Shown in pieces: positions 1 to 64,000 of a DNA stretch of 64,000 nucleotides (its first letter is position 1; each line of letters begins with the position of its first letter). The notes under the pieces were generated by a model that was not told where the DNA came from, did no database searches, and saw only the letters and a program-made list of their open reading frames with translations. The stretch lies in contig JAJTUP010000059.1 of NCBI GenBank assembly GCA_021399435.1, forward strand, positions 1-64,000, given 5' to 3'. The translations under genes were made by a program, and so were the position numbers. The DNA comes from Diaporthe sp. PMI_573. Lineage: Eukaryota > Ascomycota > Sordariomycetes > Diaporthales > Diaporthaceae.

Positions 1-698
1 GACTATATTGAGAAGGAGTGTCAAAACCGCTAGAATATTTATATAAAATCCTTAAAAAGAAGAGACAAGTTTATATTTAACTATTATAAGTAGGATGAGT
101 TTAAGACTTTTAGCTCTAATTTTAAGAAAGATCCCCAAAAATATATTAGGTGTTATTTAAACTCGATTAATATTATTTACTAATAAGAAAACCAAGATCT
201 ATAGACCTTTTACTAGTATTTTAAAATATTAGAATTAAAATAAAAATAAAAAGTAATATTTAAGAGCTAAATTCTTTCTCTTAAGGTTATTAAGATAGAT
301 ATTATTAGAGATTTAAATAAAATACACCTTAAGTATGCTAGAGACTAAAGATAAGATAGTTAGAGTTACCTAAGTAATTTAGATTAATACCCTAAAGAGG
401 GTTAGAAAGAAAAAATATAAAGAGGTAGGCCTAAAATAAGGGAAAACTGGTGGAACCCCTAATAAAAAAAGATAAGGAGGAAACTTCTTAGAAAGTATTA
501 AAGGAAAAAACTTTTTAAGAAATATTATAAATTTAAGGGAAAAAACTCTAAATAACTCCTAGCTATAAGGCTAAAGTAAAGGCTAAGGATTCTAGGGTAG
601 AGGTTTTTATACCCCGCCAAATCAGAATACTTAGGAAAGTACCTCTAAAGTAACTTTAAAGCTAAATCCTCTAGATAAAAATAAATAAGATAACTATA

Positions 699-740
699 TA
701 CTATAGATATAGAAATACCTATTACTATGCTCTAAACTAT
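699..740 (+). pseudogene. Gag zinc knuckle with every metal ligand mutated
   Basis: In frame from 699 the 14 codons keep the spacing of a CCHC knuckle (C-X2-C-X4-H-X4-C), but all three Cys positions read Tyr, the His position reads Tyr, the Gly after the second Cys reads Arg and the Asp before the last Cys reads Asn. Each of these is a single G-to-A or C-to-T change (TGC to TAC, CAC to TAC, GGA to AGA, GAC to AAC), the direction RIP produces. Seen directly: codons and spacing. Inferred: the ancestral residues. Confidence 0.7.
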
Positions 741-2047
741 CTAGTATTAGTAGAAACTATAGTATTGATAAATTAAGTATAAGGCTGTAGTAACTATTAG
801 TTTAGGGCTATTAAGGTTAAAACTAAGAGAGAGGGAGTTAAAGCACCTCTTAACTACCTATAGGGACAGTATTTAAGGTTAAAGAGAGGGACTAATAACT
901 ATACCTAAAAGTAGAAAAAAAAATAGTTTAAAGTCTAAGAGATATTTATAATTTTAGGTAAAGTAATTACAAAGTATAATTAAAGATATATTAAGGTTAA
1001 TCTAGATATATAGATATAAATAGACTTAATTAATATTTCTTTTATTAAGAAGTTTAACCTTAAATTATTTATAAAGACATTAGTATCTATAATAGAAATC
1101 TAAAAAACTATAGTTTTTACTTATAGTATTTATTAAGTATCTTTATTGTTTAAAGACTATTTTAGAAATTAGAGGAAGAAAATATAAGATTATATTGTAA
1201 TTAAAAGGAAATGCTTAGAGTTTATTTTGTTATTAGGTATCTTAAATTTAGAATATTTTTAAATAGAGCTTAAAAGCTGTCTAAAAGATTAGTGGCTTTA
1301 ATAAGATAAGATTTATATAGTAAAATAGACTATAAAGTCTTTTATAAAAAATTAGAGGAAGATTTTTTATTATTATATAATTCTTCTTATTGCTAAACCT
1401 TCTAGTCTAGTAGAATAGAAAGGAAGAAGTTAGTAAAAGCCCCAAAAGATGGATAAAAAAGAGAAGTTATCCCTAGATTTGTCTTAAATATACCTATAAC
1501 TAAAGGAATTAGAGGAGTTTTTTATTAAAGACTGGGCTAAGGAATTACTACCAAGAAGAAAAGCAGATTATATAATAGAGCTAGAAAAGGAGATTTTGCC
1601 CCTTTTTCTACCCCTATGTCTATTCTTATTAACGAAACTTAAGGTCTTAAAAAAATAGCTTAAAGAGAGTTTAAAGTTAAGGTAAATTACCTATAGTAAA
1701 AGTCTCGTTAATATACTAGTTTTATTTATACTAAAAAAAGACAAAACCCTTTAACTTTATATTAATTATAGGGCTTTAAACGAAATAATGATAAAAAATC
1801 GATACCTCTTATTGTTAGTTTCAGAGATTCTAGATTAATTATTAAATATATAGTTTTTCTCTAAGATTGATTTAATAGATATATATTATTAGATTTATAT
1901 CTAAAAAGATAATAAATGAAAGACTGCTTTTTGTATTTAATATAGACATTATAAATTTAGAGTAGTATTATTTAAATTAATTAATATACTAGCTATGTTT
2001 TAATCTTTTATTGCCGAGGTTTTAAAAGATTATATTAATATCTATAT

Positions 2048-2209
2048 TGTTGGAAGGTATTGGGTGAGGCCTCAGTACGGAATAACCGAAGTAAAAAGGA
2101 CTGCATTCTCTTGCTACAGACTGGTCCGTACGGACCAGTAGGCTGTTTAAGTAGCCGAAGGGGCTGCTGACAAATACGTACGAACCCATGTCCAAATGCT
2201 ATTCGGACA
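2048..2209. mobile_element. Solo LTR (162 bp) nested in the Gypsy reverse transcriptase
   Basis: The insert begins TGTTGGAAGG and ends ATTCGGACA, so it has the TG..CA ends of an LTR. It is flanked by TATAT on both sides (2043-2047 and 2210-2214), a 5-bp target-site duplication. Removing it restores continuity of the reverse transcriptase between its FIAEVLKDY and YLDN blocks. It is much richer in GC than its surroundings and shows no RIP-like decay, so it probably landed after the host element was mutated; alternatively it was too short to be recognised by RIP. No internal region is present, so it is a solo LTR or a very small non-autonomous element. Orientation cannot be fixed. Confidence 0.75.
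2120..2139. repeat. Perfect 20-bp palindrome inside the solo LTR
   Basis: ACTGGTCCGT is followed directly by its reverse complement ACGGACCAGT. It can form a hairpin without a loop or act as a dimeric binding site. No other copy was seen in the window. Confidence 0.9.
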
Positions 2210-2639
2210 TATATAATTATTTATTTAGATAATATCTTGATTTTCTTAAGAAATAAAGAAGAATATGAGAAGTATATATAGATAATTATAGATTATCTTA
2301 TAATAGTAGAGTTATATGGTAATATTAAGAAGTACTGCTTTTTTTAAGAAAAAATTAAGTTTTTAGGATTTTTAATTAAAAGAAAGAGAGTCTAAATAGA
2401 CCCTAATAGGATTAGAACTATCCGAGAATAGCTAATATTAACTACCTACTATAATATTTAAGTATTCTTAAGTTTCTATAACTTCTACTAAAGGTTTATT
2501 AAAGATTACTTAAAGATTATATAACCGCTTAATAAGTAACTAAAGAATATAAAATATGGCTAAAAGCTAGGGGAGATAGATTTCTTTACTCTAGAAAACA
2601 CTAAAATATAAAAGGTATTTAAGGAGCTTAAGATAAGGT

Positions 2640-3080
2640 TTTAATAAGTATCTTTTTTTTAATACTATAACTCTATACTTTCTACTTAAATTAAGTATAA
2701 TGTATCAGACGGAGCTGCTATATTAATAATCTTATAATAATATTATTATAAAAATAAATCTTAATAGTATTTAATTACTTTTTAGTTAAAAAAGTTTTTA
2801 GAAGCTAAGCTTAATTAGACAACCTATAATAAAGAATTAAGTACTATTATTAAAAGTTTTAAGTATTAGCGATAGTACCTTAAAGGAGTATAAGAACTAA
2901 TTATAGTTCTTTTTAATTATAATAATCTCTATAGCTTTATAAAGTAAAAAGAACTAATATAGAAATAGGTTTAATAGCTAATATATTTAGCTAGATTTAA
3001 TTTTACTATTAAATACTACTCTAGGAAGACAAACCTAGTAGATAGCCTATTAAGAAAACCTGACTATATATTAGAAGAAA
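2640..3080 (+). pseudogene. RNase H remnant (Gypsy pol)
   Basis: Translation through stops gives blocks typical of Gypsy RNase H: a KELSTIIKSFK helix, a LFNYNNLYSFIK block (from the catalytic-Asp helix that normally reads TDHKNL, here with Asp replaced by Asn) and the closing FTIKYYSRKTNLVDSLLRKP block. Several TAA/TAG codons interrupt the frame. Confidence 0.75.
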
Positions 3081-3539
3081 AGCCTCTAAATTTAAGTTAA
3101 ATCCTAATTTTAGAATTAAAGATAGTTATAACTATTAGAAAGAATATATAATTTTATCTAGAAGACTAATAGCAGGCTTAGTTTAAGGCTATAGTTAGAA
3201 GTATTAAAATACAAAAGGTCTTAAAACTTAATTCCTCTCTAATAGAGCATTAGCTTAAGTCTGTAGCTCCTCTATAGGGGCAGTTTATAATAAGAGTCTA
3301 GGTTTAGGCGTGTATTAGCGACGCGGGTATAATGTATTAAGGGCCTTATTTTCTACTATTAGACTTAATTTGTAAAGCCTAGGGGGAAGATTCTACAATT
3401 TAGGCCGTTATTAAAAGGATTAAATCTTTAAATAGTGCTATTTTAAATAGTTTTAGTTATAAGTTTCGAGACAGGCTACTATACTAGAAGGGATGTATAT
3501 ATATACTAGAATAAAAAGCCTTGTAATAGGAGATTCTAT

Positions 3540-4260
3540 AAACCTACTATAATAAGCTGCTAAGCAGGTATTAGGGGTAAACGTAGATATAAATCCTGGT
3601 TAAAAGATATTTTTGCTGGCCGGGCTTAAAGGCCTCTGTTATAAACTATATATGCTCTTACATAACGTACTAATATATATTTATACTACGTTATTACCTA
3701 TATAGAGAGCTTGCTTTATTATTAATTTTATTAGGCTCTATATAAAAACTTAGTATAGACTTTATTACTAAACTCCTGACTATTATTAGAGATGGCTAGA
3801 AAGTAGATATAATTTTGGTTATTATAGATTATTATACTAAGATAAGTTTCTTTACTATAGTAAGTATAATAATAAATACTGCTAAACTAGCTAAGATCTT
3901 TTATAAAGAGATTAAATATAAATAGAAACTATCTGAAAAAATTGTAACCAATAGAGGCATAACCTTTACCAGCAAGTTTTAAAAGATACTTTACTAGCTA
4001 AGTAGAATTAAAACTTAATATACTACTATTTACTACCTATAGAGTAATAGATAAATAAAAAGAATAAACCAAACCCTAAAATAATATCTAAAGGTATTTA
4101 CAGTAGAAAACACCTAGAACTAGCTAAACTTGTTATATACTACATTCTTTACTTATAATTTAGCATAAAGCACTATAATTAAAATAAGCCTATTTAAAGC
4201 TCTCTTTAGCTATAAACTATCTTTTATTATTCTATATAATAAATGGCCCACTAAGGACAG
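3540..4260 (+). pseudogene. Integrase remnant (Gypsy pol)
   Basis: Readable blocks include LSIDFITKL (first catalytic Asp kept, about 3750), ILVIIDYYTK (about 3810), TNRGITFTSKF (about 3948; second catalytic Asp changed to Asn by GAT to AAT) and IKRINQTLK (about 4055; the catalytic Glu position reads Lys). The order and spacing are those of a DDE integrase core. Two of three catalytic positions are lost by G-to-A changes, besides many stops. Confidence 0.75.
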
Positions 4261-4654
4261 TGTTTCTTGGAGGGAGGGTACTAGTAGTTAAGGAACATAT
4301 TGAAAAACTTTAGTAAATTTAAACAGACTATAAGGAGAACTAGAAACAGGTAGTTAAGACATAGGCCCAAAATTATAATAATTAATACTAGCCCATATAA
4401 TTTAAGATCAGCTAATAGGTATTGCTAACAACTAAGTATCTACTCCTAAAAAATAGAAAACTTGCTCTATAGAGGGTCGGCCTATTTAGAATTATATCTT
4501 AAGTAAGTAAGCAGGCCTACAGTCTAACCCTACTAGAGAAGTACTCCCGAATATACTATGTATACTATATGAGCTAGCTAGAGCCCTAGGTAGCGAGAAA
4601 CCTAAAGGACCTAATAGAAGGTATTTTAGACCTACCAGACTTAGAGGATAAATA

Positions 4655-4780
4655 AGCTAAATAGAAGCTGGAAGAGATTTGAGACTATTAGAAGATTAAG
4701 GACACTATGTACTACTTAGTAAAGTAGAAAGGATAGCCTAGTAAATATAACTTATAGGTGCCAGAAGATAAAATGTTAGT
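4655..4780 (+). pseudogene. Chromodomain remnant at the Pol C-terminus
   Basis: The translation contains LEEI, then KDTMYYLVK, a stop in the place of the conserved Trp, KG, and PSKYNL followed by VPEDK. This matches the chromodomain fold line ending in the usual Y-N-T-W-x-P-E pattern, with Trp codons turned to stops. Chromodomains of this clade direct integration to methylated heterochromatin. Confidence 0.7.
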
Positions 4781-4921
4781 AGACAAAACCATTATAAAGT
4801 ACCAGAAAGAGAGAGAGTTAAAGTAAAGCTAGAAGAGGACCCAAGACTAGACTGGTAGAGGCTGTAGAAAGTAGCTACAAATTAAGTAGCGATAAGCCAA
4901 TAAAGGCCAGGACAGCTAGAA

Positions 4922-5170
4922 GCTGGCCAATAAAGTTAATATTAGCCTAATGAGTACCAGATGGCTAGCCAATAAAGTTAAGGTTAACCAGATAAGTACT
5001 AAAGGCTGGCTAATAAAGTTAATATTAGCCTAATAAGTACCAGATAGCTAGCCGATAAAGTCAAGATTAACTAGATAAGTGCTAGAGGCTAGCCAATAAA
5101 GTTAATATTAGCCTGATAAGTGCTAGATAACTGGCTAATAAAGCCAATATTAGATAAATAAGTGTTAGAG
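4922..5170 (+). repeat. Minisatellite, 41-42 bp unit, about 6 copies
   Basis: Units start near 4922, 4963, 5004, 5046, 5087 and 5129, each with a GCTRGCCAATAAAG-like core. Odd and even copies differ in a consistent way (one type continues TTAATATTAGCC, the other TTAAGGTTAACC or a close variant), suggesting an original 83-bp dimer. A 42-bp unit equals 14 codons, so it may have arisen as a coding repeat after the chromodomain. The last copies are degenerate. Confidence 0.85.
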
Positions 5171-5340
5171 AACTAACGGGTAAACTAGAGGCTAGCCTAA
5201 TAACAGGGAAATATTTCTAGATAAAGGCCTACCAAGGGGCTATTAAGTATTACCTAAGTAGAGGAGGGCTTTAAAGATTAATATATTAGAATTAAGTACA
5301 AACAACCTTAGAAATATCTGGGTTAAGGGGGGACTAGAAG

Positions 5341-7450
5341 AGTCCCCGAAAAAGCAACGCAAGAATATCATTATCCCCACTCCTAAAAAACTAAGCCCCC
5401 TCTACTAGTATCAATTACCAAGCTACTATATCTCTAAGTAACTAACGGGAAAGAGCTGTCTATATCCTATAGGTCATCTCCTATAGTAGCAGCAGAAACC
5501 CCTCCGGCCAGGTCCTAAAAGTGTCATCTATAACCCGCGAAACCTCTAAGAGAAACCCCTAAACCAAGCCATGCTAGACTGGAAACCCATTGTTAGCCAA
5601 AACTATGCATAGTATGCTACAATAAGTGTTAACTAGGTTCCTTAAGATCTTCTTACAAAGGGCGTCTACTGAGTTAGCCAAGCCAAACTACACTAAATAA
5701 AGTAGGTGTAAATTAGCTAGAGCCTGCAACTAAAAGATACTGGCCTCTATAATAGCTGATTCCTAAGTAAATTAGCGTATAATTATACCTTAAAATATAG
5801 GGGACTTATATTTATAACCTCAATTTATTTCTTCTTCCCCTAAAAGCCTCTCTTATACTTTAGATTCTCTACTATCTTTTAAAATACTAGAGTACTACTT
5901 AGTCTATTCGCGGACAGGTTTATCAAGGTTTGGGCCAGGCAAACTTATAAAATTAATAGCTGGTTTTTTTATACAATTGATAGAGGAGGATTTATAACTT
6001 GGGCGATTTTTCTTAAAAGGGCTCTCGCAAAATATAAGTCGGAGATCGACCCGACAATTAAAGGATCCCCCTATAATGGTTAATAGAAATAATAATAATA
6101 GATAGAAAAATACTTACTATTATATAAGGCAAGTAATGCTTTGCAATATACTAATTACACCAAAAGCTCTCTAAACTAGTTACGGTATAGGTTATATCTT
6201 CTTACAAGGAAGGTATATCTTCTTTAAACCTCTTAAGAAAACTATATATATAGGCTTTATAAGGGGCTCGGGACTAGATTGCCTGACTCTAGGTCTACAC
6301 CCTCTTGTCCTATCTAGACATATTACACGAGATTTAGATAATGTTTATAGGGGCTGCTGCTACACACTACTAGCTGGGAGGCATTGTATGTCTAAGGGCC
6401 TTGGCAGGTATATATAACTATATAAACTTGCCGGCAGAGGAAGTTAGTTCCTTTGGGGTTTAAGGCACTTTTGGGAGTCTACTCTAATTTAGCTTGCCTA
6501 GTAATGTGGCAATGCTTGCTGCTACCTTGTAACAAGTTTGAGGGGTCTATAGGGTAGTGGCAGGCTGCTTACTAGCCGCCTTTAAAGACTTACCTCGAGT
6601 TATAGTTAAGGTATTGCTCTGTTTAGAGGAGGACGGCTTTGAAGAAGAAGAGATAGTTAGAGGATTTGTAATAGGGCTGGTGCGATTACTATTAAACCCC
6701 TCGGGACTTAAACCCGATAAGTCAGGAAACCCTATAAACGGGTTACTCTGATTTTGCGGGGAGGACGACTATAAGTAGTGCGAAGAGCTATCTTTGTCGG
6801 CAGAATTGATAGAAGGAGAATGAAAGTAAACGGGGGCTAGAGGCCTAGGGCTAGAAGTACTTGCCGAAGAAGACTGGGAATAATTGTAAGACCCCTTTGA
6901 AGAGGAAGGCGATGCCTTACCTGGTGGTAAGGGCGAGAAGCCTTTAAACGAGCCAGACGAGCGAGATATGATAAAGATATTAAGAAGTAATCGTGAAAAC
7001 TACTCGAAGCAGCAGATAGAAGAAGGGCTACGGCAATGACTTTAAAAAGTAGTAAAGTATAGGTTGGAGAGAGAGAGAGAGGTTAATAGCAGCCTGAAGG
7101 GCGAGCTATTTAAACCACGCTGCCTAGCTTGTGCGGTGCTGAAAAGGTTGTGTATAGGTTTAGAATGTTTTGTGAGTTACCGGAGGTAGTAACTGGAAGG
7201 TGCCTATGAAAGCCGTACAAAAGCTGTGGTTGATGGCCCGGGGACGGGCCTCTGGGGGGAAGGTATAATTGTAACGGCTGGGCGGAAGCTACGGGGAAGC
7301 CCTGGTGTGGCCCTGGCGAAGGCCCTTTTAAAAAGGGACCCGAAGCCCCTATGTCTTAGACTTGAGGGGGGCAAGAATCAGTCTTGCACCACACCTATAC
7401 CTAATATACGTGCTGGCCTTCCTAGTTTACTGGACCATTGTGCCTAGTGC
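5341..7450. other. Decayed repeat DNA, no gene recognised
   Basis: AT-rich, stop-rich sequence between the two retroelement remnants. It may hold the 3' LTR of the Gypsy element, but no matching terminal repeats could be paired within the window. A GA microsatellite lies at about 7068-7082. At 7121-7180 a short + strand reading shows Cys with C-X2-C-X6-C-X4-C spacing, which might be the relic of a zinc motif; I cannot assign it. Confidence 0.5.
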
Positions 7451-7459
7451 AGAGCCCAT

Positions 7460-9178
7460 TACACTAGCCAAGAAGGCTTCAACTTTGCTGCTATAAGCAG
7501 CCTCTTGGGTATACTTGTAGGCTATTAGAAACTAATGATGGGCACGCTAGCGTTTTTCACTTATATGGTTAGTAGACCAACAACCTTCTTTGCTATACAC
7601 GAAGCAACATTTCTTAGTTAGGTCTAGTAGTTGAGGGGTTTCTTGCTACGGTGGGCGTGTAGTGGCTCTTCTAGGGGTACCACGGCCGGCTTGTTTATTG
7701 TTGGTGTAGCGGCGGTTAAGATAGTAAGCCTTGTTGTTGCCAGCGGTAGATGTGCCGGGGCCTGTAAGAAAGTGCTGGGAAAGTGGCTTACGCTTTAAGT
7801 TTAGGTTGAGGGAAGTGTGAAGGTCTTGGAATAGCTTCTCATATGGGGCCAAGGGTGTAAATAGTGTGTATTTGAAGTCTGGCACGCCTTTATAAGCGTG
7901 AAGAATGGTTATTCTGAGAGTATTATCACCCTTGTATCTATGGCTGAGTACCTACTGGCAGAGTTGAAGCTTATCCAGTAGGGCTTACAGTACTTCCTGT
8001 AGGTTCTTCTTAGTGTTTTTAGGGTCTTTGTATATGTTAGAAAAGGTTAGGCCAGTTTAGTTACTAAAGTACTACTAACAGTTAGTATCGGTATTGAAAT
8101 GGGTCTTTAGCTTAGTGTATGCCTAGGCGAAGCTATTATCAACACTAACATACATAAGATAGTACTTTTTGGCATGGCTAGTAAGAATCTAGGGAAGTAG
8201 GGCATGAAATTAGCTAGGGTTGACCTTATTAAAGTAGTAGATGTTTAAAAACACCTTGATTTTGTTATCTAAGAGGTTATATGGGTTACTACTCTACTTT
8301 TGTGCTGGGTCCTAGCTCTTAAGAAAGCGAGCTATCTGTTTTGGCTCTATTCGAATGTTGGGTATGTGACGAGGGGGGAGGTCCTGATAGTCGTTCTATG
8401 GTCGGGGCTGATGGCGGTATGGTATTGGCGTCTGGGCCGGGTATTCCTCCTGGGGGTTGTACGGAGCCTCGGGCTGAAGAGGGTTGTTCCGGGTATATGG
8501 GGTTCCCGGGGTATGTGATGTCTGTCGGCTTGCCGGGCCTGGAATAACGTTTTGCCAGGCGACCGCCGGGCTCGGTGTAGTTGGGGGTAGCTGGGTTGGT
8601 TGTTTTATCGACTCGACGATAGTGGTAGGGAAAGAGGTACCGCCTGGGGTAGAAGGAATGGGCGTTTGTATATCTTTTCCGGGCAGTCTTTGAAATTGTT
8701 GTGCTATTTTCGACTTGGGTGTGAATTTGACCTTACAGGCTTTGTCTTCTGGCTACTCGGGGTAATAGTCTTCTTTAAGGAGGGTAAATAGTTGGTCGGT
8801 AATGTGGGTGCTCTTTACGTTGCTGGTGTAGATGCTGTGGGCCTGGAGGAAGTGCTGGAGCTTTGATTGCCAGCGGCTCTTGGTGACTTTGAAGCTATCG
8901 AGAGTTTACCCCTTGAAGTAGGTTTGATACTCGCTGAGAAGTTTGTTGTTAATAGTGTGAATTTCTCGTAGCTTGTTTAGTGCCCTAAGTAGGTATGTTG
9001 TTATCCGGGTAGGGTTTTGGCTCGAAGGGTTGCTCGGGGCTTCCTATAGGGAGTGGTTAATACGGGCCTAGCTTATTGCTGGGACTGTGTATTGTTGGTG
9101 AAGGGTATCGAGGTGGGTCTTAAGGAGGTCTGTATAGTCTTACTCTCTAGCTGGGGTGGTGCCTGCTGCTGGGGGCAT
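7460..9178 (-). pseudogene. Copia-type Gag polyprotein remnant
   Basis: On the - strand from an ATG at 9178, translation through about ten stops (TAA/TAG) gives a continuous Gag-like protein of roughly 570 codons: an N-terminal helical region, a Pro/Gln-rich middle, a long helical core and at 7556-7612 the cysteine motif K-C-C-F-V-Y-S-K-E-G-C-W-S-T-N-H. Fungal Ty1/Copia Gags carry a C-F-V-C...G-C-W-S..H motif here; the second Cys has become Tyr (TGT to TAT). The stretch is less AT-rich than the Gypsy remnant, so the decay is milder. No protease, integrase or reverse transcriptase follows downstream (lower coordinates), so the copy is truncated. Confidence 0.7.
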
Positions 9179-11239
9179 AGTGGTTAACGAAAAGGAAGCG
9201 GTCCCGGCCATTGCCTATTATTTACGGGCCAGCCGTGAAAATCTGAATCTAGGATACTGATTGACTGATTTGACTCGAGTCTTTGTGGTTGTCCTTCCTG
9301 TGGGTTAGGCAAAGGAGAAGGGGGAGGACCAGCTACTGTGGGTGTAGTTTCTGTTGTGGTTGAGGAAGGTCTCGTCTTTTGAGCGAGAAGAAGAAAGGGG
9401 ACTAATTATTGTGGGTGTAGTTCCTGTTGTGGTTGAGGATGGCTATTTGGGCCTGCCGAAGGAGGATGACCACTAGAAGAAGGACTAGCAGAAGGACCAG
9501 TAGAAGAAGGAGGAGGAGGACCAGCCGCCATGATATTCGCGCTTCTTTAGTAGGTGGTTTGTTTGTTTATTTCCGGGAGACTAGAAGAAGGAGGAGAAGG
9601 CGAAGGCGAACAAGCTGAAGGCGAAGAAGGCGGAGGGGCTGCTGCCGCTGTAGTTAGCGATGTCGGCTTTAACGAGGGGCCGCTGCCGCCGTAGTTGGCG
9701 ACGTCGGCTTTGATGCGAGTGGTGGTGACGGGAACCAGTATACCGCTGCAATGGTAAGCGGCGAAGAGATCTAGGTGAGAGAGAGAAAGAGAGAGAGGCA
9801 CTGTTGCCCGCTGCTACCGAACAGCAGTAATGGTGCCGGGGTAGGAACGCCGCCTTCTGCAAGGTAGACGTTAGCCGGCACGCCGTTGTCTGCGGCAACC
9901 AGGCCTGCGGCGGTGGTGCCAGAGGGAGCAGGGGCGCCGTTGTCTGCGGCGACTAGGCAAGCGGTGGTGATGCCGGTGGGGGCTGGGGTGCCGCTGTCTG
10001 CGGCGACCAGGCAAGCGGTAGTTGTGGTCCTCTTCTCGGCTTTTGGATCTGCAGAAAAGAGGGTATTGTAACACTCACTGCTACGGCTTATGACCGGCAC
10101 AAGAACCATTTACCCGCAGGTGGTGGTTATCGGCAAACGGCACCTATTACTGCGTAGTCTAACGGGTAGAGTTGCCCTTTCGAGTGGTTATCTTGGTTAT
10201 ATACTGCTAAAATGCAATAAAAGAGGGGTAGGTGAGGGTTTTGGTGTTCCGGGCACGGTTTTGGGTGTTCTGGGCGGCTGTGCCAAGCGGCCGAGGGAGT
10301 GTAAGGGGGCCTGGGCAAGAGGTTTGTGCGTAAATGGTAGGGTAAGTGCTTGAGGTCAGTACCTGCCCTGCCGGCAGTTGTTTAGGTGGCAAGAAGGCTA
10401 CTGTGTGGTGAGAAGCCCTTTTGTAGAAGAAGGGGAAGGGGCAAAGAACGAGGCCGTGAGAGTGTTCTTTGCCTAGGGGATGGGTATATTGTAGGGAAGG
10501 TGCGATGGTGCGTACCGCTAAACAGTCGGTTTTTTGCGTAGAAGGTTGTCGTCGGCATAGCGGGTTTGTACGGGCGTCGGTTCCTTCTCGTGATACTTCG
10601 TGGTGAATACCCGGCTCTTCCGGGGGTCTTTGCTAGGAAGGAACTTCTGGTCTTTAGTGGCTGGATCTCCTGGGGTACTAGCAATGACGACTGCCTGGTC
10701 TGGTTACCGGTTAGTGGTGGCTGCTTCTTTTCGATCGTGTAGCGTAGATATCGCGGTCTGCTTTGTCGGCTGTTGACTGCTTGCTGGCTGACAAGGTCGG
10801 CGAAGGTCTGGTGATGGATCTACCTCTTCGGACCTAGCTGTCAGGGATTGACGGGGTAGTCAACCACTGATCAGTGTTGGTACGGCCCTGACTGCCAAGG
10901 GTCAGGGGTCTTTGCACGTGCAAATAGGGGCGAGCAAAAGCCGTACTGTTTGGGTACGGGTTCGATTCTTGCTACGGAAGGAAGAAAGGAAGTCATCGCC
11001 ATCGTGGGCGCCGAAGCACTTAGTGTAGTGGCTAGCCCTCTGCTGACTAAGCCAGACCGGCCCTTCTGATTGGCCATAGCCGGGCCGGGCGTGCGGTCCC
11101 TTCAACGGTCACCAAATCCACAGTCACAGTCTTTTCCACTTCAAATATCGTCATTGAAAAGTCGAAACCCGCATCTAGAATCCCGCTCATATTTTTCATT
11201 GCTTTCAATTACCGGGAGCTGCAAGAAGAAGAGCTCACA
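9179..11239. other. GC-rich repeat-bearing DNA, no gene recognised
   Basis: Upstream (on the - strand) of the Copia Gag remnant. It holds a purine-rich GAAGAAGGAGG tract (about 9465-9640), a 41-bp duplicated unit (9641 and 9682), a 54-bp tandem repeat (see 9888-10030) and unassigned sequence. Open frames here are repeat-driven and look non-genic. It may include the Copia 5' untranslated region and LTR, but I could not find LTR ends. Confidence 0.5.
9888..10030. repeat. Tandem repeat, 54-bp unit, about 2.7 copies
   Basis: Units start with GTCTGCGGC at 9888, 9942 and 9996 (exactly 54 bp apart). Since 54 is a multiple of 3 the repeat stays open on both strands, which explains several long spurious frames. 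The unit is GC-rich, unlike the nearby Gypsy remnant. Confidence 0.9.
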
Positions 11240-12401
11240 ATGGCAACACCAGCAAAGTACCTGCCTCTGCCGTTTTCGCAAGAGACGATCCAGAGTCTCC
11301 TATCTCAATGCAACCTCCTTCTAGCAGAAGAAATCGAACCATTCCCATCAAACGCCGCCTATCATTCCCACTACATTTTGCGATTCCCTCCAGAATACAA
11401 CTTCGGCCTGGTTGGAGACGAAGACGGCACCGGCTCGACGACCCTCGTGCTTCGCGTTCAGGCAAGCACCTCCCCCGCATAAAGACCATCGACGAGGTGG
11501 TACTCATGCAACATGTAAAAAGGAAAACGAAGATTCCAATACCGGCGGCGGTGCTCTACGACGCCTCAAAGAACAATGCACTGGGTCACGAGTTCACCTT
11601 GCTGGAGAAGATGCCGGGTCTCAGTGCCGACAGGGCCTGGCACGGTCTTGAACTCGAGGGGAAGAACAATCTCCTGTTGCCACTAGCGGAATACCTGGAA
11701 CAGCTCCACACATTAAATTTCCAGGGCATGGGGGGGCATGGCGTTCGCCCCTGATGATGAGAATACCACCAGATACGGGCAGGTTGTCGATCAGGCATCG
11801 TGGCAGGCCCTAGACATTGTCAGATACTCGCCGCCTTCGGAATCCATGTCAACACTTAACATTAAGGGCCCGTATAGTCACCATACGGAGAAATGTGCCG
11901 ATCAGGTGGAGGAAATTCATCTACGCCATTGGAAGACACAGCCCGCTGGCTTGGTGTCGTGACCTGGTCCCCCGGCTCGAGGCGTTTATACGTTTCCTCG
12001 ATAATCGTGAAGCAGTCACGAACATGGCGCTCAATGAGTAGAGATTTGTTCTAGCACGCAGCGAATCGAATCTCGGCAACATCATGTGTCGCCGCCTGAA
12101 CGGATCGATCGCCGCCATCATCAACTGGGAATTTGCGGGCATGGTTCCGGCCCCGAGGTAGGATTCGACCAATGTATTCCTGCAGAGAGGCCCTACCCTA
12201 GCCCACGCGCATGAGAGAGCGCAACTCATTGCTGAGTTCGAGCGGACATGTCGAGAGCGCGGATTCAGAGTGCTGGTGGACGTGAAGGCCAGCGCGAATC
12301 AGGAGGCTGTGCATGAAGTCGTGCAATCGATGCAGGCTACTGTGGAGGCCTGCCCGCGCGTGAAAAAATATATAGTACCACTGATTCGGCCAAAACATTA
12401 A
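11240..12401 (+). pseudogene. Aminoglycoside-phosphotransferase-family kinase-like pseudogene
   Basis: The ATG at 11240 opens a protein of the APH/choline-kinase-like fold common in fungi. The frame shifts at about 11459 (just after LVLRV), at a run of seven G at 11730-11736, and again at about 11915; two in-frame stops follow (TAG at 12039 and one at about 12159). The catalytic loop, normally H-x-D-x-N, reads A-R-S-E-S-N before LGNIM, and the metal-binding Asp of the I-I-D-W-E-F box is Asn (IINWEFAG). With catalytic residues, frame and stops all damaged it is a dead gene, not a sequencing slip, though the G7 break alone could be. Small-molecule kinases of this fold are often accessory genes. 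Confidence 0.8.
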
Positions 12402-14200
12402 GATGGCTTGTTGAGGGAGCGCTTCGGAATTTGAAAGTAACAGTTTGCGCTTGGGGATAACAGTTTAACGAATCCTGTTTTTATTGAGCGAGCCTGAATT
12501 TATTCGTTTCAGATTAGTGTCAATCATACAACCGTTGAGCGAGCTGTGAAAGGACCTCAAGTAGCAAAGCCGTACTTTGTTATTGTATTGAATTTTATCT
12601 CGGCAGACACAGGCTCCTTTTATTCATCTCATAGGATGGCATCTTACGTACAGGATACTCTCCTGTGGGATAACGTCCTTCCCCTTGGGAGGCAGCATGG
12701 GGAGTTTCGACTTGTTAAGGGTGCATAGATCCTCCAAGATGAAGGCCACATTGCGACTCCAGTTTCCATTTAAAAATTGCTCAGTTCTTTGTTGCAATGT
12801 TGGAGACACAATCGAAATGCTGTCAAAACCGGGATCAAGATGTACTGTCCCTCAAGTAATTAACCAAGATAGAACTAGGCGGGGAATTGCTTTTTGAATC
12901 GCAGGTCTCTGTTAATTCTGAAGTGCTCGTAGACCAGCAAAGCCGTCCGCTTCAACCTCAAGGCTTTTAAACAAGGTTTGCATTTGGTTTTACAGCGCAT
13001 TTTTACATTGGGGCTTCCAAGGCGACCTATGTCCGAGGACATTTATGCCTATTTTGTGTCTGTCGCCACCCGGTGCTCTCAAATACAACCTGCTTTCGCA
13101 GGGGTACAGTGTGGTGTGCCGCCAAGCCCTGGCTCAGACGTTAAGAACACAATGCAGATACTGTGTAATATTATAGATAAATACAGTGTGGTTCAAGGCT
13201 TTTGAGCAGCCAAAGACTGCAATATAGAACCTTGAGGAGCATGCCTTCAACGTACTAATTGACATGGTCACAGAAAATACCTGTTACAATGTAAGAAGTG
13301 TGAACACACCACCCTGTGGCTATAACATATTTAAATAGGGATGGACCTTGGGACAGAGCTGGGAGCACAGGTCCATACATAACTAGACTTTAAGTGATGC
13401 GAATGATACACGAGTCACCAACTGATACATACTTGCAGGATTACACACACCGAGATGTTTCCAGGGCTCTCCAATTCATCACCCACATTTCTCACCCACT
13501 TAATACCCTATAAGCTTTGCTCGGGTGTCTGCCACACAGCAACAGCATCTATGTCGTGGACCACCTAGGCAGTACTCACTATCCAACTTTGTGTAGTAGA
13601 CCTCCTGTGGGATAACCTCCTGTGGGATAGTCTCCTGTGGAACAAGGAATGCAGACTGGTGGAGCAAGCCTGATAGACACAACACTTCAAAGAGAACATT
13701 GGCACATTCAACTATACGCACACATCTTCACAATGAGCGTTTTCTCCAGGCAATCTTGAAATCCCCGGTTTTATGGGGCTTCGACAAAATTGAGGTACCT
13801 ACAAGTTTCACCAAAAAGTTTACAATAGTTTCTCTGGTTCTAAGCTGTGCCTACTTTTCTAGGCGGACCCTGACTACGTAGAACGGCATTGCGCTTTCGG
13901 TGTTGTTGACTCCGAGGGCGGCACAAGAGAGACCTTGGCTGGACCTTGGTTGGACCCCTAATGCGGAGAAATCTCAGCCGCCCAAGACGGCGGATGTCCG
14001 GGGATCGTGGAGCCGAACCTCCACCTCGGCATGCTGGCCCGCCAAGGGCATCATCCTACTTTCGGTCGAAATTTCCGCTGCCGACAGCTAAAGAGAATGT
14101 TGTGACCCCCGCAAAGTCTGGATGCTCTGGCACGAGAGGACAATGTAGCATTTGGCGCCTGCTCGTATCCGTCCATGACGGCCCGGGGTGGCGGAGGATG
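12402..14200. other. Intergenic, no gene recognised
   Basis: About 1.8 kb without a coding region I can support. It contains copies of a CTCCTGTGGGATA motif at 12659 and a three-unit tandem at 13600-13644 that recur downstream of the GH79 gene. Confidence 0.6.
13600..13644. repeat. 15-bp tandem repeat, three copies (ACCTCCTGTGGGATA)
   Basis: Units at 13600, 13615 and 13630; the third is diverged (GTCTCCTGTGGAACA). Related single copies lie at about 12659 (same strand) and 16488 (reverse complement). Confidence 0.85.
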
Positions 14201-14209
14201 TATATAAGG
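14201..14209 (+). promoter_or_regulatory. TATA box of the GH79 gene
   Basis: TATATAAGG lies 76 bp upstream of the ATG at 14285, a normal distance for a fungal TATA promoter with a short leader. Strong TATA boxes are typical of regulated secreted-enzyme genes. Confidence 0.6.
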
Positions 14210-14284
14210 GGATGACACTGCCAACTTAGGGTTGCTTTTGGTAGTGCTTCTCCCAGTTGGTGCGACTGCTGCTACTGATTCACA

Positions 14285-16206
14285 ATGAGGTCCTCCACCC
14301 TTGACACAGCCATCCTGCTCTTGACAGGGCTAGGCAGCTCCGCTGCGCTTCCCAAGAGATCTGACGGCGCAGTGCAAGTTGACATACCAGCTTCGGCCGC
14401 CGGCGCGTCCATTCCACACTCTGCTTCGTTCCAGTCCTTCTCTTTTGAGCCTGCCTTCTGGGTGGAATTTTTTGGCAATGCCTCTGAGCCGAATGAACTC
14501 ACCTTTGAGCTCCTCTCGAGGCTCGTCGAGCGTGGTGGGCAGCCTCTGATCAGGGCGGGCGGGATCACACAGGACAGCATGATATTCAATGCTTCTGCGG
14601 CCGACCCTGTACGCACGACCAACGCAGCTGGTGGTGTGTACCGCACTACATTCGGACCCGAGTATTGTACGTATATGACAAACTTGAACTGTCTGCTGTC
14701 AATACCGGAGTGTATTGGGCTCCGGAACCAGTGACTGACACGTCCAAGACAAGAGTTGGGATAACTTCCCCAATGGAACAAGATTTGTGTCGACACTCAA
14801 CTTTGGGAACAACAGCCTTGACATCGCCCGGGATATGGCTGTGGCATCTGTCCAGTACCAGAAGGACAAGATCGACTACTTCGAGCTCGGGAACGAGCCG
14901 ACAAACTACCCGAGCTCACGGTGGAACTTCAGCACCGACGCATATGTTGCGCAGTGGAAGGACTGGACATCGCAAATCGACGCAGCAGTGAATCAAACAG
15001 TGGACGCAAATGAGTCTGCTTTCCCAAGTGAGCGATGGTGGGCGTCCAGCGCTACTACAGATCAGACAGGTCTTCATGTTCGTCCCGCGGACATTATCCC
15101 GGCCGGCATAAATTCGGACAACCAGGTCGCTCAGTACTCCATTCACTCGTAAGCAGCTTTCGGATTCAAACTTTACCCCTAAAAAAAAGGGACTTTCCCC
15201 ATCTCGAGCCTATGTCTCGAAGGTCTTGCTAGGCTGCGGGTTTTGAGTCAGGCCTTGGCCACGCTGTGTACCGCCCCCCCCCCAACCGACCGCCCCCATA
15301 TTTGCACAAATAAATTCCTAGGTGCTTTGGAAGCTTCAAAACTGACCGAAAAGCAGGTACGAGTTCAGTACATGTGATCCGGCTCGCCTTGCGCTGGCCA
15401 CGATACCCAATATCCTCAACCATACTGGCCTGCTCCGCTACGCCGATGAGGAGATCTACCCTTCCGCGAAGGCAGCCATGGACGCCGGGTCCACCTGGGT
15501 GATCGGCGAGTTCAACTCGATCTCATGCTCTGGCAATCCCAACGTCTCGGACACGTTCGCGCAGGCTCTGTGGGTCGTTGACATGGAGCTCATCTACGCC
15601 GCGCGCAACGCGTCCTCGGTCCACCTGCACCAAGGCGCCACATTGGTCTTCCAAAGCGATGACCAGTCCAACAGCGCCGGTGAAAACGGCACGCCTGGCT
15701 TCTCGACCTACAGCTTCGTCTACCCCCGCAACAGCTCCAAGCGGGGTGAGCCCCGGGCCTTGCCCAGCTTTGTCAGCCTGCTGTTCATCACGGAGGCCCT
15801 CGGCGACGGCTCGGGCGCTCAGGTTGCGGCCCTCGACACGCCCGCGGGTCTCAGCAAGGACCACTTCTCGTCCTACGCCTTTTATGAGGACGGTGACCTG
15901 AGCAAGATTGCCCTGATCAACATGAAGCCCTTCTACAAGAACTCGACTGGGGACTTCACCGTCACCGTCGACCTGTCACAGTATACACAGGATCTGGACT
16001 CCCCGGCCCAGCTGAAACGCATGACCGCTCCGTACGTCGATGAAGGCAAGACGGAAGCGACTACTTGGGCAGGGCAGTCTTTCAAGAACGGCGATCCAAC
16101 CGGAGCACTTGATATTGAAGAGATTGGCCCGGACGGGTTGGTGAATGTGAGGGGAAGTGAGGCTGTTCTCATCTTCCTTGACGGCGGCTCCGTATATTCC
16201 ACCTAG
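14285..16206 (+). CDS. Secreted glycoside hydrolase family 79 (beta-glucuronidase-like)
   Basis: Exons 14285-14666, 14749-15148 and 15357-16206 give 543 residues. A signal peptide is clear (hydrophobic ILLLTGLGSSAA, then LPKR). The body matches fungal GH79 enzymes, which remove glucuronic acid from arabinogalactan or proteoglycan chains outside the cell. The acid/base Glu is in FELGNEP (about residue 177) and the nucleophile Glu in IGEFNS (about 310); the IRAGGITQD motif is also present. Intron 1 (82 bp) splits a Tyr codon; intron 2 (208 bp) carries a long C-rich tract (about 15272-15298). The second acceptor was chosen because it yields HSYEFSTCDPARL, the form expected for the family. Exact substrate is inferred; heparanase-like members share the fold. 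Confidence 0.88.
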
Positions 16207-16962
16207 AAATTCAACTGTGACTAGGCGTAAATACTCAAAACTTCATGCAGCTTGAAGGGTTGTTGTTTTTACTGTGAATACATTCACCAGCGAAGTTTGT
16301 TCCGGTATAATGCATGTCGATGCTGCTAGAGATTAACAACGAGTTTCTACGACGCAGTATCCAGATACATCACATACACTTCTGTAAAACCAACACAGCC
16401 ACAGTTTCAGAAATAGAGACAGAGAGAGAGAGAGATTTGCCATTGCGGAGCCCCTTAGTCTGATTCCCTATAATCGACTTTCCCACAAGAGGTTATCCCA
16501 CAGGAGTTTATACTACAGGGAGGTTATCACATAGGAATTTATTTGAGAGGAGACTGTCTAATAAGAACTGTCCTACATGAGGCTGTCATACAGAAAGGGA
16601 CTATCTAATAGCAGATTATGCTATGTGGGGTTATTAAGTAGGAGGTTTTCCTAAAGCAGGTTGTTTCATTGTGCTTCATCTCATAGGATGTGTCACAGGG
16701 CGACCGTCCTCAAGCAACCAATTAAATGTATTGTTTGCTTACCTTTCTTCTCACAAGACGTGTAGATGGAGCGGGAGAAACCCAGCCGTTGTCTTCAGCA
16801 AAGATATGGTGAAATGGGTTGGGTCTAAATAGACTTGGGGCCCTTGGAGCGTCAAAAATTCACGAGTTCTGATGAAAATCTGAGACTTGCAATTGCCGAC
16901 CTTCAAAACAGAGGCTCGTTTGTTGGCTTGCTAGCTGGATCCCCCAGCTCTCATTCCCCAAA
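16207..16962. other. Intergenic with degenerate short repeats
   Basis: Between convergent genes. An AG microsatellite lies at about 16415-16435. From about 16485 to 16690 there is a degenerate array of roughly 18-20-bp units (GGTTATCCCACAGGAG and relatives), the reverse complement of the CTCCTGTGGGATA motif seen upstream of the GH79 gene. Confidence 0.6.
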
Positions 16963-19343
16963 TCACCTGAAAACGTTGTTTCTCTCTAGAAGACCATCCC
17001 AGTAGCCCCAGTCAACCGGTCCAGCAGCGTCCATCTCCCCACTGAGGTTGCGGAAAATGCTGTCGAACTGCTGATCGAGAACCGGTTGGAACGAATTGGG
17101 ATTTAGTTCATGCGACACCCCATACACATAGCCTACATTATTGTATGTATTTCTTGAATCAACCTGTGTGGCTACACCAGCTAGCTGGTGAAGAGCGGAC
17201 GCCTCGGGTGGCATTGATGTCGTGGCTGCCGAACTGGACGACGACGTCCCAGTTGGTATGCTCTTCCTGGCTTTCCGTTCTCGAAGCTCTGCGATGACCT
17301 GCGGTACTGGGATCGGCTCCAGGTTGTTGTGTGCAATACCTGCCTCCCGCGCCTCCCACGCATGCAGTGTCAGCTCCCTGACGGCTGCATACAATTCGTT
17401 GTTGATGTCATCCATGAGTGATGGCCGGTGCTTATACATGTCAGACACCAGTTTCCAGGCTTTGTTGGTCAGTTGTGCCTTGGCGTCCTGGTTTCGAGAA
17501 GAAATGAGCATGAAGACGAATGCGTCAATTTGGAAGGCATTGTCGATATGCCACGAGAAGTTGTCGAGGGTTTTTGTCGATTTTCCAAGCACGTCATACT
17601 CGACCATCTTAACGCTGACCTTGAAAAGTATGTCTCGTTCGGACTGAGGTATCGATTTCCCCTTGTCAGGATACTGAGAAGGATGGTGAGCCATCAACCT
17701 CATCTTACAGGTGGCCGACCGCACTCCGCCCTCAGCCATGAGGTGCAGCGGAATAGCAGGGTCCAGATGTTTGAGATAGTTCTCATCCATGCGAGCTTCG
17801 AACTGATCGATGAGTTTATCTTTCTCCTGAATAGGAACGGCAGGGTCTTGAAAAGCGCTTCCATGTCTGATCATGAATTCGCCAACCTCATAACGGCAGA
17901 GGCAAACTTGGGGTACGGGCATTAGCAGGTGGAGACAGAATTTGCCTGTACCAGAGTTGAGATAAACTTACAGGTCATCTCTGTTGGACCTTTGTGTATC
18001 AGCGGCATCTCTTCCATGTGAGGGTTAAGGTCCACATCATTGAGGTTCTCGGGCAGGGGGAAAGCTTGGACGCCGTGAAAAGGAGGGCGTAATCCAATGT
18101 GATGATGACTACGGCTATCAATCCAGATGATCTGCCTCCAGAGGCGTCTTCGTAGTTGTGACACGTAAACCGAGTCGCCGGGAGCGTCGTTGGGAGTCTG
18201 TGCAGCCAACCTCAGGCCAAGCCTCACAGCGACGCCGGCCAGAATCCAGAAAGTCTGCTCATCGTAAATTTGGCGGGCAGGAAGCTGCAAAATGGATTAT
18301 GAGCATAGGCGCGATCTGGCTGGGAAGGGCTATCCTACCAGAAATATCACGAAGGCCTGGAGCGTAACCAGATTCCGTGACTTCATGAACGAGGCTGCTG
18401 CCAGAGCTTGTTGGCAAGCTGAGAAATAACGGGCCAGTAGCAGGGGTTTTGGCGCATCGAACTGCGCCTGGCAGTCTTCCTCCTTGAGGGACATTATTGC
18501 TGCGGTGTAGATGGCGAATAACAAGGCGACCGACGGCTTCGGCACGGTGTCTAGGTCCTTGCTAGCCTCAATGATAATGGGCTGGACCGAGGGCGCATGT
18601 ATGACCTTGGACATGGGATTCACATTCTGCAAGAAAGCCTGCCAGAGCATGAACGCCTGCATTGGAGGGGGGTGGTAGTCCCTTAGATCAACGGCATTTC
18701 GAAAGGCGGAAAACAGCAGCGCACTAGGACTCATGCTGGAGCCGTATTCTGCCGAGCTGAGAGCCTCATCCTCGCTTGAGGATTTGGTGGTCCTTGGGTC
18801 TTGGAACTGGTGAGGGCAGGGGACTTAGTCAACGAGTCTCGGGCAGGCGGGGCACGGCCAGGTGCTGGAGACGAACCTCATCGTTCAGCCCGGTCCATAG
18901 GCTTCTATGGCAGGAAACATCAGTGATCAGGAGGGCTCTGCGGCCGTTGAACCGACCAGCGCGTGCCGAGAGAAGGGGGGCTCATACTGGCCAAATGTTG
19001 GCACTTGCCGCTGGGGACGTGATTCCTCAGGGCTGCAGGTGCCGTCGACGGACCTAGAAGGTGGCGAGAAGAGCCCCCCAGATCGTTCCGAAGTCTTCAC
19101 CCTCTTCTGGTCGGCCCCTTGGGCATGTTTTCGCCTTCGCTTGTATGGCTGCCTCACCCCAGGCAGGCAGGAGACCCCGGCGCGAACACAGCTGCTGCAA
19201 GGGCTCAGCCGATCGCAGCGGACCTTCCGTTGTTTACACAAGACACACGAGTACTCCTGCTGCTTTCCAGGGCGTTGGGACTGCGGTGCGGGAGCGGCAG
19301 CTGTTGCCGTCTCCGGTGCTGTTGGAGGTGAGGTCGAGGCCAT
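16963..19343 (-). CDS. Zn2Cys6 binuclear-cluster transcription factor with fungal-specific domain
   Basis: Model: exons 19343-18988, 18904-18877, 18806-18339, 18284-17972 and 17906-16963, 702 residues. The zinc cluster has ligands C33, C36, C43, C49, C52 and C59 (C-X2-C-X6-C-X5-C-X2-C-X6-C) followed by a basic KRRRK stretch. A middle homology region follows (PSALLFSAFRNAVDLRDY; LVTLQAFVIFLLPAR; WILAGVAVRLGLRL). Such proteins bind CGG triplets and regulate metabolic or carbohydrate genes. Introns 3-5 regions are firm; the 28-nt second exon is less certain (chosen because phases close and a TGACTAA branch site precedes the acceptor at 18807). The gene diverges from the FSH hydrolase at 20219 and is convergent with the GH79 gene; either could be a target. 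Confidence 0.8.
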
Positions 19344-20218
19344 GCTCGAAAGTTCGAGGCAAGCGGCTGCCGAGGGGTGTGGAAGGTGCTTGGCCTGCAG
19401 TCAAGACCAGTATGAGGTCTCGCCCATTTCGATGAACAACGGTCCAGATAGAGAATGTAGATGGCTTGCCTGGGTTTCCGTGGCTCCCCTCGATCGCGCC
19501 AGAAATATGTCGGGTAAGATGGGAGAGAAGTCCGGAGGTCGCTGATGATGGATGTCTCAGCTGCAACTGAGACTTCGTCCAAGCAGACCCCCGAATTCCC
19601 ACCCGTGGTGATACGGTGCAGCCCCGCCTCGAATCGGGTGTTCATGTATTACTCTGCCATCCCGCCAGCATCGTCTGGATATCGTCTGTGGTATAAGCAC
19701 CACACAAACTGGAATATAATTCGTTGTTCCCCTTCCTGAACGTCATCCTTGAACTGTTGCCCACCGGCATGTGCAAGAGATGGTGGGGTTGTGCTCGGGG
19801 GGCTTGACGGACTAGCTCGTCCATCAGCTCCATCTCGCCCTGGATGGCCATGTCCGAACCCAGTCCGGTAGTCGAAGGCTCTAACCCTGCAGTAGGATCA
19901 GGATGCGTTGATCACAGATGCACTCAAGTCTTTTGTACTCACTTGCCCTCGAGCCCCGCTGTACGCCCAGGATTGTACAGTAGCCAGCTCCGGCCTCCTG
20001 ATAACCGACCACGGACTTCTCCCTCGGACCCCGACGGAGCTAGCTGCCTGGCTCAATGTCGTCTCATGTGAGAAGACGTTGTGCGAACACGCAAGAGAAA
20101 AAGAGTGCGAACACGCAAGACAAGTAGTGCGGGCACGCGGAACCTTACGTTACGTCTGCATCTGTCTTCTCCTCCGGATCTTCTTAGCCCCAACTTTGAG
20201 ACCCAAGTCGCCGCCATC
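19344..20218. promoter_or_regulatory. Divergent promoter between the Zn2Cys6 regulator and the FSH hydrolase
   Basis: 875 bp. No gene seen. Close to the hydrolase start lies a direct repeat GTGCGAACACGCAAGA at 20081 and 20105 with a diverged third copy at 20127, and the stretch 20129-20139 reads CGG-N5-CGG, a possible Zn2Cys6 site. Further CGG triplets cluster at about 19990-20037. Confidence 0.45.
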
Positions 20219-21099
20219 ATGGTCAAGATCCTCTGTCTCCACGGCCAAGGAACGAGCGGCTCGATATTCAAGTCGCAGTCAGGTTCGTATCTCAGCCAAG
20301 TGGGCCCCGCTGGTTGGCCGTCTCACCCTTGCTTGTACCACCGCTGATCAGACCTTCAGCTTCGTTCCGGGCCAGGCTGCCAACTGACTGGGAATGGGAC
20401 TTCCCAGATGCCCCATACTCGGCCAAGCCACACCCCGGGATCGATGTCCTGTTCCGTAGCCCAACGTACGCGTGGTGGCTGGCCTCACAAGACATTGTAA
20501 ACGCCGTTCGTGCTGCTCACCTATGGCTTGACGAATATATCGAGGAGAATGGTCCGTATGACGGGGTCTGCTGTTTTTCACAGGGGTGCTCACTAGTCGG
20601 CACCTACCTTCTATACCATGCCAAAGAGAATCCACAGCTTCCACTTCCTTTTGGATCAGCGGTCTTCATTTGTGGCGGGCTACCGCTGCCTGTGTTAGAA
20701 GACATGGGTCTCAACGCGCAGGGAGCATACGATCTGAACCAAAGGACGGTAGACCTGATGAAGGCCAAAAGTTCAATGCTTTACGATCCCGCAAATCTGC
20801 CCAAGGGTCAGGGGCTGTGGGACCATACAGCTGATTTGGAGCATAAGGCAGACGAGCTGCCCGACGAAGCGGACTGCTTTGGACTGGATTTTACATCATT
20901 CCCAAAGGACCTCCGGATTAAACTACCAACTGTGCACATTGTTGGGGCGAAAGATCCAAGGTGGTCCGCGGGTGTCCAGCTATCCTACTTCTGTGACCAT
21001 GGGAAGATCTTTGATCACGGAGGGGGCCACGACATACCAAGAACAACACAGGTATCGCTGAGGATCGCAGAATTGATCAAAGACGTTAACAAGGCGTAA
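20219..21099 (+). CDS. FSH-family serine hydrolase (alpha/beta hydrolase)
   Basis: Exons 20219-20282 and 20360-21099 give 267 residues. It starts VKILCLHGQGTSG, the usual strand and oxyanion loop of the FSH1/CtnB family. The nucleophile Ser is in CFSQG (about residue 94), the acid is likely the Asp of GAKDPRW and the His lies in HGGGHDIPR near the C-terminus, so the triad is complete. Family members act on small acyl or ester substrates; several serve in polyketide pathways as hydrolases releasing the product. No polyketide synthase is in the window, so pathway membership cannot be claimed. The 77-bp intron splits a codon after FKSQS; splicing gives the family's S-F-R-A-R-L-P block. Confidence 0.88.
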
Positions 21100-23369
21100 A
21101 GTCATGTACTCCAACACGATGCTACCAGATGTATTATCACCATGATAGATATACAGGTCAATAGAATTCTTAATCTACTGTTCCGCATAGTCTAGGCTGG
21201 CTTGACTTTGACCATTGGCGTAAAAGGAAGTGTGTACGTCGCAGAACGTGGATTTCGGCTACTCGGAAGGGCGAAGAGATGCCTGGTTCCGATGGACTGG
21301 TGGCAAAGATTGTGCTCTAATAGACTCGAGAGACCACGCGCGCACGGCTAAAGGAGTGATTTTAACTTTGCAGGCCTCGGGGGGAGGCAGCCACTAGATG
21401 TGGCTGTTCACGAGTGGTCTCCTATTCCCGTTCTTGTCCCGTTCAATGTCATTGTCAATTCTTATAGTTTAGCTCCTGCACCGGAAAAGGAATTCCGGAG
21501 GTGATCGTCAACAGTATCACGCATGACTGGACCCAAAGTCACGGCACCGTGCATTTGGCAATTGCCGGCGGGGGTGAACCGCTTGGTAAAGCCAGTTCCC
21601 TTCCTGGCAGTTTCGTGATCGTACATAAATACCCAACAGGGTACATACAGCCATTGACCTGTTGGTTTGTCCATGATCTACAACACTCCTCTTGAGCTCG
21701 CTCTTGTCCACTTGAGAAGACCCTGTGCAGGTGCACAGGCAAGATCACAGCTTTCCGGACGTAGTATATATGTTGCAGTATTCATGGCACTTTACTGATT
21801 CTTCTTCGTTCTGTATCTTCTCATTTTGGCCATTGCAATCTAGGGAAAGCAAAATCGATCTGAAGACTTTAGCTCACGAGGTTTCCAATGCCTTCAACTC
21901 TTCGGGAGGAAGGAATCGGCCGAGTGCTTCACAACGTATTGTGTGACACAAAACATTCTCAGCAGAATAGCCTTGATGAAGACACCTGGACACCTGGGCT
22001 TATCGATGGTTCCCGTAAACGATGAACTTGTGCGGCTGACGTTGAGGACTATGGCACAACTCGAGGTTCAAATCGACGTCAACCTACCATGGAGATCCTA
22101 ATGGCGGCGGAATAGGAGATTGTTGATCCGACCCGATCAATTGACGTGAAATAACTTTGTGTGGTTTGACTCAAAGACGACAACCGCCAAAACTGTGGAT
22201 ACCATGCTCTGCGTTATGTGATATAACCCAGGATACTCAGCTATCGCCCAAGTTCTGGGCCTGCTGATAGATTGGAAATACGGATTTGCAGAGAAGGTCA
22301 TGTGAACTCTCGCCTTACAGAACGGTGTAGGTGGTAATATCATTTCCCTCTAGTATTCTAGTAGCATCATTTGCTGTGGTAAGCTGGTCTGTTCTGCCCT
22401 CCCGCTTTCTTTCGACTCTCCTTCGCCTTCTCCTCTCCCACCCTCCCTCTTTCTTTATTTTTGAAAAAGGACAAGAAGAATCAAAGAAAAAGCGAGAGAA
22501 GGAGTAAAATGGCTCGGAACAGGAAGAGGTGACTCATACTGTGGTTCATGGTTCTAACCATGAAACCACTTGCGCATGGCATAGAGGAACCAACACCAGG
22601 GTGTGCAGAGTTGTGGCCGATCGGACTTGACAAGACGAAGCAGGAATTTTTATTTGTTTGGAAATGAAGTCTGACGCCTGGATGAATGCGCCATGCTGCC
22701 AGAAAAAGTGACCAACCAATATGCTGGAGCGCGTCGGACCTCCAGGCAGCGGCCCCTCGAGAGCCGGCCGGCCGGGATGTGCACACGGTACATATCGAGG
22801 GCGAGAGTGCAATGCGGATAGTGCAATACGGATGGGCAAAAGCGAAGTACACCACCACATCAGCGGTGGTGCGGTGCAGTTCATCCGAAGATTTGCAATA
22901 ATATCTTTAGCCACTTCGCTGTGGTATTTCCTTTGCTTTCTGTTTATAAACCCCGTCTCGTTTGGGCTGTGCTGACGGAGATCTTTGGTGGGGACCAATG
23001 CAGCCACAGCCACAATGGACTGCTTCCATGTCTCCTATTGCTGCAGTGAAACCCTCCATATTTGCTACGTCTGCTGTGGATTTGGACGTGTTTCTAGGAT
23101 GGCCTGGTTTACTTATACCAACGGGACTCCGCATTGTGCAACGGAACAATGATGAGGACACGCTGCAAGAAACGCTTTTTGGTCTGCCTCAATTCTACAA
23201 CCTCTTTCCCTATTTGACTCCGATCATGTTTTGCAACCGATGCTTTGATGCAAGGAATACCAATGGCCCAAAACCTCCCAAGATTTCTGCACCTTCCTTG
23301 TCTTCATAATTCATAATATCCTGTTGCGAGAAAGAACAAACACATGCCCAACAAGGGCACTGAGAACCC
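21100..23369. other. Intergenic, no gene recognised
   Basis: About 2.3 kb between the convergent FSH hydrolase and the unknown - strand gene. Only short frames of under 160 codons without recognisable domains or plausible intron structure. Confidence 0.55.
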
Positions 23370-24546
23370 TTAACGTTTCTTCCCTCCAGCGCCCACTTTC
23401 CCGAGCGCGGGGACCACAATGTTTCCAACAGCTACTTCAGCGAGGTGCCTCATCGCCGCGTATTTGACACCACCTCGCTTCTCAGGCTTGAGGACGTGGT
23501 CCACGACCGCAGCCCCGAGGGCAGCGCTCGCAATTTTGGTCCCTTTTGTCCTCCATGGCATTCTGCAGCATTCAGGGTCAGTTATCAGAGCACCAAAGGA
23601 GCAGTTTCGTACAAATAGGGCAAATAAAGGGCCACAGTGTGGCCATAGCCCATCTCAAACCACCAGCGTAATAAGTTCTTTGAGGCTAGGCCACAGAGGG
23701 GAGGTGTTTCTTCTGGAAGGGGTTAAGATTGTATTCAGAAGCTGCTTACTGCTCAGTGCCGACTTTCATCAGGGCAACGCCCCCGGCCTGGAAGGCGACT
23801 TTCGCGGCATCCTCCCACGGGAAGTCCTCCCATGGCATCTTGTTGGACTTGGGCTTGGCCTGTTTTCGGCTGTTGTGGGACAGACTCCTGACCGGACGCG
23901 GACGCGGACGGGCCCGCGTTCGTGGTGTGGACTTGTACGATGACCCTGCCCGCTTCACTTGTGGGCGACGAATAGCGTTCAAGTAGGACGAGCTGGCTCG
24001 CGATGGTCTCGGCCGAGGGCGGCTGGCGTGTGATGATGGCTTGGAAGGGGCTGCTGATGACCTGTGCCTGTCGTTGTGGTCGTCCTCGTCTGGATCTCTA
24101 GGCTGGGGATGAGAGTGCGAGTGACGGTGCGAGTGATGGTGGTGTTGATGGTGTCCATGAGAGCGGGAATGGGTATGTCCGCTCCTCGACGACGAGCCAT
24201 GTCGAGAGCTGCCATGCCTCGAATGACTCTTGTGATCTCTTCCCACCTGGTTGCTGACTGCATCTCTCTTCTCGGACAGGTGCGAGTCCAAGGGATCCTC
24301 TTCGTCCGATAAGTAGTATTTGTCCCTGGGGTCGTAGTCCGTTTCGGTCTCGAACTGGCTATCGTTGTTGTCGATGTCCTTGGCCTTTCTTTCCCGCGTC
24401 ATGAGGGAAGTCTCAGAAACCCCTCTCTGTAGCTTTGGGCTGTAGCCACGCGGCCGGCTCGATCTCCGATGACTCGAATCATCCTCGCTGCCGATGTGGC
24501 CATCAAGGTAGTCGACGCCGCTCTTGGGACGTCTCGGCGAGGGCAT
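23370..24546 (-). CDS. Uncharacterised His/Ser/Arg-rich protein with conserved C-terminal module; carries an introner-like intron
   Basis: Exons 24546-23750 and 23562-23370 give 329 residues. The ATG at 24546 is the first in frame; a 5' exon cannot be excluded because a CTCTAG acceptor-like site lies just upstream. Residues 1-110 are polar and acidic/basic mixed, about 110-150 is a His/Ser run, 160-225 is Arg/Pro/Ser-rich. The C-terminus (AAKVAFQAGGVALMKVG, then GTKIASAALGAAVVDHVL) resembles a small Gly/Ala-rich helical module found in many fungal proteins of unknown function. The 187-bp intron splits the Gln codon in GTEQ|MPWR and is nearly identical to an intron of the aminotransferase gene at 40.6 kb. 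Function unknown. Confidence 0.75.
23563..23749 (-). repeat. Introner-like element, copy A (187-bp intron)
   Basis: Complete intron from GTAAGCAGCTT to GAATGCTGCAG. It aligns without gaps to the intron at 40599-40785, with 24 mismatches in 187 by my hand count (about 87% identity). Flanking exons show no similarity. The core has a GGCCACA/TGTGGCC hairpin (23630-23644). The sense strand follows the host gene. Confidence 0.9.
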
Positions 24547-24791
24547 CACGGGGAGAACCCACTAGAGAGTAGAGATATGAAAACGGGTACACACTCGAAG
24601 CAGTATCTTTGAAATTTGGCGGGTAATGAACCGAGACCTCTCTTGATATTGCCTCTAATACGGCGGGAGGACACCTGACGGCAGGGTCTTCTTCTTTTGT
24701 AGGAACCATACCAGCAAGTGGCACCAACACAGATCTCCATCAAGGGTCCCGGCATCAGGGTGCGAGAGCGCCTTAGCACTGGATAGGGTCG

Positions 24792-24828
24792 GATGCAGGC
24801 TGATGCAGGCTGATGCAGGCTGATGCAA
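24792..24828. repeat. 10-bp tandem repeat, about 3.7 copies (TGATGCAGGC)
   Basis: Consecutive units at 24791, 24801, 24811 and a partial at 24821, almost identical. The length variation of such a repeat may be polymorphic. Confidence 0.9.
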
Positions 24829-26863
24829 CGCATGAGGAGCATGCCTGGCATGTCACCAGAGCCACGGCCTCAAAACGACTTGGACCGACCCTCTGGACCC
24901 TCCAACGCCGCAAGAGGCGAACGCCATCACGCCAGCCGGCAATCGCCAGATAATGACCAGGGAAATCTGGAAGGTGTGAGGGGTCCCGAAGAGAGCCACA
25001 AAGACCGGAGGGTGAGCGAGGTGCGGCGCGGCTGTGTGGTTGGCTGTTTGAGCGCCGGGGCAGCAGGGTTGGCCGCGCCCCCTGATGTCATCCCGCGGGT
25101 GGTTTCTGACATTCTTTCATCCACGAGCATCCAGCATCTTCCGCACCCAACGCCGTTCTGTGTCGCTCCCCAGCCCAGCCTTCCCATAGGGGTTGTCTCA
25201 TGCCACGAGGAGCCAACGGCCTGGTGTAGTAGTCTCAACTCCTGGGGAGACGCGCAAGGTATTGGCCACTGACTGGCTCCCGACGAGGTGATCCCGCGCA
25301 TCGTATTGCTCAGTGGAGATCGGTCCGAGCTGTCTCTCCCTAAAACCATCATGTCAGGAAATGGGTCAGGGTTCTAGACAAGTCGGTGCAAGCCTGCTGC
25401 GGAACATGCCCACTTCTGATTTGACATCATGTGTCCCACCACTTCCGGGCTGCAGCTCCAGCCACTCCCATCTTGCAGCTGCAGCGTTGCATTACGTTGC
25501 ATTGCATTGGCACCTGTTTGCAGGAGCTGGCTTGCCTCTTGACTCCTCCTTCGACTGACCTCGTGTGTGTTGTGTGTGTTGAGTGCGCTGCCTGACTGCC
25601 TAGCCAAGTTGTTATCCGATCGAAGGGATCAACATCAGACAGAAACCCGGACCAGTGAATTGAGGCACCTCACGTCTGTCCCCACCGCTCTTTCGACGTC
25701 AAGCTGCATCTTCTGCCACACGAGCGGCCGCGTCTTCAAAAGACATAATATGATCGAATCGTATGTTGTGCACGAACCATTGGCCGTCAGAGCATGATCC
25801 TTTCAAGAAGACTTGTCGAAGGCGATGAACGCGTCGTACACTTTGTGTTTCTGGAGAACAGCGGGGCTCCTCCCTGGTCGTCAAGGGTTGCCGGCCGTCC
25901 TGCCAGCGCCGGCTTCTGTTGGACTGAAGTGTCAAGCCGTGAACTGCCTAGCCGCGTATTAGACTCGATCTAGTTGTGGCGCGGGCAGAAAGAGCGACGA
26001 CATTCTGCAATGACGGACTTTGGCTTCAAATCGACGACACAATTGTTCATGGTTTGCGCACCTGGTCTTCAGCACCGGCACACTGTTACACATTGTGTGG
26101 TGATGGACTCGGTCGAGGCGCTCAAGAGGACCAAGACACCTTCCAGGCCAGTCCATTTGGACAGGTCTGGGCCCCGGGACAATACCAGCAGCCGCAGCAG
26201 CTTGACACCAGCGTCATGGCCCGTCGTACTTGGGAATGGCCACGAGGCTGTTCTTCTCGCTGCGTAAGACCACAGCTTCGTGCAGTGCAGCTCGTCCAAC
26301 CGGGTCAGCCTGCTTCAAGTCCACGTCGCTGGGCTCGGTGCAACGGCGAGTTCCACCACCTCGCCGGCCCGTTCAGTGGGTCTGCCGAATGGCTCGGCTC
26401 TGGGACATGGCTACTCTGGCATTGACATTCCAGACAAAATGTCCAGGTAACCATTTGAAGCAGCACACTCGCCATTCGTCCCGTTCAGCGTTATCCCTCA
26501 GTACTGCCCAAAACGATCTCGATTATGCTAGGACCGTGCATGGCTAGTCGCCTAAATTGTTGCGCTGTGACGGACAGTTGGTGTTTTGTGAAGCTCCTAG
26601 ACCCAAATTCGAGCTAGCCCAACGCCAGTATGCCGTCCCTCAGTCACCAACACAGGGAGGGCGTTAGAGCTATTCCCTTTCCTCTGCCCAATGAATGAGG
26701 CGTGATTTGGAATTCTGATAGCACCATATACATTAGGCTTCGACAGCACGTCCGTGTCCCTGTGCGAAAGGACAAGTGATAGAACATTTATAGTCACACT
26801 TCCCATCCACGAAACTGGCTCGTGAAATTTGAGAAGCAACACTGCACGTTCCTCGATAGTACC

Positions 26864-26884
26864 ATGACCTCTTGTGCAGTGTAA
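26864..26884 (+). promoter_or_regulatory. Candidate upstream ORF of the catalase-related gene (6 codons)
   Basis: An ATG at 26864 is followed by five codons and TAA at 26882-26884, two bases before the main ATG at 26887. If transcribed, it would force reinitiation or leaky scanning. Transcript start is unknown. Confidence 0.35.
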
Positions 26885-26886
26885 AC

Positions 26887-27950
26887 ATGCCTTTGCCTAC
26901 TGACAAACACGTCTTGGAGACTAGCCAAGGACTGGTCAACACGCTCCACGATATCTTTGGCCCTCATCCAGGATACCGCCCTGGTAGGCAGCACCTACGC
27001 CCCATCTTCCAGCCGATCCAGCCGCAACGAGCAGACACTTACTCACCCTCTTGTGCCCAGCACACGCGAAGGGAATCCTACTCCAAGGGACCTTCAAGCC
27101 AAGCCCTGAGGCGAGCAAGCTATCTATAGCACCGCACTTCAATCAACCGTCCACCCCAATCACCGCTCGGTTCTCGAATTGTGAGTGTTCCCGCCCTCAA
27201 CCCCGAGCTCTTTGAGAACTCACGCGCTGTCGAGCAGCTACTGGGCTGCCGCAAATCCCGGACAACTCCTCTAATGCCGGCCCCCGTGGCCTCGCGCTGC
27301 GATTCCAGCTCGCTACCCAGCCCCGGCGAGTCCACACAGATATTATTGCGCACAGTGTGGATTCTTTCCCAGGGTCCAACGGCGACGAGGCCCTTGCTTT
27401 CTTCAAAGCACTGAAAGACGGCACGATCGAGTCATTCCTCAGCACGCATCCCAAGGCACTGGCCTTCGTGCAGGCGCCCAAGCCGGCCCCGGAGAGCCTG
27501 GCTAACGAGCAATTCTTTGGAGTGAATGCCTTCAGGCTGATTGACTCGGTTGGGAATGGCACATTCGTGCGGTACAGGATCGTGCCGGCTGCTGGGCTAA
27601 GAACATTGAATGAGGAAGAGGTCAGTGGGAGGGGTGAGAATTACTTGTTCGATGAGATACCGAAGCTGGTCCAGGCCGGGCCAGTGGTGTTTCACTTGAT
27701 GGCGCAGGTGGCCGAGCAAGGCGACGTTACTGAAGATGCCTGTGTGCACTGGCCCGAGGAGAGACGGGTGGTGGATTTGGGCACGATTTCCCTCGAGGCG
27801 CTGGTGGAGGGCGACGCTGCGGAACAGAAGCGTATCATCTTTGATCCTGTTCCGAGGGATGTCCCCGGGCTTGAGCCATCTGCTGACCCATTGTTGGAGG
27901 TCAGGGCAGGGGTTTACCTGATCAGTGGCCGAGAGCGTCGCGCTGCATGA
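26887..27950 (+). CDS. Catalase-related peroxidase (small haem catalase fold)
   Basis: Exons 26887-26983, 27061-27180 and 27238-27950 give 309 residues, the size of the truncated catalase-related peroxidases rather than full catalases (about 500-700). The distal His lies in YRPAHAKG, followed by the FSN block and ALRFQL; the HTDIIAHSVDSFP and FVQAPKPAPES motifs are characteristic, and near the C-terminus RAGVY supplies the R-X3-Y proximal haem Tyr. It should bind haem and reduce peroxides, possibly organic ones. No signal peptide is visible, so it is probably intracellular. Both introns are short (77 and 57 bp). It lies 458 bp upstream of CHMP7 on the same strand. Confidence 0.9.
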
Positions 27951-28408
27951 TCTGGTCGTTTGAGTAAACATTGTGCGATGAGATTCATTTCGAATGACCA
28001 ATGTCTCCTGCGGCTGGCTTGGAAACCTGTCCCTGTAGGTGATATACGTACCTTCGGTGCCCAGGTAGTTTGTAAACAAGTTGTGAGGTTGCCGGGGTGA
28101 AGTCGATGTCAGAGGGGACGGAAATTCCGAGGTGACCTGCACAGATAAGCGATAAGACTTGGCATCTTCCTTCCAACCCTCCCCTGGCCTTTCTTGTTCT
28201 GCTTTCCATCTTCTTTGGCAGCTCTCGCCCATACCCATCGGGCGTTGCACATAGCCGATTCTCTATCACCAAGGTCAACTGATCGCTGTTGGACGGGCAG
28301 CATCCTGCACGGCCTGGCTACCGGCACGACGTCATCTGGTCTTTCCAGAGCCCGTCGCCACAGTAACTGACCGCCTTCAAGTCCGCCCAGGCGAGCATAC
28401 GCCGCAGA
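27951..28408. other. Intergenic between the catalase-related gene and CHMP7
   Basis: 458 bp containing the terminator of the first gene and the promoter of the second. No distinct element recognised. Confidence 0.5.
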
Positions 28409-29861
28409 ATGTCCGACGCCCTCGAATGGCTCATTGAAAATGAGCCGAGCTTTCGCAAGTGAGCAAACCTCACTGCCACCACGACGCATCATTTCAGGCT
28501 GACTCTCCTGACACAGAGCACGCATACCGGCCCTCTACTCTGATTTCCGCGGCCTTTGGTCCACCAACCCCGACGGATACCACGCTAATATATCTGCCTG
28601 GAGGCGCGGCCTTGCCGGGCTCGTGCTCGCTGGCTTAGCACCCAGCGGATCTGGCTCGTCACCGAATCCCAATCACGTTGTTTTGAGGGCCGACGAGTCG
28701 TTGCTACGAGCACTAGAAAGCAAGCAATATGGCCGACCGCTGGCTCTCGGTGCCGTCATTCGCGAGGCAACGCAGGAGAAGGATCTTATATCGATACAGG
28801 ACTTCTTGAAAGTCAAAGAGAGCATATACTACAGACCATGGAGCTCAATACCGTGGAGTATCGCGTCTTGGGGCTTCAGGCACCTGGGCCTGACTGGTGC
28901 ATTGACTTTGGGCGGGGATGAGAGGCTACCAGGCGGGCAGTTTGTGGTCGTCGCCAACGTAGAGGCTGCCTCCAAGTCGGTACTCGAGCAGACGGCGGGC
29001 CTGACCTCGCGGTTCGAGAGAACATTCTCGAAAGTCCAGTTCCAGGCAGAATTCAAGGATTCCATACTAAAGGGCCAGCAGTTGTCTGATACAGACATGG
29101 AGGTCTTGCTGCGCTTCATGTCAAGAGACCAGGGCGTGCTGCTCTACGACGGAAAGACAATCAAGATCAGGAATCCCGATGACCAGGAGCCAACCATCAC
29201 AGCAGAGGACGAGACGATAGCGTCGCTCAGGGAGCTGGCCGAGTACTTGAGCCATCAGACGACAGTGCTGAATAACAAGATCGAGGAGCTCACCACGACG
29301 GCAAGAGAGGCGGTGGCTAAGAAGAACCGTGTTTCGGCCATGGCAGCTTTGAAGTCTAAGAAGCTGGCAGAATCGTCCCTGCAGCAGCGGTACGCCACGC
29401 TCAGTCAGATAGAAGAAGTCTCGGCCAAGATCGAGCAGGCATCGGACAATGTGCAGTTAGTGAAGGTCATGGGTGCGAGCACGGAGGTCCTGAAGACCCT
29501 GAACGCGCAGGTCGGAGGCGCCGAGCGCGTGGAGGAGGTCGTGGACCGCATGCGCGAGCAGATGGGCCAGGCCGATGAGATCAACAACATACTCGCGGAG
29601 CAGGGCCCTGTGGTGGACGAGGACGAGCTCGACGACGAGCTCGAGTCAATGTTGCAGGAGCAGACGAGCAAGGAAGACGAGCTCGAGCGGTCGAGGAAGG
29701 AGGCCGCGGAGCAGAAGGAAGCGGAGGACATTGCGAGGAGACTTGCGGATTTGGATACCCCGCAACCCATCGCGGGCAAGAGCCCGGAGGTTGACGGGCT
29801 TTCAGGGGAGATGAGTAAAATGTCGCTGAAGGACGAGCCCCAGAGGGAGGAGGCGAGCTAA
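28409..29861 (+). CDS. CHMP7: CHMP7-like ESCRT-III protein (Snf7 family)
   Basis: Exons 28409-28458 and 28517-29861 give 464 residues. The N-terminus (MSDALEWLIENEPSF; ALYSDFRGL; NPDGYHANISAWRRGL) is the winged-helix-like region of CHMP7; residues about 215-400 are the charged coiled-coil Snf7 domain, and the acidic tail ends in LADLDTP with an MIM-like helix. CHMP7 recruits ESCRT-III to the nuclear envelope for sealing and surveillance of nuclear pores. The 17-codon first exon was joined by the phase-2 GTGAGC donor and ACACAG acceptor, giving RKARIPALYSDF. Confidence 0.88.
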
Positions 29862-31010
29862 TTTGGGCCACAGCGCATCATGATTGTATCAAGTTGAGGG
29901 AATCTTGAGCAAGACGTCCATTCCTGACCTTTACAGAATCAAGGCCACAGAGTGAGTTATCGGCACGGTGCGACGTACCCCTTGTGCATTTTATCGAGTT
30001 CTGCAGTGCACTCAGCAAGTTTCTTGTGCCACTCAGGTCGCTCAATAGATTGGCGGAGGGGTTTCTGTTTTTTGAACAGCATGGCTGACATTTGCACACC
30101 AAGTTTTCGGGGTCAGAGTCGACAGGATGCAAGAAACCCTAAATGGCCGCCTCCCTATTCAAAAAAGGTCATGTGGCGGCGTCTCTTGGAATCGCGGGAT
30201 CATGAAATGCCCTGCCCATTGACGCGGTCTCAGAAGATGCCGCCAGACCTTCTGTGACTGGGGAAACTTAACACCAGAATATGTGGTGGCTGATGACAAT
30301 GCTTGTACCACTTGCAGCAACATATTCCACCATACTCCGGCCCACGCACGGTGCGCTTACAACGGCGTGGAAACGACAGTTCGAGCTTGACGGGTGCTGC
30401 AATTTCCAGGCGTATCTTTCTCGCCAGTTGGGCAAGGCACACACAGCCCGTCGATCATCCACGACACACTCGCAGCTCAAACTTTGCATGGCCTTTGATC
30501 TTCTCATCGCAAGATATTTACGAGACTCCCAGGGTTCCAAGGGGTTTCTACGAGCAGTTTTGATTGCCTCAAGGTTTGCACGCAAGTATAAATCTGCTAC
30601 ATTGTTGATTGACTGCCGCTGGCGCTGGAAGCCAAGGGCTGCAATATTACGAGCTCATCTGGACTACAAGTTGGATGGATGGTGATATTTTGGATTGCTG
30701 ACATCCCCAATATCCCCAAATCAACCCGGGTGTTGGCAGTTGTTTGATATATAACGGTCGGAGGAGTTGATGATGCTGGTGTCAAGGGTATCAGTATAGG
30801 AGGAAACCCAATGAAGCACCTGTTTATGAAGATGCGGCGAGAGCAAACAAAGTACCGAGATCTATGGATTGCGCTGTTTTGAACGCAGTGTGAATATTGT
30901 CAACGAATCGGACCCCCCTCCGGGGAGCAGCACTTAACGCTCTGGCCTTGTGTCGATTCTGATGTGGAAGTCTGTGGCAACACTTATTACGGAGCTATCG
31001 TCCTCGTGCG
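29862..31010. other. Intergenic, no gene recognised
   Basis: 1.15 kb between the convergent CHMP7 and RAD18 genes. Frames up to 134 codons without domains. Confidence 0.5.
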
Positions 31011-32429
31011 TCAAGAGCCAAACACGTTCGTCTGGGGGGCCAACGGTCGATCCTCTGGCACAGGTGCTGCTAGTCTGTCATCGGCTGACGCTCGAGGTGA
31101 CCGGTCTGCTGCTACCTGGCTGGAAGTGATACTTTGATCCATGACTGTGGCAGAGCTTCGTATCGGATAGCCTTCAGCATGTTCCTGTCTATTGGCTATG
31201 ACATCTGGCCGCTGATTCGGCTTCACGTTGCTGGCGGTAGGAGGTTGGTCTCGAGCCTCATGGGTTGACTCTTGTGTCGTCCCACCCGCCTTCTGGCGAG
31301 ACTTACGGGCATTTGCGATCAGGTCCTTGAACGAGTCGCTATGTTTTGAGGCCCATCCTAGACCGTCGAATTCTTTGTCTCTGATCTGGGCACCGAGGTT
31401 GGCCGAGTGAGAGTTGGAAGGAGCGCTGCCGCCTTGCGTCCGCTCCCAAGTGTCAAGGTCTCGCAGAAGTTCTGACTTAGGTTTTGGTCGCGCCGAGTCA
31501 CAGTTGGCATTCCAAATCATAACCCATTCCCTGTGCCTCTTCTCGAGTAGTTGTCTGGACCCCAAACTTGAAATGCCGATCTCTTGAAGCCTCTTCCTCA
31601 AAGCAGTCTCCTTCACCATAGAGTAATTAAGCGGGGACAACCTCTCTTGTGGTTTACTCGTATTGTTGGCTGCAGGGCGGGTATTCGGGAAGCCCAGAGT
31701 CCTTGGCTTTGACTCGCTGGGTTGTGGCCGTGGCTCTCCAGGACAATCGGTGTCGAGGTGTCTATCGACTTTCTCGGGCTTCATTCTCCATGAGCAGATT
31801 GGGCAAGCAACAAGGCCATCATCTATTTGTTGCATTAGTTACCAACAACTTGGCCGTCTGTGAAAGGGCGGGCGCAGCAGCATACTAGGTGTGTACTCCT
31901 CAACCTCGATCTCCTCCACCTCTGGTTGTCCCGCCTCTTCTGGTATCATGGCCGAGGTAGTTTCCGCCGCCCTCGCACTGCTCGACCTGGTAGACATCCT
32001 GGTTCTTTTCGAATTGTGGCTGCTGTCTTGTGAACTGCCACCTGCCTTCCTCTTGGGAGTCTGTGTTGTCGCACCAGTCGCGGAGGTCTGTGATCCCCGC
32101 GCGACGCTGAGGATCGCATCTCTGCCCGTGGTAAAGCTCTCAACAGCCTCTCTTATTGCCCAGTTCCCCCTCAACCTCGACTCCTGGTCCGTAGCGCGGC
32201 ACAGCGGGCACTTCCCGTCGCTGGCGAGGGCTCTTCGTATGCAGAGGGAGCAGAAGGTGTGGCAGCAAGAAGTGACCATTGGAGAGTTGTAAAAGTCTTT
32301 GCAGACGTGGCATCGCAGCGACTGTTCGACAGGCATCAGGCTTGCCAGAGGTGTTCCCAACCAGTCGGTTGGGTCGGATACGTCGTAGGCATCGTCCTTT
32401 GTGACGTGACCCGTGTTCCGGATGTCCAT
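31011..32429 (-). CDS. rad18: E3 ubiquitin ligase Rad18 (postreplication repair)
   Basis: Exons 32429-31886 and 31822-31011 give 451 residues. A RING finger at about 40-77 starts CHVC, has CCHTFCSLC and ends CPLC. A UBZ4 zinc finger follows at about 187-207 (ACPICSW...HLDTDC) and a SAP domain at about 246-280 (LNYSMVKETALRKRLQEIG). This is the complete Rad18 order. With Rad6 it mono-ubiquitinates PCNA at stalled forks in the nucleus. The start was set at MDIRNTG because the longer upstream frame is not conserved in style and fungal Rad18 proteins begin shortly before DSTDWL-type sequence. The intron (63 bp) splits an Asn codon just before the UBZ finger. It shares a promoter with POL32. Confidence 0.93.
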
Positions 32430-32781
32430 CCTCAGCCACGCGCGTTGCGTGATTCGTGAGACCGTTGCCTCGTATCGAGTGGGGTGGCTGTATCGTAGTC
32501 CCAGCAGCCGAGACAAGATGAGGCTCAGGCTCAGAGAGCGTTGGGTCAACTTTTGCGAAGTCGCAAGAAATATCGGCTTCGCAGCAAAGGGCCGCCACTG
32601 GGTCCGCTTTTGGGGAGGCGCGACCTGCCGTGGCAGCGCGGAAGCGCGTAAAGAGCAACCCCCACCCCTGCAAGGAACGCGTCCAACAGAAAGTGCCCGG
32701 GCACCTTCTGTCTGCTCACACTGCCAACTCATGGCTTTTTCCGAAGCACCACACCAATGCGTGAATCGCTACGCCTCCGCC
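32430..32781. promoter_or_regulatory. Bidirectional promoter RAD18/POL32
   Basis: 352 bp separate the two start codons. It holds an MCB-type ACGCGT at 32677-32682 and GCGCGT at 32644-32649. No TATA box seen. Confidence 0.6.
32677..32682. promoter_or_regulatory. MCB-like box ACGCGT upstream of POL32
   Basis: Palindromic ACGCGT, 100 bp before the POL32 ATG. In yeasts this hexamer is bound by the MBF complex (Mbp1/Swi6) that drives G1/S genes. Confidence 0.5.
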
Positions 32782-34336
32782 ATGGACGATTACAAAACCT
32801 ACCTCGCGGAGCAAATCATCTCAGAGGAGAACATTGTGAGAATCTTGAGCCACGGCCTGACTGATTCCAGGCCACTAGCTAATAGTTAAACAAGGTTACG
32901 TACCGGAGTTTGAGTCGTGTATTGACAGTCCACGTCAATGTTGCCAAACAGTGAGCACGGCCGCATACCTCCAAGAGACATGCGCTGAAAGGCTTCTAGG
33001 ATGCTCTACGAATTTCACACTTGGCAAAATGGCAAACGCTCTGGATCAGTCCACGCAACCTACATGCTGTACGGCATTAGGAAGAATGCCCAGACCAACG
33101 GCCACTCTCAGCAAGACGGCGATGTGGAGATGACGAGTTCGCCCCCCGAACTCGGGTCTGCGGTGGATGATGGCCCCGTGATCACACTGTCTCTTGTGGC
33201 CGAGGCCAGCCTTAAGGGTTGGACCGGACTCATTTGCCTTGGACCTCCGGATCCTTAGCTGACCCGCTTACAGATGTACTTTCGCAGTACGAAAGTGTCA
33301 GTTCAATTCATGTGTATAGTCTGGGAACGCACCCTGTAAAGGTCAGATTCGCCCGCTTTGCTTTTGGCTTGCGTGTATTGAACTTCACTGCAGGATCTCC
33401 AGTTACTTGCCGATGTGTCGAAACCCATCATTGACCTGTCAACTGAAGACGGCTCCAGCAACCGTCAACACTCCCTCGGACCTATTCGCAATCCATATGT
33501 GCGGCGGAGAGAGCGCCAGGTGACAGTACTCAAGCCCAGTGTGGCGGCCCCCAAAGCGTCTGACGCAAAGCCAACTACCTCGAAGCGAGCACCGGCGGCG
33601 CAAGTCAAGGATGAAGCCGTACTAGAGCAAAAGACTGGCTCCAAGGAATCCACCCCAGTGCCGCCGGGGTCAAAACCGGCACCTGCTCTCAAGCGCGGAG
33701 CTTCCGGGGGTATCATGCAATCATTCGCCAAAGCTGCATCCAAGCCCAAGAAAGCGAGCGCTCCCCAGCCAACAGCAGCAAGCACCGCAGATGACTCACC
33801 TATGCAGGAACTCTCTGATGATGGAGAGGACGATACTGTGGTTGAGCCCAAGGTCGAAGACGACACAACACGGAAGACCAGGAAAGACCGCCAGGAAGAG
33901 CTGAAGCGCATGATGGAGGAGGAGAGTGAAGACGACGAGCCTGATAAGGAAGACACGCCGATGGAAGAACCGGAGGAGGAGATCCCAGAGCCAGAGCCGG
34001 AAAAAGAAGAGAAACCAGAGCCAGCCGAGGTCATTTCGAGCGCCAGCAACGGGCGGCGCCGCGGAAAGCGGCGTGTGATGAAAAAGAAGACAGTCATGGA
34101 CGATCAGGGTTACTTGGGTAAGTCACGAACAATCAGATGCTATAGAAATCGGAACGCATGTATTGACACTGGGCACAGTCACGGTTCAAGAAACTGGCTG
34201 GGAGTCTTTCTCAGAAGATGAGCCAGCGCCGCCAGCTGCAAAGAAGAAGCCGGAGGCCGGCTCACAACCGGCCAAGCCTAAGAAACCAGCTGCGAAGGGC
34301 CAGGGCAATATCATGTCGTTCTTCAGCAAGAAGTAA
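32782..34336 (+). CDS. pol32: DNA polymerase delta subunit 3 (Pol32/Cdc27)
   Basis: Six exons: 32782-32835, 32895-32950, 33000-33217, 33274-33341, 33394-34117, 34179-34336; 425 residues. The N-terminal domain (EQIISEENIVTYRSLSR, then VHVNVAKQMLYEF) binds the B-subunit; the middle is charged, Pro/Glu/Lys-rich and disordered, and the C-terminus ends in the PCNA-binding PIP box QGNIMSFF (415-422). It is a non-catalytic subunit of polymerase delta (and zeta) in the nucleus. All five introns are 49-61 bp; the third has an unusual GTTGGA donor, but only this gives the SLKDVLSQYESVSSIHVY continuity. Confidence 0.92.
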
Positions 34337-34986
34337 TCGCAGGGAGGGCGTATTGTCTTCCATGGCTAGCAGTCGTTGTTGAAGATGAAGCTATTTTGGG
34401 GGCAAGGGGGGTCATCGAAAGTGTTGTACACTACTGTCTAGACAGAGCTCGAGACAGAAGACAAGCTGTTAGCCTGTCTGGAAACCGAAATAGCGGGCCA
34501 GATCGTGTGGGCCACAGACGACCTCGAAAGTGTCTTTGCGCGTTTGAACCTGTTAGAAGTGCCCCCTTGTGTGACCCCTGAAAATTACATAGACGCTGGA
34601 CCCCTGAAGGTGCGACGATCATTGTGGGGTAACAAGCTTCCAGTGCATGGGAACATCGACATCCGGGAATTGGCATTTCCTCGACCGTCCTGCCATCCTC
34701 GACCTTTCCCAACCTCATTTCCTCGGTTCCTGTTCGTTGCAACGTGTGCTCTTCACTTGTCGAGGCCGTTCCGTTCTACGCAGCCCTCTCCGTCCCTAAA
34801 TTTCCTATGCGCCAATGAATGCTTCGGGGAATAGCAAGGATCGCTTCCTTTGCTGATACGAGCGACAGTCAACGGTCTCCTGCTTTTTGGCGTCGCAACA
34901 AGCACTTTGCTGGCCAAATATTCCCAGTACCCATTGTGCCAGTTTCAGTCGCCTGGTCCTGTCAGCACCTGCGCCAGCCCAAGACG
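34337..34986. other. Intergenic, POL32 terminator to GH125 promoter
   Basis: 650 bp. No gene or distinct element seen. Confidence 0.5.
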
Positions 34987-36877
34987 ATGGGCCTCCTGCA
35001 ATCTTTCGTCGCGACCCTCATCCTCCTCCAGTCGGGCGTACTCGCGCATGGATCGCTTGGCTATGCGCAGGAGAAGCCATTAGTAGGCGACGCCAGTTTT
35101 GACTATGCCGAAGCATGTCCAGACTATGCCAAGTATTCCACAAGTCCTCAGTATGTCTGAGCCCACACGCGCGCCGAGCAGACCACCGTCTAACTGTACA
35201 CAGTCCCCCCAACAGCGAGGGGCCTCTCCAGCTTCCGTTCCAGCGACCGCATCCTAAATGCCGCACCTTCCATTCGGACGCCGTCGAGCAGGTGATCAAG
35301 GATGTCACCTCACGAATGAAAGACCCTGACCTGGCTCGTCTCTTCGAGAATACCTTTCCTTCGACCACCGACACGACAGTCAAATTCCACACGGACGGGA
35401 CTAAGAAGTTCAAGAAGAAGGAGTACGGCCGGAGCGCTCTGGACGATGGCGCATGGATGGGACCGCAATCGTTCATTATCACTGGGGACATCATAGCTGA
35501 ATGGCTCCGTGATAGTTGCAATCAGCTATCTCCCTACATGCCACTTGCGAAGAAGGACAAAGGCATATTTACACTGATTCTAGGAGCCATCAACACGCAG
35601 TCCGAGTACGTGATCGAGTCACCATACTGCAACGCATTCCAGCCACCTCCGATTTCTGGCCTCAAAAACACCTACAATGGCCAGGACGACTTTGTTCATC
35701 CGGTCTACGAGCCCTCTTTCGTCTTCGAGTGCAAGTACGAGCTGGACAGTCTGGGCCATTTCTTGACTCTGGCCAATGACTTCTACGAGACTACCGGCTC
35801 TCTTGAGTTTGTGAACCTACGCTTTCTGATGGCCCTGGAGACTGTGCTGGAAGTGTTGGGCCAACAGAGCCAACCTACATTCGACTCTGCCACGGGACAG
35901 TACCAAAGGAACACGTACACATTCAAGCGTCAGACCTTCGTTGGTACCGAGACTCTGAACCTGGATGGTGTGGGAAACCCTCTGAACAACGGAACGGGTC
36001 TCATCCGCAGCGCTTTCAGGCCGAGCGACGACGCCACGATCCTCGGCTTCTTCATCCCGGCGAATGCTATGATGGCGGTAGAACTGAAGAGGACGGCGAA
36101 AGCTCTCAAGGCTGCGGGTGAGGCCCACACTGCCGAGAAGTTTGAGAAGTGGAGCCAGCAGATCACCGACGGTATCTGGGACCACGGCGTGGTCCAGCAC
36201 GCCAAATTCGGTCGTGTATTCGCATACGAAGTAGACGGCTACGGCTCCCACATCTTGATGGATGATGCCAACTACCCAAGCTTGCTGGCTCTTCCATTAA
36301 TGGGCTTCATCCCGCCAGATGATGAAGTCTACCAGAATACGCGCAAGATGCTACTAAGTCGAGCGTCGAATCCGTACTATCTGGAGGGGCAAGAGTTTCG
36401 AGGCATTGGAGGTGAGAAATTGCGCGTGCATACAGTTCCTGATTCCGTGTTTGCTAATACTCGCAGGACCTCACATTGGACTACGGAATGCCTGGCCGAT
36501 GAGCTTGTTGATCCAAGCGCAGACAACTGATGACGATGCTGAGATCATGGGATGCCTTGACTATGTGCTGAAAACTGCCAAGCTTGGACTCATCCACGAA
36601 AGTATCGACGTGAACTCGGGATACGCATATACCAGTGAGATTCCCATGAGAAATCCACTGTGGTCTGATTTGAGCTAACTTATCATGTGCTTGTTCAAGG
36701 GAGTTGGTTTGCTTGTAAGACTTGCTTGTTTATGTCCAACCCCTCCACGTGTATATTTACAGCTGACAATCTTTTCTAGGGGCGAACGGTGTATTTGCTG
36801 AGACGATATTAGACCTGGCCAACCGCAAACCGCATCTGATATTCAAGGACGCTACTCCATATGATATATGGGAGTAG
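34987..36877 (+). CDS. Glycoside hydrolase family 125 (exo-alpha-1,6-mannosidase-like), secreted
   Basis: Five exons: 34987-35150, 35204-36411, 36467-36634, 36700-36714 and 36780-36877; 550 residues. A signal peptide precedes AHGSLGYAQ. Family landmarks: TGDIIAEWLRDSCNQL, LLALPLMGFI, GPHIGLRNAWPMSLL and the terminal YTRSWFAWANGVFAETILDL. The RDS and NAW blocks hold residues of the active site. GH125 enzymes trim alpha-1,6-linked mannose from N-glycans or mannans. The penultimate exon is only 15 nt (encoding most of SWFAW); without it the frame runs into stops, whereas with it the protein ends in the expected family sequence. Secretory-pathway or extracellular location is inferred from the signal peptide. 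Confidence 0.9.
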
Positions 36878-37510
36878 TAACCAGAAGGTTGGGGCGGATG
36901 CATTCCGGAACCTGTAAATACCGGCTAGTTACAGAGCAACCTGCAGCAGACCTTAGGATACCCTATAAAGCGCCTTTGTTTCGTATTGTCTTCCAACAAG
37001 CCACTAACGCAAAACCCCAATTTTTGGAGATGAGTCGCTCAGTTTCTTCAGAAAATATCCAGAGGTTTTGAAAAAAGAAAAACGGTCACTCCACTGTTGT
37101 CCCGAGCCGTTCAAATCTTCGAGAAATCAACTCCTTCAAGTGAGGACGGGAACGAGAACGAGAACGACGTCGACTTGCGATTCGCCGGAAACGATTCACG
37201 ATGCAGCCTCATGGCTGTACTTAGCCATTTTGGGTGTGCAAATGGGTAGCAATGATCCGCGCGTCGGTGGAGCTGGCCAGGGCAGGAGTTGGTTTCGCGA
37301 TCGCTTACATGGCTGGAATATGTGGTATGCCTCATGCTTCTGTTGAACAGATTCAGGAGTCTATAAAAGCCCGTTTTCTTCTCTTGCCAGGGCATAGACT
37401 GCTGTGATCCCAAGGTTGATTGCATCCAAGTCAGGTCCAAATTAAGGAGATGTTTTGGCTCTATTTTCAGCCAGTCCTCTGATTACCATCCATCGTGTGC
37501 GGTAGATAAA
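36878..37510. other. Intergenic, no gene recognised
   Basis: 633 bp; nothing distinct seen. Confidence 0.5.
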
Positions 37511-38676
37511 ATGCTTGGCAGAGGGCCAACACAACGAGGCCGGAAGGCCCTTGGGTGCCATTCAGTTGCTGCTGCCGGTATTGGTCTCGCCACAGGAAGC
37601 ATTCAGTATCACAAAGGGAAGAAGAGAGCGCGGAAGCAACAGGAAGAACAGTCGGATAGTGATGGGCATGCTACTTCACAGCACGAGCGAGCGAACGGCG
37701 AGAGCTTGCCCGAGGAGTGCGATGAGGCGCCGCTTGGAGGCTTGATGAAGCGCAGGAGGATCTTGCCGGAGAAGCAGACCAGACATCGAGATCCAACAGC
37801 CCGGGTTTCCCAGGCGAGGCCACGACACTAGCAGACGACATCATGCGCACGCATCGATCCGAGGAGCTGCCTATCCCCGGCGGGCGCCTCGAGCTGGCCG
37901 CATCACCCAGTGCCGACGCCGAAGGCTCGAACTCGCGGGTTCGTCAGAGCCTACGCCCCACTCCTCGAAGGTGCCGGGATCGACCAGCCAACGTTCCTCG
38001 ACTTCATCGATAAGCTGAACAAGGCTGTCGAGCCCAGTCTATGGCTCCAGGCCATCAACCTGGCCTCACTCGCAGCACAAAACCTACCCCAGCCCATTTC
38101 ACTGGCAATCTCGATAGCGTCAGAGATGGCGGCAGATGCTACGTCAGAGATGCACAGCTGCACGAAGACGAATGCTTTCCTTGATAAGACGAACAAAGAG
38201 TACTTCAAGCCAAGAGGGTTAGTCGCACTGCTCATGACCTGGAAGCCGCAAGACTCTTCTGTCATCACGACCGTTGTCACGAGCACTTCAACAGGAGGCA
38301 AAGGAATGTTCGGAAAGTTCCAGAACCGCCTGAAACCTCCTCCGCCGCAACCAGCTTCGAGTTCCCCGAGACAGCGCCCCTGGTGTTCCCGCCGCTCGAC
38401 GAGCTCGCCTTTGCCGCGCCAGAGAGCCCTGGGGTAGAGGCCAAGAAGCAGAACGCCATCAAGCGCAGCGGAAGCTTCGTCACTGACTATCTTCACCGGA
38501 GAGCCGTCGCGAAGTGGACCGGCGGCCACCCTGAGAGCAACATGGCGAACCTCGCACCCAAGCCGGAGTTTCGCTCGCTCTACGCGGACCCAAGTCACCC
38601 TGCTTCCAGCGGCGACCTCCTAGCTTTCGTCACTGCCCTTTCCGGAAGTAGCAGCAGCGGTTTGACGTGTCGCTGA
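37511..38676 (+). pseudogene. Conserved fungal protein of unknown function, reading frame broken
   Basis: The first frame begins MLGRGPTQRGRKALG at 37511, a Gly/Arg-rich start with a hydrophobic stretch, and stops at 37831. A second frame (about 37910-38330) encodes the conserved body (RTRGFVRAYAPLLEGAGIDQPTF, NLASLAAQ, RPRGLVALLMTW-like blocks). At about 38330 the frame moves by one base and coding continues as SFEFPETAPLVF to ALSG, ending at 38676. I found no splice sites that join the pieces at 38330, so a 1-nt deletion is likely; the start of the second frame also shows small indels. Either a recent pseudogene or assembly errors. The family is common in Pezizomycotina, with a C-terminal ANLAPKPEF...YADPSHPASSGD motif. 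Confidence 0.65.
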
Positions 38677-39267
38677 CATGTTCCTAGGATGTGTTGTATC
38701 TCATGATCGCCAGTCGACCTAGCGAGGAGATACCAACCCAACCGTTGGCCTGCAAAAATGTGACTCCCCTGGCGTGAAGAGTGCAAGTCGGGCCGTGAGG
38801 GGCCCGTGAAGGGGTGGACCCTCGGGGACCGGGCCGATCAGTTGCTTGACGGATCGGCGTGAGAATGAGCTTCGACGAGTGGGTAGGGCTGAGGAATGCC
38901 GGGGGTTGCGCTGGCACAGCTTTTGGTGGGATGTGGTAGACTACCTAGAGGAGATTTGCTCAAGTTATGGACCTCTACCGTAATTTGGTAGTCTTGCAGT
39001 CAATTTTTGTTTTCCATCCAGGCCTTGCAGATACGATGTAGCAATTCAGAGCGACACTCACCAGTTCTCTCACCTGCAAATTAAAATAAGACCTGGGTAC
39101 ATTGAATTTGACACGGCCGTCAAAGCTGACGCCGAAAGCCGGACAACGGCCCCTTCTCCACTTCTACTACCGCTCGTCGGAGCACAACCGTCCCGGAGCT
39201 CAGACGCCCGATAGAGGATCGTCGATCATGTGAACTGACAATACAAGCCTGGACATTGAATTATCCA
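38677..39267. other. Intergenic, no gene recognised
   Basis: 591 bp; promoter region of the aminotransferase. No distinct element. Confidence 0.5.
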
Positions 39268-41075
39268 ATGCCCGTCTCCTGTAAATCTGTCAGATGTCTT
39301 AAAAGCACTGGTCAGCTTCGCATTTCCCCGAGTGCCTATCCCCAACATCAACGACACTTCTCTTCCTTCAGCATGACGCCCTCAGAACCACCACCTGCTG
39401 AGCCCAAGAAGCGCGCCATCAACCTCCTTCGTGGCTGGCCATCGCCTAATGTACTCCCAGCAGAGGCTCTCAAGGTGGCTGCCAATAAGGTCCTGTCCAA
39501 TCCCGACATTTTTGTCCCAGGTTTGTGGAATCTCCTGAGGCGAAGGGCCACTCTCACCCGTCTCCTAAACCCGCTCTGTCACACAGGCTGACCTTCAATG
39601 AGGTCTCCAATATGGGCCTGACCCCGGCTACCAGCCCCTGCGTGAAGAGCTGTCTAGGTTTCTGAGCGGGCAATACGGCACCGGGGCAGATGCTGAGAGG
39701 ATCTGTGTCTCAGGCGGCGCAAGCCAAGCATTAGCCTGTGTACTACAGTCTTTCACTGAGCCCGTATACACCAAGGCCGTATGGGCCATTGCACCCTGCT
39801 ACTATCTGGCATGTGCAATCTTCGAGGACTCAGGCTTCAAGGGACGGCTGAGGGCAGTTCCCGAGGACGGTGAGGGCATCGATCTAGAATGGCTGGAACG
39901 GGGCCTGGAGAGTTTCAAGGACAAGACAAACCCGGACGAGACTCCCGTGTACAAAACACCGGAGCTCAGGAAGGTTTACAGGCATGTCATCTACGCCGTA
40001 CCTTCTGCCGCCAACCCATCGGGAAAGACGATGACTCTCAGGAGGAGGGAAGCACTCGTTCGTTTAGCGCGCAAGTACAATTGCCTCATCGTTTGCGACG
40101 ACGTTTACGACTTTCTGCAATGGCCTGTCGCTGAGGCCTCCTTTATTCCTCCTTCAGGGACAACGCCTGCCAAGGTTAAGATACTTCCGAGACTGTCAGA
40201 CATCGACTTCGCGCTTGGGCCTAGCAAATACGACCAGTCCCAACCAGACGGCAAGTGGTTCGGCCACGCAATCAGTAACGGCAGTTTCAGCAAGATAGTC
40301 GGCCCAGGAATAAGGACGGGCTGGGTCGAGGGAACGCGGGACTTCGCCTTCGGCCTCGCGCAGACTGGCTCGACCAAATCCGGCGGCGCCCCCAGCCAGC
40401 TCTCAGCAACTATTGTGTGCGAGATGATGAAGAGCGGCCAGCTGGCGCGGCACATAGACGGGGCCTGCAAGCCGAGCCTGCAGAGGAGGCACGCCCTTAT
40501 GATGAAGGCCGTACACGAGCACCTGGACCGGTTCGGGATCGAGGTGCTGGACTCAAATCCGACCGATGGCGGTGGGAGGGCCTATGGGGGCTACTTTGGT
40601 AAGGAGCTTTTGGACAAGATCTTAACCCCTTCAAGACGGAAGCTCTCCCATCTGTGGCCTGGCCTCAAAGGACTTATTACGCTGGTGGTTTGAGATGGGC
40701 TATGGCCACACTGTGGCCCTTTACTTCCCCTATTTGTATGAAACTGCCCCCTTGGTGCTCTGATAGCTGACTCCGACTGCTGCAGTGTGGATCACATTCC
40801 CGAGGGGACCGACGGCTCAGTCCATCGCGAAACGAGCTTTGGAAGATGAGAACCTTGTCGTTCCGCCGGGTGAGATGTTCCAGGTCAAAGGCGACGAAAA
40901 GGCGGTGCAGTTCCCTCACAGTATCCGGCTGTGCTTCGCCTGGGAGGAGGAGCGCGATCTTGTCGAAGGGGTCGCACGTCTCGGCCGCGCTGTTGAGTCA
41001 CTCTGGAACAAGGAGGAACCGGCTCCAAAAGCACAAGGTGGCTCCGGGGGTGGCAAACTAGACGCCTTCTACTGA
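39268..41075 (+). CDS. PLP-dependent class I/II aminotransferase; carries an introner-like intron
   Basis: Exons 39268-39520, 39603-40598 and 40786-41075; 512 residues. Family marks: INLLRGWPSP near the start, YGPDPGYQPLRE, SGGASQAL, ANPSG (substrate/PLP site), CDDVYDFL (Asp and Tyr contacting PLP) and the Schiff-base Lys in SFSKIVGPGIRTGW. It transfers amino groups between amino acids and 2-oxo acids; substrate is not predictable (kynurenine/2-aminoadipate-like group is closest). The first 35 residues (RISPSAYPQHQRHFSSFS) look like a mitochondrial presequence; a second Met at 39373 would give a cytosolic form. Intron 2 (187 bp) splits the GGYF|VW motif and is the second introner copy. Confidence 0.9.
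40599..40785 (+). repeat. Introner-like element, copy B (187-bp intron)
   Basis: Complete intron from GTAAGGAGCTT to CGACTGCTGCAG, the same length as the intron at 23563-23749 and matching it at about 163 of 187 positions. Identity is densest in the middle (about 40 consecutive bases identical around 40676-40722), where the GGCCACACTGTGGCC hairpin sits at 40704-40718. A branch-site-like CTGAC lies about 20 nt before the acceptor. Confidence 0.9.
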
Positions 41076-41595
41076 TGCCCTCACCTAACTCAATATACTT
41101 ACCAAATGCATTCACATGCGCGCAGGGTGCTCCTCTAAGGCTGGTTCTTGCGACGTGGAACCAATGCGGTCGAGGCAGGCGGATGTTTATGGGTAGCGAG
41201 TGGCATTCCGCCTCGGAGTTTGGGACTTGGGCTCGGGACTGGAGTAATGGCACAAGGTAGCATGGCGATGATGCTAACGGCGAGTATGTCAACTGGATGA
41301 GTTCCTACTATGAAAGTATGTGTTCTATCCGAGAAACTACTTCAGGCTAATGAGGTGGTCCAAAAGTCTCAGAATCCTGTCTCGTGACAGCAAGGCTTTA
41401 CGCCGGCCCCAGGAGGAGCGTGCTTTGCGAATTTGACGTCTCTGTTCAACGCGAAATTAAACCGTCCTTGGGACGTTGTAATCTAAGTCATCATGCTCGA
41501 AATGGGTATCTCATGTCATCGCTATTGCTGGCTTGAAAGCCCAGAGTTCATATATGCCCCGCGCAGCCGGACTTCATTCGTGACCTTTGCCGGTA
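41076..41595. other. Intergenic between convergent genes
   Basis: 520 bp shared terminator region of the aminotransferase and ESA1; no distinct element seen. Confidence 0.5.
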
Positions 41596-43198
41596 CTACC
41601 AGCCCCACGTCCTGTTAGACGCCGTGAATACAGGTGGCTTCCATTGGATCAATTCCGGTTTGATCTCTCTCCACAGCAGCTTCTCCCTCTTCTCCCTCCT
41701 TTTATTGTGCGCCTCCATCTGGCTGTTCGGTACGACAATCTTGTGCTCGCCTTTGTGGTAGACTTGCATCTTATAGGCTTGTAGCGTGTGCTCGACGTCC
41801 TGCGTGGTCATGGCCAAGGCTGAAGAAATCTGCTCGATGCTGCACCTATCGTCCTTGTCGTGGTACTCGAGCAGCATGTCCACTATATTTTCAATCCAGT
41901 ATTGCCGGTAACTAAGGAGACCCAGATCAGAGAGGGGTTTCTCAGGCGACCCCAGCTTGCCCTCAATCTTCGAGAGCTCGTAAGAGAACTGTATCAACAG
42001 CCGGCCATAACCCTTGCGCTGGTATTGAGGCAGCGTCAGAATGCAGGCGACATTGTAGCCATCCGCACTCTCCTTTTCTTTTGAAAAATAGCCGACGAGA
42101 TGGCAACCCTTATCCGTCCGCTTGGTCATGACGTAGAAGAGGAAAGGGTCCACGTCGTAGTAAAGGGTCTTGTGGTCGAGAAACATCTTCGACAGCAGGC
42201 AGAGATTCCTGCACCATGTCCGCTGCCTCCGGCCGTCAATCTCCCAGAATGATACCCAATCGTCCCTGTAGATCTCGTTTCCCGGCGGATGTTGCAGCGT
42301 GCACTTGTGACGATGCCGTTTAAAGCCGGTGAAATTGCCGTAGTAGATGAGGCAGAACTCGCAGATGTACATGACATCCTCCTGAGTGAAAGCCTCTGGG
42401 TACGGCGAGAAATACCAAGGGAAAAGGTCGTGTTGACCAAACTGAACCGTTGAAATATTTCGGATGCGGGCAATCTCGGTCGGATTCTGTGTCATGGAAC
42501 CCGAGGTACGCAGCTTTTCGATCTCATCCTCTCTGCTGAAAGAGTCTGGTCTTGGCGTCTCGTCGCCGTCGACGTCCATCTCGTCTCCGGCCGCGGGCGT
42601 AGGCGCACCATCTTGGATCGGCGTGGCCACCTCGGGGCCTTCGTCCCCAGTGGGTGTGCCCTTCTGCGTCTGCGACTGCGACTGGGGATCGACAAAGTCG
42701 GTCCATGGGTATGGCGTCTGGGCTTCGGAGGTGATGGACTGCTCTCGCCTTCCTGGCGGCGGTCGCTTGTGCGGTCTCTTCCCAGGAGGCTGTGTTTTCT
42801 TGGATGGTGCTACTGCGCCCTTCTTGGTCTTCCCGTCCTTCAGCTTATCCTTGTCCGGGTTCGGCCACTCGACGTCTTGCTCAAAATCGATCCTAGAGAG
42901 GGGGACCCATTCGTCAAGTCGCTTGTTGAAGTTGTCAAAGTTGCAGTAGCACTGGCGGCCGCTCTTTATGTCCCTGATGCCTAGGATCTCTGCGCGTCGA
43001 GGCTGGCCGTTCTTCTCCACCATCGCAATGCACCCGACCCTAGCGACAGTGCTGGTTAGTGGGGTTGCGCGCGTGCGCCAGGAGATTGGGAGAGGAATTC
43101 ATGTTTGCATACACGAGTGTATCGGGCGTCGCCTTGCCCTTTTTTCGCGACCCATCGCTACCAACGACAGGCTCCCCATTAGGAACGCCAGGACTCAT
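41596..43198 (-). CDS. esa1: MYST histone acetyltransferase Esa1 (NuA4 catalytic subunit)
   Basis: Exons 43198-43113 and 43039-41596; 509 residues. A chromo-barrel domain (VGCIAMVEKNGQPRRAEIL, FNKRLDEWVPLSRID) is followed by a disordered Pro/Lys linker and the MYST domain from about 230: C2HC finger beginning CEFC (about 254) and ending KRHRHKC, catalytic Cys in YNVACILTLP, acetyl-CoA loop QYQRKGYGRLLI (about 368) and Glu in GSPEKPLSDLG. It acetylates H4/H2A in chromatin as part of NuA4. The first exon (MSPGVPNGEP...) was joined through a GTATGC donor and CGCTAG acceptor, with an ACTAAC branch site. Confidence 0.95.
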
Positions 43199-43619
43199 GA
43201 TGAACTTGGGTGAGGTGGATTGACCGTGGATGGGTTGATGTTTGATCGGTCGACTGATTTGATTGATTGATTACCGAATGGCGGATTGCGACCGCGGCAT
43301 TTGTAGCGCCGTTTCACAGTCCCTACAGCGGGTCTTCCAGAAGGCTAATCGGGTCGCTAGCAGATTCCAACCAATCCGGGCAGGCATCTGATAAGCGTTT
43401 ATCGGCCGACGCCCGAGTCACCCCCCTCGGCCGGCAACCCTGTGACCTGAAGCATGCTTTTTCAGTAGTCCTCAATTCTCTGCCTGTCAGTCCTTGCCTT
43501 CACCTTGAGAACCAGGGCCTTAAACGCCCTCGAATCGCCATTTTTGAACGCTGAAAATGGCCTAATGAGCGACAACTTATTTCACCTCATTCAGTGGATC
43601 GGGCTCACGAGTTTGGAAG
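43199..43619. promoter_or_regulatory. Bidirectional promoter ESA1/REX4
   Basis: 421 bp between divergent starts. A GATTGATT(G) run lies at about 43259-43271. No TATA or MCB box found. Confidence 0.5.
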
Positions 43620-44606
43620 ATGGCGCCTGGACTCTCGTCAAATTGGAAACAGTTGCAGGCCAAGATCAAGCAAGAGTCGACCAAGTCTCAAGGCCAGAAG
43701 AGGAAGGCCGACGACAGCGCTGGAGCCCAGGGCTCACAACAGCCTCCTTCGAAGAGGCCCAAGGGCAGCTCCAAAACACCACAGCCAAATCCAAAGCCTC
43801 TGCGCCCCAAGAGTAGCGCTTCGAGGGCAAGTCAAAAGTCAAATATGGGTGCCTCCCAGTCCCAGCCTGGTAGATCAGCATCCCTCGCACTTTGGGCAGA
43901 AGACAACGACATCTCGCCAGAAGCTGTTTCAGAAGCGTACGGCCTGGGTGCTAGGGACAACTCACTGCTTACCGCCTCTGCTGTGCGCCCGAACGAGGGC
44001 CTGGCGCCCGATTGCGAGGTTGGCAAGTACATTGCCATCGACTGCGAGATGGTCGGAGTCGGGGAGGGAGGCTACGGACACGCCCTTGCGAGGGTCAGTA
44101 TTGTCGACTTCCATGGGCGTCAGGTGTACGACTCGTATGTTCGACCTCAGGAACGAGTAGTGGACTGGAGGACAAGGATCAGCGGCATAGCTCCTAAGCA
44201 CATGGCTGCAGCAAGAGAATTCGCGGATGTGCAGGCTCAAGTGGCGCAGCTTTTGCGCTCCCGGATCCTCGTGGGCCACGACCTAAAGCATGACCTGGAC
44301 GTCTTGATGCTTGATCACCCGCGACGAGACATCCGCGACACGGCAAAGTTCTCTGGCTTTAAGAAGTATGGCCATGGTCCCAAGCCAGCCCTGCGAGTCC
44401 TGGCCAGAGAGATTTTGGGGGTCGAGATCCAGACAGGCCAGCACACCAGTATCGAAGATGCCCGGGTCGCCATGCTGTTATTCAGGAGATACAAACATTT
44501 TTTCGACGTGGAGCATGCCAGCCGGTATCCCGACATTGTCCCAAAGGCAATCGAAGCCAAACCCAAGGCTAAGCCCAAAAAGACCAAAAAGAAGCGGCGT
44601 AACTGA
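43620..44606 (+). CDS. rex4: RNA exonuclease 4 (Rex4, DEDDh family)
   Basis: Single exon, 328 residues. After a Lys/Ser/Gln-rich nuclear-type N-terminus (about 100 residues) comes the DEDDh exonuclease domain: IAIDCEMVGVG (Asp, Glu; about 140), VGHDLKHDLD (Asp; about 220) and HTSIEDARVAML (His, Asp; about 275). The C-terminus is a Lys/Pro-rich nucleolar-type tail. Rex4 works in pre-rRNA processing (ITS1). Unusually among its neighbours, it has no intron. Confidence 0.93.
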   Translation: MAPGLSSNWKQLQAKIKQESTKSQGQKRKADDSAGAQGSQQPPSKRPKGSSKTPQPNPKPLRPKSSASRASQKSNMGASQSQPGRSASLALWAEDNDISPEAVSEAYGLGARDNSLLTASAVRPNEGLAPDCEVGKYIAIDCEMVGVGEGGYGHALARVSIVDFHGRQVYDSYVRPQERVVDWRTRISGIAPKHMAAAREFADVQAQVAQLLRSRILVGHDLKHDLDVLMLDHPRRDIRDTAKFSGFKKYGHGPKPALRVLAREILGVEIQTGQHTSIEDARVAMLLFRRYKHFFDVEHASRYPDIVPKAIEAKPKAKPKKTKKKRRN

Positions 44607-44782
44607 TCGGCCCGGCGCAGTAATTATGTTCATTAAACCTTCGACTTCGTCTAGTCTACTACGCGGTACACAGAAACCGATACAGCGTAATGCTACTGCT
44701 GAAGGGATGAATCGAAGAAAGATGCGCAAAAACGCTTCTCGGGTCCGGCCGAATCCAGGCACTCGCAACACAAGGGGGTGCC

Positions 44783-46357
44783 TCATCTAGGAATGCCCTC
44801 CATGAGCTCCATTGCGCCATCTCGTCCAACAGAAATGATGACATCTCCCAAAGTCTTGGCGAGGAAACCGGCTTCACAATACCTGAAGTAGTACTGATCT
44901 CTTTGTCAGTGGGGATCAGTGGCTTTGGTTGTGAGACTCACCTCCCATTTCCTCCTGAACACTGCAACGCCTTCATCTGTCAAATCTCCGTGCTTCTCCA
45001 GGAGGGCAGGCTTGATCTTGGACTCGAAGTTGTTCATAAAACTTTCTCTCCACAGCCTCAAAGTCTTGGCATAATGGCCCCCAATATTATCCACCTTCTC
45101 AACAACCAGTGTTCCATCGGATTCTTTGCTGATGTGGTTGATTAGCTGCGTGATCGAGGGGAGGTATCCGCCGGGGAAAATGTAATGGTTGATGAAGCTG
45201 GACAGCCGTTAGCACCATTCGTCTGAACCTTACGGTTTGGTCACGACTCACTCCTCGCTGTTCGAGTATGCCTCATGCCGTCCCTCGGGCATGGTGATGC
45301 ACTGGAAGACTGCGATTCCGCCGTCCTTCTTCAAAAGGCGGTGGATGCAAGCAAAGTAGGTGCCAAGGAATTCCTGCCCCACCGCCTCCAGCATCTCGAT
45401 TGAGACGATCTTGTCGTAAGGTCGTTGGGGGACGGGCAAGGCTCGATAGTCCATAAGCAGCACCTCTATTCGGTCCGACAAGCCAGCCTTTGCAATTCTA
45501 TCCTCTGCAAGTGCTTTTTGTTCTTGCGAGAGCGTCAGGCTGGTGACCCGGCATTTCGTTTTCTGCACGGCCAGAATCGCAAAGGAGCCCCAGCCAGTCC
45601 CGATTTCCAACACGTGGTCCGTCGACTTGATGTGCGCCTCGTCAATGAAGACCTGCAATTTTCTGATCTGCGCCTCTTCCAGTGTCTCGTCAGAAGGGCC
45701 GAATTTGTCCCATATCGGACACGAGTAAGTCATATCTGGCGACAAGAAGGCCGCAAACATCTCATTGCTAATGTCATAGTGGGCTGAAATGTTGAGCAAG
45801 GAATTCGACATGGTGTTTGTTCTTCGGGCCAGCGCCGAAGCGTAGCTCGAGAAGGTCGATAGCATGGTCGTTCCGTTACCCAATTGCTCTCGGTTCGCCA
45901 GGAAGAGCTACACCGCGCAGAACTATTAGCATGGCTTGGCCACCATATGTGGGGGCAGAGGTGACTTTATTACCTGGAAGAAGGCCGTCAAGTCGGTGCA
46001 GTCCACCTCTCCCAACATGTATGCTTCTGAGAAACCCATGTCGGCGAACAGGATTAGCCGCATCCAGAAGGCGCTCTTCTTGACAACCAGTTCCACCCTA
46101 GGAACGCTGACCGTGCCGTTCACCACGACTCTCCCTGGCAGCTTGGAAGAGCCCAGCTTCTCGCCAAAGACATGATTGGTGCCATCGACCTCGTCTACGA
46201 GCACCAGGGTTCCCACCTGGATGTTACTGAATACAGAGTGTACTGCCCACTTCGCAGCAGACACACTGGGGCCCCAGGTGATGCCTCCTATTGTGCCGCG
46301 GGCTGACTGGACCCATTGGCTGGGTGGTCGCGTGATAAAGCTGGGTAACAACGGCAT
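44783..46357 (-). CDS. Cyclopropane-fatty-acyl-phospholipid synthase-like SAM methyltransferase
   Basis: Exons 46357-45974, 45907-45252, 45197-44942 and 44893-44783; 468 residues. The N-terminal part (VGTLVLVDEVDGTNHVFG; ADMGFSEAYMLGEVDC) is the CFA-synthase lipid-side domain; NISAHYDISNEMFAAFLSPD precedes the SAM site VLEIGTGWGSFAI (about 225), then IVSIEMLEAVG and FINHYIFPGGYLPS. The last exon ends YYFRYCEAGF. Such enzymes add a methylene bridge across double bonds of membrane lipid acyl chains; fungal members are known but their products are less studied, so substrate is inferred. Introns 48-66 bp. Confidence 0.9.
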
Positions 46358-48220
46358 GATGGGCGGAGGGACAGGCCGGATCGACTGTCTAGGAGTCCGC
46401 GCGGGGAGAGTGCGAGCTCGGTGTTGCAGGTCAAACAGTTCAAGTGTTGGCGACCCGGCACATTACCACGAGCGACAGTGGGTGACATACAGAACAGAAG
46501 ACGCAGGAGGGGCGAGGCCGCAGGTAAGATACTAGGCTTGCGACAAAGTCGCATGGCGGCATAGAGGAGGAAGGAGTGCCCACATTATTCTGTCGCAAAG
46601 CAGGGGGAGGTACCATCGGCCTCGTTGACCTCATCGCTCCGCTGTGACTGTGCGCGTCCGTAGCAAGCTCTTGCGACAAGGATATGGTCGGTTCCGACGC
46701 ACCATGTGTGCTTCGGCTGTTTCTGCATTCGGCAAGGTGCTGGAAGGTCTCAACCAGATTCCGGTGGGCCTGGAGACTTGAAGCTCGGGAAGGCCAGGGC
46801 CGATAGTCGATTTGCGATGCCAAGCCATGTCGTTGGAGCTGTCCATGCCGCCGTGCCTGGTGTTTCTCGCGGACATCACCTGCAGCAACACACGATGCGG
46901 AAAGCTCATGCTTGAATCCAAGTGCCTGCCTGGGGTCTCATCATTGCGAGAGAACTGCGCAAGGAGGACGCCCACATGTGGGTGAGGTACAAGCAATCTA
47001 GCCTTACCGTTGTACACCCGGAAGTCTACGCATCACCGCCCTGGTACCTCGTGCCTGAATTCCAGTTGGGCGAGACACGCCGCAAACTCCACGGGCAGGG
47101 ACCCCTGCAACCTCAGGAACTGTGCACGCTTTCCTGCAAGGGATGCGAACCGGACAGAGATGGTGTGGTGGGGCTGGGCTAGGCTAGAGCTCAAGCCTGC
47201 GCAGCTACCAGCTTGTCAACGTTCTCTTCGCATGGGACTGTCTCATCAAGCTCATCGAGGGGCCTGAGGGGCAGAGGGGTTGGGGTACCTCCCACGACTC
47301 CGTGCGGGCGATCGACATTCCTTAGATCTGAGCGCGAACGGCAAATAGCAAACTGTGGCTGCTTGGAAGTGTTGGGGATAGCCGCCCCATGGACAACAAG
47401 CTGCATCCCGCCCACGTATAATGTACCGCATGTGGCCTTGAGCAGTAGACGGCTGGGCATATGGCTAAGGCCCAGAGTATCCAGGCCAGCAATGTCATGT
47501 CACAAGGCTACTGATACTGACAGGACTGGTTGTGCTGATTGTCAGGGTGCCGAGCGACAGCGTAGCGGTAGAAGCACGGGCACATAGGACAGTCTCTTTG
47601 ATTGCCGAGTGCGGAGCTGTCAAGATTGAATATCTCGCGAGGATCAGGGCCAAATCCTGGGTGGTGTGGTTGCAACAAGCGCCGGCCCTGACAACAATTT
47701 GGGGGTCCAGTGCTTCGAGAATCCAGGTAGACACGACCTCGGGGCGCCTCTGCGCACACCGCTCCAAAATCCACAGCCCAGTAGAATCTGTCACACAGAG
47801 ATGCTACAATACACGAGCCTCACCATGGGAAGTACAGATAAAACGAAGGAGCGGCGGGGCCCACCGTGTGAGTGAGTGGTGGTTCATGCCGAGCAACAAA
47901 CATCAAATCCATGACGTCAAGACTTTTCGCCGCGGGACGTGATCATGTCGAAAGAGTTTATCTTCGGCCTCGTTGTTGTGCCGTCGGACAGAACAGACGG
48001 CACAAATGTCCGACTTTGCGACTGGACTTTGCGACTGGATCCGTCCGTTGTGCCTGACGCGGTTTTGGACTGTTAGTTGAGACTGACAGGTCCGGGCACT
48101 ATACAGTGCTGCCCAGAACATCCAGGTAGTGTATGGGCAGGATGCCAAGGGGTGGCCATCAGCAGAACCCTGGCCTGACCAGGTGGAGGAGATAAGGGTT
48201 CTCCTATCGTGCATCAATTT
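46358..48220. other. Gene-poor intergenic, no gene recognised
   Basis: About 1.9 kb between divergent genes. Several frames of 100-136 codons occur on both strands but none has a recognisable domain or coherent splicing. It may hold a non-coding transcript. Confidence 0.45.
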
Positions 48221-48226
48221 ACGCGT
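48221..48226. promoter_or_regulatory. MCB-like box ACGCGT upstream of RNH203
   Basis: ACGCGT followed by CGAAA, 117 bp before the ATG at 48343. Same hexamer and similar distance as at POL32 and MCM6. Confidence 0.5.
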
Positions 48227-48342
48227 CGAAACAGGCCTCATGTGACCCGCGTCCGGGCTCGACTCTCCCTCTCCCAATGCTAGGACAAGACAGAGAGGAC
48301 GTCTGAAATACACCTTGGACATTCATCAAAACATCTTCCGAT

Positions 48343-48916
48343 ATGGAGCAGCCAATGCTTTCAGTCGACCAGCATAAGGGCTCTTCTTGTGACAAGGCAA
48401 CTCCCAATGTCCTCCCCTGCCGCATCCAGCACGACGGTCCCATTACCGAAGCAGACTCGTACTGGAAACCATCGCAGGAGCCAGGTATTTTCATCCCAGC
48501 CATGGTTTCAGACAGCGTGGCTAATTCATTTCCCAGATGACAAGCGAGTGGCTTACTTCAGAGGCCGAAAGCTGCATGGTAAAGCCCTGAGAGTCCCCGA
48601 GGGTTACCGAGGCGTCGTGGTCGACAAGACGGAACCCCCCAAGCCTCAAGCACCCAGGCCAGACGAGCCTGAGGTCGTCGACTTGGAGGCCGAGGACGAG
48701 ATGCCGCTGGGCGCCCTGGAAACGAAGGCAGAGTTTGACGAGATTGTGATCTGGGGCCACGAGTCTGTGGCGGACACATCCTCTGACCCGTACGTCAGAG
48801 GAGTCGAAGAGTGGATGGAAGTGGCTGAGAAGGTGCGTGTGGCATGGGAACGGCGAATTCACAGTGATACTGACTGACATATCCAGATACACTCTTACGA
48901 GGAAAAGGGGCAGTGA
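48343..48916 (+). CDS. rnh203: Ribonuclease H2 subunit C (Rnh203)
   Basis: Exons 48343-48484, 48537-48832 and 48887-48916; 155 residues. The family marks are NVLPCRIQHDGPI near the N-terminus and AYFRGRKLHGKALRVPEGYRGVV after the first intron. It is a non-catalytic subunit of the nuclear RNase H2 trimer that removes ribonucleotides from DNA and RNA from hybrids. The last exon encodes only IHSYEEKGQ; reading on without splicing also stays open for 15 codons, but the splice is supported by a good donor, branch and acceptor and by the common short end of the family. MCM6 follows 434 bp downstream on the same strand. Confidence 0.87.
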
Positions 48917-49350
48917 GCTGCTGCCCGGGGACTTTTTGTGCTCGGAAGACCCGGGGGCTCCGAGGCCTCACAAATTATCATTTGATTAACGCAGCAAATT
49001 CGACGAGATCACGTCAAACGCCTTCAGGCACACAGCCTCTTTCTGGATGCTCAAGAGAAAGATGCCTTGATTGACTGCGAGACGGGATGTTGGTTGGCCA
49101 AGCCACAAAATAAAAACAGACTTCCGTTTACGGCCTAGCCCTCATGCAGCCACTTTACCACGCCGCGTCCGTGACACGCGACGCGCCTTCCACGCGTTCC
49201 ACAATTAATCGGGCGAGGCAGTTGATTGATTGCACCTGCGCGCTCCAAACTCTTGCATTTCTAGACTCTTGACATGTCAGCCTCCTGCCCGCCCACCCCA
49301 CCACTTTGACTCTCGTATTACGCTCCTTTCGTAGGCAACTGGTATCCAAG
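48917..49350. promoter_or_regulatory. RNH203 terminator and MCM6 promoter
   Basis: 434 bp. A cluster of MCB-like sites lies at 49176-49197: ACGCGA, ACGCGC and a perfect ACGCGT (49192-49197). Confidence 0.55.
49192..49197. promoter_or_regulatory. MCB-like box ACGCGT upstream of MCM6
   Basis: Perfect ACGCGT, 154 bp before the MCM6 ATG, with ACGCGA (49176) and ACGCGC (49181) beside it. Clusters of this kind are typical MBF targets in G1/S promoters. Confidence 0.55.
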
Positions 49351-52300
49351 ATGGCAACAGCAGCAACAGCGTCCAGCGATGCTGGCTTTCCCATGTCCGA
49401 CGGCCCTTCAAGAACCCCAAGACAGCGGCGCGGCAACCCGTCAAGTTCTTCACTGGGAGGCCGACCCCGCGGTCCTCCTTCTGAGAGCAACGGCGCACCC
49501 AGCGATGATGAGGGCAACGAAGGCTTCGAGGATGACCAGATCCCCAACCGGCGGCCAGCAGACACACAAAATGTTCCCAAGGTCGAGGACAAACTAGGTG
49601 TCTTGGTCCAGAAGCACTTCGAGGACTTCATCGAGGGGTATGCGAGCTTATGAATCCCATTTTGGCCCTTCCGAACCGCGCTGACAGGTCAATCCCCAGG
49701 TTCATAGAAGACCCTTCCTCTTCAGGGCCTCCAACATCCAGCGCCATCACCACAGACAAATACTACGTCGCCCAGATTCATGGCATGCGCGCGTACGCAC
49801 TGTCAACCTTTTACGTCGACTTCAAACATCTCCAAACATGGACAGACGGCACACTCGCGGACGGTATTGTAGATCAGTACTATCGGTTCTTGCCCTACCT
49901 CACCGCCGCTCTGCACAACATGATCGCCAAGCACGAGCCCGCCTACTTCCGCGAGCATCGCCAGCCCACTGCATCCAGCACCATGACCACTTCTGGGGCC
50001 AGCAATGTTGGTTCTGGCAGCCAGTCCGGCCCAGGTAGCAAGACCACGAACCAGCAGACCGATAAGGTCTTCTCTATTGCCTTTTACAACCTGCCTCTGG
50101 TCTCCAGAGTCCGCAGCCTTCGCGCTGGAAATATCGGCCAACTGCTCTCCATCTCGGGGACCGTCACGAGGACATCCGAGGTGCGACCAGAGCTTTCCGT
50201 CGCCACCTTTGTGTGCGAGGCATGCCGTGCTGTCATCCCCAACGTCGAGCAGACTTTCCGCTACACCGAGCCTACTCAATGCCCCAACGCAACTTGCAAC
50301 AACCGCCAGGCGTGGCAGCTGGACATTCGCCAGAGCACTTTCGTTGACTGGCAGAAGGTCCGAATACAAGAAAACAGCTCTGAGATCCCTACTGGCAGCA
50401 TGCCTCGGACTATGGATGTTATCTTGCGCGGCGAGATCGTTGACCGGGCCAAGGCTGGCGAGAAGTGCATTTTCACTGGCGCCTTGATCGTCGTGCCGGA
50501 CGTCAGCCAACTTGGCCTCCCCGGGAACCATGCCCAAGCTTCCCGTGACGATCGCAACAACCCTCGCGGTGGTGATGCTGGTGGAAGCGGTATTAGTGGC
50601 CTGAAGGCACTGGGCGTCCGCGATCTGACATACCGCCTTGCTTTCCTGGCCTGCATGGTGGCTCCCGACACTACAAACCTGGGAGGTGGTGTGACAGACA
50701 TCATTGCTTCTCTGAACTCTTCGAATAACGAGAACGCGCAGCAGGCCCAAGAGGCGGTCCTTGCTTCATTTGGACCATCAGAGATTGAGGATCTTCGAAA
50801 AATGGTGCACAGCGACCACATCTACTCGAGACTTGTCAACTCTCTTGCGCCAATGGTCTACGGCCACGAGGTGGTCAAGAAAGGTCTCCTGCTGCAGCTC
50901 ATGTCTGGTGTGCACAAGTCCACGGCGGAGGGCATGCAGCTAAGAGGTGACATCAACATCTGTATCGTCGGCGACCCATCCACATCCAAATCGCAATTTC
51001 TGAAATACGTCTGCTCATTCGCACCCCGCGCGGTCTACACGAGCGGAAAGGCGTCTTCAGCTGCCGGTCTGACGGCTGCCGTCGTGAAGGACGAGGAGAC
51101 GGGCGAGTTCACCATCGAAGCTGGTGCTCTCATGCTTGCTGACAACGGCGTCTGTGCTATCGACGAGTTCGACAAGATGGACATTGCCGATCAGGTCGCT
51201 ATCCACGAGGCCATGGAACAGCAGACCATCTCTATCGCTAAGGCTGGTATTCAAGCCACCCTGAATGCGCGGACGTCGATTCTTGCTGCTGCCAACCCTG
51301 TCGGCGGCCGTTACAACCGCAAGACCACTCTGCGCGCCAACATCAACATGTCCGCACCCATCATGTCCCGTTTCGATCTGTTCTTCGTCATCCTCGACGA
51401 GTGCAACGAAAAGGTCGACCGCCACTTGGCTGAGCACATAGTTGGCATTCACCAGCTGCGCGATGACGCAGTCGAGCCCGAGTTCAGCACAGAGCAGCTG
51501 CAGCGATACATCCGATTTGCGCGTACTTTCCGGCCCGAGTTCACCGAAGAATCCAAAGAAGTCCTCGTTGAGCGTTACCGCGAGCTACGCGCCGACGACG
51601 CTCAGGGAGGCATGGGAAAGAACAGCTACCGAATCACGGTGCGTCAGTTGGAGAGTATGATCCGCTTGTCCGAGGCCATTGCCAAGGCGAACTGCGTGGA
51701 GGAGATCACGCCGGACATGGTGAACGAGGCGTACAATCTCCTCAGGCAGAGCATAATCTCCGTCGAGCACGACGACGTCGAGGTTGACGAGGATGACGAG
51801 CCCGTAGAGGACGCTGCGACTCTCCTACGTGCCGCCTCGGAAGCTGCTGGTGTCCCCGCAGACCAGGATGGCGATGCCGAGATGGGCGAGGAGCATGCGG
51901 ACGAGGAGATGGCGGACGCTGGCGAAGGGGCGGCCCGGCCGGAGAGGCGTAAGCAGACGATCTCATACGACAAGTACATCAGCATGGTCAACATGATCGT
52001 CCAGCGCATCGCCGACGACGAGGCTGGAAGCGGCGAGGGCATCGAGGGCGAGGCACTGGTCCAGTGGTACCTGGAGCAGAAGGAGGACGAGCTCCAGGGC
52101 GAGGAGGACTACAACCGGGAGCACGCGTTGGCGAAGATGGTGCTGAAGAAGATGGTCAAGGTATGCGACCGTCCACCCGATCTGCTCTTGATGGGACTCT
52201 CGGCTAACGATTCTACTCCCCACAGGACAACATCTTAATGGGAATACGTGGTCAAGGCATGACTCCTGCCGCCGATGATGCCGCCGAAGGATCTGCGGCG

Positions 52301-52369
52301 CCGCAGGCCCAGGCGCCGGACATCGTCTATGTGCTCCACCCCAACTGTGCGCTTGAGGAGATCAGCTAG
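49351..52369 (+). CDS. mcm6: DNA replication licensing factor Mcm6
   Basis: Exons 49351-49637, 49700-52160 and 52226-52369; 963 residues. After a Ser/Gly/Pro-rich N-terminus come the OB/zinc region (Cys pairs in VCEACR and CPNATC, about 267-294), and the AAA+ core with Walker A GDPSTSKSQ (about 519; STSKS is the Mcm6 form), Walker B CAIDEFDKM (about 580), and the arginine-finger MSRFD (about 651). The lid region continues to an acidic stretch (about 745-800) and the Mcm6-specific C-terminal winged helix (QTISYDKYISMVNMIVQRI). It is a subunit of the Mcm2-7 replicative helicase in the nucleus. Phase-2 first intron and phase-0 second intron close the frame. Confidence 0.96.
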
Positions 52370-53780
52370 TGATGTTCCTCTTCGTCGTGAGGTTTTGGTT
52401 ATTTTCTTGGTATCATCCCGGAGTGGAGTTTCGGAGTATGGGATCATGGATGAGACAGGACGAGACATGCAAATGGAGGGACGGCAAGCCATGATAATGT
52501 GTATACTGCTTGAGTGTGCGTTTTTTTTTTTTTAAAAAAAAATAGAGGCAATCACTGTACTTGCGCGAACGTTGAAGACATAACTTGCTCAATGTTTTCA
52601 CTGTTGAAATTTGCTATGCTATGTTTCCCAAGTCGAGTCTCCCGGTACACGGTTGGTTGACTTGGTGACGACTGGTTCTCCGGTCCAGCTGCTCATGATC
52701 GCTCGTCGCCAGCATTCTTTGCGTACTGCCATGCCAGCTGTTCATGCTATGACTTGTAAAGTAAAGTAAGGTGCCGTCCAAAGCCTGTTCGCAGCGACAG
52801 TGAGAATCGCCTAACACAAATCTGTTATGTCAAACAACACTGCTCGCTCCCACCCACCTCAGCAGCATGACAGGTTACAATGGCAAAATCACCAACAAAC
52901 CAGAGGTAATAGAGCATTGTTGAATCATTTGAATTTTGTTCCTGCCTAGTATTAAACCGGTCCTCAAGGAACAATATCGACCAGGTCGCTCTGTAGAGGT
53001 TGTCTCACGGTCATTGCACGTCGTTTGTGTGTTTGTTTGTGTCAATGGCCACTTTCCCCCTCCGCGTTGCATGGAGCAGTTCGGTCTCAACATCTTGATC
53101 GAGACCGCAGAATCAGCAGCGAGGTGGGGGAGTTCTATCCGCATTGGAACCCCCCGTTTCACACGAAAACCAATTTTTCTTTGCCTCACTCATGTCTTCT
53201 TGCTCGTTGCTTCACGAGACATGTCTCGCTCGTTGCGCTTCTCTCAATAACAGAGTGATGTCCTCACCCAGTGCTGCTTGTGCTCATGTTGGCACAGGAG
53301 ACAATCGATTGTGGCCTGTTGCAAAAAGCCGAAGACAAATGATCCATCGAACAAACCTCTTGTCGGAGCGACCTTTCCCCTTTCCATTTCCAATTGACTT
53401 GTTGGACGGTAAGTGACAGGATCCGACCCGACCCCCTATCCCTACGCCTGTACCGTGCGACATGTGGATTTTGTGAGATCTCACCCATACCGCCGTGGCG
53501 TCGATTCGTCGCGTCCTTGGCCAGCAACGTTAAAGACCGCTCGCAATTGCATGCATAGAAAATGTCAAGAACGATGATGTGGCATCAAAGACATTATAGA
53601 AAGTGTACAAGAACTGGCTCTGGATCAGAACAGTCTTCAATGCTAGCCCAGAAGCGAACAGAAGAATCCGCCAGGAGTGTTTCGTTCCATTGCAGGTCCA
53701 CTCTGGATGAAACGAATAGATGTGACCGCTTGAGGCATCCGTCCTCAGACGATCGATCTCGACGCATAGAGCTGTGCTGT
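52370..53780. other. Intergenic between convergent genes, no gene recognised
   Basis: 1.4 kb. A T13A9 tract lies at 52521-52542 in the likely 3' region of MCM6. No coding region supported. Confidence 0.5.
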
Positions 53781-56700
53781 TTATTGGGTTTGAATTGGTG
53801 TCGCCGCGGCACGGTTCCATTCAGACCTGCCACGGTATGAACCACGGCCACCCCGGTTAAAGTTCGATCCGGAGGAAGCACCCTGCTCTGACGAATCCCG
53901 ATTTCGGTTGCCGCCACGATATGAAGAGGAGTATCGTGAACTCCGTTGAGGGCGCCGGCCTTGTGGGCTGTTCACAGATGACGCGGCCATTGCAACCATT
54001 CTACGCCCTGACATGCTAGGCAGGAGAATGACATAGCTTCTACCGTCTGGGTGGAATATCAGTGCCTCAGCGCTAGTTGTAACTGCTTCTTTGAGCCTCC
54101 GATCTTGCCGAGGCGGCGCCTTGGCGGGCTCCCAGGCCGCCTCTGGAACCTGCGTCGGAAGATGAACAGGTGGAAGTGATCCCATCTCCTGCTCCTCAAA
54201 GCAATCCTCATCCATTGTCTTGGTGGAGAACGAGCCATCATCGACCGTTGAGCTTGGGGCAATGACGGTCGGCAATGAGACGGTGGCTGCGGCATGGTGG
54301 CTGGACTGCGCCAGACTGGTTCTGCTCGACGAGTCCACGCTCGAAGGGTTGGATGAGTTGTCTGCCAAAAGATTTTTGATTCGGTCTTGCCAGAAGTTTG
54401 GTGTACTAGGGTTGGGAGCTGCTCCTGAAGAGCTGAATGGCCGGGAAGAGTGCGGCTGGGTAGTGGATGCAGACCTTGCAGAGCTGGTCTGACCGGGGCG
54501 CTGCGACGACGCGAGAGCGGATGGCCCTGTAGGTGGCAATTTCACAACAGGCCTAGTCGGGGGCAGCGACACCTGAGGGTGTGCCATGTCACCATCAAAA
54601 GCAGGGTGCCCGGCCATGTCAGGGGGCGGAGGAGAAGGAGAATGAGATCTGCCAGTCTCCGGGGCGAGTGGCGCTGCCTGGTCTGCATCCCGGCTGGGTG
54701 GGAAGAACCTTGATCGCTGGGATCCAGAAGCCGCAGAACCGTTTTGACCAACCGGTGGAGGCACGAAGCGTGCCGCAGAGTCTTGCTGGCTCAAGTCACC
54801 AGCGCCGGTAGCCCGTGAGGCAGCGTTCTGCGCATTGTTGCTGCGTAGGACCCATTGCATTGAGTCACGCACTCGCTGTCCCTGGTCATCTTCTTTGGTA
54901 GAGGTCCACGCCTCGTTGATCGGAGCAGCCAGGTCGGAGTAGTCCAGTCCTCGAGCTTTCATGTCCTGCTCCAGGTCCCGCTGCTGCTTCTGGCGTTGCA
55001 GTCGATTGTCTTCGTCCGACGCCAATACAGCAGACGACCATTTGTTCCTTCTCTGAGAAATTTCGTCTTGACCTTGCGACTGTGATCCGCTCCGTTGTGG
55101 AGGCCCAATCGGGCCCGGCTGTGAGTGCTGCCCAGGCGCTCTGGATGTCGCGCTTGGTGGAGCAATTGGGCCGGGTCCGGGACGGCCACTGCGCATCTGG
55201 GCCAACTGCGACGGCTGGGTTGGCACCGCATTGAAAGTCCCATTTCCAAGAGAGCGGTCGTTGGTTGGAGGACCCCAGACATTCTTGGAGGCCTGGCTGC
55301 CTGCATTCCATGCAAGTCTGTCGGGTGGGTTTTGAGTCTGTGACCGAGGATTCCAAGGATGCGCATGCTTGTTTTCTGGCGCCGAATGCCTCTCAGTAGC
55401 GGCTGCAGCCTTCGTGTCAGTCTGGCCATCCTGATCAAGACCGTTGGGAAGTGAGTCCTGGCTGCTCTCGGCCACCTTGTTTGGCACTGTTGTGGTTTGC
55501 TTGGTTTCCTTCGACTCCAATGGCGATGGAGCTTGGTGTGAGGCCTCGCTCGACTGGTCCGCTGCTGCTGTCTCTTTGGGAGCTTCCTTCTTCTCACTCT
55601 TTCGCTCCGGAGCCGGTCCCAATGCCTCCAACTTCTTGCGCAGACGCTCTTGCTTCGCGGCTTCTTCCTTGGCCTCTTCTTCCTGACGCCTTCTGATTGC
55701 TTCCTCGCGGCGTTCTTTCATCAGTTTCTTCTGAAACTCAACGTCGTCGACCACGGGAGCTGCTGGGGGCACTGGTTGCATCTCGCCGCTGCCTGGGACT
55801 TGGGGTGCGGTGTGCGATATGGCCGGTGATGCACGATTCTGCCAAGGTGAAGCACCGGGTTGTCGCGGTCCTCCATGATGACCAGATGGCGAAAAGTTGC
55901 GTGGAGACGTAGGATGATCGCTGGTTCCGGTGAAAGAGCCTCGACGAGGGTCTAACAGTTCTGCAGGTGGTAGACCCTGCTCGTAAGGCCTTCCCAGCCT
56001 CTGGAAACTGCCGCTTCCGCCACTGACGTTGGAAGATCCACGCCGTCTGCCGTAGCCGCCGCTAGTGTGGGATGTTTGGAACGCAGCCGAGGGCTCCGCT
56101 GGACCTTGTGATTCTCCATGCGATGACCTCTGGAGCAAGGCCGGTTGTCGCGACTGGTACTCAGGCCTTGCTGGCATTCCGCGGCGCTCAGCGACAGGCT
56201 CATAACGACCCGAGTGAGAATTGTAGAGCTCCCGGTGGTCCCGTCGCGGTGATCGACTGAAGTCGTCGGCAGCGATTTCTCTTGCCGCAGGCGGCGTCAC
56301 GCCCTTCATACCGTAGGCTGAACCTGGTGGTGGGAAGCCTCGCTGCGGCTGATCTCCAGGCATTTCCATGGGGGAAGCCTTTTGCACAGGTGGCAGTGCG
56401 GCCCACGGGCTCTTAACTGGTGTTGGGGGCGCGGGAGGCTTTGCAACAAGTTGAGGCTTCTCTGGTGCGCCCTTGAGAATTAATCCCTTGCCCGACGGCA
56501 GACTGGGCTTCACCGACGGGGAGCCCGTTGGCGGAGCTGGCGAGCGTGGTTTGTCCAGTGGCTTGTTATCCCTGGCCGCCGGCGCAAGCACAGGCGCTGG
56601 CGCGGGCGGGGGTGCAGGTGAAGGGGCAGACACAGCTGGGCTCGGATCAGGTACGTTCGTGGCTTCGTCGGCATGAGGAATTGTGGTCTTGGTGCCATCG

Positions 56701-57593
56701 GTCCAAGTGATCGTCTCTGGAGCATCCCACTCGTCGTCGCTTCCGTCAATGTCAGCCCATGCTGCCTGGCCATTTGCCACGTCAGGTTGTAGTCTGTTAG
56801 CTACGTGTATGCCAAGCTTCAACAGCTCCTCGTCCGTCATCTTCTTAAGGTCGGGAGTGGGAGGCGCTACAAGATCGTGGACGTTAGTTCTCGCAAGGCT
56901 GGGGCAAAAGTGCTGGTATGAAGGGAGCTGGGCAAGCCTACGTCGATTCTTGTTCCATACAGCGTTTCCATCTGGTGCGGGCCGACCGTTTTGGGCGAGC
57001 GATGACTTGGAGGCATCGCGAAGAGTTCCTGTGGTCTTGGCAACCAATCTCGGTTTGGGCGTAGATGAGGTGCTTGGAGGGCCTGCGGTCGACGATGCAG
57101 TCGACGCGGACCTCTCTGGGACTTTAGCCGCAGCACTACTCGAGGCGAGCTTGGCCTGAAAACTCTTGTTGATCGGGACCGACTTGAAGGACGTGGGCTT
57201 CTTGACCGATGAGGACCTGACATGGCCCTTGTCGTCATGTCTGGACTTGGACGCTTCGGTATCGGAACCCCCACTGACGCTGACCTCGGCTGAATTGACC
57301 ACCTCATCGACAATGTCGTTGACCAGCTTGTCCACGACTTTAGCGGGGGACTCGCCGTTCAACTCGTTCTCGGGTGCGGGGCGGGCGTCTCGCGAGACAG
57401 CGTCGACGTCGTGACTGGCATCTTCTGGCTGTGGCTTGAATGGGAATCAGCACGTCTGCAGGGACGAGATGGGGGTTTGTGCGTTGCAGCGCGGTAGGGG
57501 GCTGCGAAAAAGAGAGGAGGTACTTACAGGCTGAGCTGCAGGAGTCGCAGTAGCTTCGACGGACTGGTTTGGCGTGGGTTCTGCCGCCATCAT
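53781..57593 (-). CDS. Large disordered protein with coiled coil and RGG/RG C-terminus, function unknown
   Basis: Exons 57593-57528 and 57428-53781; 1,237 residues (a second in-frame ATG at 57590 is equivalent). A folded-looking N-terminal block holds QHFCPSLARTNVHDLVAPPTPDL-type sequence (about residues 150-190) and the acidic/aromatic WADIDGSDDEW...ETITWTDGTK motif (about 215-240). About 580-630 is a highly charged coiled coil (MKERREEAIRRRQEEEAK). The remainder is Pro/Ser/Gln-rich, and the last about 60 residues contain RGG, RG and GRG repeats (GGNRNRDSS, RGGRGSYRG), typical of RNA-binding proteins. A cytoplasmic mRNA-related role is an inference from composition only. I do not recognise the family name. 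Confidence 0.8.
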
Positions 57594-58880
57594 CCGACAA
57601 ATGCGCAGGTAGTCAATTCCTCAAAGGAATAAGGCGCCAGCTGCGTCGTCGAGTCACTTGGGAGGGTGATACGATGGCTGTCGCAAAGGCTGGGCTCGAG
57701 TGGTCGGGGCAGCGCAGACGCGGTCGGGTGGAGGCTGAAGACTGGAGTCGAGTGACGAGGGTGCGCAGGCAGGCTGTGAGCAGACTAGTCGGTCGGTCGG
57801 TCGGTCGCTCGGTAGGTAAGGCAGTGTCGAGTTCGGGGTGACGCAGAAGAGCACCCAGGAAGCGGGCGCGGCCTCAAACGCCGGCAGGGTCAGGGAAACA
57901 GGGGCGGACAGGCTCTGCTCTCAATGAGAGTGCCGATAGACGCACAAAAGAGGTGCTGTATCTTCTTTTCCCCAAGAGAAAAAGAAAGGCCGTCTGCAAG
58001 ACGAGGGTGGTTGCTGGCTTTTGCGGCTGCCACTTGTGCTGCACTGGACGGGTCTGTCTCATCAGGAGGAAAGAAGCTAAGCTGATCCAAGGGCGCTAGG
58101 CTGGATCCGGCCTCGCGCATCCCAGCTTCTGTTCTTAGCCTACATACCCATCTGCCTCGTGTGCTGTGGGGCCCGCACCCATTTGCGACATTGCGCCGTC
58201 ACTCAGCCCTGTTGTTGTTTCTGAATGTGCGTTCTACTGCGCAGAGAATGGGGCATGTCCAGGTCTCGTAAACATGATGCCTCACAAAAACCCACACGCT
58301 ACATTGAAGGGTGCACCGTCACAAGCTTTACTGAGATTGATGCCGTAGCTCGGGAACACACTTTCATATACCATCCTTATGCTCGCAAACAATAACGAAT
58401 GCCTTCAATTGTGCAAACGGCAGCCAGTGAGTTCCATCCGTCGGGTAGAGTCATGCCTCACTAGCTGCTGTAGTGACTTGGAATTCCAAATCTGAGAGGA
58501 ATTACTGAAGCACGCGCCATGGTGCTGCACGTGCTTGTACTCATACCTGGCGGCGAGAGGACCAACCATTGCCCCGAGCTGCTCATCGAGTCGCTGGAGT
58601 TGTAGGTGGTCTCATGAGACGATGCTCCCGGGCGCAGGTAACTGTGTAAGTAAACGTTTATGCTGCCACATACTGCTTTTGCACAGCCCAGAGGGAAACG
58701 TGCACTCTCACTCCAGAGAGCTCATCTTTATTGCAGATCGACAACCTGGGTCTCCAGAAAAGACTGGATCACCCAAGGAAATTTATTGTCTGATGGTTCG
58801 TCCTCAGTTCGGCTGGTTCCGGTATCTACACATCAAATCCCCGGCGCAGTTCCTAGTCCTCCGCACAGCGCTGGGTCGCT
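57594..58880. other. Intergenic, includes a GGTC microsatellite
   Basis: 1.3 kb. A GGTC/CGGT repeat lies at about 57789-57812, some 200 bp upstream of the large - strand gene, so possibly in its leader or promoter. No gene supported. Confidence 0.5.
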
Positions 58881-59641
58881 CTAGTGAGCGTTGTTCTTGT
58901 GGTGACCTGGAGTGTTGCGTGTCAGTGACATCGAAATCACCGTCTCATGTTTCCGGGGGGGGGGGACTTACGCAGGTGGAAGTAGTAGTTCTGGGCGTAT
59001 CCAATGGCGACGAGGAAGACCAGAGCGTGGACGATAGCTGCGTGCCCGGGCATTGTCAGCGTCAGGTTCTCCAGATTGTTCATCCGGACACTTTTCCCCG
59101 TTAGACTTACGCTTGGCCGATGGGTTCTTGCCAAAGTGCTTGGCCTGGTAACGGCCGAGGAGCCCAGTGGCCTTAACCTCAGGGGCGGGCCCCCGGGGCA
59201 GCTTCTCGTAGAAGTTGACAACGCGCTTCATGGCGATGGCGTTAGGGTTGGCTCCGATCGCCTGCGTGGATACTCCTGATCAGCCTCGAATTCCCAGTCT
59301 CGATACATTGTATGCGGGCCCGACACAGCCTCTCCTCCAGTCCCCCATCCGAGCCCATGCATCCGTGTAGAAGCAACGCATCATCAACGCATCACAGGCT
59401 GTCGGGCATCCTCGGCGGCGTCGAGACCCCCGCCGGCCCAGCTGGCTCCCGCCCCTTTGCCTCCCTATCACTGCAGACATCGCGATAATCGCAGGGCAAT
59501 CGAGTCTTTCGAACGTACCTTGGGCGAAGCAACCTGTGTACCACAGCGTTAGCATGCTCCTCCGCGGCAGGAAATCGCGGCGACTCGGTTTACCTTGGGG
59601 GGGATGAGCGTCGAGAGCGCTCGGCGTGTAATGTAGCTCAT
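58881..59641 (-). CDS. atp17: Mitochondrial F1Fo-ATP synthase subunit f
   Basis: Five exons: 59641-59594, 59533-59519, 59261-59111, 59037-58972 and 58906-58881; 101 residues. The sequence begins MSYITRRALSTLIPPK (presequence), then VASPKAIGANPNAIA, KRVVNFYEKLPRGPAPE and GLLGRYQAKHFGKNPSAK, a single membrane segment (IVHALVFLVAIGYAQNYYF) and HLRHHKNNAH. It is an Fo subunit of the inner mitochondrial membrane, needed for complex V assembly/dimerisation. Exon 2 is a 15-nt mini-exon (VASPK); intron 2 is long for this window (257 bp). The last intron begins GTAAGT and then a run of C. Diverges from NDUFS4. Confidence 0.93.
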
Positions 59642-59976
59642 GGTGACTGTGGGTTTCGGAACGACCTTGACTTGAAGGAGGAGAGATTGTCGACGGGTCA
59701 ATCGGGCGCTGGCCTGGTCGCTTCAATTGACGTTGTTCTTGCAAGAGGCGAGTTGACGTTCAGCATCCAGCGGTTGAGGCCGGAGGGAGTGCTGCAGACC
59801 AAGGCCGCGCTGATTTTCGCCCAATCACAGCCCGCCAACCCTGCTTAGCTCATCCAACGTCACGACCTCGCTCCCGGGCGAAGCTCGACGACTCCCGCAG
59901 CAGCACACCAGTTTAGCATCTCCCCTCCGGTGACAGAATCGACTTGGCGACGTGGAATCAACCCAATCCGCCCCCA
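59642..59976. promoter_or_regulatory. Bidirectional promoter ATP17/NDUFS4
   Basis: 335 bp join the start codons of two nuclear-encoded oxidative phosphorylation subunits. A CCAAT-related CCAATCACAG lies at 59820-59829 and could bind the HAP complex, a known regulator of respiratory genes. Confidence 0.5.
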
Positions 59977-60713
59977 ATGGCTTCACTGCGCACACCACAG
60001 GCAGCTCGCCTGCTGCGAGCCATGTCCCAGACCCCGCGGGTCGCCGCCCGGCGCTTCGAGAGCACCCAGCAGTCCCCGTCCATCGTCAAGGCCAGAGCGC
60101 CCGTCTCCGAGCCCGCCCCTCCGGCGCCGCCCCAGGGAGTCAGCCCCAACCAGCCCGACTATGCCGCTCGCATCGACAATGCCACTTCGTGCGTGAACCT
60201 TGCCCAGGCTGTTGGCCCTCTGCCCACCCCAATTAAGGGCATAGCGTGAAGTAGAGACGGCCGTGCTAACGCCCCACACACAAAAAATACAGAACGTTCA
60301 CTCCTGTCCCCAAGCGAGTCCTCGACGGCTCCGAAGAGAGCGACATCCTCCCCGCCGCCATCACGTCCGGCGCCCCCATGGAGCTGCAGGCCCGCACCGT
60401 GCGCATCTACAAGCAGGCCAAGCCCGCCACGCAGTCCGGCGACTGGCATACCAAGAAGTGGAGGATGGACTGGGACGTGCTGCCCAAGGGCCACAGGTGG
60501 GAGAACCCCCTGATGGGCTGGCAGTCCTCGGGCGACTACATGCAGGGCACCCACCTCAACTTCAAGAGCAAGGAGGACGCTGTGCACTTTGCCGAGAAGC
60601 AGGGCTATGAGTACTTTGTTCAGGAGCCCAACGAGAGAAAGTTCACGCCCAAGGCCTACGCCAACAATTTCCTGTACTCGCCAGGCAAGCTGAAGCACAT
60701 CAGGACCAAGTAG
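59977..60713 (+). CDS. NADH:ubiquinone oxidoreductase subunit NDUFS4 (21-kDa type)
   Basis: Exons 59977-60188 and 60293-60713; 210 residues. The N-terminus ([29 protein letters not shown]) is a mitochondrial presequence. The mature part holds the ETC complex I subunit conserved region: [55 protein letters not shown] and [10 protein letters not shown], ending [18 protein letters not shown]. It is an accessory subunit of complex I in the inner membrane, nuo-21 in Neurospora. The ATG at 59977 was preferred since upstream in-frame codons lack a Met. The 104-bp intron splits a Ser codon. Confidence 0.94.
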
Positions 60714-61327
60714 GGTGGTTTTGGAATTTGGTAGGAGTCAGGGCTGGGCGGGGGAATTGTACATATTTGATAAATGACCATGCCCGAGCAATAAGTTTTC
60801 CAATGAGCAGCTAGTGACGGATCCCGGAGGTCATGCAGCAGAGAATCATCATCAGCAAGGGTCATTTGCGCTGCCTGTTTGCTCCAGGCATGAAACAAAC
60901 CTGCGGCCACAGGAGTTTGCAACCATGAGTTCAGCAGTCTGCCTTGGCCTCGCGTATGGGCATTAAGGCTGCACACAGATGGTGATAGAGACCAATAAGA
61001 CAGGGAATGTTGCTTCACAAAGACGTAACCAATTTGCAGGGCTAGGCAATTCTCCGAAAACAAGCAGATCCAAATAATAGGCCTGCTACTTGAGTTCAGG
61101 CTATCATAATCGTACAGTTATACCGCTGGTCGGAGCCCACTCCGCCAGACCTAGTGTTCCACAACGCCAACGCCGAGGGCTTTGCCCTACTCGCTTCCTA
61201 ACCTACCGAGACCCTGAAAATCAAAGCAAAAGTAACTCCGGACCTGTGTTCCTGCTGGTCCCCATGTCAAATAAACGGCAAGTGTTCGCCCGGCCTTAAG
61301 TATCATGGTCGGCTATACGGGACCACC
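60714..61327. other. Intergenic between convergent NDUFS4 and GID8
   Basis: 614 bp; nothing distinct seen. Confidence 0.5.
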
Positions 61328-62651
61328 CTAGTTCGTAACCATAGGCTCAGAAGACCCATCCTCATGGGAACTGTCGTCGCCGTCCAGCCCGAGCTCAATC
61401 TTCTCGGGGAGGCTGATCCCAGAGCTGCGACCCTTGTCCTCACCCCAGGCACGGATCTTCAACAGATGCCGAAGGGCTGCCTCGGTTCGTTGCGTCTGGC
61501 GGTGCATGATGGCCTTGTTGACCATATCGGAGACCTCCCTACGCAGATTAGGATGCATGATGGCCGCCTGTTCGGGCTTCAGGCTATCCCGGGGATACAG
61601 CAAAATGGCCATGGTGTTCTCAAGCGGCTTCAAAAAAGCAGGTTGTCGCGATGCCCGTGGACCGAGCTGGTCGCGCGCAAACTGGATAGCAGTCATCACA
61701 TTCTTGTCACCATCGCTGCTGTTGCGGATCAGCTCCACAAGCTGGAGCCGGAGCAACGCAAAGTGCAGGTGCGCATCTTGGTCCAGAATCTGAGGCCGGT
61801 CAGTGACGGTCCTGCAAGAGTTGACGGTCGAACTAAGATACGGGAAGGAAAGAGTGCTCATTAAAAAAGTGGTTGTTTATCATCAACGACCCGGAGGTCA
61901 TATGCGTGGTGCATGTAAAACTCGTGTTCTAATCATAGTGCTGGGCTCAAGACGGAAGACAGTGGGAATAGTTGACATACCTCTGGGTCTAGACCATTGA
62001 GAGACTCGATGGCGTCCTGGATATGTCCCTGGTGGATGAGATTCCTGATTTCCTGGCGGGCTCTGATGGCAGGGTCCTCTTGCATGGGCTGCAGGTTTGC
62101 CTCCTTCGAAAAGTTGGCAGCTGCCTGAGGGTAACCCTCCACAGTGAGATAGTCTAGTATCAATGCATTGATATCACTGTCGGCCTCAGTCAGCGGCATA
62201 CTCACTCTTGTGCGAGGGTGTGGGTTCGAGGAGATGGGGATGGGTGGGTAGTCAGAAATTGTTTTTGATATATCTTCTTCCGCATTCTTGTCTAGGAGAG
62301 ATTCCCATTGATATACGTATAACATCATTCGACCCAGGGTGAGGTGTTTGCGCCATGAAACAGAAAGGCGTTGAAGGACAAACAAGGACTGACTAACCTT
62401 TTTGGCATGGACATGTCCACCACGCGTTGCTCGAAGGCGTGCCGAAACGGCGTGGCAGTAGACGCTGTGGACGTCTGCAGGGCAATCAGGTCAATAATGC
62501 CATTCTGGTCATTCCATGGTTGCGCAAACGGTCAACTCCGTACCATGTTGCCAAATCTGTTTCGAAACTCGGCAGCAACCCTCTCCCAGAAGGCCAGGTC
62601 ATCCGAACCGGGAGGTTGAATCTGAATGGTGGGAGGCCCACTAGAAGACAT
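61328..62651 (-). CDS. gid8: GID/CTLH E3 ligase complex subunit 8
   Basis: Four exons: 62651-62544, 62474-62398, 62176-61981 and 61789-61328; 280 residues. A LisH motif begins SDINALILDYLTVEGYPQAA (about 62), followed by the CTLH domain (AIRARQEIRNLIHQGHIQDAIESLN) and the CRA region (HLHFALLRLQLVELIR; LVNKAI-like helices). Gid8 scaffolds the GID ubiquitin ligase, which in yeast degrades gluconeogenic enzymes on glucose addition. The C-terminal 40 residues are acidic and Ser-rich. Introns 2 and 3 are long (221 and 191 bp) and unrelated to the introner copies. Confidence 0.92.
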
Positions 62652-63498
62652 TCATAGCTTGGAATGAGGCGACACCACAGAGGCTCATATGGGTTGATGA
62701 GATCCGATGTGTCGGCACTGATTGCAGCCTGTTGCTGTCTGTGTTTGGGGGGGTGTACGGATGTGGGCGCTGGTTGGTGAGTAGGTGATCGCATGGGATC
62801 GGGATGCGAGTGAGAAGGGAAGGATGAAGAAATGACGGAAGCTCGCGAGGTTGGAGGTTTTGGCGCAGAGCCTTGTTAGTGCAGAAAACTCCGGGACGGC
62901 CCACTCGTCGACGGTTTCTGCCCCGTCTTTCCGCCCTGGGAAGAGAGCTGCCCGTGCACCTGGGTACCTCCGGGCCCAGGGGCGGCTGGGCTGCTGCTGG
63001 GTGCGGCTCTAGCAACCTGGGCACTGCGTCGCGCTTGCGCCACTGGATGGATGAACCTGCAGGCCCCTCAGCCCCTGTACTGCAGCACGGGTCTCGACCC
63101 CGTCGAGTCTGCCGGCCGACCCTCTACTCGGGCACGCGCGCCGTTGACAGTGCAACCTCAGGAGCGATAAGTAGGTAGCAAATCGTGTCACCCAGAGCCC
63201 TTGCCGAGAGCCTCACTCTCCTCATTCTATATACTTACTTGCAGTCTTCCTGGATTTTAATCCAATATCTGGCCATACAGACATAGTTGGAGCGCAATCG
63301 CCCACTGATATTGTTCTAAGTGAAGACGGCATCCTTGCAACTTGATACTGAAAAAAATGTGGGCGATTACCTCTGGTGGTGACAGACTCCGGGTACCATG
63401 CTAACTTTTCGCAGCCCTCTCCAGGGCACATTCCGCCCTGTGTGCCATCTGGCGGCTTCTTGGCTGAGCTTGCTTTCAGGAAGCCTCAAGTCCCCACT
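62652..63498. promoter_or_regulatory. Divergent intergenic between GID8 and the uridine kinase
   Basis: 847 bp. No gene seen. Contains C/G-rich stretches and no clear TATA box. Confidence 0.45.
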
Positions 63499-64000
63499 AT
63501 GGACTCCGCGACCGCAGCGAATGCCATCGCCAAGAGGGCTCATTACTCCCCTCCGTGGGCTGATGTATCTCTTGTCGGCATAGCTGGTAGCTCAGGCTCG
63601 GGGAAGTCGACCTTGTCGAGGGCCATCGTCAACAAGCTGAATCTGCCATGGGTTGTGATTTTGTCCATGGTGCGTGAGACCAAGGCTGGCAGGAGTGGAA
63701 GTGCCGTCGCTGATGTGCAGTGTAGGACTCTTTCTACAAGAGTTTGGACGCGGAGGCATCCAGGAAAGCCTTCCTCAACGAGTATGACTTCGACTCTCCA
63801 GATGTCAGTGTTCTGCGGTGCCGCACAGAAGTCTCTGGCCGTGGGCTTACTTTGGTTTCCAGGCCATTGATTTTGACAAATTAGTGGAATGTCTTCGTGA
63901 CCTCAAAGCTGGGTGGGCCTCATCACTCGCCACAGGCGTCCTTCGCGTTGGCGACCAAGACTCATGCGTGTGACAGGAAACGAACCGAGATCCCTATTTA
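63499..64000 (+). CDS. urk1: Uridine/cytidine kinase, 5' part (runs off the window)
   Basis: Exons 63499-63669, 63726-63803, 63863-63912 and 63977 to the right edge. The translation starts MDSATAANAIAKRA, has the P-loop GSSGSGKST (residues 30-38), then KLNLPWVVILSMDSFYKSL, where the Asp and Tyr bind the nucleoside, and NEYDFDSPDAIDFDKLVECLRDLKAGKRTEIPIY, a firm match to the uridine kinase family. It phosphorylates uridine or cytidine for pyrimidine salvage. All three introns are 56-64 bp and their phases close. The C-terminal half (and any uracil phosphoribosyltransferase domain) is outside the window. Confidence 0.93.

Follow-up and report, generated by a model that had tools for sequence, protein, structure and literature searches.

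Introduction

Introner-like elements (ILEs) of Dothideomycetes are near-identical spliceosomal introns that occupy unrelated genes and form several families per genome, as the available text of PMC4457414 describes them. Their degeneration, accompanied by shortening, is proposed in the accessible part of PMC9024468, and a preference for AG/GY sites (the slash marks the insertion point throughout) is ascribed to them in a citation within PMC8469720. For the sister stwintrons of Hypoxylaceae and Xylariaceae, the portions of PMC8469720 and PMC9024468 at hand report no exon bias at insertion sites. The accessible sections of PMC9860276 describe ascomycete introners as being without duplications or terminal repeats, and some families of algal introners (Micromonas, Aureococcus, others) as carrying 3-9 bp target duplications or terminal inverted repeats. 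As far as the available portions of this literature go, the copying route of fungal introners is unsettled: signs of DNA transposition are lacking, and the elements seem to land either without exon bias (stwintrons) or at AG/GY. The terms introner-like and Sordariomycetes occur together in the accessible text of papers on Hypoxylaceae and on Pleosporales. No paper naming both Diaporthe and introner was found; subscription papers and supplementary tables lay outside the search, and a listing elsewhere is possible.

Here we analyse a 64,000-nucleotide stretch of Diaporthe sp. PMI_573 DNA (the window), in which an earlier note had assigned two similar introns to the introner-like class known from Dothideomycetes. 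The class assignment stands, while the host in the present case is a Sordariomycete. We regard it as nearly certain that both introns, copies A and B, are members of a multiplying, introner-like family, hereafter family 1. With the ILEs of Fulvia fulva, Dothistroma septosporum and Zymoseptoria tritici it shares near-identical introns and the presence of several families in one genome (available text of PMC4457414). It differs from them in its Sordariomycete host and in its target, which is YA/TG or Y/ATG here and AG/GY there according to the citation in PMC8469720, the two having been compared by description and not by sequence. Like the sister stwintrons and the canonical introns derived from them, family 1 inserts seamlessly and without duplication (PMC12403724 and PMC8469720, as far as accessible), and both have a near-terminal inverted repeat, the 3' arm of which falls between the branch point and the acceptor (PMC12403724, same proviso). 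Unlike stwintrons, family 1 begins directly with GTAAG and has one set of splice sites and no twin intron. A stwintron of the [D1,2] type, in which an internal intron splits the external donor after its first G, was rejected, as no split donor occurs in 30 aligned copies. The distance from branch point to acceptor, by the measure given in the accessible text of PMC12403724, is mostly 11 nt in family 1 and 14 or 19 nt in stwintrons, and the perfect near-terminal repeat comprises 5 bp compared to the 9-10 stated in the available portions of PMC12403724 and PMC8469720. Moreover, family 1 shows a strong site bias, whereas none with respect to the exon is reported for stwintrons in those parts of PMC8469720 and PMC9024468. 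Multiplication of introns on a genomic scale is also seen in Micromonas, Aureococcus and other algae; unlike some of the algal families, with their duplications and terminal inverted repeats (PMC9860276, in the sections available), family 1 shows no duplication.

Results

Two near-identical introns in unrelated genes of the window

The features of the window that are relevant here are the following.

23370 to 24546, minus strand: host gene 1, His/Ser/Arg-rich protein, 329 aa without copy A, from alignment with relatives, which also set the start codon
23563 to 23749, minus strand: introner copy A, family 1, 187 nt, intron of the His/Ser/Arg-rich gene, site GAGCA/AATG, from identity to copy B and the orthologous spliced protein
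23577 to 23581, minus strand: putative branch-point element CTGAC of copy A, 14 nt before the intron 3' end, from sequence and spacing kept in the family
23741 to 23745, minus strand: 5' arm GCAGC of the near-terminal inverted repeat of copy A (GGAGC in copy B, one mismatch), from pairing over 84 copies
23565 to 23569, minus strand: 3' arm GCTGC of the same repeat, 2 nt before the intron end, from pairing over 84 copies
39602 to 41075, plus strand: host gene 2, class I/II aminotransferase, 428 aa without copy B and with one upstream exon left out, from Pfam and orthologues
40599 to 40785, plus strand: introner copy B, family 1, 187 nt, intron of the aminotransferase gene, site TTTG/TGTG, from identity to copy A, Pfam Aminotran_1_2 and orthologues
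40767 to 40771, plus strand: putative branch-point element CTGAC of copy B, from sequence and spacing kept in the family
15149 to about 15356, plus strand: third, more diverged family-1 copy, nhmmer E = 4e-17 (15149-15335, model 1-170), its 3' end (CTGAC..AAGCAG) placed by eye

After reverse complementation of copy A, copies A and B agree in 163 of 187 positions (87.2%) without a gap, which bears out the earlier estimate of about 87%. In a blastn self-search this pair is the top-scoring non-self match of the 64-kb window; it comprises exactly 187 columns (E about 2e-55) and stops at both intron ends, leaving 163-200 nt of exon on each side unmatched. Both copies start with GTAAG and end with CTGCAG, so that the dissimilarity of the flanking exons and the limits of the match are as the earlier note had put them. 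Its statement that splicing both introns gives back conserved protein is likewise supported. The spliced junction of host gene 1, ...KVGTEQ/MPWRTKGTKIASAALGAAVVDHVLKP..., is the same as in Diaporthe batatas, and the protein aligns without a gap at this point with those of D. eres, Cytospora mali and Cryphonectria parasitica. For host gene 2 the junction ...YGGYF/VWITFP... aligns gap-free with orthologues from Diaporthe, Cytospora and Cryphonectria and is bridged by the Pfam Aminotran_1_2 match.

The earlier note had overlooked the third window copy as well as a second introner family, described below. The third copy lies upstream of an open reading frame at 15478-16206 and, used as a genome query, retrieved only itself and one partial match (C112:3391671-3391774). 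Self-comparison of the window also revealed short tandem repeats at 4915-5174 and 9881-10019, with offsets of about 83 and 54 bases.

Family 1 across the genome

The assembly comprises 83.7 Mb in 217 contigs. An MCM6 gene of the window shares 97% identity with a protein of Diaporthe eres and 98% with a metagenomic one, and the assembly's ITS resembles that of Diaporthe. Searched with copy B the assembly yielded at least 42 matches (best 40 of 114 candidates scored), and 39 of these matches cover bases 1-187. Three further family-1 queries gave at least 40 matches each (best 40 of 171, 163 and 148 candidates scored) and another at least 41 (best 40 of 131), the five match sets overlapping. Candidates were picked on similarity alone, gene context being ignored. 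A profile search of the fetched stretches together with the window located 102 family-1 places, 93 of which are near full length and 89 match the model from 1 to 187. Five of the 89 were dropped as segmental duplicates (C161/C177, C79/C173, C46/C18; flanks 97-100% identical), leaving 84 distinct sites, which are the top BLAST scorers rather than a random sample. Within the fetched loci, the flanks of these sites show no other mutual similarity beyond family 2 and tandem repeats. Highly similar introns thus occur in many unrelated genes, at 84 full-length sites, and, apart from the duplicated segments, their similarity reaches both splice sites and goes no further. The view that such copies must have multiplied, not being ancestral to unrelated genes, is thereby upheld.

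A 22-nt core around the branch point occurs 172 times genome-wide with up to 2 mismatches (80 on one strand, 92 on the other), while the same pattern read backwards occurs nowhere in the genome. The 84 sites are thus the top scorers among a larger number, and core variants that recur suggest further family-1 subfamilies beyond those read. Of the 84 sites, 31, 29 and 22 make up three subfamilies, 2 remaining as single copies; the mean internal divergence of the subfamilies is 10-13%, and the closest unduplicated pair differs by 2.1%. Judged by these distances family 1 is long active, and perhaps was so until recently. The earlier reading of high identity as recent spread can therefore be kept in part only: the closest pair may reflect recent activity, but much of the spread is not very recent, given subfamilies that are 10-13% diverged internally.

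The copies are unevenly distributed, 71 of the 84 distinct sites lying on 11 contigs (C35, C101, C112, C124, C138, C145, C146, C160, C161, C169 and C173) that total 11.75 of the 83.7 Mb and were selected after the counts were known. Family 2, too, favours many of these contigs, and C196 as well. The cause may lie in gene density or in a genome compartment. A mixed or hybrid assembly was judged unlikely: an MCM-family search yielded 7 matches (all 7 candidates scored), read as six genes since two matches are adjacent pieces of one, and with only six MCM genes there is no sign of two mixed genomes. One of the duplicated gene segments (L025/L080, C161:139913-143569, and L028/L081, C177:250865-254522) is about 99% identical between its two places, each with the same three family-1 introners.

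Anatomy of family 1

Family-1 copies are 169-202 nt long. In the 30 aligned copies the GTAAG start and the TGAC columns are invariant. Among the 93 near-full-length copies, 80 start with GTAAGC (next GTGAGC, 5) and 77 end with CTGCAG (next CTGTAG, 11). A putative branch point CTGAC or CTGAT stands 14 nt before the intron end, acceptor counted, in 79 of 84 copies. The near-terminal stem, formed by positions 5-9 (GCAGC) and the GCTGC that lies 2 nt before the 3' end, is paired in 406 of 420 cells, compared to 174, 9, 87 and 16 of 420 with the partner shifted, and it is part of the predicted minimum-energy fold of 67 of the 84 copies. Its letters are simply common to most copies, and covariation is weak (double changes at 4 of 42 predicted pairs). 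The fold of the whole intron is barely more stable than that of shuffled sequences (mean z -0.75 over 84 copies; +0.61 and -1.39 for the two main window copies). With z near that of the shuffles and weak covariation, the whole-intron fold is a weak signature of family 1. Copy B has no Rfam match up to E = 1, and neither has one family-2 copy; a SINE or another known structured RNA (a relative of tRNA, 5S, 7SL or any other Rfam entry) was hence dismissed for these two.

One shortened family-1 copy (L019, C160:388403-388531) has lost the stretch between two CTGTGGCC direct repeats. It recalls the shortening of Dothideomycete ILEs in the accessible part of PMC9024468 and is possibly a step from introner toward ordinary short intron.

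Coding context and splicing

Nine open reading frames from the window served to train the codon-usage model by which coding frames in the 150-nt flanks were scored. In 87 of 89 copies (82 of the 84 distinct ones) the best flank frame has the same orientation as the intron, and in 2 of 89 it is antisense; the 38 confident frame calls are all sense. The best score is negative in 24 of 89 copies, so that some copies may adjoin other introns or sit outside coding exons. Some of the negative-scoring ones are plainly coding, e.g. glycogen phosphorylase (..PDYWLD/FNPWEF..), but adjoin other introns. If unspliced, the element would introduce an in-frame stop in 86 of 87 cases. Among 20 spliced products hand-picked from 75 candidates, a Pfam domain extends across the junction in 15, lies elsewhere in 1 and is missing in 4. 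From these sequence features we infer that family-1 copies are spliced.

In line with the prediction that the copies would prove to be sense-direction GT..AG introns, they have GT..AG ends and a putative branch point, and their flanks read best in sense frames. Placement in sense within coding exons, with the frame restored by splicing, is thus the rule, the 24 of 89 negative scores being borne in mind. The earlier note had named copies mostly outside genes or in both orientations as the outcome that would speak for a simple repeat or MITE; with 87 of 89 in sense and a Pfam domain across 15 of 20 junctions, this is not what was found.

Insertion without duplication

The joined exon flanks of 6 of 12 prepared sites were used as empty-site queries against the genome. 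The 23 matches comprise 12 to the own loci, 8 to a second-family intron inside one flank and 3 to paralogues. All three paralogues (on C113, C13 and C1) belong to the host gene at C173:134870; they are intron-free and match straight through the junction, where CCATG or CAATG is kept and no base is added or missing. The other 5 of the 6 queried sites had no paralogue match in the genome.

Regarding the window sites, the metagenomic predictions P0124 and P0161 and the MCM6 prediction P0004 are each listed on a 39,715-base contig, and the metagenomic prediction P0157 and the MCM6 prediction P0002 each on a 21,733-base contig. The metagenomic predictions look unspliced, because the C-termini of P0004 and P0002 leave the MCM6 sequence as if reading into an intron. 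P0124, P0161, P0157, P0123 and P0125 continue through the window intron sites, and these sequences suggest relatives with empty sites at both window positions. P0121, nearly identical to the host protein of copy A, ends exactly at the intron (..KVGTEQ), which suggests a close relative with a filled copy A site. Absence of the intron, for which the earlier note had advised checking orthologues, is seen in three paralogues at one site of 6 and is probable in relatives for the window sites.

A target duplication was looked for by comparing exon end with exon end, and exon end with whichever end of the intron a hidden duplication would involve; none of the 84 copies has a match of at least 3 bases in any of three arrangements. 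A hidden duplication of 1-2 bp was rejected too, with A on both sides of the junction in only 3 of 84 copies and 1- and 2-base exon-end matches in 10 and 4 of 84. Neither the target-site duplication nor the placement in both orientations and outside genes that would mark a DNA transposon or MITE was thus seen, 87 of 89 copies fitting best in sense.

Family 1 prefers ATG

An ATG is found at the junction of 54 of the 84 distinct family-1 sites, as A/TG in 39, as /ATG in 15 and as AT/G in none, compared to a background of 3.4% per position (17,556 flank positions; p about 1e-57). The base before the ATG is C or T in 35 of 39 A/TG and 13 of 15 /ATG sites, and the preference is seen in all three subfamilies. 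As controls, family 2 has an ATG at 1 of 38 sites, and predicted ordinary introns have one at 5 of 51 (looser screen, a set that may contain false introns) or 0 of 6 (strict screen); the looser set serves as control because the strict search gave only 6. Both main window copies (GAGCA/AATG, TTTG/TGTG) are among the 30 of 84 sites without the motif.

Phase 1 leads with 49 of 89 family-1 copies, one reason being that the ATG which is split is in many cases a Met codon of the reading frame. Such a codon is present at 38 of 52 ATG sites (2 of the 54, with an antisense best frame, are omitted) compared to 80 of 162 flank ATGs, a moderate enrichment (p = 0.004). Since the enrichment is only moderate and many sites have long open coding sequence upstream, start codons were rejected as the target. 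Extension of the stem by CA/TG pairing across the intron suits A/TG and not /ATG. Pairing of a YATGG target with the element's own GGCUAUGG stretch is possible, yet by a hand estimate expected by chance in 187 nt. At C145:359874-359496 (L037) one Met codon was hit twice, A[family-1 copy]T[more diverged copy]G, and the exon in between is one base long.

A second family of about 104 nt

In the flanks of family 1 we found an unrelated intron of about 104 nt, family 2, in the same and in other genes (L003 849-954; C196, C35, C138 and others). Near its termini lies a 10-bp inverted repeat, CTACGGATCC..GGATCCGTAG, which is perfect in some copies and imperfect in the others; the putative branch point is ACTAAC, and the 3' end is mostly TAG. 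The predicted hairpin is strong (mean z -2.37 over 37 copies; -4.73 for a composed sequence). A genome search gave at least 45 matches (best 40 of 289 candidates scored), up to 98% identical. The 30-nt core occurs 133 times genome-wide with up to 3 mismatches and, read backwards, not once in the genome. In one branch, 37 of the core-match places listed share the same 30-mer, for which reason it looks young; family 2 is apparently younger than family 1. Its 46 places in the fetched stretches include 5 that are too partial and 2 without the branch-point pattern, leaving 39 that were read. With a best frame in sense in 32 and antisense in 7 of these, the coding context is less clear than for family 1. 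A T precedes the intron at 18 of 39 sites, which is a mild preference at most. At C138:819008-about 818800 (L112) a tandem family-2 pair is parted by a single T, again a one-base exon.

Discussion

Taken together, the copies are best explained, as we think probable, as a non-autonomous mobile spliceosomal intron that multiplied in Diaporthe by seamless insertion of an RNA type. Each copy would derive from an RNA or an RNA-templated intermediate and would enter a transcribed exon seamlessly, e.g. by reverse splicing into pre-mRNA or into the single-stranded DNA of an R-loop, followed by copying. The near-terminal stem might hereby bring the two terminal Gs together, and entry would favour YATG, after the A or before it and never after the T, with the choice of target set by the element. 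From the absent duplications and the sense-exon placement we infer the RNA route. It fits best chiefly for two reasons: the copies occupy sense exons and carry no duplications, and the two families of this genome differ in target. That transcribed exons received the copies seamlessly through RNA, with a YATG preference depending on the element, appears to us the likelier course by a similar measure. The dependence on the element is deduced from family 2, which resides in the same genome without an ATG preference. More tentatively, and with somewhat less than even confidence, we propose that the introner itself recognises YA/TG (sliding by one base) while family 2 does not, in which case the target would be chosen by the intron, with neither the spliceosome nor the exon deciding it.

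Transposases and endonucleases typically act on a sharp, short target motif, and YATG is such a motif. The copies could accordingly be MITE-like DNA transposons that carry both splice sites and are moved by a transposase recognising YATG, the duplication being absent or hidden and only insertions into sense exons surviving or getting noticed. Short near-terminal inverted repeats are indeed present, and duplications, terminal repeats or both are given for 78.5% of the non-ascomycete introner families scored in the available part of PMC9860276. Nevertheless we consider this unlikely: there is no duplication of 3 bases or more at any of the 84 sites and no length change in three paralogues at one site, and the element begins at the splice-site G and not at the inverted repeat. 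Such a transposon would also predict many intergenic or antisense copies, which the 87 of 89 best read in sense do not bear out, and no longer, coding relative turned up among the fetched loci. A Helitron would insert between A and T without duplication, but Helitron ends are TC..CTRR, which the ends of family 1 do not resemble, and the /ATG class does not fit.

Alternatively, reverse splicing or end-joining repair could be unspecific, the ATG signature arising from later retention of those copies that are spliced well at A/TG. Purging of mis-spliced introners is proposed in the accessible text of PMC9860276, and a flanking CA..TG could lengthen the near-terminal stem of family 1. The /ATG class, however, does not lengthen it, and an ATG at only 5 of 51 predicted ordinary introns and 1 of 38 family-2 sites argues that this context is not required for a spliced intron. 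A rise from 3.4% to 64% would moreover need a purge of most other insertions despite strong splice sites, so that we hold this explanation, too, to be improbable, if slightly less so than the transposon. Shared ancestry, gene conversion or an assembly error as the source of the likeness between copies A and B has next to no probability. Real segmental duplicates do exist, but 84 sites with unrelated flanks remain after the five duplicates are dropped, and the number of unrelated host genes already argues against this explanation; only six MCM gene places were found, with no sign of two genomes mixed.

In conclusion, the strong, short and family-specific target and the exact insertion make the mechanism of introners testable, with a second family in the same cell as comparison. 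Existing ATG codons are also places at which one would expect further family-1 copies. If target choice is indeed borne by the intron, through RNA pairing or a family-specific RNP or enzyme, it would be a spliceosomal analogue of group II intron retrohoming. Family 1 offers a way into the problem of the origin of new introns.
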